This document shows, one piece after another, positions 1 to 38,977 of a DNA stretch of 38,977 nt. The DNA is taken from IMG/VR virus record IMGVR_UViG_3300048672_000648, positions 1 to 38,977 of that record; one strand, given 5' to 3'. The DNA comes from a virus. The notes below the pieces were generated by a model. That model had not been told where the DNA came from. It worked only from the letters and a program-made list of their open reading frames with translations, and did no database searches. The position numbers and the translations under genes were made by a program. Each line of letters starts with the position of its first letter. The first letter of the stretch is position 1.

Positions 1-288
1 CTCATTGATATTTAAATTCCAATCATAATTTCTTTTTTTTGCTTTATACTTATATAAATAAAAAGAAGAACTTATTGATTTATTATTTTGATTTAATAAT
101 AAACAATTTTTTGAAATATTATTACAATTACATTTTTTTCTGTTTATAATATTATCTATTCGTAAAATTAAAATATTATTACAAGAACATTTTACTTTCC
201 AATAATCATTACGATTATTAAAATCTTTTAAATTTTCTATTAATTCAAAATTGTTAATAATATCACCAATGTGCCAAATACGTTTCAT
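1..288 (-). CDS. HNH-type homing endonuclease-like protein, C-terminus outside window
   Basis: The open frame starts at ATG 288 and runs off the window edge, so only the first 96 residues are seen. It begins MKRIWHIGDI and has paired cysteines (CSC near residue 36, then CNC), which suggests a zinc ribbon. The end visible here (SSFYLYKYKAKKRNYDWNL) resembles the helical stretch before the HNH motif in phage free-standing HNH endonucleases. The HNH residues themselves would lie outside the window, so the family call is an inference from this stretch. The start overlaps the stop of the preceding small gene as ATGA. Confidence 0.6.
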   Translation of the reverse strand, partial: MKRIWHIGDIINNFELIENLKDFNNRNDYWKVKCSCNNILILRIDNIINRKKCNCNNISKNCLLLNQNNKSISSSFYLYKYKAKKRNYDWNLNINE

Positions 289-437
289 TTATTTAAATTT
301 GAATTATTTTGATGAACTTCTTTATTCATTTGTTCATAATACTTTTTTAAAATTTCATCAGAAACTAATATTTTTTGAGTTGAACAACTCATTTTATGTG
401 TATTGTTTTTTTGATGACATTTTTTACATTTATTCAT
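285..437 (-). CDS. small protein with CxxCH motif (50 aa)
   Basis: This short ORF begins MNKCKKCHQKNNTHKMSC. The CxxC followed by His and another Cys could bind one zinc ion. It overlaps the end of the upstream gene (430-437) and its TGA overlaps the ATG of the HNH-like gene as ATGA. That coupling and the packed layout are the main reasons to accept it. I do not recognise the family; it may be an accessory of the neighbouring endonuclease gene. Confidence 0.55.
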   Translation of the reverse strand: MNKCKKCHQKNNTHKMSCSTQKILVSDEILKKYYEQMNKEVHQNNSNLNK

Positions 438-756
438 CTCTTTCAATTTTATCTATTATGCTAGTCATTTTAAGAATGAGATAAATAACATTATCTCCAA
501 ACTTTTCATCTAACATTTTAATTGAAGGTAAAATACCTTTTTCTAAATCATTAGTGATATCAGCAATAGATATTTCGTGTTTTAATAAAAATCCATCTAA
601 TACTTTTTCACGTATTAATCCACTACGTTGTGAACCAATATCAAAATTATGAAACGGATTATTATTTCTTCTATATTCCTTACCTTTAACAATAAGTGTT
701 TCTCTAATACTATTTAAAAATATATCTACTACTTCGTCAAATCTTTTTTCTGTCAT
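430..756 (-). CDS. phage protein resembling nucleotide-modification-associated (DUF1599-like) proteins
   Basis: 108 aa, mostly helical. It carries the pattern KGKEY...NPFHNF, then GFLLKHEISIADI and a C-terminal FGDNVIYLILK. I recognise this order (K-EY, N-HNF, KH-SI-D, D-YLI) from small phage proteins annotated as DUF1599-like or nucleotide-modification-associated and related to the all-alpha NTP pyrophosphatase fold. A role in nucleotide metabolism is an inference from that resemblance and from the MazG-like protein two genes upstream. One base separates it from the preceding gene. Confidence 0.5.
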   Translation of the reverse strand: MTEKRFDEVVDIFLNSIRETLIVKGKEYRRNNNPFHNFDIGSQRSGLIREKVLDGFLLKHEISIADITNDLEKGILPSIKMLDEKFGDNVIYLILKMTSIIDKIERDE

Positions 757-757
757 A

Positions 758-1252
758 CTATTTTTTATAAAAACTTAACCAATAATCATCAAATTTAGGA
801 TTACTATCATATAAACATAATTCAAATTCAGCATTATTTAAATATCTTTTAGATCTTACTCTCAATGCTTCAAAATGTGATTTATCATATGTTCTAATTG
901 TACTTACATGTTTTTTACTTTTAATATTATAAACAGTAGGATTTATACAAATAATTGTAGGAACAAAATGTGTTTCAGCATAAATAGCTTTATCTACATA
1001 TTCTTTATAATAAGCAGATTCTATTTTAACTCTAACTACTTTAGATTTTAATTTTAAAAGTAAACTACCAACATAATCTTGGCATTCTTCATAAGTTTTA
1101 AATTTTTTTTGAACACAACACATATATTCATTACCTACAATATTATGATTAGAATCTAATAAATTAATTGATAAAGTTTTTAAACCTAAATTTTCAAACT
1201 CTTTTAAAATAGAATCATCTTTACCTGTTATATGTATTTCAAATAATTTCAT
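758..1252 (-). CDS. hypothetical protein (164 aa)
   Basis: I do not recognise it. It is soluble with no membrane segment. It has an N-terminal beta-strand-like stretch (MKLFEIHITGKDDSILKEF), a mid CC pair near residue 45 and aromatic residues near the end (FDDYWLSFYKK). Its start overlaps the stop of the MazG-like gene by one base, so the two are probably translated together and may share a nucleotide-related role. That link rests only on context. Confidence 0.75.
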   Translation of the reverse strand: MKLFEIHITGKDDSILKEFENLGLKTLSINLLDSNHNIVGNEYMCCVQKKFKTYEECQDYVGSLLLKLKSKVVRVKIESAYYKEYVDKAIYAETHFVPTIICINPTVYNIKSKKHVSTIRTYDKSHFEALRVRSKRYLNNAEFELCLYDSNPKFDDYWLSFYKK

Positions 1253-1536
1253 TATACTCTATTATCATATTTACCTTCTTCAATGTATTTTTTACATTTA
1301 CCAATTTTATACGCTTTTCTTTCAGCTATTTTATCTTTATCAAATAAATGTTTTAATACATCTACTCTAAATAAAACATCTCCTATCTCTTCAATTATAT
1401 CTTTATCAGAAGCTCCTTTAGAAAGTAATTGTGTAAGAATTAAAGCTAATTCCATACATTCTTCAGAAGCTTTTAATAAATTATAAGTTTTAGTATTATT
1501 GTCTGCAAGATATTTTATTAATTCTTTATCTGTCAT
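1252..1536 (-). CDS. MazG-like nucleotide pyrophosphohydrolase
   Basis: 94 aa, the length of a single MazG-like four-helix unit. The metal-binding pattern is visible: KASEECMELAL gives EExxE near residues 25-29, and EEIGDVLFRVD gives ExxD near residues 49-53. The family hydrolyses NTPs or dNTPs to monophosphates. In a phage it may clean up non-canonical nucleotides, trim the dNTP pool or lower ppGpp. It overlaps both neighbours by one base, which suggests one operon. Substrate cannot be read from sequence. Confidence 0.85.
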   Translation of the reverse strand: MTDKELIKYLADNNTKTYNLLKASEECMELALILTQLLSKGASDKDIIEEIGDVLFRVDVLKHLFDKDKIAERKAYKIGKCKKYIEEGKYDNRV

Positions 1537-2246
1537 TATATTACTTTTTCTAAAAAAGTTTGAATTCCAAAATTATGTACTTTATAAGTTTTTGTATGTA
1601 CTACATTATAAGCTTCATAATTTATTTTTTCAAAATTTACATTTTTAATATTTCTAAAAAATTTACCACATATTTTCATAAAATATTTATCTGCATCAAT
1701 AAAAGGTTTATGTGCATTTAAATTTTCTTCTGTTATAACAAAATTATCAGAAATATTAAAATAACATCTAATTAATAATGTATAAATACTAATTAATGGT
1801 GTAGATTTACTCCAATAAATAGGAACTTTTAAAATTAATGTATCTTCATCAAGTTCAATAGTAGTTTTTGTTTTAATATTTAAAACATCTTCAATTTGAT
1901 TTAAAAAAGATTCTAAATTTTTATAGTTATTAATTAATATATTTGTAGCTTCTTCTTTCAAACTCCAATCACCATCATGATTATAATGTAATGTGTTTAC
2001 ACCCATGTAGAAAAATCGTTTATTTTTAAAACAATCTAATACTTGATGATTATAACCGTGAGCATTACCTATTTCTGTTTTAAATTTTTCTACAAATATA
2101 AAATCATTTAAATAATCTCTACATGCAGTAAATGGTAAATAAGTTTCAAACTTATTACCAATTTTATTAAGAATACTAAAACCTATTCCAAAATTTCTAC
2201 CTTCACCTAACGTTGATCGTTTTTGTAATTCTTTAATTTTTTTCAT
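1536..2246 (-). CDS. hypothetical protein (236 aa)
   Basis: Not recognised. Soluble, no signal peptide or membrane helix. It opens MKKIKELQKRSTLGEGRNFG and has aromatic and histidine-rich stretches (TLHYNHDGDWSLKEE near residues 85-99). Tight packing (one base from 2247, one-base overlap with the MazG-like gene) and even codon use support a real gene in the nucleotide-metabolism operon. No catalytic motif stands out. Confidence 0.75.
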   Translation of the reverse strand: MKKIKELQKRSTLGEGRNFGIGFSILNKIGNKFETYLPFTACRDYLNDFIFVEKFKTEIGNAHGYNHQVLDCFKNKRFFYMGVNTLHYNHDGDWSLKEEATNILINNYKNLESFLNQIEDVLNIKTKTTIELDEDTLILKVPIYWSKSTPLISIYTLLIRCYFNISDNFVITEENLNAHKPFIDADKYFMKICGKFFRNIKNVNFEKINYEAYNVVHTKTYKVHNFGIQTFLEKVI

Positions 2247-2504
2247 TTATTTTATATTTTCAAGTGGATAAGCATTTAAAACAGCTTCTTCTACATCTTC
2301 ATAATTAGGAATATCTGTGCTAGAACCTAAACAAGGAATACTGTCTAATGCTTCTTTTAAAGCTGCTTCTACATGTTCTCTTGCGAAATGAATCATTATA
2401 CATTTAAGTTCATTAATATCTGCACAATTCTTTTCTATACATTCTAAAGCATGTTTATTTAACCATTCTTCTGCTGTTTGTATTTTACTCATTTTATTGT
2501 TCAA
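2247..2504 (-). CDS. small conserved phage protein (85 aa)
   Basis: Helical protein of a type common in Bacteroidota phages and prophages, where the pattern FAREHVEAALKEAL followed by a C-terminal NAYPLENIK recurs. Function is not known to me. The start could be the Met at residue 1 or residue 5 (MSKIQTAEEW); the second looks like the family's usual start. It overlaps the upstream zinc-finger-like gene by 11 bases. Confidence 0.75.
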   Translation of the reverse strand: MNNKMSKIQTAEEWLNKHALECIEKNCADINELKCIMIHFAREHVEAALKEALDSIPCLGSSTDIPNYEDVEEAVLNAYPLENIK

Positions 2505-2688
2505 TTAAAGTTAATGTTTTTTTAACTGTTTTATTTTTATAAATAGAACATTGAAAATTTTCAGTTTGACCTTTACAAAACACATGTGTACAATTTTTAA
2601 CTAAATTGTCTTCATTAAAATCTTCTGGATTTTCACAATTGTGACAATATTCTTCTATTTGTTCACTGATTATTTGATTTGTTTTCAT
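2494..2688 (-). CDS. small cysteine-rich protein (64 aa)
   Basis: It contains YCHNC at residues 13-17, then NCTHVFC at about 32-38 and one more Cys near 47. The spacing suggests a small zinc-binding protein. It overlaps the 3' end of the SF2 helicase gene by 26 bases, so it is likely translated from the same message. Family not recognised. Confidence 0.65.
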   Translation of the reverse strand: MKTNQIISEQIEEYCHNCENPEDFNEDNLVKNCTHVFCKGQTENFQCSIYKNKTVKKTLTLIEQ

Positions 2689-3883
2689 TTTCTTTATATT
2701 TTTTAATACAGTCTTCTAAATTATCACAATAGATAAATTCAAAATCTTGTAAATCTTTTGTCATTTTTTCAAACCAAACGGTTTCTTGAGTGTTTTTAGT
2801 TAATAATATAAATACATTTCCTATTTTACCATCATTAGGTCGTAATCTACCCCATTGCTGAACTTGATGACCTTCTGATGAAAAATAAGACATGATTATA
2901 CAATTATCTAAACCACTTAAATTTGCTCCTTGACGAAGTTTTTTAAAGCTACCTATAGTTTGTATTTGATTTTTATCAAACGCTTCTCTAATAGCTTTAT
3001 TTTCATCCTCAGAATATCTTGATGATACTATATTTGGTGTAATTTGTAATAAACTATCTAAACTGTTACCAAATATTATAGTTTTACCTTCAATATTAGA
3101 TAATAATTCTTTAACTGTATTTATTTTTGATGGTAAATTAAATAATAAATTACTTCTTTTTGTAGAAGTTATTCTTATTTTTAAAGATTTCATTTCTTGA
3201 TCTTCAATAAACCAAGATCTTTTATGTTCTTTATCCCAATAATCATAAGCTTGTTTTTCAGTTTGATAAAAAGATTTAAACTGATTACCAGCTTTTATTG
3301 TTTTATTAACATTATCTAATTCTTGATTAATAATATATACTTTTAAATTTCTACCAACACCATCATTTTTAGCTTGTGTTAAGGTATATTTAAAACAAAT
3401 CGGAGCAATCTTATTAAGTAATTCACTTTTGGTAATAAATGTATTATTAACTTCATATTTAGTATTAACATCAATAGTTGCTGATAAACCTACAATAGCT
3501 TTATATTTATTATTAAAATAAAATTTAGAATATTTTGGAGTTAATGAGTTATGTATTTCATCAGCACCAACTAATCCAAATTCATATTTTTCTAATTTAT
3601 AAACTGATTGATAAGTTTTAAATTTAAGATTGTAATCTGTTAAAGTATTAGTATTAAAAATAGAGTCATATTTAATAATATCATCCCATAAATCTTTTTT
3701 TCTATCTGTAACTTCAGCAAGAAATAAATGAACATCTTTATTTTTAGGCATTTTGTGAAGACAGTGTAGGAACATAAAAGTTTTTCCTACACCAGTCGAC
3801 ACATTAAATGTACCTTTTAAATTAGATTCTAACCATGAAGCTACTGCTTCCATCTGAATTTTATCTTTTAAAAGGTTGTTCAT
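2663..3883 (-). CDS. superfamily 2 DNA/RNA helicase
   Basis: 406 aa with the SF2 motifs in order: Walker A STGVGKT (residues 29-35), DExH box ADEIH (107-111), motif III GLSATID (132-138), and motif VI QQWGRLRP near residue 350, with an arginine-finger-type arginine. There is no extra nuclease or DNA-binding domain, so this is a compact UvsW/DEAD-like core. In phages such helicases resolve recombination intermediates or unwind R-loops, and a similar replication/repair role is likely here. Four bases separate it from the upstream AP2-like gene. Confidence 0.9.
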   Translation of the reverse strand: MNNLLKDKIQMEAVASWLESNLKGTFNVSTGVGKTFMFLHCLHKMPKNKDVHLFLAEVTDRKKDLWDDIIKYDSIFNTNTLTDYNLKFKTYQSVYKLEKYEFGLVGADEIHNSLTPKYSKFYFNNKYKAIVGLSATIDVNTKYEVNNTFITKSELLNKIAPICFKYTLTQAKNDGVGRNLKVYIINQELDNVNKTIKAGNQFKSFYQTEKQAYDYWDKEHKRSWFIEDQEMKSLKIRITSTKRSNLLFNLPSKINTVKELLSNIEGKTIIFGNSLDSLLQITPNIVSSRYSEDENKAIREAFDKNQIQTIGSFKKLRQGANLSGLDNCIIMSYFSSEGHQVQQWGRLRPNDGKIGNVFILLTKNTQETVWFEKMTKDLQDFEFIYCDNLEDCIKKYKENENKSNNQ

Positions 3884-3886
3884 ATA

Positions 3887-4069
3887 TTAAAATAAAGATT
3901 TTATAAATTCTTCACGAACTTCTACAGCTTCTTTTAAAGTTTCATAACTTCCTAAATTATACCAAACTTCATTTTTAATACTTATTCTTGCTCTAAAATT
4001 TCCATTTAATTTATCAAAATAAATACCTTTATATCCTGTATTGCTTAATTGTGATTTACTATTTTTCAT
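3887..4069 (-). CDS. AP2-like DNA-binding protein (60 aa)
   Basis: The pattern GYKGIYFDKLNGNFRARISI...LGSYETLKEAVEVREEF matches the three-strand plus helix AP2/ERF-type domain found beside HNH endonucleases in phages. Here the domain stands alone with no nuclease. It may be a remnant of a homing endonuclease or a free DNA-binding domain. It sits between the reductase and helicase genes, a common site for such mobile genes. Confidence 0.7.
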   Translation of the reverse strand: MKNSKSQLSNTGYKGIYFDKLNGNFRARISIKNEVWYNLGSYETLKEAVEVREEFIKSLF

Positions 4070-4075
4070 ATTAAA

Positions 4076-6025
4076 TTATTTTATAGGGCAAGCTCCAGAT
4101 TCACAATCTAATATATCAAAATCAGACTCTTTAATTTCGACAGAAGTTATAGGTGTAACATTTTTTACCATTTCATTATAAAGTTCTTCAGAAATAGTTT
4201 CATAAGGTGCTTGAACAAAACCATGACCATGATAAAGTAAAAAAGAAACAGTTTTAAAATTATCAGAATAATTTTCAGCTAAATATGTTTTAATATCTTC
4301 TAAATCTTCTTTTTTATAATAAACAGTACAACTAACAGAATTATCTGACCAATTTTCTTGTAACCATTTAACAGTATCTAATTGTTCTTTCCAACTAAAA
4401 TTAGCGGCAATTGGAGTATCCTTAGAAACTTTACATGGAAATTCAACAACCATTGTTGTATGATCTTCTGAACCATCAAAATTTTTACGATATTCCATTT
4501 TATAACCATGTTGTTTACAAACATCAATTAAGTTAGAGTTAGAACTGATTCTAATTCTACGAATATAAAAAGGTCCTGCTGGATTAGGGTGAACACCTGG
4601 CACAATTACACCTTCATCAGTTCTTACAACTTTAGGTAATAATGATAAAGTTCCAGAAGGTTTTGATGTAGTTAATTTAATAGATATAGGAAATCCCATT
4701 TTATTAGAATAAAATACATCATATTCTCTTAACCATTCGTAAGCAGGTTTTAACCAAGACTTTTGCTCTTCTGTACACTGTAATAAACCTGTAACACCAA
4801 TACCCATTCTCATATTTCTATGAACAATATCTTCAGTATCTTTTAATGAGCATTTTAATCTTAAACTATGTTTATTTACAATATAAGATATTCTTAAACA
4901 TTCTAAAAATTCATCATAACATGTTATATTAGGTAAATACATTTCACTTAAACAACATGTTTCTTTATCTTCTAAACCTTGTTCTGCACATGGATTAAAT
5001 ATTTGAACATTAGGATCTTTATATCTAGTATCGCCTGTTCTACCAATACTTCTAGCTAATTTTAAATTAATTAAACCATATGGTTCACCTTGCTCATATG
5101 TTTCCCAAAATTCTTTTGGTAATCTAGTAGTATCGTCACATACTACAGAATTATTTGAATTAGATCTCCAGTTAGGAATAGGACCTAAATCCCATCTTTT
5201 AGCTTTTAAATAATCAAAATCATCATAATCACCAATAGCAATTTGAGCACTTCTACGAACATTTCCAGATACAACAATTTCTCCAATAATATTCATTATA
5301 TCTAAACAGTTGATAGGTCTAAGTTTTTTATTAGCTCTACTATTTAAAATTTCATGAATTTGTTGAATTCCTTTATGTAATTCTTCAGGACCAGAAGCTG
5401 TACCACCAAATCCTTTAATTGGAGCACCTTTTCCTCTAATAGAATTACAAGAATAAGTAAATCCTTCACCACTATAATAATGTGCTTTTAAAACTTTTCC
5501 TAAAAGTTTTACCCAACCTTCTCTATTATCAGGAACAATAAAATCTACATCATTATTATCTAATCTTTCAATTTTAATAGGTCCTTTTAATTTTGGCATT
5601 TGATATACATTTTCTCTTTGTATATTAAATCCTACACCTGAACCAAGCATAAGCATTTCAAAAGCCCATGTGAAAGGTCTGATTGGGTGACTTACTACAG
5701 TTGCTGCACAATTTTGTAAAGAAGGTAATCCTAAATTATCTACAGTTTTTGTTCCAAGTTGCCACATAAAACGACCTGCTACAGACCATTTAAGATTCAT
5801 TCTACTTTTAAAATAAAATTCTTTTTCTTCTTCTGTAAATTTAATACCTAATTGTTCACTACATGCTTTTATTTCTCTATTTATTACATCTTCAAATTCT
5901 TCAGTAATAGAGTTTGGATCTTCTTCATTTAAACGTCTTGCGTAAGTACGTTTAAAAGTTATATATCCTATTTCTCCCCAAGGAGTTTCAATTTTTTCTT
6001 TATTTTTATCTAAACTTAAATTCAT
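4076..6025 (-). CDS. nrdJ: adenosylcobalamin-dependent ribonucleoside-triphosphate reductase (class II)
   Basis: It reduces ribonucleotides to deoxyribonucleotides with a thiyl radical made from coenzyme B12. At 649 aa it is somewhat shorter than the roughly 740-aa Lactobacillus-type enzyme, but the key parts are present: Cys106 (SLQNC) and Cys357/358 as candidate redox pair, the active-site NPCAEQ (344-349, radical Cys346, Glu348), GNVRRSAQ (254-261), PSGTLSLL near 457, and a C-terminal CESGAC (641-646) that would re-reduce the active site. It needs host or environmental cobalamin, but works with or without oxygen. A structured leader lies upstream (6115-6230). Confidence 0.95.
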   Translation of the reverse strand: MNLSLDKNKEKIETPWGEIGYITFKRTYARRLNEEDPNSITEEFEDVINREIKACSEQLGIKFTEEEKEFYFKSRMNLKWSVAGRFMWQLGTKTVDNLGLPSLQNCAATVVSHPIRPFTWAFEMLMLGSGVGFNIQRENVYQMPKLKGPIKIERLDNNDVDFIVPDNREGWVKLLGKVLKAHYYSGEGFTYSCNSIRGKGAPIKGFGGTASGPEELHKGIQQIHEILNSRANKKLRPINCLDIMNIIGEIVVSGNVRRSAQIAIGDYDDFDYLKAKRWDLGPIPNWRSNSNNSVVCDDTTRLPKEFWETYEQGEPYGLINLKLARSIGRTGDTRYKDPNVQIFNPCAEQGLEDKETCCLSEMYLPNITCYDEFLECLRISYIVNKHSLRLKCSLKDTEDIVHRNMRMGIGVTGLLQCTEEQKSWLKPAYEWLREYDVFYSNKMGFPISIKLTTSKPSGTLSLLPKVVRTDEGVIVPGVHPNPAGPFYIRRIRISSNSNLIDVCKQHGYKMEYRKNFDGSEDHTTMVVEFPCKVSKDTPIAANFSWKEQLDTVKWLQENWSDNSVSCTVYYKKEDLEDIKTYLAENYSDNFKTVSFLLYHGHGFVQAPYETISEELYNEMVKNVTPITSVEIKESDFDILDCESGACPIK

Positions 6026-6114
6026 TAAATTTTATTAAATTATTAATTAATATAAAATTTATTAATAGTTTAGTAATGTTTTTAAGTTTTTTTTTATTTT
6101 TAATAAATTTTATT

Positions 6115-6230
6115 AAAAAAGAATCCCTAACAGCTTCACTACAATGTAACGATAATTTACTGGTATATCTCTACCTCAAACATTGTTTCGGGTCTTTCAA
6201 GGTTACTGGTTTGGATTCAAGCTACTGTTA
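6115..6230 (-). ncRNA. structured RNA in the nrdJ leader, possible terminator or riboregulator
   Basis: This lies between the dUTPase stop and the nrdJ start. On the minus strand a closing stem pairs 6225-6229 and 6219-6221 with 6129-6136. Inside it a perfect 7-bp stem pairs 6180-6186 with 6141-6147, and a GGTA/TACC hairpin sits at 6162-6175. A second pairing (GAATCC with GGATTC) would cross the closing stem and ends directly before six Ts at 6120-6115. This allows either a pseudoknot or two competing folds. I see no B12 box (GCCACTG) typical of cobalamin riboswitches. Function unknown. Confidence 0.5.
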
Positions 6231-6249
6231 ACCTTTGTTTGCTATTTTA

Positions 6250-6678
6250 TTATTTTCCACTAGAACCAAATCCATTATCTCCTCGATTAGTATCAGATAA
6301 TTCTTCTACTACTTCAAATTCAATTTTAGGACAAGGTTGAATTATTAATTGTGCTATTCTATCACCAACACTATAAATATCAGTATTAGGAATAGCTTTA
6401 AATCTACATTTTATAGAACCTCTATAATTTTGATCAATTACACCTACATGATTTGCAAGTATTAATCCTGTATTAGATAAACTACTTCTAGGATATACTA
6501 ATCCTACATATCCTTCAGGTATCTCAATAGATAATCCAGAATCGTACTCAATATAACCAAATTTACCTTTATCAATTGTAGATACACTAATTGCAGTTAA
6601 ATCTAAACCACAATCACCTTCTTTACCATAAGAAGGTATTACTGCTTTTTCATGCAGTTTCTTTATTTTTATATTCAT
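6250..6678 (-). CDS. dut: dUTP diphosphatase (trimeric dUTPase)
   Basis: 142 aa, the normal length for the trimeric family. All five motifs are visible: GDCGLDLTA (I, residues 21-29), PRSSLSN (II), GVIDQNYRGSI (III, with the catalytic Asp), DRIAQLIIQP (IV) and the C-terminal arm RGDNGFGSSGK (V, a glycine-rich loop that closes over the substrate). It converts dUTP to dUMP and PPi, lowering uracil incorporation and feeding dTMP synthesis. The start overlaps the end of the next gene upstream. Confidence 0.96.
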   Translation of the reverse strand: MNIKIKKLHEKAVIPSYGKEGDCGLDLTAISVSTIDKGKFGYIEYDSGLSIEIPEGYVGLVYPRSSLSNTGLILANHVGVIDQNYRGSIKCRFKAIPNTDIYSVGDRIAQLIIQPCPKIEFEVVEELSDTNRGDNGFGSSGK

Positions 6679-7222
6679 TTAAATTGAATGTTTCGTTACT
6701 AGTTTCTACTTTTTCACCTAATTCTGCGTTATCATCTAAAATAACTTTATGGTCTTTAGAACTTAAACTTTCTTCAATTTGTTTTTTTAATTTTTCGTCT
6801 TTGTATAATATTTTTTTTACAGAAAGTATAAAGTTAACACCTGTTGTTGTTTTACCATATAATTTTGTCCAAAAACTTAATATTTGTTGTTTAGCATCTT
6901 CACCAAATTCTGAATATTTACTATCTCTTAAACAGTAATATTCATGTAAATATTCTTCTGGAAAATCAAAAATGTACAAAACCTCATCTTTATTAATGTC
7001 TATCAATTTTTTAAATAAATAACATTCAGTAAGTTTATGTTCATATTTTGTAAATTCTGGATTTCTAAAAGAAAAATTATGTTTAATGTAAAAACATTGA
7101 TTAAATTCATCATTAGAATCAAACATATAAGTATTATCTAATTCAGATATATACTTTTCTTCAATTCCAATAAGTGGAGCTATTAAAGGTAATAAATATG
7201 TTTTACTTTTATTATACCTCAT
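6650..7222 (-). CDS. hypothetical protein (190 aa), downstream of a RecB-like nuclease
   Basis: Not recognised. Soluble; Lys- and Glu-rich C-terminal half with predicted helices and an acidic tail. It overlaps dut by 29 bases and the nuclease gene by 11 bases, so it is translated between them. In several Bacteroidota phages a small protein of this type follows the RecB-like exonuclease, which hints at a recombination accessory role, but nothing in the sequence proves it. Confidence 0.75.
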   Translation of the reverse strand: MRYNKSKTYLLPLIAPLIGIEEKYISELDNTYMFDSNDEFNQCFYIKHNFSFRNPEFTKYEHKLTECYLFKKLIDINKDEVLYIFDFPEEYLHEYYCLRDSKYSEFGEDAKQQILSFWTKLYGKTTTGVNFILSVKKILYKDEKLKKQIEESLSSKDHKVILDDNAELGEKVETSNETFNLNEYKNKETA

Positions 7223-8243
7223 TTACTTCTATAAAATTATCATTTAAAATTAAACATCCGTTTTGTTCATATACATCTTTAGAAAAATCATATTTATTAT
7301 GTTTCCAATGATAATATACTTTTTCAAGATTTTCATCTATACCTGTATAAAAATAACCAGATTTAGTTTTAAATCCTTTAATTGCAGCTTGATTCCATTT
7401 TTCTGTAAATTCAAATATAATAGGAATGTTCTCAGATTTACCTATAAATAAAAATTTAAAGTTTTCTAATGTATAATCTACTAAATTAAATTTATCACAA
7501 AAATATTTAAAAGCCATTCTATAAATAGCACCTTGATAGTAATATCTATAATCCATAAAACTTTTTAAAAATGTTTCAGATTTTCCTGCTCCAGTTTTTA
7601 AATCAGTCATATAAACTTTTTTATTTTTATGATCTATTTGAAATATATCTAATATACCTTTAAATTTGAAATTTTTATATTCAATTTCAAAAGGTAATTC
7701 ATGATAATTTTCAAAATCATTATAAAAAATATCTTTAGAATATTCATGTGACAATAAAGTATTGACTGTATTTTTAGCACTTAAATGTTCATTAAAAGTG
7801 ATTACAAGTTTATCTTTAATTTTAAATTGTATTTTTAAATATTCCCAAAATTCATTTATATCAAATTTTGCAATTAATTTTTCTTCAATAACAATATTAC
7901 TCCAAAAAGCATTATTTTTTACTATTTTTAAAATAGTTTCTTTAGAAGGTAATTTATCATAATTATTTAAAATTATATCACATAATTGACCAAGCATTGC
8001 TGTTGGTTTATTATCATCATAAATATAATATCTATTAGAAAACAATGGTTCTCCAGTTAATTTCTCTACAAGTAAATCATTAACTATTGAACCATGTTTA
8101 ATTCCTTTATTTTCCACATCACTTTTTCTAATTAAAGCTTGTGGACCATTTCTGTCAAAGTCTGACAGTCTACTATAACTTAAAGTTAGGTCAATTTCTT
8201 CATCATTATTTAATATTTTGTTCAAATTGCTCTTCTCTTTCAT
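7212..8243 (-). CDS. RecB/Cas4-like PD-(D/E)XK exonuclease
   Basis: 343 aa. The N-terminal LSYSRLSDFDRNGPQAL resembles the early motif of the PDDEXK_1 family. The catalytic core is FKFKGILDIFQID followed by VYMTDLKTGAGKSE, giving G-D...D-L-K with the invariant Asp and Lys, then YYYQGAIYRMAF (Q-x-x-x-Y motif). The family degrades or trims DNA ends. Next to a RusA-like resolvase and with a RecA-like ATPase in the same region, it probably makes single-stranded ends for phage recombination. The start overlaps the upstream gene by 38 bases. Confidence 0.85.
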   Translation of the reverse strand: MKEKSNLNKILNNDEEIDLTLSYSRLSDFDRNGPQALIRKSDVENKGIKHGSIVNDLLVEKLTGEPLFSNRYYIYDDNKPTAMLGQLCDIILNNYDKLPSKETILKIVKNNAFWSNIVIEEKLIAKFDINEFWEYLKIQFKIKDKLVITFNEHLSAKNTVNTLLSHEYSKDIFYNDFENYHELPFEIEYKNFKFKGILDIFQIDHKNKKVYMTDLKTGAGKSETFLKSFMDYRYYYQGAIYRMAFKYFCDKFNLVDYTLENFKFLFIGKSENIPIIFEFTEKWNQAAIKGFKTKSGYFYTGIDENLEKVYYHWKHNKYDFSKDVYEQNGCLILNDNFIEVNEV

Positions 8244-8499
8244 CTACCTTTTCATCGACAATAAGATCAATTATCAAATTTTGTAAATTATCAAGTTGTT
8301 TATATTCCATAACATATTCCTGATTATCAGGCTCACTAATCATTTGAACTTCTTGCATTTCTAATATATCGTCTAATAAAATTCTAGCTCTATTAAATTT
8401 ATTATTTTCAAGAAGTCTATTTAGTTCTTTATATTCATCATCAGATAATATAAATGTACTTAATAATAATATATTTTTTAATTTTTCTTTATTGTTCAT
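8206..8499 (-). CDS. hypothetical protein (97 aa), helical and acidic
   Basis: Not recognised. It is rich in Leu, Glu and Asp with predicted helices and possible coiled coil, and no Cys or His cluster. It sits between the RusA-like and RecB-like genes and overlaps the latter, so it may be an accessory of that recombination pair. Regular codon use and close spacing support it as real. Confidence 0.7.
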   Translation of the reverse strand: MNNKEKLKNILLLSTFILSDDEYKELNRLLENNKFNRARILLDDILEMQEVQMISEPDNQEYVMEYKQLDNLQNLIIDLIVDEKVDEREEQFEQNIK

Positions 8500-8508
8500 T
8501 TTTGTATT

Positions 8509-8946
8509 TTATATTCTAATATAGACGCCAGGATTTTCCTTGTCTATTGTGTAAAATTTATCATTCATTTTAAATGCGTATGGAATAAAATAATCCATAT
8601 TATCATCTTCAATAATTCCATGTGCTGTAAATAAATCTGCTATAATTTGATTTGCATTATTAAAATCAAATTGATGTTTTGTTTTTCTTACAAAATGAAA
8701 ACCTATTTCTATAGGAGGTTCTTTTCCTTCTAAAGCTTTAATAAATTTATCTCTTAATTCTTCAAATTTATTAGGTTTTGTTTTATACCCAACTACTTCT
8801 TTACGAGAAGCTGAATATCTTTGAATACCTAAATCTGAAAGATAATTTTTAACTGTTTTAGAAGGAAATATTCCTCTTGAGGTTTTTATTTTTGAATTTT
8901 TTAAAGACGGTACATTGAAAGGAATGAATATTAATTCATTTTCCAA
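8509..8946 (-). CDS. rusA: RusA-like Holliday junction resolvase
   Basis: 145 aa, slightly longer than E. coli RusA. The N-terminus IFIPFNVPSLKNSK matches the family opening. The catalytic stretch FDFNNANQIIADLFTAHGII ends in EDDN, and the acidic residues of this stretch correspond to RusA's metal-binding aspartates. The enzyme cuts four-way junctions symmetrically and would clear branched DNA before packaging. Four bases separate it from the amidoligase gene. Confidence 0.9.
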   Translation of the reverse strand: MENELIFIPFNVPSLKNSKIKTSRGIFPSKTVKNYLSDLGIQRYSASRKEVVGYKTKPNKFEELRDKFIKALEGKEPPIEIGFHFVRKTKHQFDFNNANQIIADLFTAHGIIEDDNMDYFIPYAFKMNDKFYTIDKENPGVYIRI

Positions 8947-8949
8947 TAA

Positions 8950-10716
8950 TTATTTGTTTTTATTTACTGTAAACATTTGTTGTTCAAAATCTTGATAAAA
9001 CGATGCTGCTTGAGAATAATTATGTGTTTTTGAAATTTCTTTCATTTGTTCAATTAAACCTTTAGTATCTATCACTGGTACTGCTTTTGATTTAATAGCG
9101 CGTTTAGATTGAATTTGAATTGGTTGTTCAAAACTATTTTCTTCAACAATATGTGGTAATTCATTATCTAATTTAACAGGTTTGTCTAATTTAATAATTC
9201 TATTATTATCAAAATTAATTTCTGGTTGAAATTTAATTTCTTTATCTTCAAATTCAATTTTACCACTTCTAGTTAAAGATTCAGTAACTTGTTTTCTAAT
9301 TAGAAAATAATGAGATAATGAACGAATCATTGCATCTGTTTCTCTACTTACTTTTTCATTATTTCTATAGAAATATAAAAAATTAAATAAATTATTTTTT
9401 GAATCACCTCCGTTATTTACTTTATTAAAAAATTCAGGATCTTGTAAAATATGTTTTTGATATTTTTCAGTAAATTTAATTAACATACTATTAAACAACA
9501 AAAACATTAAAATTCTATAATAATCAAACGTCGGTGTATGAATTCTAAATTCAATTGTTTGTTTATTACCAAAAATTAAAGGAATAAAATTATGTAAATA
9601 ATATCTTGTATTAATATTCCATTTTTGATGCGTTGAAGGATCTAATGGATGTACTTGTACTTGATTTAAATCATTATTATAATCTGTAAATGTTGCTTTT
9701 TTTGATGTTAAAAATGAAAATAAAACATTAAAGTTTTTATTAATATTACTTTCATTTATTACAGGATCTAATTTACTAAAAATTTCAAATAAATCATATG
9801 GTTTACTATAATTTTTATTTTTAATTCCCATATTATATTTTTTATATAAAGGAAACAATGTAAAAATATCATTTTGTAACCAAGAACTTAATTTTAAAAA
9901 AGCTAATATAAATTCAGGAGTTCTAGGTACACCACCAATATGTAAATGTAATGCACAAGAATTATTAAAAGTAGTTCTTTGTTTTAATTCTTTACAAATA
10001 TCTACAATTGTTTGTACACCCTTATCTTCTGAAAGTGGTACTGTTACATATTCTAATCCTTTAATACTACCATCTCTTAAAGGTATTAAACCTAATTTTT
10101 TAGTAATTCTTTCAGGTATAAAACCAGCAGTTGTTTCAAATTCTAAACCAAAAGTTAATTTATTTAAAAATTTACCTAAATGATGTGAAAACACATTTAT
10201 ATCTGAATTATATAAATAATTATAAATATCAGAATGTTTTTTAGTTATACCATTTGAGTCATATGGTAAACTTGTTTTATATTCATTTGTAGGTGGTAGA
10301 ATTTTATTAAAATCTTTTGCTGTTACTCTAGAAATATGAACATATTCACCTGTTGATAATCTTTCTCTATAGTTTAAATTTTTCTTTAAAATTTCTTCAC
10401 TAATAGCAAATGTTTTATTACCATTTTCTAAAATAATAGGTATTTTATTTTCTTCACTTCTATTAAAATAACCAAATTGATTATTATCAATTAAACCTGA
10501 TATAATATCATTAGTTACTAATTGATATTTTTTTATTGAATAATTAAAAATAATTTGTCCTGTTTCAAATCTATAGAATTTATCATTAATTTTATAACAA
10601 TCTCCAGAATTCTCAACATTAATATCACCTATTTTATAATAACCATTTGGAAATTTTTTAGCTTGAGAAATAGGTAATTCTTCTCCTTTTATTGTTGTTA
10701 TGTTTTTTTTAGACAT
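8950..10716 (-). CDS. Amidoligase_2 family COOH-NH2 ligase
   Basis: 588 aa. The glutamine-synthetase-like ligase core starts near residue 185 with LTFGLEFETTAG (metal-binding Glu residues), followed by the substrate-site loop ALHLHIGG near 255 and EFRIHTPT near 388. This is the order expected for the Amidoligase_2 group described from genome context by Iyer, Aravind and colleagues. The N-terminal ~180 residues look like beta-rich repeats and may bind a partner. The C-terminal ~100 residues are low-complexity and charged. Such enzymes use ATP to join a carboxylate to an amine. It is the last gene of the peptide-bond cluster. Confidence 0.88.
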   Translation of the reverse strand: MSKKNITTIKGEELPISQAKKFPNGYYKIGDINVENSGDCYKINDKFYRFETGQIIFNYSIKKYQLVTNDIISGLIDNNQFGYFNRSEENKIPIILENGNKTFAISEEILKKNLNYRERLSTGEYVHISRVTAKDFNKILPPTNEYKTSLPYDSNGITKKHSDIYNYLYNSDINVFSHHLGKFLNKLTFGLEFETTAGFIPERITKKLGLIPLRDGSIKGLEYVTVPLSEDKGVQTIVDICKELKQRTTFNNSCALHLHIGGVPRTPEFILAFLKLSSWLQNDIFTLFPLYKKYNMGIKNKNYSKPYDLFEIFSKLDPVINESNINKNFNVLFSFLTSKKATFTDYNNDLNQVQVHPLDPSTHQKWNINTRYYLHNFIPLIFGNKQTIEFRIHTPTFDYYRILMFLLFNSMLIKFTEKYQKHILQDPEFFNKVNNGGDSKNNLFNFLYFYRNNEKVSRETDAMIRSLSHYFLIRKQVTESLTRSGKIEFEDKEIKFQPEINFDNNRIIKLDKPVKLDNELPHIVEENSFEQPIQIQSKRAIKSKAVPVIDTKGLIEQMKEISKTHNYSQAASFYQDFEQQMFTVNKNK

Positions 10717-10729
10717 ATATTTTTTATTA

Positions 10730-12715
10730 TTAATTCATAAGTTCTATCATTCCTCTTGAAGTATTATCTATAAAAGAAATAACTTTAATTGCTAAAGGAT
10801 TTTCAGAATACTTAAACATTTTATTTCTCACTTGTTGAAAATCCTTAATTGGTTCTGTAAAATCTTCTTCACAAATATCTCTAACTATTTGTGTAGTTTC
10901 TTTTTCTTTAGCTATCATTTCTTCAAGTAAATCTTCATCATTTTGTTCTGTAATTTCTTCAAAAGAAATATCTTGAAATAAAGTACTCTCATTTGATAAT
11001 TTTATTTCACTTGATCCACCTTCTTTTTCAATAGAATAATAATCACTTTCTACATTTGAAAAGTAATTACTAACTTCTAAATCTATTAAATTACCTTTTT
11101 CAATATTATATATTTTTTCAGCACCTAATAAAATTGTTCTTCCTGTATAAACTTTTCCATCTTTAACAATATTTTGATTTACAATTTCTCTTGTAGAAAA
11201 ATTTAAATTTATTATAGGATGTGTTGATGCACCAGATAATTCAATAGCATCTAAATAATTACCTGGAGATAAAGTTCTAAATTTATTATGAAAATGAGCA
11301 TAATCAAGATATGTTCTTATTTGAACACCTTGTACAAAATAATATAAAGGTGGTTCTACTAATCTTGATGATTGAAAAGGAATTTTACCTTTATTAAAAG
11401 CATCATTATTATAAAATACTTTACCATCAAAAACACAATCTAATATTTGATAAAATCTTTCATTAGCTGCTTTTTCAGTATCACCAACATAATAATAACC
11501 ATATTCATGAATATATGTAAAAATACCTGTAATAGGTTGACCATTTCTCCACCATCTTAATTTATGAAAATAAGGTCTTCCATGATATTCATCATGAGGT
11601 TTTGATAAAGTTTCTTCGTAAATATTTAAAAGTTTATCTTTTATTTTTTCTACTTCTTTTTCTTTTATTACGGTTTTTGCCGCTGGAAGAGTTATCAGGG
11701 TATTGCTTTTCTCTTCCTTTGTTTCCTTTTTTGTTTCTATAAAAGCAGTACCATATTTTTCAGCATAATATTCATCATCAAAACCACACATCCCATAATT
11801 TGGACCATAAACATTAGTATGTTTTGTATTAATGTAACTGGGATTTTGTGATGCATTTACTCTTGTAATAGGAATCATTATTGCATTTTTAAAATCACCA
11901 TCAGTAATTTTATAAATATGATTTGGTTCAATATCTATAATATTACGATCATCCCCACCAATTGTTCTTAATGAATCTTCTAATGAAGAATAATACATTG
12001 AATTTTTATTTTCAACATATACAAATAAAGGTCTTTCTGTTGTTTCATGTGCACTTGAAAGCCAATCTTTAGATTTACCTTTAAATAAATATAAAACATT
12101 AGGATTTGTAGTATCAGTAAAAGTTAACGCTGCTCCACCAATATATTCACTTAAAACTTTAAAATTTTTATGAGTATATATTATTTCTAATAATAATTCA
12201 GAATCAATTTTATCTCTTTTTATAGTAATTTCTTTATCAAATTTATCAGTATAAGAATTTTCTACTGATTCTTCTATTTCATATTTTTTAGCAAGTTCTT
12301 TATGATTTTTTAAAGTACCATTATGTGCACCAATAAAAATAAAATCATTTTCATTATCACCAAAACCAAATGGATGTGCATTATATACATTTATTGTACC
12401 ATTACTTGCTTGTCTTGTGTGACCAATTACAACAGGAAATCTTTTAGGTCTAATTTCTCTATCTACTATAAAATCATAATAAAATTTAGTAGAGTCTGTT
12501 CCAATCTGAATATCACCATCAAAAGAAATTCCACATGAACTTTTACCTCTTTCAACATTTAACATTCCTAATTTATCAAATTTATCTTTGTTAAATTTTT
12601 TAGGATCTTTACCTGCCCAACCAAATAAACCACAATTTAATGTGTTATGTTTAGGTTTAAAGATAAATAGTTCAATATAATGTATTAATAATAATATTAA
12701 TATTGTTTGTATCAT
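10730..12715 (-). CDS. class II glutamine amidotransferase with hydrophobic N-terminal leader
   Basis: 661 aa. The Ntn-type glutaminase domain begins at CGLFGWAGK (Cys28), with GHTRQAS near residue 99 and GAHNGTL near 129, all hallmarks of class II amidotransferases. The catalytic Cys must become the N-terminal residue, yet 27 residues precede it, including a strongly hydrophobic helix (IQTILILLLIHYIELFIF). Either a propeptide is cleaved before Cys28, as in some PurF enzymes, or translation starts elsewhere; no ATG directly precedes Cys28. The C-terminal ~330 residues are of unknown fold. It probably supplies ammonia or transfers glutamyl groups for the ligases beside it. Confidence 0.87.
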   Translation of the reverse strand: MIQTILILLLIHYIELFIFKPKHNTLNCGLFGWAGKDPKKFNKDKFDKLGMLNVERGKSSCGISFDGDIQIGTDSTKFYYDFIVDREIRPKRFPVVIGHTRQASNGTINVYNAHPFGFGDNENDFIFIGAHNGTLKNHKELAKKYEIEESVENSYTDKFDKEITIKRDKIDSELLLEIIYTHKNFKVLSEYIGGAALTFTDTTNPNVLYLFKGKSKDWLSSAHETTERPLFVYVENKNSMYYSSLEDSLRTIGGDDRNIIDIEPNHIYKITDGDFKNAIMIPITRVNASQNPSYINTKHTNVYGPNYGMCGFDDEYYAEKYGTAFIETKKETKEEKSNTLITLPAAKTVIKEKEVEKIKDKLLNIYEETLSKPHDEYHGRPYFHKLRWWRNGQPITGIFTYIHEYGYYYVGDTEKAANERFYQILDCVFDGKVFYNNDAFNKGKIPFQSSRLVEPPLYYFVQGVQIRTYLDYAHFHNKFRTLSPGNYLDAIELSGASTHPIINLNFSTREIVNQNIVKDGKVYTGRTILLGAEKIYNIEKGNLIDLEVSNYFSNVESDYYSIEKEGGSSEIKLSNESTLFQDISFEEITEQNDEDLLEEMIAKEKETTQIVRDICEEDFTEPIKDFQQVRNKMFKYSENPLAIKVISFIDNTSRGMIELMN

Positions 12716-12745
12716 TTTTTATATTTTAGTTATTTTTTTTTAATA

Positions 12746-13552
12746 TTAAGCAAAGTTTAATTTTAATTGATGTTCTTTCTCAATTTCAGCAATTAATATT
12801 TCAGCTTCAACTTTATTATTGGTATTAATTGTTTCTTGAACACGTTCTGAAAATTTATTAATAAGGGATTCATCCTCATTATTTAGAACCGTTTCAACAG
12901 CTTTAATTGTTTGATTAAACACCCACGCAATTAATTCATTTGAATGAATCCAAAAGTTAGATAAAGCTCTACATTCAACACCAAAATCTTTTTGTCTAAA
13001 AGAACCTGCTTTACCATATTGTTTTCTTCTTTGATCATCTTTATCTTTTAATAAAGCTGGAAGTGTAACCAACATATCAAACATTTTAACAATTCTTTCA
13101 GATATTTCAAAATCAGGATTAGGATATCCAATATGAACATGTCCACCAACACATCTAAAATTTGTATTAGAGTCTGGTGATGGATTTACGTCTTGTAGAT
13201 AAACATTTAAATCAGGCTCACAACCAAATGTTTGAGCTTGTTCTGTTTGTAAATAAATAGGATTTATTTCTCCAGAAGCTAATGTTGATAATGTACAACC
13301 ATTAGCTTTAGCTAAAACTTCTAAATGTTCTTTTACAAAATTAATATTTTCAATATATTCTTCAGGTGTGCTACATGGTGGAATATTAAATTCAAATGCA
13401 ATATTATCTGTTTGAATACAATGACCTTTATCTGTAATTGGATGAGGTTCTTGTTTAGTGCCTGGAATCATTCCTACTGCTGATACTATTTCTCCATTTT
13501 TTTCAATGAAAATTTCTGGATCGCTTCCTAATTTTATTTCGTGTTTTTTCAT
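12746..13552 (-). CDS. phiEco32-type COOH-NH2 ligase (type 2)
   Basis: 268 aa, a full-length single domain. It shows KLGSDPEIFIEKNGEIVSA (residues 7-25) with metal-binding acidic residues, FEFNIPPC near 54, GGHVHIGYPNPD near 138 and ECRALSNFWI near 196. These are the motifs of the glutamine-synthetase-fold COOH-NH2 ligases first noted in phage phiEco32. The reaction joins a carboxyl and an amine through an acyl phosphate. Its substrate is unknown. It lies 16 bases from the C26 amidotransferase gene, in one operon with an ATP-grasp ligase. Confidence 0.92.
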   Translation of the reverse strand: MKKHEIKLGSDPEIFIEKNGEIVSAVGMIPGTKQEPHPITDKGHCIQTDNIAFEFNIPPCSTPEEYIENINFVKEHLEVLAKANGCTLSTLASGEINPIYLQTEQAQTFGCEPDLNVYLQDVNPSPDSNTNFRCVGGHVHIGYPNPDFEISERIVKMFDMLVTLPALLKDKDDQRRKQYGKAGSFRQKDFGVECRALSNFWIHSNELIAWVFNQTIKAVETVLNNEDESLINKFSERVQETINTNNKVEAEILIAEIEKEHQLKLNFA

Positions 13553-13567
13553 TTATTTTTATGTTTT

Positions 13568-14671
13568 TTAAAATTCTATATTATTTTTAGTTAATTCTTT
13601 TTCAACTTGTTCTTCATCGGATGCGTCCATACCCATTTTATAATAATCTAAACCTGAATCAACATTATTAAGATGTTCTTCATTAATTAGTATAGTACCA
13701 GGAGAAATATTAGGTATATATCCATATTTTGAATTTGAATTAGTAGATAATGGTCCTAAAGCAACAGGTTCATAATAAGATTCTGGTTTTTTTTCTTTTT
13801 TACTATATTGTAAAACAGTATATTCTAAATTTGTAATAAATTTTTCACCATCAAATCTATATATTTTACCAGTTATATCATTAGCAGCATATCCTAAAGG
13901 AAATTCTCCTTCTGGTAATCCAGCAGGTAATGGTTCTTTAATTTCATTTTTAAATAAATATTTATGAATTAAAGATAAACAATAATTTGAACCTTCAGAA
14001 TCAATACACCATTCTGGATGTGATTGGATACATAATGAATTTGTACCTTTATAATAAACAATTTCAGGTTCTAAAAAATCTTTTGGTAACTTAATTTCTT
14101 CATTTCTACCATTTAAATAAGTATTACTTTGAAAATGTGAAGACCATCCAATTAACTCATAATTATTTTCATTTAAATTATAAGGAAACATCATTTGATG
14201 ATGATCTGATGCTATAGAAATTTGTTTAACCATTTGTTTTTGAGAACCAACACCAATATCTATTATTTGTTCATTATTTTTATGACCTTCAACATGTTGA
14301 ATTAATGTACCACCGCTATAAACAGTTAATAATTGTGCACCTCTACAAATACCTAATTTAGGTATCTTTTTAATAAATGCTTGAGATATTTTTTCAGGAT
14401 ATAATAATTCAAATTCTAAACTATCTCTTTTTTTGTTAACATGTGTGTATTTACCAGTTTCTTGTCCATAAGATTCAGGATCTACATCTTCTCCACCAGT
14501 AAGAATAATTAAATCTAAATTTTTAATTTTTTCTGTTAGTTCTGGATTAGGATTTTTTAATTCTTTTTCAGAAATATTAACAATGTTTAATTCAAAATCT
14601 TTAGATAAAAATCTAATAACAGAATCATCTATTATATTTGCACTAAAATGTACATTTAATGGTTTTTTCAT
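13568..14671 (-). CDS. class I glutamine amidotransferase, peptidase C26 type, with C-terminal extension
   Basis: 367 aa. Residues 1-235 are a C26-type glutaminase or gamma-glutamyl hydrolase: LTGGEDVDPESYG near 58-70, the nucleophile elbow LGICRGAQLL near 115, SDHHQMMFP near 170, and QSHPEWCID near 218 supplying the catalytic His and Glu. The family cleaves gamma-glutamyl bonds. An extra ~130 residues follow, including a small beta-rich segment (GKIYRFDGEKFITNLEYTVL) that I do not recognise. It may cut or exchange gamma-glutamyl bonds made by the adjacent ligases. Confidence 0.9.
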   Translation of the reverse strand: MKKPLNVHFSANIIDDSVIRFLSKDFELNIVNISEKELKNPNPELTEKIKNLDLIILTGGEDVDPESYGQETGKYTHVNKKRDSLEFELLYPEKISQAFIKKIPKLGICRGAQLLTVYSGGTLIQHVEGHKNNEQIIDIGVGSQKQMVKQISIASDHHQMMFPYNLNENNYELIGWSSHFQSNTYLNGRNEEIKLPKDFLEPEIVYYKGTNSLCIQSHPEWCIDSEGSNYCLSLIHKYLFKNEIKEPLPAGLPEGEFPLGYAANDITGKIYRFDGEKFITNLEYTVLQYSKKEKKPESYYEPVALGPLSTNSNSKYGYIPNISPGTILINEEHLNNVDSGLDYYKMGMDASDEEQVEKELTKNNIEF

Positions 14672-14674
14672 ATT

Positions 14675-15598
14675 TTAAACTTTTTTAGCTTTTTCAATAA
14701 TTACTTTTCTAATTTCATCAATATATTTTTTAGCACATACTGATAATTCTCCAGTTCCATTATCCATAGAACTTGCTGAATTACATTCTAATAAAATATA
14801 ATCTTGATATTCTCTTGGTCTACCATCTTTATCTTTAGGAGATTGAACTCTTACATCAAAAGATAAAATATCTGCACCAATAGCTCTTAAAGCTAACACA
14901 CAATCTGTAATAATATCATTCCATGAATTAGGTTTAAAAAAACTTTCATTTTCTTCTAAAAACCATACACAAATATCATCATGTCTTCTCCATTTTTGAT
15001 CTTCAGGTACATCTTGTTTTAAAGCTTTTCTACAAGCATAAAAACAACCTTGTTCTGTAATATGTAATCTAAATTCATGACCATAATTCATAAATTTTTC
15101 AAAAATATAACCAGAAGGACTATGTGTTTTTATCCAAGACTCTAATTCCTCTGCGCTTTTTACGAGAGTGTTTCCTTTTCCTTTTGACCCGAAATGTGCT
15201 TTCGCCACTATTGGAAATTTCTCTGATGCCCAACCCTTCAATGTTTCTAGATTCGTATATGATATCCATTCTGCTGTTTTTACGTTAGCTTGTTGAAACT
15301 TTTGTTTCATTAATAATTTGTTTGCTGAATTTTTAATACTTTGTATAGTATTAATTTCAATTCTTTTACCACCATTTGCAATAGTATCTTCAACTTCTGT
15401 TGTAGAACCAAATCTAACAACAGATTGATATGGTAATAAAGATAAATTTTTAGTTTTAGCTCTAAGACAATCATGACTTGGATGTCTTGATAAAATCATA
15501 GGTCTAAAAGTAGTAATTTTTTTAGTATTTTTATTTTCAATAGATTTTCTACTTGAAAATAATTCTGATTGATTTTTTAACTTTCTAGTTGGTACCAT
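14675..15598 (-). CDS. ATP-grasp carboxylate-amine ligase
   Basis: 307 aa with a complete ATP-grasp layout: ATP-loop FPIVAKAHFGSKGKGN (near 128-143), hinge YIFEKFMNYGHEFRLHI (near 162-178), metal-binding DILSFDVRV and LLECNSASSMDNGTG near the end (E-x-N). It is most like the phage ATP-grasp ligases found beside COOH-NH2 ligases. The product would be an amide or peptide bond on an unknown carboxylate. The stretch around 15140-15300, which encodes the ATP-loop, is less AT-biased than the rest of the gene and may have been exchanged. It overlaps the upstream gene by 14 bases. Confidence 0.9.
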   Translation of the reverse strand: MVPTRKLKNQSELFSSRKSIENKNTKKITTFRPMILSRHPSHDCLRAKTKNLSLLPYQSVVRFGSTTEVEDTIANGGKRIEINTIQSIKNSANKLLMKQKFQQANVKTAEWISYTNLETLKGWASEKFPIVAKAHFGSKGKGNTLVKSAEELESWIKTHSPSGYIFEKFMNYGHEFRLHITEQGCFYACRKALKQDVPEDQKWRRHDDICVWFLEENESFFKPNSWNDIITDCVLALRAIGADILSFDVRVQSPKDKDGRPREYQDYILLECNSASSMDNGTGELSVCAKKYIDEIRKVIIEKAKKV

Positions 15599-16256
15599 TT
15601 TTTAATAATTTATTAATAATTAATGAAGCTAAACTGTCATTTATTTCTTCTGGATGATATTGTACACCATATATATTATCACTAAATTTAGCAATTTCAA
15701 CATTTTTAAAAGTATTGTCAATAGCTAAAACTTCAATAGATGTACCTTCAATACCTTCTAAGAAACAACCTTGATGATGTAATGAATTTACTTCATATTT
15801 TTTTATTCTTTTAAAACTTACTTCATCTACAATACTGAATAATCCAGGTTTTGCTTCTAAAGTATCTACTTTTTCAAATCTTCCTTTATTAGAATAAGTA
15901 AAACCATAATTTTGTTTTAATTGTGCACCAAATTTTACACATAACTGTTGAAACCCTAAACAAATTCCAAATATTGATGTACCTTTTTCTAAATATTGAT
16001 CTAAATTATTATCATAAAAATACTGTTTCATCACATCAGTATTAGATGTAAAAAATCCAGGTACCTGTCCCATTGATTGTGGTGCAATATCTAAACCACC
16101 AGGTAATATCAATAAATCAATTGTATCATCTACACCTTGTTGTGGTGATAAAATTTGTACTATACCAAATTTACTTAACCAGTCAATATATGGTTTTGTA
16201 ACACCAAAACTATTATCACCTGTATTCCATCCAACAACTCCTATTTTTTTTTCCAT
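15585..16256 (-). CDS. class I glutamine amidotransferase, peptidase C26 type
   Basis: I take the start at MEKKIGVVGWNTGD (ATG 16256) because the strand-helix opening of this fold begins there; the frame is open back to 16301 but that part overlaps the endonuclease gene. Length 223 aa. Key motifs: LPGGLDIAPQSMG near 57-69, FGICLGFQQL with nucleophile Cys near 106, SLHHQG near 160, and VQYHPEEIND near 201 with catalytic His and Glu. It pairs with the second C26 protein at 13568. Expected to hydrolyse glutamine or gamma-glutamyl amides. Confidence 0.9.
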   Translation of the reverse strand: MEKKIGVVGWNTGDNSFGVTKPYIDWLSKFGIVQILSPQQGVDDTIDLLILPGGLDIAPQSMGQVPGFFTSNTDVMKQYFYDNNLDQYLEKGTSIFGICLGFQQLCVKFGAQLKQNYGFTYSNKGRFEKVDTLEAKPGLFSIVDEVSFKRIKKYEVNSLHHQGCFLEGIEGTSIEVLAIDNTFKNVEIAKFSDNIYGVQYHPEEINDSLASLIINKLLKNGTN

Positions 16257-16257
16257 T

Positions 16258-16815
16258 TTATTTATATTTATATTTTGTTTTATTTTGTTTTCTATAACCA
16301 TTTAATTGTCTTGATAATGTTGATTGATTTATATTTAATATTCTTGCTAATTCAGAACAACTTTCATATATCTCACCAGTTTCTATATTTATAACTTTTT
16401 TTGAATTATGATGATTATTTAATTTAAAATATTCAGTAATAGAATTTTTTATTTTTAATTTTGTTTTTTCTAAATGAATATTTCCTAAATTAACATTTCG
16501 TATTTTTAATTTAGTTTTTTCACTTAATTTACCACTTTTATCATCAGTAGTTGTTAATCTACAATTTAAACCTTTATTTACACAATTATATAAATCCTGA
16601 TAATATCTTTCACGTTCATTTAATTGTTCAATATCACATTCTTCTAATATTTCAAAAGTATGATTAATATAACCATATTTATTTAATGAATTATATAATT
16701 TTCTTTGATATTTACAATCTAAAAATTTATAATCATTAAATCTTTTTTTAATATTAACAGATTGACCAATATAAATTCTATCAATAGGGTTTGTAATTTT
16801 GTAAATTCCAATCAT
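16258..16815 (-). CDS. GIY-YIG homing endonuclease, free-standing
   Basis: 185 aa. The nuclease domain opens IGIYKITNPIDRIYIGQS (GIY...YIG) with the catalytic Arg in IKKRFNDY and a Glu near residue 60. A C-terminal helix-turn-helix-like end (SELARILNINQSTLSRQLNGY) is the NUMOD/IENR type DNA-binding unit typical of these enzymes. It interrupts the amidoligase operon between a cyclotransferase-like gene and an amidotransferase gene, and no intron core flanks it, so it acts as a free-standing mobile gene. Confidence 0.92.
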   Translation of the reverse strand: MIGIYKITNPIDRIYIGQSVNIKKRFNDYKFLDCKYQRKLYNSLNKYGYINHTFEILEECDIEQLNERERYYQDLYNCVNKGLNCRLTTTDDKSGKLSEKTKLKIRNVNLGNIHLEKTKLKIKNSITEYFKLNNHHNSKKVINIETGEIYESCSELARILNINQSTLSRQLNGYRKQNKTKYKYK

Positions 16816-16820
16816 TTTTT

Positions 16821-17237
16821 TTATTTTCTTAATTTATAATCGTGATAATCTACGTAATCATAATCTTTTATGATATTTAAATCTGTTATATGTGAATATT
16901 TATTCATATATGTAACAGCTTGTCCATAAGGAGTTTTTATTACTTTTTTATCATTAATATTGTCTTTACAACCTGCATGTTGATAACCTTTTAATTTATT
17001 AATATTTTCCATAATTAAAGCACTTACTTTATAAACTTCAAATATTACAGAAGTTGAACCAAATTTTAATCCTACTTTACTGTTATTACTATCAACATCT
17101 ATTAGTTGATATTCAGGTTTAGATAAAAAATCTCCAATGTATTCTGCATTATTTAATAAATGATGTTGTTCTAAACCTTTTCTTAATTCACAACAAACTG
17201 CTATTACTCTTGTGTTAATTTCTTTATGTAAATTCAT
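16821..17237 (-). CDS. gamma-glutamylcyclotransferase-like protein, probably inactive paralogue
   Basis: 138 aa, with the same fold signature as the protein at 24455: LLNNAEYIGDFLSKPEYQLI matches LLSASEYLGDFQTKPEFSLY. The usual YGSLR substrate loop is CCELR here, and the catalytic Glu of the RLEGY motif is replaced by Lys (KLKGY). Both changes affect the active site, so it may have lost catalysis and kept a binding or regulatory role. It opens the amidoligase cluster, where gamma-glutamyl chemistry is expected. Confidence 0.8.
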   Translation of the reverse strand: MNLHKEINTRVIAVCCELRKGLEQHHLLNNAEYIGDFLSKPEYQLIDVDSNNSKVGLKFGSTSVIFEVYKVSALIMENINKLKGYQHAGCKDNINDKKVIKTPYGQAVTYMNKYSHITDLNIIKDYDYVDYHDYKLRK

Positions 17238-17239
17238 TT

Positions 17240-18253
17240 TTAAAAAGGCATTAATTGTTTATTTATTAATTCTTTAGCTTTTATATTTCCGTATTTTTTT
17301 ACAAAATCTGAAAAATCTTTACATTCATATGAATCATCTATTAAAATTTCAAAAACTTTAAAAGATTCTTTGAATTTTTGAGCAAATAATTTACCCCAAT
17401 TTTCTTCTTTATCAAAATCATTATCATAAAAAATATAAATATCTAAAAATCTATTACTTAATTGGTCAAATATTTGTTGTTTAGGTAATACATTTTCACA
17501 TTGTAATGCAACAGAAGGTACTCCTGTTATTTCATAAATAGACATTACATCTTTTAGTGATTTTGTAATAATTAAATTTTCACCAGTTTCTGGTAATTGT
17601 GACCAACCTTGCCATATACTATTGTTATGACTATTTATCCATTTATATGTTGTATTAAATGGTTGATAAATTTTATAAGTTTCTTTATTGTCTTTAAATT
17701 CTTTAAAACAATAAGAATGTTTATCTGCTGTTATTATTTTATCATTTACAAAAAAATGAGATATTGGTTCAACATTAAAAAATTCTAATGTTTTTAAACT
17801 AATTCCATATTCTTGCCAATATAACAAATCATAAGATTTCCATTCTCTTCTAGTTTTTTGAAGACTTAATGTACCTGCTTTATGTAAAAATTCATTTCTA
17901 CTAATTGGTGTAATATTATTTGTTTCAGTTTTACCAATTTTTTTAACAATAAAATCATCTTCCATTCCAAAATCAATTGCAATTTTAGAACAAGCTTCAA
18001 AATATGTTAAATTAAATAACATTTTTACAAATGTAATACAATCTCCACCACCTAATTTAAAATCTTTAAAACATATTTCACCACCATCTCCAATAAATAA
18101 TCCAAAAGAAGCATTATTTTCATTTCTAAATGGTGATAAAATCATTTTACCAGGAACTATTTCTTCATTGATATATTTTTGATAAATTTCTAAATCTGTT
18201 ATATATTTCAATAACAGTTCTTTATTAACCATTTTTTTATTTAAGTTAATCAT
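17240..18253 (-). CDS. TOPRIM DNA primase, DnaG-like, lacking a clear zinc finger
   Basis: 337 aa. The N-terminal PFRNENNASFGLFIGDGGEI and GGGDCITFVKMLF correspond to the zinc-domain region of DnaG primases, but the usual Cys/His ligands are missing. The TOPRIM core is near residues 228-300: LIITKSLKDVMSIYE replaces the usual conserved Glu with Lys-type residues, and IYIFYDNDFDKEENWGK keeps the DxD metal site. This form is typical of Bacteroidota phages. It would prime replication with the DnaB-type helicase encoded upstream. Confidence 0.87.
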   Translation of the reverse strand: MINLNKKMVNKELLLKYITDLEIYQKYINEEIVPGKMILSPFRNENNASFGLFIGDGGEICFKDFKLGGGDCITFVKMLFNLTYFEACSKIAIDFGMEDDFIVKKIGKTETNNITPISRNEFLHKAGTLSLQKTRREWKSYDLLYWQEYGISLKTLEFFNVEPISHFFVNDKIITADKHSYCFKEFKDNKETYKIYQPFNTTYKWINSHNNSIWQGWSQLPETGENLIITKSLKDVMSIYEITGVPSVALQCENVLPKQQIFDQLSNRFLDIYIFYDNDFDKEENWGKLFAQKFKESFKVFEILIDDSYECKDFSDFVKKYGNIKAKELINKQLMPF

Positions 18254-18444
18254 AATTTTTTAATTCTATTATAACATCTTAATTCACATAAAAAGTGATG
18301 ACTAAAATAATGTCTTGTTTCATTAGACCAATTATATGTACGACATAACCATAATTGATCTGAATACTCTTTATTTCCTTTTTTATATTTTTTTAAAAGT
18401 CTTTGTTTTTTAATTAACTTTTTTATGTATTTTACTATATTCAT
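18250..18444 (-). CDS. small basic protein (64 aa)
   Basis: Lys/Arg-rich N-terminus (VKYIKKLIKKQRLLKKYKKG) and a Trp/His/Cys-containing C-terminus. It overlaps the primase start by 4 bases, so it is probably translated with it. A nucleic-acid-binding role is possible from the charge. Family not recognised. Confidence 0.55.
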   Translation of the reverse strand: MNIVKYIKKLIKKQRLLKKYKKGNKEYSDQLWLCRTYNWSNETRHYFSHHFLCELRCYNRIKKL

Positions 18445-18476
18445 TTCATTTTGTTTAATTTTTAGTTAATATTAGA

Positions 18477-18613
18477 AGTCAAGACAGGACTCGAACCTGT
18501 ATGAAAGTTATTTTCTTATTTCTAAGTGTAGGTTCTATTTACTTTCTAACCTACTTATTAGGCTTACGTCTACCATCGACTGAGAAAAGCCCAGCCCATT
18601 CCGCCACTTGACT
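18477..18613 (-). tRNA. tRNA-like gene with expanded D-loop and variable arm, Leu(UAA) candidate
   Basis: A perfect 7-bp acceptor stem (AGTCAAG/CTTGACT) and a canonical T-arm (ACAGG TTCGAGT CCTGT) are present, and a Leu-like TG-GCGG opening follows the acceptor. The total of 137 nt is far longer than the ~85 nt of a type II tRNA. About 21 extra nt, able to form a small hairpin, sit in the D-loop. The variable arm is closed by GAAAGT/ACTTTC with an inner CTTA-GAAA-TAAG hairpin. The best anticodon stem (AGCCT/AGGTT) gives loop AATAAGT, anticodon UAA, but position 33 is A instead of U. It may be a degenerate tRNA or a tRNA-like RNA. Confidence 0.6.
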
Positions 18614-18634
18614 ACCAATGCTGAGAACTCATTT

Positions 18635-18703
18635 GTGTTGTAGTGCTTCTATTCCTGGGTTTCCACCATCCAACTCCCTATTACTTTCTCAAGGTAACAA
18701 CAC
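18635..18703 (-). other. intergenic stem closed by a perfect 7-bp helix
   Basis: Bases 18635-18641 and 18697-18703 form the perfect helix GTGTTGT/ACAACAC around 55 nt. The size resembles a tRNA, but neither strand shows a proper T-loop or D-arm. It lies directly upstream of the odd tRNA-like gene on the transcript and just after the stop of the next gene. It could be a processing signal, a decayed tRNA or a 3' end structure. Strand is assumed from the surrounding genes. Confidence 0.35.
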
Positions 18704-18712
18704 GTTTATTTA

Positions 18713-19279
18713 TTACCAATCAGTTGCTGGAGCTGAAGCTGAGTCAGTTGCTGGTGCGTCTGCTTCAATTCTTTCCATTAAATCTGCTGGTTTTTTAGCT
18801 AATCTTGAAACTGTTGTATCAGAAGATTCAACAAAATCAAAATATCTAAGTCCTAAATATTTAGAAGCTTTTTGTGTAGTACCATAAGTAACAAACACAT
18901 TAACTGTTTTACCTTCAGAATTTTGTCTAATTAAAGAAAATAAATAATCAACTACCTCTTTAGCTGTATCTTTATTTTCAAAAACAAAATCTTTTGGTAA
19001 TACAGATTTAGCAATTGATAAAATTCTACCAATTGTCCATCCTTCTAAATCTTTATTTCTTTTTTCATCAAATAAAGGATTTGGTGCGGGATAATAAAAT
19101 CCTACATTTACATCTCCAATAGCATCTGAAAATACCACCTTATAATCAGGTGCATTATCTGGATCTACTGCTGTTTTTTTATTTACAGCAATTTTTACGT
19201 TATTAACTTTTCCTGCAATTCCATTATTGAAAATTGCAACACTTCCATCAAAACTCTTATCATTTAAGTTAAAACTCAT
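18713..19279 (-). CDS. candidate single-stranded DNA-binding protein
   Basis: 188 aa, beta-rich with no membrane segment. It ends in a disordered Ala/Asp/Ser tail (DAPATDSASAPATDW) whose acidic, aromatic tip resembles the partner-binding tail of SSB proteins. It lies next to a RecA-like ATPase of the Sak4 type, a common pairing in phage recombination modules. I infer the SSB role from tail and context, not from a clear OB-fold motif. Regular, less AT-biased codon use suggests high expression. Confidence 0.5.
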   Translation of the reverse strand: MSFNLNDKSFDGSVAIFNNGIAGKVNNVKIAVNKKTAVDPDNAPDYKVVFSDAIGDVNVGFYYPAPNPLFDEKRNKDLEGWTIGRILSIAKSVLPKDFVFENKDTAKEVVDYLFSLIRQNSEGKTVNVFVTYGTTQKASKYLGLRYFDFVESSDTTVSRLAKKPADLMERIEADAPATDSASAPATDW

Positions 19280-19313
19280 ATATTCTTTCTTTTAAAATTA
19301 TTTTTTGGCTTAT

Positions 19314-19342
19314 ATAAAAAATGAGGTTTTTAGAGAACCTCT
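19314..19342 (-). terminator. rho-independent-type terminator
   Basis: On the minus strand, GAGGTT-CTCTAA-AAACCTC forms a short hairpin followed by a T-rich run (ATTTTTTATAT). It lies between the RecA-like ATPase gene upstream and the SSB-like gene downstream, so the latter may be separately controlled. The transcript side is inferred from T-run orientation. Confidence 0.55.
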
Positions 19343-19355
19343 TAACTCATATTTA

Positions 19356-20120
19356 TTACTCTATAAAAATCTTACTCCAATCAATGGTTAATTTACCATC
19401 TTTATCAGATTCAATTAATGTTATAGTTTGATTCTTCAAATGGTCAGGTCTAGACCCTACAATTAAAGATTCTGAAGGCGCAAAATTTACTAAAGTTTTA
19501 TTATCGTCACGATATACATAACCTATTGCATCTACCTGAGAACATAGTATAGATGCTATTTTACCAGTTAACGCTAATCCTCTAGATTCCATTTCTTTTC
19601 CTTCTTTTTCAACAAATTTAGCTTTAAGGTGTCCTAAAATAATTAAGGTATCACACAAAGGTTCTATTTCATTTAAAATAACATCCATTGCTTCTCTAAG
19701 ATATTGATAACCAGCTCCATTTGGTAGCTTAGTTACATCTTCTCCAGTCCAATTTCTTCCCATTGGTGTTTTACGATACAATATGTTTGCTAATTCCAAT
19801 GCAATATCTTCTAATGCGGATACAGTATCTAAAGTGATAAACTTATAAGTATAACCTCCTTTTTTTTCATTGGATTCTCTTATAGTATTAATTATTTCTT
19901 TTAACACTGTTAAAGGTGTTTTATTGTTATCTCTTGCGAGTTGTAACACATTTATTTTTAAAGCATCTAAAAATTCAGAACCATTTTCTAAATCTAAAAT
20001 AAGGTTATTTTCCAAAGCAGCCACTGCTGTAGTTTTACCTGATTTAGGATTTGAAAATAGAATAATCTTTTTAGGATTTACTCTTGATGCTTTAGTTTTT
20101 TGTGTAGGTAATTCAATCAT
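19356..20120 (-). CDS. RecA-like ATPase, Sak4/AAA_24 type recombinase
   Basis: 254 aa. It has Walker A FSNPKSGKTT (near residues 22-31), the short strand LILDLENGSEFL characteristic of this group, Walker B KFITLDTVSAL near 92-102, and TLIILGHLKAKF near 158 as sensor region. There is no N-terminal RecA oligomerisation domain, which is normal for Sak4-like proteins. The family promotes single-strand annealing or strand exchange in phages. Neighbours are the DnaB-type helicase and a candidate SSB. Confidence 0.85.
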   Translation of the reverse strand: MIELPTQKTKASRVNPKKIILFSNPKSGKTTAVAALENNLILDLENGSEFLDALKINVLQLARDNNKTPLTVLKEIINTIRESNEKKGGYTYKFITLDTVSALEDIALELANILYRKTPMGRNWTGEDVTKLPNGAGYQYLREAMDVILNEIEPLCDTLIILGHLKAKFVEKEGKEMESRGLALTGKIASILCSQVDAIGYVYRDDNKTLVNFAPSESLIVGSRPDHLKNQTITLIESDKDGKLTIDWSKIFIE

Positions 20121-20156
20121 ACATTTGTCTTCCGTCCATATACCACCACTATTAAA

Positions 20157-21095
20157 TTATTTTCTAATACTTTTTATAAAATTACATACTTTATGTAATT
20201 TTTCACCATCATCTGGTAAAGGTAGTTCTTTAAAATAATTAACTGCACCATCAAAATATAATGGACAAATAGTTCCACCACCGCCTTCTCTTCCTCCTAA
20301 GATTTCGAGGAATCTAATATTATCTTTAAAAAATGTAACATCATAACCATGATAGTCCTGTATCTCATGTCTAAATGGACTAAACAAACCAACAACAACA
20401 TTGGCATCACGTTGAGTTTCTTTATTTCCAGCTAAACCATCTAATGTTGGTTTTAATTTATTATATTTTTTATTTTCAATTGATTCTTGGGCAGCAGCTT
20501 GTTGTTGTATAACGACAGGTATGTATTTGAATCTATTACGAAGTTTAATTAAATAATCTGAACTTAATTTTCCTATTGATTCATGTAATGTCATAGGTAT
20601 TCCTGTATCATAGTTTTTTTCAGGACTAATAAGTCCAATATGATCTATCATTACAATTACATATTCTTCAGGATTATTAGGTTCATAATAATCTTCAACT
20701 TCTATTGCTTTACCATCTATAGTAATAGTTCTATAATGAACTTTACCATTAGCTAAAGCATATTTTCGTACTAAATTGTACATTCCGTAAGGATTTCTTA
20801 CGTCATCAATAAATTCAACAATTTCTTCAATTTTGTTAAAATATTCTTTATATTTTTCTATAATATCTAAAACTTCTTGAGGTAAAATATTATCTGCTTT
20901 TGTACTTTTTAATTGAGTCGGACTCAATCTAATACCTTCTTTAATATATAAAATATTAGAGAATGCTGACAACATCTTTTCTTCTTTAGACATTTCAAGA
21001 CTAAAATAAAAGATTTTTAATTTAATATCTAAATTATTATCTATTACTTGTTGTATTGTGTTGTATAGAAACAACCAATCTGCAATTTGTGTTTT
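20157..21095 (-). CDS. replicative DNA helicase, DnaB-type, exon 2
   Basis: This exon encodes the RecA-like motor from the KT of Walker A onward. Visible motifs: KTQIADWLFLYNTIQQ, FYFSLEMSKEEKM (H1a), VIVMIDHIGLIS (Walker B), VVIQQQAAAQES (H3) and GNKETQRDANVVVGLF (H4). Alone it lacks the P-loop glycines and any ATG. A stop lies four codons before the KT. I place its 5' end at 21095, after the intron's terminal G, because joining it to 23591 gives the P-loop SANSKVG-KT in frame. Spliced product 371 aa. It unwinds DNA at the phage fork. Confidence 0.9.
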   Translation of the reverse strand, partial: KTQIADWLFLYNTIQQVIDNNLDIKLKIFYFSLEMSKEEKMLSAFSNILYIKEGIRLSPTQLKSTKADNILPQEVLDIIEKYKEYFNKIEEIVEFIDDVRNPYGMYNLVRKYALANGKVHYRTITIDGKAIEVEDYYEPNNPEEYVIVMIDHIGLISPEKNYDTGIPMTLHESIGKLSSDYLIKLRNRFKYIPVVIQQQAAAQESIENKKYNKLKPTLDGLAGNKETQRDANVVVGLFSPFRHEIQDYHGYDVTFFKDNIRFLEILGGREGGGGTICPLYFDGAVNYFKELPLPDDGEKLHKVCNFIKSIRK

Positions 21096-21107
21096 CGTTT
21101 GAAATTA

Positions 21108-21563
21108 TCATATTTTACATTGTCCTTTAGAATATCCCATTAATGACATAATGTTATAATAGGTATATTCACCTTTTCCTTTTTTATCAAGTTTTGCATT
21201 ACTAGAGTGATAATTAAATAAATATTTATATTTTTTATCCCATTGATCCTTACCAATGTACATTAACACCCATTTATGAATATCAGGACAAAATAAAAAT
21301 CTTAATTTTGTTGTTTTTACAACTTTTTCTAATTGTTTAGCAAAATGTTTTTTAGAACAATTTGGATAATATGTTTTAATTACAGAATATAAATCTTCAA
21401 AGCTTCTATTACCTCTTCTACATTGTTGATTTTGATAATTTTCATCAAAATAAGTTTTTGTAAAATTGTAAAAATATGAAGTTGTATTTATATCGTAACA
21501 TCTTTTTAAAAACGTAGTTATTCTCTCTCCTTTAATCTTTTCTTTTTCTACGTATAATTTCAT
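21108..21563 (-). CDS. intron-internal phage protein, paralogue of 23054 gene (151 aa)
   Basis: It lies wholly inside the helicase intron and stops 12 bases before the 3' splice site. The core QQCRRGNRSFEDLYSVIKTYYP, followed by a helix and a CP/CxxxxxK strand, is shared with the proteins at 23054 (IQCKSTANRSITDLHKIV) and 25868. No GIY-YIG, HNH or LAGLIDADG motif is visible, so I do not call it a homing endonuclease. Basic N-terminus (KLYVEKEKIKGER). Function unknown. Confidence 0.75.
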   Translation of the reverse strand: MKLYVEKEKIKGERITTFLKRCYDINTTSYFYNFTKTYFDENYQNQQCRRGNRSFEDLYSVIKTYYPNCSKKHFAKQLEKVVKTTKLRFLFCPDIHKWVLMYIGKDQWDKKYKYLFNYHSSNAKLDKKGKGEYTYYNIMSLMGYSKGQCKI

Positions 21564-21589
21564 TTTCTATAATTTAATAATTAAATTTA

Positions 21590-22189
21590 TTATTGGTTTA
21601 TAATACCATACCAAAGTTTAATTTGATTAGTTGAATTAGGATTTAAAAACCATCCACTATCATGTGTAGATAATTCAGTTAATATGTTGTGATAATCTTC
21701 ATTATTATCTACTTGATTAGTAGAACACATCCACATGCCTCTAGAAGTAGAACTTTCTGTAAAATAAGTAAATACTGTTGTAAACAATGCTTTTTTTAAT
21801 TCAATAAAATCATCGTCTTCTATTTCAACAAATTCTTCATTTTCTAAATAATTACATAAATGGTTTATACCTTCAATCCTATTAATTCCACATGAAAAGC
21901 CATTATTAGATTGTAAATTTAATGAAACATTAATTGATTTTTCATTTTCATTAATGTCTACATATCTTAATATTGAACCATTATATGTAATTGAATTAAT
22001 ACAATCTTGTTCTGTTCTAGCAGGTGGTGGTGGTACTACAACCAATTCTTCAAATAATGAAGCATCATATCTTACATTTTTACCAGAATCATTTATAATT
22101 CTTACGTAACCATCTTCTTCACTTAATATTTGGTATTCTTGACCTTCTGTTAATTTATAATTTTTAGCGTTTCTGCAAATTTTGTTCAT
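21590..22189 (-). CDS. intron-internal hypothetical protein (199 aa)
   Basis: It starts about 30 nt after the intron core, inside the helicase intron. The N-terminal ~45 residues (YKLTEGQEYQILSEEDGYVRIIND) look like a small SH3/KOW-type barrel often seen in Bacteroidota phage proteins. A PPPPA linker near residue 54 leads to an acidic second half. No nuclease motif is seen. Being an ordinary-looking phage gene inside an intron is the odd point. Confidence 0.7.
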   Translation of the reverse strand: MNKICRNAKNYKLTEGQEYQILSEEDGYVRIINDSGKNVRYDASLFEELVVVPPPPARTEQDCINSITYNGSILRYVDINENEKSINVSLNLQSNNGFSCGINRIEGINHLCNYLENEEFVEIEDDDFIELKKALFTTVFTYFTESSTSRGMWMCSTNQVDNNEDYHNILTELSTHDSGWFLNPNSTNQIKLWYGIINQ

Positions 22190-22214
22190 TTTTTTCTAAA
22201 TTTAATATTTATAT

Positions 22215-22350
22215 TTATAGTCTAGACTATCTCATCATCCTATAAGGATGTCGGACGCTATGGGCTGATCGTAATCTCCCTAGTCGTTACACCTTCATCA
22301 GTCTTCCCTGAAGCTTGGCACGGTATTGTCTACTTTAATTTCCAAGTTTT
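22215..22350 (-). ncRNA. group I intron catalytic core of the helicase intron
   Basis: Reading the minus strand, P-like CTTGGAAA (within the last codons of the 22330 gene) pairs with Q-like GTGCCAAG. R is GTGTAACGACTAGGG and S is GAGATAGTCTAG; GACTA/TAGTC make a perfect P7. Between R and S, a hairpin CATCCTTATAGGATG occupies the P8 position. The identical 15-nt hairpin occurs in the polymerase intron, where it precedes R. These elements support an active core despite the ORFs on either side. Confidence 0.85.
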
Positions 22351-23004
22351 TAACAAATATCTTTCAGCTTTTTTAAAATCTTTAGTTTTTAAGATATTAA
22401 ATAATTCTGTTTTTTCTTTAACCAAATCAATTTTAGATTGTTCAAAAATACAAGAATAATATATTTCTTTTGAATCAATACTAAAAATACATTCTTTTAA
22501 TGTTTTATATGGTTTATTTAAAACATGAATTTCTTTACTAAAATCATTATGTTTTTTACACCATATCATATCTCTAGGTCCATAATAATATGGAATATTA
22601 TTATGTAAACTATTAACATGACTATAATAATGACCTAATATAAAAGCATTTTGAATTCTAACACCAGATTTATTAATTAAAATAATATTTTCTAATATTT
22701 TTTTAATACTTGCTGTTCTAACAAATCTACAAAGTCTAAAACAAAATATTTGTCTTCTTTCTGTTGTATTTTCAAATTCAAAACTTTTTTCAGTTATGTT
22801 TGTAATAACAGTTCCTAATCTAAATCTTTTAATAATATCAATTAATAATATTACATCTGATTTATCATGTGATTCAAATTTATGTTTTAAACCATTTTTA
22901 TAACTATCACCACAACCATATGATTCAATATTATATCTTACTTCTAAAGTACCTATATAATTATTACCACTAATATTTTTTAATTTTGTTAAATATTTAC
23001 TCAT
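22330..23004 (-). CDS. intron-internal hypothetical protein (224 aa)
   Basis: It sits between the intron guide sequence and the catalytic core, and its last codons overlap the P element, as homing genes often do. Sequence is basic, with several Cys/His (FCFRLCRF, WCKKHNDF) but no standard endonuclease signature. It might be a novel or degenerate intron-associated nuclease, or an ordinary phage gene. I cannot decide from sequence alone. Confidence 0.65.
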   Translation of the reverse strand: MSKYLTKLKNISGNNYIGTLEVRYNIESYGCGDSYKNGLKHKFESHDKSDVILLIDIIKRFRLGTVITNITEKSFEFENTTERRQIFCFRLCRFVRTASIKKILENIILINKSGVRIQNAFILGHYYSHVNSLHNNIPYYYGPRDMIWCKKHNDFSKEIHVLNKPYKTLKECIFSIDSKEIYYSCIFEQSKIDLVKEKTELFNILKTKDFKKAERYLLKTWKLK

Positions 23005-23053
23005 TTTTTTAAATAGATTTTCACCGTTTTCATCCGATTTAATAATAATTTTT

Positions 23054-23482
23054 TCATAATTTATTCATCATTTCTTCATAATCTGCTAAAGAATAACCAT
23101 CTACACCTTTTTTAGTATAATAGTGTTCTTTACTATGATTACTTATCCAACTTGCTGCTTTATTGTTAACAAACTTAATTACAGGTTTGTTAATTTGTGT
23201 GCACCATACTAAAATAATAGATTTGTCTTCTTCCATAAATTGTTTAACAATTCTAACAACCGCTTCAAAAGTTGTTTTTGGAAATCTAGACATAACTATT
23301 TTATGTAAATCTGTAATACTTCTATTAGCTGTTGATTTACATTGTATTTCTGTACAAGCTTCATTTGAATATGTAATGTAAGCTTTACCTCTTAAAAAAT
23401 ATCTAACAAATTGTTTTCTATTAGTTGTTTGAGGTACATCATTTAAAGAAACATAAATAATTTCTTGATTATTTTGGTTCAT
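23054..23482 (-). CDS. intron-internal phage protein, paralogue of 21108 gene (142 aa)
   Basis: First ORF inside the helicase intron. The segment IQCKSTANRSITDLHKIVMS plus RFP aligns with QCRRGNRSFEDLYSVIKTYYP of the 21108 protein, and a similar CPxxxK/CTQINKPVIKF strand follows. It ends with a helical tail (SLADYEEMMNKL). The repeated NRS-x2-DL motif may mark a family of phage accessory proteins. No enzyme motif recognised. Confidence 0.75.
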   Translation of the reverse strand: MNQNNQEIIYVSLNDVPQTTNRKQFVRYFLRGKAYITYSNEACTEIQCKSTANRSITDLHKIVMSRFPKTTFEAVVRIVKQFMEEDKSIILVWCTQINKPVIKFVNNKAASWISNHSKEHYYTKKGVDGYSLADYEEMMNKL

Positions 23483-23590
23483 TTTTTTTAATTTTTTCTA
23501 ATTTGTAAAATTACTATTTTTACATCTAAATATTACTATTTAGCTGGGCAAAACACTCATACGTAAATAACGTATGTCAAATTTATAATT

Positions 23591-23767
23591 ACCCACTTTT
23601 GAATTTGCCGATACTAGGTAGTATTTACCTTGTTCAATACCAGGGTTTTCCTCTTCAAATCGAGGTAAACTCCACGGAATACAATTTATTTTACCTGATA
23701 AAATTCTATCACGTCGTTCTACTAGAGTACCAAATACTCTATCATATAAACTATTTTGTTCTGTCAT
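23591..23767 (-). CDS. replicative DNA helicase, DnaB-type, exon 1
   Basis: 59 codons from ATG 23767 to the splice site. The product ends GKYYLVSANSKVG, the strand and first half of Walker A; unspliced translation runs on for 16 residues to a stop at 23540. There is only a short helical region before the motor (LYDRVFGTLVERRDRI), so the helicase lacks the primase-binding N-terminal domain of bacterial DnaB. Four bases separate it from the stop of the upstream gene. Confidence 0.88.
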
Positions 23768-23771
23768 AAAT

Positions 23772-24356
23772 TTATTTTAAAGTGCTTGTCCAGTTGTCAG
23801 TTACTTTTGTATCTATCTCGTCAATAAAAGCACTCAATCTTGAACTTTCTTCTTTACCGTCTTTTTTGTAAATAAAATAATCAGCTTGTTGTAAGTAAGT
23901 TAAACTATTTAAAGAATTTATGTATATGTCCGCTGCTTTAAGTATTTGTTGTGGTGAATATGTAGGATTTTCTTGCATCCATCTTCTCATTTTCTCTTTA
24001 CAAGTACTTAAACTACCCATGCTTCCAGGTTTTAAACCTTTCCATTTATCTCTAAATTCTTCAATAAAACTGTTTAACTCGTTACTAACAAGTCGTTCTG
24101 ACTTTCTTATTTCTTTTTTACTTTTAACAGAATTTACTTTTTCTATTAATAATAATTCTATTAATAGATTACCTTTTTCACGAATAATTATTTCATGTTC
24201 AGCTAGTTTTATAAATTGTTTTTGTTGTAAGGAATCTAATATGTTAGATTCTGTTTCTAAGTTTTCATACAAATGTATTAAACCTAAAAATTCATTAATA
24301 GAAATATTCTGTTCTTTCAATACTTGAAAATCAAGTATATAAGAATTTTCTATCAT
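23772..24356 (-). CDS. putative replication accessory protein upstream of the helicase
   Basis: 194 aa, helical. The C-terminal part (CKEKMRRWMQENPTYSPQQILKAADIYINS...YLQQADYFIYKKDG...SRLSAFIDEI) matches a pattern I know from Bacteroidota phage proteins encoded directly before DnaB-type helicases. A helicase-loading or initiator role is an inference from this position. No ATPase motif is present, so it is not a DnaC-type AAA loader. Confidence 0.6.
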   Translation of the reverse strand: MIENSYILDFQVLKEQNISINEFLGLIHLYENLETESNILDSLQQKQFIKLAEHEIIIREKGNLLIELLLIEKVNSVKSKKEIRKSERLVSNELNSFIEEFRDKWKGLKPGSMGSLSTCKEKMRRWMQENPTYSPQQILKAADIYINSLNSLTYLQQADYFIYKKDGKEESSRLSAFIDEIDTKVTDNWTSTLK

Positions 24357-24359
24357 TTT

Positions 24360-24452
24360 TTAATTGTTTTTTTTAAACATTATATAATAAAAACCTAATA
24401 AAAATATTACAAATAATAATGTTTGTAAAACTTCTTTTGTATTTTCATCCAT
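24360..24452 (-). CDS. small single-pass membrane protein (30 aa)
   Basis: Short ORF with the layout MDENTKEV, then a hydrophobic helix (LQTLLFVIFLLGFYYIMF) and a basic KKNN tail. It fills the gap between two genes with only 2-3 bases either side, and its charge pattern fits a C-in membrane anchor. Real but of unknown role. Confidence 0.5.
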   Translation of the reverse strand: MDENTKEVLQTLLFVIFLLGFYYIMFKKNN

Positions 24453-24454
24453 AA

Positions 24455-24856
24455 TTAATTCATTGTTGGTGAAAAATAACTTTGTTTAAAAGCTTTCCAA
24501 TCACCAGATTCTACTAATCTTTCTTGTGGTATATCATTTACATAAATATATACACTTGCTTCACCGTAAGGTGTTTCAATAGATATTTTATCATAAAATG
24601 TATTATTACCACCAGGAGTATAACCTTCTAATCTATCAACTCTAGCTGCAACTGTATCATCTACAGCATAAACTTCCATTGTAACAGATGTATTACCACC
24701 TGTTTTAAGTCCTGGATAATAACCTAAACTATAAAGACTAAATTCAGGTTTTGTTTGAAAATCACCTAAATATTCAGAAGCTGATAGTAAATGGTCATTT
24801 CCCATATTTTTTCTGAGGCTCCCGTATACACTAATTAATATTTTTTTATTATTCAT
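24455..24856 (-). CDS. gamma-glutamylcyclotransferase-like protein (GGCT/AIG2 family)
   Basis: 133 aa, full family length. The substrate loop VYGSLRKNMGNDHLL (near residues 10-24), the strand GDFQTKPEFSLY and the catalytic Glu in RVDRLEGYTPGG are all intact. The family releases 5-oxoproline from gamma-glutamyl amines or peptides. It would be the reverse or trimming arm of the amidoligase system encoded at 8950-16256, although it lies 7 kb away. Its start overlaps the end of the preceding gene. Confidence 0.88.
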   Translation of the reverse strand: MNNKKILISVYGSLRKNMGNDHLLSASEYLGDFQTKPEFSLYSLGYYPGLKTGGNTSVTMEVYAVDDTVAARVDRLEGYTPGGNNTFYDKISIETPYGEASVYIYVNDIPQERLVESGDWKAFKQSYFSPTMN

Positions 24857-25425
24857 TTAATTTATTATATTTTTTTAATATTTCTCTAATCATTTGTTCA
24901 CTCCAATCTTGTTTTAAAAAATGTCTTACAACTGAATAACAACTTTCACATTTATTTGTACCTTCTAATCTTGGATACATCTTACAAATATTACATTGTT
25001 TAGGTTCTTCTTTGGGAATAGTGAGAGTATAATATTTTTTTACTTAAAGAACCATCTCCTTCATCATCTATTGTTGGGTAGTGTGTAACAACTTCAACAC
25101 TCTCACAACCCTGATTCTTAACAAACCACTCTAAGAAGTCAGTAGGTATTTCTTGGATGCCATCTGCAATTAAGTCTTTGTCTGTGGTTAGAATGATTTT
25201 TTCAGAATATGCATTATCTATTTTATTAACAGACTTCATCATTCTATCATAACTCCAACTATCTTTAATTTCTTCATAATTAGTGATGTAGATGTTTTGA
25301 TTAGTGCTTCCAACAATTTGTGGTAAAAAATCATTAGACCAATTAAAATGCTCTGTAACATTTATTTTATAAAACCTACTTGGTTTATCTGTTGGTATTA
25401 CGTGAATGTTTTTATTTAGTATCAT
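24849..25425 (-). pseudogene. conserved phage protein with zinc-finger C-terminus, frame broken at an A7 run
   Basis: From MILNKNIHVIPTDKPSRFY the protein follows a well-known Bacteroidota phage family (GSTNQNIYIT, KIILTTDKDLI, DFLEWFVKNQGCESVEV). The family normally continues to a YKIIIPKEEPK-type segment. Here the first frame ends at 25000, but shifting one base at the 7-T run 25035-25041 gives YYTLTIPKEEPKQCNICK, then a CxxC...CxxC zinc finger and a stop at 24849. So this is one gene with a one-base indel or a shifty site. I choose the internal Met at 25425, the family start. Confidence 0.7.
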
Positions 25426-25687
25426 TTTCTTTATATTTTTCAATTATTAATAAACAACTATCTCCAACTTTCCATTTATTTTCATATTCAAATGGAATTG
25501 CTATTTCTTTAGTAGTGGTTGCATTTTGCACCCATATTTTTGGTAATTTTCTTGCAACACCTGTTAGTATTCCTTTTTCAGTTTCAGAAACCTTACCATC
25601 AATAATTTCTTGACCTATATGTGTATATTTTGGTTCTGTACAAGAAACAAATAATATAATTATTATAAATATGTATATATTTTTCAT
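25412..25687 (-). CDS. small lipoprotein
   Basis: Starting at ATG 25687, the sequence MKNIYIFIIIILFVSCTEP is a signal peptide with a lipobox (FVSC), so the mature protein would be lipid-anchored at Cys. The remaining ~70 residues (GVARKLPKIWV...WKVGDSCLLIIEKY) look like a small beta domain. Phage lipoproteins of this kind may act in superinfection exclusion, but nothing here proves that. TAATG overlap with the upstream gene. Confidence 0.75.
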   Translation of the reverse strand: MKNIYIFIIIILFVSCTEPKYTHIGQEIIDGKVSETEKGILTGVARKLPKIWVQNATTTKEIAIPFEYENKWKVGDSCLLIIEKYKENDTK

Positions 25688-25878
25688 TACCAATCTTCAT
25701 TAGTTTCAAAATTATCTTCATTCATCGCAAATATAAAATCATCTGCAATTTGTGAATCAACACTACCGTTACCATTACATAAATTACATTTTTTATATTC
25801 AAAACCTTTAGTTTGTTTTGGAACCATTATTTCTTTAATACCAAGACATTGAGGACATTCTGTTAAATTATTGTTCAT
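25687..25878 (-). CDS. DnaJ-type zinc finger protein (63 aa)
   Basis: Two CxxC pairs, CPQCLG and CNLCNGNG, match half of a DnaJ central zinc-finger domain (CxxCxGxG). The acidic tail ends NFETNEDW. Small proteins of this kind are common in Bacteroidota phages and of unknown target. It overlaps both neighbours. Confidence 0.75.
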   Translation of the reverse strand: MNNNLTECPQCLGIKEIMVPKQTKGFEYKKCNLCNGNGSVDSQIADDFIFAMNEDNFETNEDW

Positions 25879-26758
25879 CTTCTATATATTTTTTAAGATC
25901 GTTAAATGTTAATTCATCTGCGAATTCTAATGTATGATTAAAACTATTATGTGGTGATACATTTGGTGTATAAAATACATATTTATTTACTGTTGAACAA
26001 TAAGAACTACATATAACACCAATTTTTAATAAAGATAAAATTGTTTTAATAATATCTAAAAATGTTACTTCAGAATAATAATATTTAGTAATTAAATAAA
26101 TATCATGTAAACTTCTTCTACGATTTACATCACAAATTTGTTGATGATATATATCTATAGTATTACATTCATTATTATAAGTTTTAAAAAATTCAATAAT
26201 AAAATCTTCAAATTTAGAATGTTTTGAATTTATAAATTCTTTAGTTAATAATTCTTTTTTTTCAATTTTATTATAATGACGTTTATATCTATTACTAGGA
26301 AATCTTGAAAAAGGTAAAGGATCAGGTAACCACATTCCTTGTTGAATACCACCTTGATAACCAACATTTACACCAGGTAATTGTCCAACTTTAGGTTTTT
26401 CCTCATATATTATTTGTTGTAACATATATGGTGATACTTTATTTAATCCTGTTTGATAATAATCAATCCAATTTTTAATATTAGTTTTAAGTTCTAAAGC
26501 TTTTTTAATAGCTTCTTTTTTAGCTATTTTTTCAGCATTTAAATAATAATATAAATCATAAGAATCTTTAAAAATACCTAAAAAGAATGTAGTAATAGAA
26601 AGTATAGGTGTCAATAATAAAAATATTCCAACAAATATCGCCGTAACTATATTTACAATAGATGTAAACATTAAACTTTTTTTACAAATTTCATATTCAA
26701 CTACTGGCGATTCTTTTTGAATTTTATGTAATTCTTTATACAACCATGTTTTTTTCAT
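25868..26758 (-). CDS. membrane protein with C-terminal NRS-DL domain
   Basis: 296 aa. Residues 30-65 form one or two membrane helices (SIVNIVTAIFVGIFLLLTPI and following). A helical charged linker follows. The C-terminal ~110 residues contain ICDVNRRRSLHDIYLITK, then a strand with CSTVNKYVFYTP, the same arrangement as the intron-internal proteins at 21108 and 23054. So a soluble accessory domain is here fused to a membrane anchor. Function unknown. Confidence 0.75.
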   Translation of the reverse strand: MKKTWLYKELHKIQKESPVVEYEICKKSLMFTSIVNIVTAIFVGIFLLLTPILSITTFFLGIFKDSYDLYYYLNAEKIAKKEAIKKALELKTNIKNWIDYYQTGLNKVSPYMLQQIIYEEKPKVGQLPGVNVGYQGGIQQGMWLPDPLPFSRFPSNRYKRHYNKIEKKELLTKEFINSKHSKFEDFIIEFFKTYNNECNTIDIYHQQICDVNRRRSLHDIYLITKYYYSEVTFLDIIKTILSLLKIGVICSSYCSTVNKYVFYTPNVSPHNSFNHTLEFADELTFNDLKKYIEDEQ

Positions 26759-26761
26759 TTT

Positions 26762-27049
26762 TTATTGTTTTTGTTCATGTTCTACATATTTTTCTAAATG
26801 GTTTAAACTAGATTTTCTATAACCATCTTTACCATAAATATAATAAACACCATTGAAAAAGATAAATTCAGGATTATCTTGAGTTTCTGAAAACCAAGTC
26901 TTATTGTTTTTATTTAACCAACTAAAATTTCCTTGACCATCGCCACATTTTTCATCTAATAAATCAGAATAATCTCCAGACTTTTCAGAATATGTAGGAT
27001 ATGCAAAAGCTGTATTTTCTAATGTTGGTTTTTTAATAATTTTGTTCAT
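26762..27049 (-). CDS. hypothetical protein (95 aa)
   Basis: Soluble, aromatic-rich (NFSWLNKNNKTWFSETQDNPEFIFFNGVYYIYG), with a C-terminal charged helix. It overlaps the start region of its upstream neighbour's end (27033-27049), supporting co-translation. No family recognised with confidence. Confidence 0.65.
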   Translation of the reverse strand: MNKIIKKPTLENTAFAYPTYSEKSGDYSDLLDEKCGDGQGNFSWLNKNNKTWFSETQDNPEFIFFNGVYYIYGKDGYRKSSLNHLEKYVEHEQKQ

Positions 27050-27242
27050 ATTTTATTTTGTTAGTAATTTGTTCATAATCTTCTAATTTATTAATGTCCA
27101 TATAATCAGCAATTTGATGAATACTATATTCTAAACCTAAATCTTCTTCAATTTTTTCAGCAATAATAATAGGATTAGAAGTTTTATATTCATAACTTAC
27201 TAAATCTACAGCTACAGCTAATTGTGAGTATGGTTTTATCAT
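27033..27242 (-). CDS. small hypothetical protein (69 aa)
   Basis: Helical, acidic, beginning MIKPYSQLAVAVDLVSYEYKT. It follows the polymerase exon 2 stop by three bases and overlaps the next gene. The sequence looks like a compact regulatory or binding protein. Not recognised. Confidence 0.65.
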   Translation of the reverse strand: MIKPYSQLAVAVDLVSYEYKTSNPIIIAEKIEEDLGLEYSIHQIADYMDINKLEDYEQITNKIKYEQNY

Positions 27243-27245
27243 TTT

Positions 27246-28144
27246 TTAAAATAATGTTAGTTGATTAAAATTGTTTATTTCATCAATAATCTTTTGTGTT
27301 GCAGATATATAATAATTATAATTAATATTATATTCTTCCCATGATTGTTGTTGATGATTATTATGTAAGGTTACAGCTTGACCAACATTTACATGTTGCA
27401 TTGTACCTTGACCATGTTTTTGTTTAAATAAATAAGCACCTTTTTTATTAAAATAATATCTATTTAATTGTTGTTGAATTTCTCCATTCCAATACACTTT
27501 AAAATCTTTACCAATCTTATTACTTTTACAATAATCATAAATATGTAAATCATATTTATCAGGATTAGATATAAATTCTCTAGGTGAAATATCTTTAGTA
27601 TAATAAGCTTCTAAAGCTTTTGCAATTACTAATTCATCTACGGAATTACCTAATAATGGTTTAGGAACAAACAATCCTTTTTGTTTATATTTACCATCTT
27701 GAGTTATCGCTATATAATTATTTACATTTTTATAAATAATTTTAGAATAGTTTTCATGTTCTAAATCTAAATTAAAAGATTTACATGTTTCATCTAATAA
27801 AAATTCATATTTCTTTAAATCAGTTTTAGGTACAAGTACTTCAATTCCATCTGTATTAGCACTAACTACTTGCCAATTATTCAATAAACATACTTCAATA
27901 CATTTTGTTAAAATTAATTGACCAATAATTCTTAATTTCATTGCTCCTTCAGGATAATATAACCAAGAATGTTCATTATCAAGTAAACCTGATGTTGAAT
28001 TTAAAATAAGTTTAAGAAAAGTATCTTTAGATTTATTTTTCTCTTTTTTAGCAACTAATCTTTCAGTTTTAACTTGTTTGTATTTATCTAATACTTCAGG
28101 ATATCTAATACATAAATAATTTATAATTAGATTTGGGTATAGTG
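27246..28144 (-). CDS. family B DNA polymerase, exon 2
   Basis: Begins in the middle of motif A: after splicing the sequence reads DVA-S-LYPNLIINY. It then shows motif B KLILNSTSGLL and motif C SANTDGIEVLV with the catalytic DTD-like Asp pair in TDG. The ATG at 27941 used by simple ORF calling is internal. With exon 1 the total is 1,887 nt, 628 aa, a short family B enzyme. It would replicate the phage genome with the helicase and primase encoded nearby. Confidence 0.92.
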
Positions 28145-29149
28145 CTATACCCTTAATCTAGTATGTCTCCATCTAGTTGGACTATATCATCTTTTAAAAT
28201 TTTTATCCAGCGATAACCGTACATTGTTGGTTTTGAACCACTACAGACTGAATAAATATTGTGTGTTTTATATGTAGGATTTTCGTTAATAATATCTTTA
28301 ACTTTATTCCAGGTTTTAATTAATGTTTTACCATCTTTAGAGTATTGTTCAATAATATATTTTGTCATTGAATCTGATACTTTTTTTCTCATAATTTTAA
28401 CAGCTTCTGGGTTATTTTTCCAATAATTTGAAGCAGCTAAACCTGTTTTAAGTCTTTGATTAGGATCTTTATATCTTTTATACAAAGCTTTACTATATTT
28501 TTTTCGAGTTTCTTCATGTACAATCATTTTTGTACTAGAATCTCTTCTTAAATTATATCCTTTATCTCTATTATAAGACATATAATAATCCATCCAAAAT
28601 AATTCTTTATCTTTAAAAATATTTTCAATATTTTCTTGATTTTTATCTATTATTTCTAAAATAAAATATTCAAAGTTTTCTTTACCATATTTCCACCAAG
28701 CATTTATAAAATGTTGATTTTCACTTTTAATATTTTTTGAATTTAAATTTGAAATATGATTCCAAATTCTTTGTCTTATATTTATAGATTTTCCTATATA
28801 TACTTTTTGATTTATTGTATTCCTAATACAATAAATACCACACACATTTTCATGTAATTTTAATGTTTTCATAAATAATTATATTTTATACAAATATAAT
28901 CAATTTTATGGTAATATCTTAATTATTTAGGATAAATTTTATAACATTTAAAATTATTTTAAAAGTTCCCTGTTTAGTCTCTGAACCTTCATCCTATAAG
29001 GATGCTTGGCTGCGGATTGACCAATCTTTATCTTTTTTACTATACTGAGGGAATTATTCTCACCACATAATATATTACTATTTATGTTTAGTAGATAAAG
29101 CTCTAAGGTTATTCCCGTCAATTTAAGGAATTTTAGTTACGCCACTTTA
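28145..29149 (-). other. group I intron in DNA polymerase motif A, carrying a homing endonuclease
   Basis: 1,005 nt. The exon ends in T (29150) and the intron ends in G (28145). P1: exon GTTGCGT pairs with intron GCGTAAC over 7 bp with U-G at the splice site. P10: guide AGTG pairs with 3' exon CACT. The core elements are classical: P AATTGACGGGAA, Q AATCCGCAGCCAAG, R GTTCAGAGACTA, S GATATAGTCC, with GACTA/TAGTC as P7. S lies inside the 3' end of the endonuclease gene. Joining exons restores DVASLYPN. Confidence 0.93.
28153..28872 (-). CDS. GIY-YIG homing endonuclease, intron-encoded
   Basis: 239 aa. Nuclease domain: VCGIYCIRNTINQKVYIGKS (GIY...YIG), catalytic Arg in IRQRIWNH and Glu in the ELFWMDYY region. 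A middle basic segment (TRKKYSKALYKRYKDPNQRL) is a NUMOD-like DNA-binding repeat, and the C-terminus ends YGYRWIKIL. The last ~20 codons also encode the intron S element, so gene and ribozyme share sequence. It would cut intron-less polymerase genes to spread the intron. Stop lies 8 nt before the splice site. Confidence 0.94.
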   Translation of the reverse strand: MKTLKLHENVCGIYCIRNTINQKVYIGKSINIRQRIWNHISNLNSKNIKSENQHFINAWWKYGKENFEYFILEIIDKNQENIENIFKDKELFWMDYYMSYNRDKGYNLRRDSSTKMIVHEETRKKYSKALYKRYKDPNQRLKTGLAASNYWKNNPEAVKIMRKKVSDSMTKYIIEQYSKDGKTLIKTWNKVKDIINENPTYKTHNIYSVCSGSKPTMYGYRWIKILKDDIVQLDGDILD

Positions 29150-30137
29150 ACGCAACATCTGATGTTTTAATTTGTATTAAATCATCTGTATAATAACACT
29201 CATTGTTATTAACACTATGTAGTCCACCAATACCATAAGATAATTTAATAGAAGTATTATTATGATTTACAATTAAATCTTGACTAAAACTATTTGTTGA
29301 ATTACAAACATCTGACCATAATTTTTGAAATATAGGTAATTTAAAATCAGGATTAAAATTTTTTAATAACTCACCTAAATATAATACAGGTTTTTCAAAT
29401 CGTTGTTTTCTGACCTCATTTACATTTTTACGAGTAATTCTACAATAATCTTGCAATAATGCTTCAGAAGCAATCTTAGGGGCATCCCATGACCAACAAT
29501 CAAGTTTATAATCTTTATTAATATTAGCTCGAAGTTTTATTTCTTCTTCCATTTTACTACATAACAATTCAGTAATAGTTAAATCATGTACTGTATTATA
29601 TGTACGAAGTTTTGGTAAATCTTCTAAAGTTAATATACTATCAGGTTTATATGGTAATTCTTGAACTACATCATAACCTAATTGTATTGCTAAAGATTTT
29701 AAACTAATTTTTTTAGATATTCTTAACATTTTAGACCAATAACAAAATAAATCAATATCTGTCCAATTTGTTTTAAACCATTTTAATTTAGATATTTCAT
29801 CATCATAAATATCTCCAATAATTTTATCTGATAAATATTTTAATTCACCACATATATTTTCATATTGTAAATCTTTAAGATTTTGATAATTCATTAAAAT
29901 ATACTTAATAACTAAATTATCATAATGAATTCCGTTAAAAGTTATTAAAAAACCATTATATGTTTTAAAATAATTATAAACTTTATGAATATCATTTTGT
30001 TGTTCACTTATTTCATAATAAGTAATTTGTTTTGTAGTATAATTTTTTATACCAACACAAAAAAAGTTAGTATAAACTTCTATATCCATTACTATTTTTC
30101 CTTCATTCATCCATATATTTAATTTAAAGTGAGTCAT
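29150..30137 (-). CDS. family B DNA polymerase, exon 1 (3'-5' exonuclease region)
   Basis: 329 codons plus one base. It encodes the proofreading domain: ExoI VMDIEVYTNFF near residue 17 (D-x-E), ExoII FNGIHYDNLV near 68, and ExoIII YNTVHDLTITELL near 185 (YxxxD). The end reads KTSDVA, the start of polymerase motif A, where the intron interrupts. Unspliced translation stops five codons on. The start may be the Met at residue 1, 10 or 17; I keep the first. Confidence 0.92.
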
Positions 30138-30164
30138 ACTTTAAATAATGGATTTAAAAGAAAT

Positions 30165-30215
30165 AATTAGGCTAATTACTACGGTATTAATTAAGCTTCA
30201 CGAAAGCACCTAATT
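30165..30215 (-). other. small three-way-junction-like RNA structure
   Basis: AATTAGG (30165-30171) pairs with CCTAATT (30209-30215), enclosing a TAAT/ATTA hairpin and a GCTT/AAGC hairpin (30195-30207). It lies between the membrane protein gene at 30222 and the polymerase start, so it is in the polymerase leader. Stems are short and AT-rich, so a regulatory role is only possible. Confidence 0.35.
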
Positions 30216-30221
30216 ACTAAA

Positions 30222-30389
30222 TTATTTTTTAATTTTTAAATATTTAAATAATATGTTTTTTCTACCAAAATCATCTATTGATAATTTATGGCTTGGTGTT
30301 ACTAATAAATAGATTAAATGTATAATAAATCCTAAAAAGAAAATGGTAGCTATCATTAAAATAACTACCATTACTATGTTGATAAACAT
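30222..30389 (-). CDS. small membrane protein (55 aa)
   Basis: Starts MFINIVMVVILMIATIFFLG, one long membrane helix, followed by a short soluble tail (PSHKLSIDDFGRKN). Its ATG overlaps the stop of the upstream gene as TAATG, a good sign of a real coupled gene. It is the last gene before the polymerase. Unknown role. Confidence 0.65.
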   Translation of the reverse strand: MFINIVMVVILMIATIFFLGFIIHLIYLLVTPSHKLSIDDFGRKNILFKYLKIKK

Positions 30390-30559
30390 TACACTTCAAA
30401 TTTAATTGCACTTAAATCATGAGCAGTATCTTCAAATACTTTCATAATTTGTTCTTCAGAACGTGTACGTCCTTTTTCATCTTTTAAGACAGCATTATTA
30501 ATACTACTTACTTGTTTTGTACCATCTTCAAAATGGTATGTGACTGTTGTTAAATTCAT
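30389..30559 (-). CDS. small hypothetical protein (56 aa)
   Basis: Begins MNLTTVTYHFEDGTKQVSSI and ends DLSAIKFEV, suggesting a compact beta-alpha fold. One base separates it from the upstream gene and it overlaps the downstream ATG. Not recognised. Confidence 0.65.
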   Translation of the reverse strand: MNLTTVTYHFEDGTKQVSSINNAVLKDEKGRTRSEEQIMKVFEDTAHDLSAIKFEV

Positions 30560-30560
30560 A

Positions 30561-30839
30561 TTAATATGCTAATTTAATATTAGGTTGTTTACATTGACTA
30601 CCAAATTGTTTCCACAATTCACCAACTAACGGTTTAGGAAAAATATTGTTGTCCATAACGTGATTCATCAGTTTTTTGAACGCATATTTTCTACCTACAA
30701 TTTTTTCTGGTTTGTCACCATGACGAAGTCTAACTTCTCTTGAAGCTAATTCCTCATTTGTTTCTACATTTTTAGCAATAGCTACTGTAGTTCCATTTTC
30801 TTCGTATTTAAAAAATACTTTTACATTTTCTGCTTTCAT
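30561..30839 (-). CDS. hypothetical protein (92 aa)
   Basis: Soluble, basic, beginning MKAENVKVFFKYEENGTTVA. The layout (beta strands, then a helix RKYAFKKLMNHVMD) looks like a small nucleic-acid-binding or regulatory protein, but no defined motif is present. Codon use is slightly less AT-biased than its neighbours, which may mean stronger expression. Confidence 0.7.
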   Translation of the reverse strand: MKAENVKVFFKYEENGTTVAIAKNVETNEELASREVRLRHGDKPEKIVGRKYAFKKLMNHVMDNNIFPKPLVGELWKQFGSQCKQPNIKLAY

Positions 30840-30850
30840 AATTGTTTAAT

Positions 30851-31627
30851 TTAATTTTTGTTATTTAATTTTTGTTTTACTAATTTTTCTAAATCTTCAG
30901 TATTAATATCTTCTGTTGATGATTCTCCTTTTTTAAAAGGTATATATGTATCTGGAAAAAACTTTAATAAATCATTTAGTGATAAACATGGTTTATTTAA
31001 TAAAATATATTCTTCAGCTTTTTCTTTTGTTGAAAAATATTTAACATTTTCTGAAGGTTTTACACTAAAATCTTTTTTACAATATCTAATATTTAAAGCT
31101 TTATCAACAATATAAATTGGAGTATAATACTTATCAATATTTTTAAAAATATCAACACCATCTTCAGTAGTAAACAACTTTTGTTTAAGTTTTTCTAAAT
31201 CTTTTAAATATCTACCATTAGATTCTAATACTGTAGTAGCTAATAAATGATTATTTTTAATGTAGAATTTATCAATACATCCATATTTTGTATTATCATC
31301 AATAGTAAATATTTCACCATCTGATAATCTTTTTATGGAATGAATTAAATAACCAAAATTTATAGCTTCTGATTGAGTTAGTAGTTTATCATTAATATGT
31401 GTTAATTCAAAACTTTTATATATTTTACCATTTTTAACAATATAAGATAATATCTCATAATCTTTTTCAATAATTTCTTCCCAAAATTCAGATTGATTTT
31501 CAATATTGATTGGATTAATACTATAATAACCACATTCTGAAATATAATTAGCATTTTCATGCTTTTTAACCATAGTATTTAACTTAGGACTACCTGGATA
31601 TTTTTTAATCAGTTTATATTTCTTCAT
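30851..31627 (-). CDS. conserved Bacteroidota-phage protein (258 aa)
   Basis: Opens MKKYKLIKKYPGSPKLNTMV, with FWEEIIEKDYEILSYI and the segment FSTKEKAEEYILLNKPCLSLNDL near residues 195-218. These modules recur in large hypothetical proteins of Bacteroidota phages. No enzyme motif. It overlaps the next upstream gene by 4 bases, so the two form a pair. Role unknown. Confidence 0.8.
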   Translation of the reverse strand: MKKYKLIKKYPGSPKLNTMVKKHENANYISECGYYSINPINIENQSEFWEEIIEKDYEILSYIVKNGKIYKSFELTHINDKLLTQSEAINFGYLIHSIKRLSDGEIFTIDDNTKYGCIDKFYIKNNHLLATTVLESNGRYLKDLEKLKQKLFTTEDGVDIFKNIDKYYTPIYIVDKALNIRYCKKDFSVKPSENVKYFSTKEKAEEYILLNKPCLSLNDLLKFFPDTYIPFKKGESSTEDINTEDLEKLVKQKLNNKN

Positions 31628-33033
31628 TTTACAATGTTTTTAGTTAATATTCTACATTGTGGTCCTGTATAATTATTATTAACATGTTTATAAAAAGCTA
31701 CAGATTCATTATTAATATATTGTAAATCAATAATTTCTTTTTCATCTACTTCTATAATTTTATTATTAAATAAATCTTTTTGTTTATTAAATCTATCACC
31801 AATTTTAAATCCATTATGTAACACGTATTGTTTAAATTGTTCAAATGTAATTTCTGGTCTTGTTGTATTTGGTAAATTACTTTTATATCCTATACCATAA
31901 CCTTCTTCTGTAATATGTGAAAAATGTTTAATATCGTCAAAATTATTGATATACTTAGGATTTAAAAAAGTTCTCCATAAAATCAATGTATTTAAAGATT
32001 TATCACATACTTTTAATTTCCATGTTTCAGGTAATTTAAAATCTTCTACAATTTTAACAGGTTCTGAATATAATTCAATTTTATCTAAACCTATACCATA
32101 TTCCCAATGAGTACTTGTTAAAGCACATATTTGAGATTTATCTTTAGACCATCTAAAATCTGTTATTGTAAAAAGTTTACCTTTATTTTTAGAATCTTTA
32201 GTAAATACAGTAATTTTATCACCTAATTCAAATATAGCTCCTTCTGAAGATTCTACTTTAGTAATATAAGTATCTATATTTTTTAAAAGTTTAAAATCTA
32301 AAACTTTATCTTTAGGTTCTTCTAATTGTTCTTTTAAAACATATTTTTTAAATTGTTTAAAAGTTATTTCTGTACCATAAATATTTTTATCAAGATTAGT
32401 TCCTACAAATGGACCATAAAGTATATTACATTGATTTTTAATTAAATTTAGTCTTAAAGTATTTTTATAGTTCCAATTCCAAGTAGGTTTAATTTTATTT
32501 ATATAGTCTGTAATAATTTTATGATTTTCTTTATTTACTAATAATGTCCATTTCTCAGGCAACACAAATTCAGGTTCTTTAACTGCAAATTGAGCATTAT
32601 AAGCTTCTTTTGTTGATGGTTTGAAATAATCAGTATTTAAATAATAATTATCATATATACTTTTTACTCCTGATTCAAAATTAATAGTTTTATCTTTATT
32701 TAATTTATAAATTTTACCAAATTTCCAAGAACTATCATTTTGATTAATGTATTCATAATATTTAGGAATAAATGTTTTCATAGCTTCATCATAAGATACA
32801 AATTTATCAGCAGCGATACATGCTTCAAGCCAATGTTTTTGTTCTGGTGTTGCTTCTACAACTCCTTTACCATCGAAAGCACCATTAGTTCCAAAGACAT
32901 TAATTTTAAAAACACCATTTCCATTATATCCTAAATAATATTTTGAATCAATATGATCCCACATAAAAATAGGACCTTTTTTATGTTTATAAATTTGATT
33001 TTCAACTAAATCTTTTTTTTCTAATTGTTTCAT
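31624..33033 (-). CDS. large phage protein with internal repeats (469 aa)
   Basis: A module recurs twice: LPEKWTLLVNKEN...TEITFKQFKKYVL (residues ~153-236) and LPETWKLKVCDKS...PEITFEQFKQYVL (~346-430). Each is followed by a beta-rich stretch starting with a G-D-K/R motif (LGDKITVF, IGDRFNKQ). This looks like a tandem of small domains, probably binding units. Its N-terminal part (PEQKHWLEACIAADKFVSYDEA) also recurs in related phage proteins. Function unknown. Confidence 0.8.
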   Translation of the reverse strand: MKQLEKKDLVENQIYKHKKGPIFMWDHIDSKYYLGYNGNGVFKINVFGTNGAFDGKGVVEATPEQKHWLEACIAADKFVSYDEAMKTFIPKYYEYINQNDSSWKFGKIYKLNKDKTINFESGVKSIYDNYYLNTDYFKPSTKEAYNAQFAVKEPEFVLPEKWTLLVNKENHKIITDYINKIKPTWNWNYKNTLRLNLIKNQCNILYGPFVGTNLDKNIYGTEITFKQFKKYVLKEQLEEPKDKVLDFKLLKNIDTYITKVESSEGAIFELGDKITVFTKDSKNKGKLFTITDFRWSKDKSQICALTSTHWEYGIGLDKIELYSEPVKIVEDFKLPETWKLKVCDKSLNTLILWRTFLNPKYINNFDDIKHFSHITEEGYGIGYKSNLPNTTRPEITFEQFKQYVLHNGFKIGDRFNKQKDLFNNKIIEVDEKEIIDLQYINNESVAFYKHVNNNYTGPQCRILTKNIVK

Positions 33034-33051
33034 TTTGTTTATTTTAGTTAA

Positions 33052-33126
33052 TTAAGAACAAATAACTTCATTGTTCATCCATTCGTCCATCTCATCTAAA
33101 TAATGAGTTTCATCTTGTTGTTTCAT
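33052..33126 (-). CDS. very small acidic protein (24 aa)
   Basis: Starts MKQQDETHYLDEMDEWMNNE. Its ATG overlaps the TGA of the upstream gene as ATGA, and it sits in the gap before the 33033 gene. Only the coupling and lack of other use of the gap support it. Confidence 0.4.
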   Translation of the reverse strand: MKQQDETHYLDEMDEWMNNEVICS

Positions 33127-33347
33127 AACCATTTTGGAGGTTTAATGTTAATATTATTAAATATTTTTTTTGAAAATATAAACAAAGCAAAAAGAAAATA
33201 AATCCAACTAAAAAAAGAAAATATAATTGTAGCAAATATATCACCCCAATCGTTTTTATTATTTTTAAATCTTACATATTTTGTAAGCATATAAGAAGCT
33301 AAATAACCTGATATATATATTAATATATAAATTTCTTTTGTTTCCAT
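33123..33347 (-). CDS. small membrane protein (74 aa)
   Basis: Two membrane helices: EIYILIYISGYLASYML (residues 4-20) and a longer one near 38-60 (FATIIFSFFSWIYFLFALFI), joined by a basic loop. Could be holin-sized, but there is no neighbouring endolysin, so I do not assign lysis. TAATG overlap with the upstream gene. Confidence 0.65.
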   Translation of the reverse strand: METKEIYILIYISGYLASYMLTKYVRFKNNKNDWGDIFATIIFSFFSWIYFLFALFIFSKKIFNNINIKPPKWL

Positions 33348-33520
33348 TATTTAATTAATTTAAAGTCATATTTAACTTGTTTTTTACGATTGAAGAAATA
33401 TCTATCAATATTTCTATTGTATTTTTCTTCCCAAGATGTTTTTTCCATTTGATAATACACTGGAAATCCTAATATATCAACACATAGTTGAAAATATAGC
33501 AATGTTATAATCTTTTTCAT
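33347..33520 (-). CDS. small protein with signal-like N-terminus (57 aa)
   Basis: Begins MKKIITLLYFQLCVDILGF, a weak signal peptide or membrane helix, then a basic aromatic tail (YNRNIDRYFFNRKKQVKYDF). Stop overlaps the next ATG by one base. Not recognised. Confidence 0.55.
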   Translation of the reverse strand: MKKIITLLYFQLCVDILGFPVYYQMEKTSWEEKYNRNIDRYFFNRKKQVKYDFKLIK

Positions 33521-33559
33521 TTTTTTAATTGTTTTAAGTTATTTTAATTCATAATATTT

Positions 33560-33615
33560 AAAAAATGTGAGTTACTCATATTACGCATTCATCATACGCT
33601 AAACTTTCACTCACA
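33560..33615 (-). terminator. probable terminator with long closing stem
   Basis: On the minus strand TGTGAGT (33609-33615) pairs with ACTCACA (33566-33572) and the stem is followed directly by six Ts (33565-33560). Inside is a second hairpin GCGTAT/ATGCGT. It ends the structured region upstream of the small membrane genes. Confidence 0.6.
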
Positions 33616-33935
33616 CAATTAACTAACTAATAATAAACATTATGAAGTTTATTGAAGTTGTGATAGGGGTCGAACCTACATTCTCCCAACACCAGGTTGG
33701 GCATCCTACCCTTAGAAGACACAACCTATTCCAGTTTAGATGGGTTCTCATCCCTCTACAGACAAACGCACGGTTTTATCTAAACTACGACTACCTGGCT
33801 AATTTTCGAGATTAGATTGCTTATATAGGACACATAAGGTATTTACGATATTATACGAACAGGTTAATGTAGGCGATGCTCACTATTTTTAATAGCTTCT
33901 CTTCCTACTATGCATTATTGATGGTTATGCTTCCA
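33616..33935 (-). other. non-coding, structure-rich region holding a tRNA-like gene
   Basis: With the terminator, this makes about 415 bases (33521-33935) with no convincing ORF. Besides the tRNA at 33656-33726, the minus strand can form AGTTTAGAT/ATCTAAACT (33734-33787), a perfect 9-bp closing stem, CTAAT-CTCGAAA-ATTAG near 33810-33830, which resembles an anticodon arm, and GTAGG/CCTAC enclosing CTATT/AATAG near 33870-33910. Base composition is less AT-rich than the genes. It may hold decayed tRNAs or a processed structural RNA. Confidence 0.5.
33656..33726 (-). tRNA. tRNA, probably Pro(UGG), with unusual anticodon loop
   Basis: Acceptor GGTTGTG/CACAACT (one G-U), D-arm with TTCT/AGGA and the loop GGs, anticodon stem CCCAA/TTGGG, and T-arm GTAGG TTCGACC CCTAT are all in place over 71 nt. 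The 7-nt anticodon loop is CCTGGTG, which gives anticodon UGG with C instead of U at position 33 and U at 37. A shifted reading would give GGU (Thr) with a normal U33 but would break the stem. Identity is therefore uncertain. Confidence 0.75.
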
Positions 33936-34257
33936 CTAATCACAACCACAATTATCATCTTCAGGATTACCATTATGATTTAATGGTTCTTGTGTCGTAT
34001 AATAATTAATTTCTGGTTTTTTTAAAGTATCTACTTCATCATGTATAAAAGGAATTTTACTTCTTTTTTTTAACAATTTTATATGTAGATTCTTTATAAT
34101 ACCAGTTATTGTGTGGTTTTTTAATGTATTTAAGTTTTTGTTCTTTAGTTAATAAAGTTTCTTTAGAAAATGTAGAAACATCTTCAGATTTACAATACCA
34201 ACCAATACCAACAAAAATTAAAAGTAATGTTAAAATCCAATATTTTACATTTTCCAT
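33936..34257 (-). pseudogene. small membrane protein, frame broken at an A8 run
   Basis: The first frame starts at 34257 with a membrane helix (VKYWILTLLLIFVGIGWYC) and stops at 34057 after YKIVKKKK. Removing one base at the 8-T run 34064-34071 continues as KRSKIPFIHDEVDTLKKPEI and ends DDNCGCD at 33936. The second part has no start codon of its own and good codon use, so I read both as one gene of about 106 aa with an indel or shifty site. Confidence 0.6.
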
Positions 34258-35198
34258 AATTTCAAATATTCTGAATTAGGTTTTTTAATTGCTAAATATA
34301 ACAATAATAAAACAGTTAATTGAACAATTAAAGGAAATATAAATGTAAATTTATAAAATAAAGAAGTAATAAATAACACAATAATAGATATAATTAAGCT
34401 AACATTTTGTGAACTTGCTTCATTTGTGTGAATATATCTAATTTCAGATTTATCTCTTTCTTTTTCCCAATTAATGTTTTTAAGAAAGTAGTTATATTTT
34501 CTAATATCTGAATAAGCACCACCCCAAGAATAAACTTCTGTAAATACATCTTTTTCAGATATATCTCTAGAATCATCATTATCGCGATAAAATAATGTAC
34601 AACAAGTATTTTTTTTATTACCGTTAAATGATTCTCTTGGAGCCATGATAAACCAGTTAGCATAACCTGTTTTAATTTTAGATTTTATAACAGTTTTTTC
34701 TTCTGAAACTATTTTTTCTTCAATTTTATAATTTTTTTCTATATCTAAATCATAAAATTTATATTCTGAAGGTTTGTCTAAAGGTTCTCCATAATAATAA
34801 ATTCTTGTTTCTTTAGTTTTAGCAGGAATTACAACATCTGAAGAATTATCATCAATAAATGCTTGAATAATTTCAGGTAAATCTTTAAATGGAGCACCAT
34901 CATAATTTATAACTTTAGAAATAACTAAATCATATTCATTACATAATTTTTTAATTTCAGAACCTAAATAAGCAGGTTTTCCAAATAATTGTGCAATTAC
35001 AGTTTTAGAATTTTTAACATGTGCTTCACCTTCAACTTTAGAAAGATAATTATCAAAACCAATTTCTTTAAGAATTTTTGTATTTTCTTTTGGTTTATCT
35101 AATAATAATAAAACACCATCATCGTTTTTATTTAAAAAAGCAATGTCTTCTTTAATAGCACTCTTTGCTAATAAAGAACTGTTTTTATTTACATTCAT
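34245..35198 (-). CDS. membrane-anchored hypothetical protein (317 aa)
   Basis: Residues 1-250 are soluble (for example IYYYGEPLDKPSEYKFYDLD); two helices near the C-terminus (NVSLIISIIVLFITSLFYKF and the following FPLIVQLTVLLLLYLAI) anchor it. It is followed by a 13-base overlap with the next gene. A phage-encoded membrane-associated protein of unknown role; it sits with several other membrane proteins at 33123-38273. Confidence 0.75.
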   Translation of the reverse strand: MNVNKNSSLLAKSAIKEDIAFLNKNDDGVLLLLDKPKENTKILKEIGFDNYLSKVEGEAHVKNSKTVIAQLFGKPAYLGSEIKKLCNEYDLVISKVINYDGAPFKDLPEIIQAFIDDNSSDVVIPAKTKETRIYYYGEPLDKPSEYKFYDLDIEKNYKIEEKIVSEEKTVIKSKIKTGYANWFIMAPRESFNGNKKNTCCTLFYRDNDDSRDISEKDVFTEVYSWGGAYSDIRKYNYFLKNINWEKERDKSEIRYIHTNEASSQNVSLIISIIVLFITSLFYKFTFIFPLIVQLTVLLLLYLAIKKPNSEYLKLWKM

Positions 35199-35199
35199 A

Positions 35200-35916
35200 C
35201 TATTTTAAAGTTTTACCAAATTCTACTAAATTTTTTAAAGCACCAAATTCTGGATTAAAGAATCCTGTCATCATAGCTTCAAAATGAATTAAACTAAAAT
35301 AACCTAATATTAAAGAACTCGCTCCTAAAATAAATATAGGTAAAATGTTTACACTTTTACTAGAACCAGTTTCATCTTTATCAGTTTTATATGTTTCATA
35401 AGATCTCCAAAATCTAAATACAGCAAAGAAAAATAATAATTCACCTACTAAATAACACCATGACCATACTTGTTGTTGTCTAACTAATAAATTCCAAGTG
35501 TATGTTGATACTTTTTTAATCTGATTATATAATTCTTGTATTGTAAGCTTGGCATCAGGATATAGAGATTTAACATCACCATATAATGTAGATACACCAT
35601 TTTTAGTATCACCATATACAGTTCCAATACCATTAGAAGTTGTTGATAAAAATCCTGGTTTAATTGTATCTGATTTACTAAATGTTGGTTTAGTTACATT
35701 TAAAGAACTAACTTGATTTAAATTCAAGTTTTTATTTGTTAAAGATAATTCTTGTTTCAAATCATTTACTTGATTTAAAGTTGTTTTTGTTTCATTTAAA
35801 GTTGAACTCACTTCTTTTAAACCGTTTTGAATTTTTTCATTTACAGTTTGTTGTTTATTAGCAAAGCTAATTGTTGTTGACAACATTAATGCTGCTATTA
35901 AAATCATTTTTTTCAT
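35200..35916 (-). CDS. exported coiled-coil membrane protein (238 aa)
   Basis: Cleavable signal peptide MKKMILIAALMLSTTISFA, then a long Asn/Thr/Leu coiled coil (residues ~25-75), a Gly/Thr-rich linker, and two membrane helices (near 150-168 and 195-212). The layout resembles envelope-spanning proteins. Lysis or host-surface modification is possible but not shown. One base separates it from the downstream gene. Confidence 0.75.
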   Translation of the reverse strand: MKKMILIAALMLSTTISFANKQQTVNEKIQNGLKEVSSTLNETKTTLNQVNDLKQELSLTNKNLNLNQVSSLNVTKPTFSKSDTIKPGFLSTTSNGIGTVYGDTKNGVSTLYGDVKSLYPDAKLTIQELYNQIKKVSTYTWNLLVRQQQVWSWCYLVGELLFFFAVFRFWRSYETYKTDKDETGSSKSVNILPIFILGASSLILGYFSLIHFEAMMTGFFNPEFGALKNLVEFGKTLK

Positions 35917-35921
35917 AATGT

Positions 35922-36281
35922 TTAATTTAAATTTAAGTTATTTTTAATTTTTTGTGTAATTTGAACCATTATTGGTGTTTTTGATGATAAATTCCATATG
36001 CAATTGAAATACGATTTATATTCTTTAGAATATCCATAATTATCTGTTTGTGCCCATAAAAAACCTAATGTTATTGATTCCATAGTATTTGGTTTAAATG
36101 TTTTTAATTTATAAAAACAAAATTTAAATTCCCAAATAGATACAAATACTGTATATATTATAAACCATATTAATGTAGGAATTCCCCAAATAAATGTTAA
36201 TAATATTGCTAATATTATTTGTGATAAAATTTTAATACTTAATAATAAGTATTTAAAAAATGGACCTAATATGTATTTCAT
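35922..36281 (-). CDS. membrane protein (119 aa)
   Basis: N-terminal double hydrophobic stretch (LLLSIKILSQIILAILLTFI and IPTLIWFIIYTVFVSIW), then a Cys/Phe-containing soluble tail ending in KIKNNLNLN. Overlaps the next upstream gene by 4 bases (ATGA). Not recognised. Confidence 0.65.
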   Translation of the reverse strand: MKYILGPFFKYLLLSIKILSQIILAILLTFIWGIPTLIWFIIYTVFVSIWEFKFCFYKLKTFKPNTMESITLGFLWAQTDNYGYSKEYKSYFNCIWNLSSKTPIMVQITQKIKNNLNLN

Positions 36282-36520
36282 AATAAACGTTTTTTAAGTA
36301 ATTTATCTAATTTTTTAAAAACATTAGTATTTATATCTAATATTGCACAAATAATTAATAATATAATTAAATGTAACATATAAAAAAGAATTATATCGTC
36401 TTTATTTGATTTTTTACTAATTATAAATTTATTATACATCCACATTTCAAAATTTATAAATCCACAAATTAATAATATTCCTAATAAAAAGAATATTATT
36501 GTATAACCTGTTATTTTCAT
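36278..36520 (-). CDS. membrane protein (80 aa)
   Basis: Two helices: TIIFFLLGILLICGFINF (residues 7-24) and LFYMLHLIILLIICAIL near 45-61, with a basic C-terminus. Coupled to both neighbours by 4-base overlaps. Unknown role. Confidence 0.65.
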   Translation of the reverse strand: MKITGYTIIFFLLGILLICGFINFEMWMYNKFIISKKSNKDDIILFYMLHLIILLIICAILDINTNVFKKLDKLLKKRLL

Positions 36521-36738
36521 GATATTTTTTTGTTTAAAAATTTAGATATTTCTCTTTTATGATAGTCAATATAAATACTAAGTAAAATAATTAAAACTAT
36601 ACTTGATACTGTAAGAAAAAACCATGATAAAAGCACAAAAGGTTTAGGATCAACATCACCAAAATGAATTATTGCAAATATATCAATATAAATTAATAAT
36701 CCTAATAATATTATATATAATAAATGTTTTACTTTCAT
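36517..36738 (-). CDS. membrane protein (73 aa)
   Basis: Two helices: HLLYIILLGLLIYIDIFAII and FVLLSWFFLTVSSIVLIILL, with a short acidic loop DVDPKP between and a basic tail. Size and topology fit a small phage membrane effector such as a holin or exclusion protein, but there is no supporting neighbour. Confidence 0.65.
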   Translation of the reverse strand: MKVKHLLYIILLGLLIYIDIFAIIHFGDVDPKPFVLLSWFFLTVSSIVLIILLSIYIDYHKREISKFLNKKIS

Positions 36739-36998
36739 TGTTTTAGTTTTTTATTGTTATAAAAATATATAGTATCAATATATTCACGATGTATTCTTCC
36801 TAAAAGATAAAAATCAATATCATAATTTTCGTTACGATTTTGATTTATACAAACAATAATTGCACGTACAGAATCAGGTTTTAAATAAACAATATCACCT
36901 TCTTTATAAGTATGAAATTGTTCTTTAGTTTTTTTACATTTTTCTTTACATGAAAATAGTAAAAAAGATAATAATAAGATTGTTAATAATTTTTTCAT
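36735..36998 (-). CDS. lipoprotein (87 aa)
   Basis: MKKLLTILLLSFLLFSCKE is a typical lipoprotein signal with lipobox LFSC. The mature part is small and charged with two more Cys right after the lipid site (KEKCKK). Then a beta-rich segment (EGDIVYLKPDSVRAIIVC). Likely exported to the envelope. Overlaps the following gene by 4 bases. Confidence 0.78.
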   Translation of the reverse strand: MKKLLTILLLSFLLFSCKEKCKKTKEQFHTYKEGDIVYLKPDSVRAIIVCINQNRNENYDIDFYLLGRIHREYIDTIYFYNNKKLKQ

Positions 36999-37020
36999 AA
37001 TTATTTAATTTAAGTTAGTT

Positions 37021-37160
37021 AATTAACGATAAGGAGGGTTAGGAAAGATTCATTCACATCTAACCCTCGATAATATCGTCACTACAATAGATAATTAAGC
37101 CTCTATATAAAGCTAAAAACTAGTCATTGGGACTTAACCAGGTAGTTACCAAATACGTAG
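37021..37160 (-). other. structured intergenic RNA region
   Basis: A perfect 9-bp stem GAGGGTTAG/CTAACCCTC is flanked by CGATA/TATCG pairs at 37026-37080. Further along the minus transcript upstream, a GGTA-AC-TACC hairpin lies near 37139-37148. The composition is less AT-rich than the genes. A 10-nt string, ATTGTAGTGA, is shared with the nrdJ leader element. No tRNA signature. Possibly an mRNA processing or regulatory element. Confidence 0.45.
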
Positions 37161-37161
37161 T

Positions 37162-37506
37162 TTATTTTAATTTTTTAAATTCTTCATAAAGATAATCTAC
37201 TGGATGTGATTCCCACCAACTTGATTGTAAAATAGGATGAAATTCATAATCTAATTTATTGTTAAAATTTGGTAATTCTCCTAAAGTTAACATTTCTTGT
37301 TGTAAATATGTCATACAAAATTCAAACCAATGAATATTAAATTCATTTACAGGTTTATCTTCTCCCATATGTTGATCTCCAACCCATTGTTCACCTTCTA
37401 TAAAGCCATTATCTTCTGCTGGATATATTACATATTCAGGAAATAATACTTTGCACATTTCTAATAATTTAGATTTATGTTCTTCTGTTAATTCAATTGA
37501 TTTCAT
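37162..37506 (-). CDS. conserved phage protein (114 aa)
   Basis: Starts MKSIELTEEHKSKLLEMCKVLFPEY. It has a Trp/His-rich middle (FNIHWFEFCMTYLQQEM) and a C-terminal segment ILQSSWWESHPVDYLYEEFK. I recognise this kind of protein from Bacteroidota phages but not its function. Overlaps the upstream gene by 4 bases (ATGA). Confidence 0.75.
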   Translation of the reverse strand: MKSIELTEEHKSKLLEMCKVLFPEYVIYPAEDNGFIEGEQWVGDQHMGEDKPVNEFNIHWFEFCMTYLQQEMLTLGELPNFNNKLDYEFHPILQSSWWESHPVDYLYEEFKKLK

Positions 37507-37775
37507 TTTAATTGAAGTTTATTAAAATTAGTTTTTAATCTTTTTAAATTAATTTCAGCTTCCATTAATTTAATTTCATCATTTTTAATTTGATTTTCAG
37601 TCATATCGATTAATTCTTGTTTCATTTCATCTAGAATTAATAATCTTTGATGTTCATCATAATTATCAAATACAAATTTTGCAAGTCTTTTAGCTTCCAT
37701 TGTAGCTAATTTACTTGTACCAGGTATATATCTTACAAATACATAAGATATATACCGTTTAAAGCGACGTAACAT
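37503..37775 (-). CDS. small coiled-coil protein (90 aa)
   Basis: Basic N-terminus (LRRFKRYISYVFVRYIPG), then a long amphipathic helix with heptad-like Leu/Ile spacing (residues 40-88), so a coiled coil is likely. No other motif. Coupled to the following gene. Confidence 0.7.
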   Translation of the reverse strand: MLRRFKRYISYVFVRYIPGTSKLATMEAKRLAKFVFDNYDEHQRLLILDEMKQELIDMTENQIKNDEIKLMEAEINLKRLKTNFNKLQLK

Positions 37776-37783
37776 AATTAAAA

Positions 37784-37960
37784 TTATTTACCAACTTGAA
37801 CTTTCAAGTTGAATGATTTACGACGATTACCAACAACAGCATCAGCTAAATAAGCTTGAAGTTGTTCTTGTGAATTAAATTTTACTTCTTTTTTAAAGAA
37901 TTTAGGTTTTTTACTGTTACTATTATTCGCAGTAATTTTTGGTGTATTTTGTGCACTCAT
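37784..37960 (-). CDS. small basic protein (58 aa)
   Basis: Begins MSAQNTPKITANNSNSKKPK, a disordered basic leader, then FFKKEVKFNSQEQLQAYLAD and the end SFNLKVQVGK. Codon use is rather regular, with GCT, CGT and GGT, which in this genome suggests an abundant protein. A nucleic-acid-binding role fits the charge. Nine bases separate it from the downstream gene. Confidence 0.7.
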   Translation of the reverse strand: MSAQNTPKITANNSNSKKPKFFKKEVKFNSQEQLQAYLADAVVGNRRKSFNLKVQVGK

Positions 37961-37991
37961 AATGTTTTTAATTTAGTTAATTTTAATGTTT

Positions 37992-38273
37992 TTAAATCCA
38001 ATAATCGTCATTATCATAATCTGAATAATAACCTATTGTAATTTTTATTTTTGTGTCTACTAAAGTTCCAAATATAAATTTTTCATATTTATATATCCTA
38101 ACTGAATCTTTATGCTTAAAATATTTGTTTACTACTTTAGTCTTAATTAAAGGATTTTGTGTATCTTTTAATATATCTAAAAGAGTTGTTTTTGTTTCAG
38201 TATGTTTAAATCTTACTATTATGTAAAACAACCATACTAAAAATAATGTTAAAGGAATTATTATAATTTCCAT
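37992..38273 (-). CDS. single-pass membrane protein (93 aa)
   Basis: N-terminal helix IIIPLTLFLVWLFYIIVRF anchors a soluble domain ending in TIGYYSDYDNDDYWI. Type of anchor and charge suggest a C-in protein. Not recognised. Confidence 0.65.
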   Translation of the reverse strand: MEIIIIPLTLFLVWLFYIIVRFKHTETKTTLLDILKDTQNPLIKTKVVNKYFKHKDSVRIYKYEKFIFGTLVDTKIKITIGYYSDYDNDDYWI

Positions 38274-38291
38274 AATGTTTTAATGTTTTTT

Positions 38292-38393
38292 TTAATAAAA
38301 TATGCAGAACCAAGACTTATTATAGCTGCTTTCTTCCCGAACAATTGTTAACTGTGTTCTTGTTGGATATATTTTATATATTGTTGATTTGTT
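38292..38393 (-). other. open frame or RNA structure directly after a stop codon
   Basis: In the same frame as the 38394 gene, a 33-codon open stretch (…YKIYPTRTQLTIVREESSYN…) follows its TAA with no ATG of its own. The DNA is less AT-rich here and can also form hairpins (GAACA/TGTTC and GCAG/CTGC). It could be a read-through tail, a decayed gene end or a regulatory RNA. I cannot choose between them. Confidence 0.3.
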
Positions 38394-38552
38394 TTATTTA
38401 ATTTTTTCTAATATATAATCAGAATGTTCATTATTTTTACCTAATATAGTAATAGATTTTACTATATATCCTTCTTTAAGTTTTTCATTTAATTCCTTTA
38501 AATAAGTTTTATTAAATTCCCATGAATATACTCTAATTACTATTTGATTCAT
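38394..38552 (-). CDS. small hypothetical protein (52 aa)
   Basis: Starts MNQIVIRVYSWEFNKTYLKE, an alpha/beta-like short fold, and ends HSDYILEKIK. It overlaps the end of the upstream gene by 20 bases. The lack of a gap and good codon use support it. Confidence 0.6.
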   Translation of the reverse strand: MNQIVIRVYSWEFNKTYLKELNEKLKEGYIVKSITILGKNNEHSDYILEKIK

Positions 38553-38880
38553 TTTGTAATTTTTTTAAAATTTTCATACCAATATGTTGTGGTTCAATTT
38601 TTTTTACTTTTGAAACTTCAGTCCATGATTTTGACGATTCATATCTAAAATCATTTAATACAAAGTTCCAATAAAGATTCCAAAGATAACTAAAATATGG
38701 TTGTGTTAATTGACCATGTTTATTGTATCTATTTTTAACTCTTGAAAATTCATCTTGTTGTACAAGACGTAAATGTTTAAAGATTTCTTGTGATTCAATA
38801 GCTTTAATCATTGACATCACTTTTGTTCCTTTATATCCAGCTTTTTCAAGTTGAGATATAGATGATTGTTGTTTTTTCAT
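38533..38880 (-). CDS. hypothetical helical protein (115 aa)
   Basis: Soluble, basic, with helix-forming segments (SQLEKAGYKGTKVMSMIKAI, PYFSYLWNLYWNFVLNDF). The N-terminal part could be a helix-turn-helix-like DNA-binding region, but that is only a guess from spacing. It lies 13 bases after the upstream partial gene. Confidence 0.65.
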   Translation of the reverse strand: MKKQQSSISQLEKAGYKGTKVMSMIKAIESQEIFKHLRLVQQDEFSRVKNRYNKHGQLTQPYFSYLWNLYWNFVLNDFRYESSKSWTEVSKVKKIEPQHIGMKILKKLQNESNSN

Positions 38881-38893
38881 AATGTTGTTAGTT

Positions 38894-38977
38894 TTAGTTA
38901 AGTTTTTTATAAGTTTTATGTATATAATTACTAAAATCTTGAAAGTTTGCTTGAATTAATCCAGCATTATTGTAAGA
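38894..38977 (-). CDS. C-terminal end of an unknown protein, start outside window
   Basis: The last 27 codons (SYNNAGLIQANFQDFSNYIH and a Lys-rich end) before TAA at 38894. Only the end of the gene is in the window, so no function can be given. Confidence 0.5.
   Translation of the reverse strand, partial: SYNNAGLIQANFQDFSNYIHKTYKKLN

Follow-up and report, generated by a model that had tools for sequence, protein, structure and literature searches.

The window, i.e. the whole stretch of DNA that was analysed, is the 38,977-base IMG/VR record IMGVR_UViG_3300048672_000648, which belongs to a Crassvirales phage. The virus family in which the split helicase described here occurs has Bacteroidetes bacteria as hosts, and the nearest named genome, as judged by the helicase, was that of Cellulophaga phage phi14:2 (Steigviridae, Asinivirinae; 52% identity). 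The replicative helicase gene is found on the minus strand in two pieces, exon 1 (23591..23767), coding for 59 aa that end in SANSKVG, and exon 2 (20157..21095), coding for 312 aa that begin with KTQIADW and match the DnaB-like family phrog_19 (2e-8). The two pieces are separated by 2,495 nt (21096..23590) whose final base is a G (omega-G) and which contain four ORFs. The insertion point falls between the G and the K of the P-loop GKT, and the conserved beginning of exon 2 lacks a start codon. Excision of 21096-23590 joins 23591 to 21095 and yields an open, in-frame helicase of 371 aa with SANSKVGKTQIADW restored, confirming the exact restoration of the P-loop that the preliminary description of this locus had proposed. 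That description had also named a separate, complete helicase elsewhere in a phage with the same arrangement as evidence against splicing. In the 12 split-bearing records searched for one, including the complete phi14:2 genome, no second, complete helicase was found, each having a single helicase.

Anatomy of the intron and its four ORFs

The internal guide GTGTTTTGCCCA (23545..23556) consists of GTGTTTT, which forms P10, and GCCCA, which forms P1. This 12-base sequence is unique in the window, where 0.08 matches would be expected allowing one mismatch at most. In P1 the guide pairs over 5 bp with the 5' exon TGGGT, with a U.G at the splice site, and in P10 it pairs over 7 bp with the 3' exon AAAACAC, as compared to 3-6 bp in relatives. 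Both pairings had been taken to fix the two ends of the intron independently and both are indeed present, but across about 20 introns (one of which, L004, was misparsed at a wrong site) P10 length was 4.2 with the own partner and 4.0 with swapped partners, which makes P10 alone weak evidence that adds little outside the clade of the window. Next to the guide there is a P2 hairpin (CTAAATAGTAATATTTAG, 23526..23543), 100% paired and with one compensatory pair. The 5' strands of P3 (23031-23037), P4 (23022-23027) and P5 (23014-23017) were located by structural comparison among homologous introns, and the remaining catalytic core (22225..22332; P5', P4', P6, P7, P3', P8 and P7') was placed by means of the homologue L007. 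It includes P4' (22320-22325), P7 (22281-22285), P3' (22251-22257), P8 (22236-22250) and P7' (22225-22229), and P7 pairs perfectly with P7', as had been noticed. The whole core had been assigned to 22215-22350; its 3' part lies there, whereas the 5' strands of P3, P4 and P5 were found at 23037-23014.

A match of a covariance model to the group I core at 22215-22350 had been suggested as a check, and it was not obtained: the Rfam group I model (RF00028) did not match the window itself, either at the gathering threshold or at E up to 5, presumably because the core is broken by the 429- and 675-nt inserts that constitute ORF1 and ORF2. The homologue L007, an intron of 761 nt that occupies the same codon and whose core is contiguous, did match RF00028 (positions 1-253, 67.1 bits, E 1e-16), and the core of the window can be aligned to that of L007 base by base. 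Pairs were then counted in P1, P2, P3, P4, P5, P6, P6a, P7, P8 and P10 of seven homologous introns, once their ORFs had been trimmed. Standard pairs made up 96.5% of the cells, compared to 34-49% when one strand was slid. Nine pairs had changed on both sides, and the covariation score, which is inflated by the kinship of the seven introns, was reached by none of 500 shuffles. The compensatory changes were located in P1, P2, P3, P5, P6a, P8 and P10; that of P1 converts exon GGG/guide CCC into TGG/CCA in L006. A P3-P8 core with P7, a U.G in P1 and an intron-terminal G, all of them traits of group I introns, are present, so that, by its anatomy, 21096-23590 is a group I intron. The earlier assignment, a helicase split within its Walker A motif (P-loop) by a group I intron of about 2.5 kb, was thus sustained by homologue L007 and the pair counts.

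The four ORFs occupy three peripheral places of the ribozyme. ORF1 (23054..23482, 142 aa) lies in J2/3, between P2 and P3, ORF2 (22330..23004, 224 aa) in the P5 loop, and both ORF3 (21590..22189, 199 aa) and ORF4 (21108..21563, 151 aa) in the stretch past P7', i.e. after the core, where they had been expected. ORF1 and ORF2 had been placed together between the guide and the core, which is correct for ORF1 but not for ORF2, since the 5' strands of P3, P4 and P5 are upstream of ORF2, leaving it inside the core. In the introns of L003, L007 and L063 the P5 loop is closed by a few bases as a short hairpin, and relative to them ORF2 is therefore a clean insertion; comparison with the same three introns revealed that ORF1 is likewise a clean insertion in J2/3. 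The L007 intron is devoid of ORF1, ORF2 and ORF3.

Occupied and empty sites in related phages

Comparison with related phages that lack the insertion, also suggested beforehand, revealed uninterrupted helicases in which the same codon is empty. In the 77 rows of the helicase tree, about half of the related helicases were whole (42) and about half split (35), mostly at the codon interrupted in the window; four of the rows were labelled as split by hand, their contigs starting inside the insert. Other insertions were found to have affected the same loop. In L002, L003 and L006 a further insert, group I-like and with a GIY-YIG gene, is located three codons upstream, so that an exon of only 9 nt, AAAGTGGGT, is left. 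In L030, L050, L058 and L075 the split occurs at P-loop positions that differ slightly, and in Kehishuvirus cr112_1 the frame is broken at the P-loop site and a homing endonuclease gene lies upstream. As several different introns have hit the loop in these phages, its interruption is not unusual in itself, contrary to the initial impression; the P-loop is a repeated target.

The complete genome of phi14:2 (NC_021806) shows the same split layout in genes g024-g029, unrecognised in its annotation. The 64-aa product of g024, annotated as hypothetical, is helicase exon 1, g026 and g028 are homologues of ORF2 (2e-16) and ORF3 (6e-30), respectively, g027 extends across the ribozyme core, and the DnaB annotation of g029 starts at an internal ATG, 99 nt downstream of the point where helicase homology begins. 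The insert measures about 2.6 kb. Its guide, GATTT-GCCC, fits the 3' exon AAATC and the 5' exon GGGT, and its P10 (GATTT/AAATC) differs from that of the window (GTTTT/AAAAC) by one pair changed on both sides. If g024 and g029 are joined, the exon junction would consist of GTGGGT followed by AAATCACAA. Thus, phi14:2 shares with the window the site, the intron type and the order of the ORF2 and ORF3 homologues, but lacks ORF1 and ORF4 and contains g025, and RefSeq treats the pieces as separate or shortened genes. Since phi14:2 is a cultured system, the arrangement is open to experiment.

Genes inside the intron and beside the helicase

Intron-less relatives usually show the order UP194 - ORF1 - (ORF3) - (ORF4 family) - helicase - MWET - RecA-like, with UP194 and MWET as our own labels for two genes neighbouring the helicase, and ORF1 orthologues are directly upstream of the helicase. 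The order in the window is UP194 - exon 1 - [ORF1 - ORF2 - core - ORF3 - ORF4] - exon 2 - RecA-like. L063 displays exon 1 - [ORF1 - core - ORF3 - ORF4] - exon 2, and L017 has ORF1 - ORF3 - ORF4 - whole helicase. In other words, relatives carry homologues of ORF1, ORF3 and ORF4 as free-standing genes next to an uninterrupted helicase. Among 18 long records, full-length ORF3 was present as a single copy per genome, either inside the intron (L004, L014, L030, L063 and L064) or beside the helicase (L017, L033, L043, L045 and L058), and weaker, remote ORF3 matches were detected in four further records. The intron of a second lineage (L021, L023, L027, L028, L037, L067, L070 and L072) contains other helicase-neighbour genes, MWET among them, which elsewhere is located downstream of the helicase. 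Of the 15 distinct introns of this lineage, 14 have a core that is itself part of a protein reading frame, always with a P6-loop spacing divisible by three. In L023, L028 and L072, whose introns occupy the codon used in the window, the cargo is joined by LAGLIDADG genes, which suggests that these introns may have been mobile together with their passengers.

Because homologues of most intron genes lie beside the helicase in relatives, the genes appear to have switched between the two positions. The order ORF1-ORF3-ORF4 is identical outside and inside the intron, and in the tree, which includes phi14:2 and other Steigviridae, the deepest cargo-bearing rows carry their genes inside: phi14:2 and several early-branching rows hold ORF3 or other cargo there. 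This favours the inside position as the older one in this group, with a whole helicase having replaced the split one and left the genes upstream. Such a direction, which is compatible with our main explanation (see below), has in our view a little less than an even chance. The helicase tree has modest deep support and long branches, and at least 8-12 changes of the split label are required; moreover, no significant ribozyme or exon 1 remnants were detected upstream of whole helicases, and repeated capture of the genes is equally possible.

Searches of Pfam, PHROGs and PADLOC produced no nuclease family match for any of the four ORFs, none of which matches a known homing endonuclease family, in agreement with the standard endonuclease motifs having been judged absent at first reading. 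ORF1 and ORF4 are paralogues (E 8e-7) in a large family that is represented several times in each phage, in and out of introns, including one stretch of the window (25868-26758). The structure model of ORF1 is good (pLDDT 90) and its best matches, weak ones, were winged-helix regulators, which hints weakly at a winged-helix-like fold. ORF3 has an SH3/KOW-like start and its model shows a weak GNAT-like similarity. Neither a PDB sequence search with the ORF1/ORF4 and ORF3 profiles nor tblastn of ORF1 against phages returned any match. A dN/dS of about 0.14-0.53 indicated purifying selection on ORF1, ORF3 and ORF4. The idea of the intron as a container for ordinary phage genes is thus well founded for these three ORFs, given their free-standing homologues, and ORF2 may be the exception. 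Its pairwise dN/dS is near 1 (near neutrality), yet its frame remains intact across large distances, and homologues turned up nowhere but in this intron (in the window, L002, L004, L006/L014, L064 and phi14:2), each time at a place between the guide and P4'. Near-neutral evolution together with exclusive presence in the intron suggests that ORF2 may not be cargo, and judging from these sequence data it alone among the four could encode a protein belonging to the intron itself. A candidate origin of ORF2 as a relocated MWET gene was rejected, the profile comparison not being significant.

With ORF2 as the best candidate, the intron could be a conventional mobile element in which at least one of the four ORFs codes for a homing endonuclease or splicing cofactor not described before. 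The intron-only distribution and constant place of ORF2 agree with this, as do the LAGLIDADG genes found beside cargo in other introns at the same codon, but L003, L007 and L063 keep the intron without ORF2, the homologues of ORF1/ORF4 and ORF3 are free-standing, with models only weakly winged-helix- and SH3/GNAT-like, and nuclease matches were lacking in the three databases. We therefore consider this alternative unlikely. The more specific candidate of ORF1/ORF4 as a new endonuclease family was rejected, as free-standing copies are common and the model is weakly winged-helix-like.

Proposed working of the intron and known counterparts

The intron anatomy, the empty sites, the insertion places and the either/or position of the genes, all read from sequence, argue for a cis-splicing group I ribozyme in the helicase gene whose periphery holds small phage genes other than recognisable homing endonucleases, an explanation to which we assign a probability of about 0.87. 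Splicing itself, the translation route of the passengers and the way the genes moved are what we infer. The primary transcript would comprise exon 1, intron and exon 2, and the ribozyme guide would pair with both exon ends, so that the 2,495 nt would be removed and the helicase mRNA restored. J2/3, the P5 loop and the stretch past P7' would be permitted insertion sites for small phage genes, which would neither build the ribozyme nor act as recognisable homing endonucleases, and which may be translated from the unspliced precursor or from the excised intron. That there is instead no splicing and two separately translated helicase polypeptides assemble is most improbable. Each piece is an open frame and phi14:2 is annotated in that manner in RefSeq, but the P-loop itself would be divided, translation of exon 2 would lack a start codon where its conserved part begins, and compensatory ribozyme pairs and the omega-G are placed exactly at the junctions. 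Speculatively, and with a low probability, the cis-spliced intron might in addition be a standing gene slot which passengers enter and leave and with which they spread, where translation of passengers through or up to the core would compete with splicing and couple passenger expression to helicase supply.

Phage group I introns, such as those of T4 td, SPO1, Twort and Bastille, typically carry an endonuclease only. The intron of the window resembles them in its group I core, its ORFs in peripheral loops and its conserved phage gene as host, and differs from them in having four ORFs without a recognised endonuclease. In bacterial group I introns, ORFs have been reviewed as homing endonucleases, usually located in loops (PMC3984707). 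Group I introns have been described in core genes of crAss-like phages, members of the same virus order as here, by means of endonuclease domains (PMC7886860); since that survey relied on such domains, introns like that of the window would escape it. The hexacoral mitochondrial intron ND5-717, an obligatory, vertically inherited group I intron that can be back-spliced, holds 2-15 ordinary genes of its genome in P8 (PMC6545197, PMC8146996). As in the window, a group I ribozyme in a protein gene holds ordinary, non-endonuclease genes; however, in the window these are in J2/3, L5 and after P7', the intron resides in a phage and its contents vary among relatives. Judged by these features, the window intron appears to work like ND5-717 as a gene holder but to belong to another lineage. 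We found no description of gene-filled phage group I introns in the freely accessible literature searched; ND5-717 was the one precedent found for gene-filled group I introns.

Phage introns are usually seen as selfish elements with an endonuclease at most, and surveys detect them via that enzyme. Endonuclease-free, gene-loaded introns slip past such surveys and split gene calls, as in phi14:2. The introns described here would be a counterpart in phages of the ND5 intron of hexacorals and provide natural before/after arrangements for the entry of genes into introns and their exit from them, and phi14:2 offers a cultured system for asking whether intron passengers control the production of the replicative helicase.

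Intron of a cultured phage and the ribozyme core read as protein

In the cultured, complete Cellulophaga phage phi14:2 (NC_021806), the same intron as in the window interrupts the helicase (L084:1217-4942), and the helicase and intron region is listed in the annotation as separate genes, g024-g029. The second-lineage introns, which carry other helicase-neighbour genes, contain a protein reading frame across the ribozyme core (NPVPS...NGVETNKEQP), found around the GACAATCCCGTGCC motif at helicase loci L016, L021, L023, L026-L029, L031, L038, L047, L048, L064, L067 and L072. This frame was open in 14 of the 15 distinct introns of the lineage and, among those with the P7 strand located, mostly ended directly 5' of it; the P6-loop spacing was divisible by three in all 15.

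Other interrupted and endonuclease genes

The DNA polymerase B of the window is likewise split (27246-30137, minus strand): its first exon breaks off near KTSDVA, the coding sequence picks up again near LYPN in exon 2, and the insert contains a GIY-YIG endonuclease (28153-28872). Another homing endonuclease gene of the window (GIY-YIG/NUMOD1, 16258-16815) is flanked by two unrelated genes. Among the relatives, additional helicase inserts with LAGLIDADG or GIY-YIG genes were found in L047, L048, L049, L054, L066 and L072, near residues 110, 164, 262 and 283. In cr112_1 (Kehishuvirus; L086:1629-3547), the helicase frame breaks at the P-loop and a homing endonuclease gene lies immediately upstream of this helicase, probably marking an unannotated intron.

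Paired introns in one P-loop

At three helicase loci (L002:896-1860, L003:828-1880 and L006:2903-3960), a single P-loop holds two introns separated by a 9-nt exon (AAAGTGGGT, encoding K V G). The GIY-YIG gene is borne by the first intron of each pair, which could co-convert the second.
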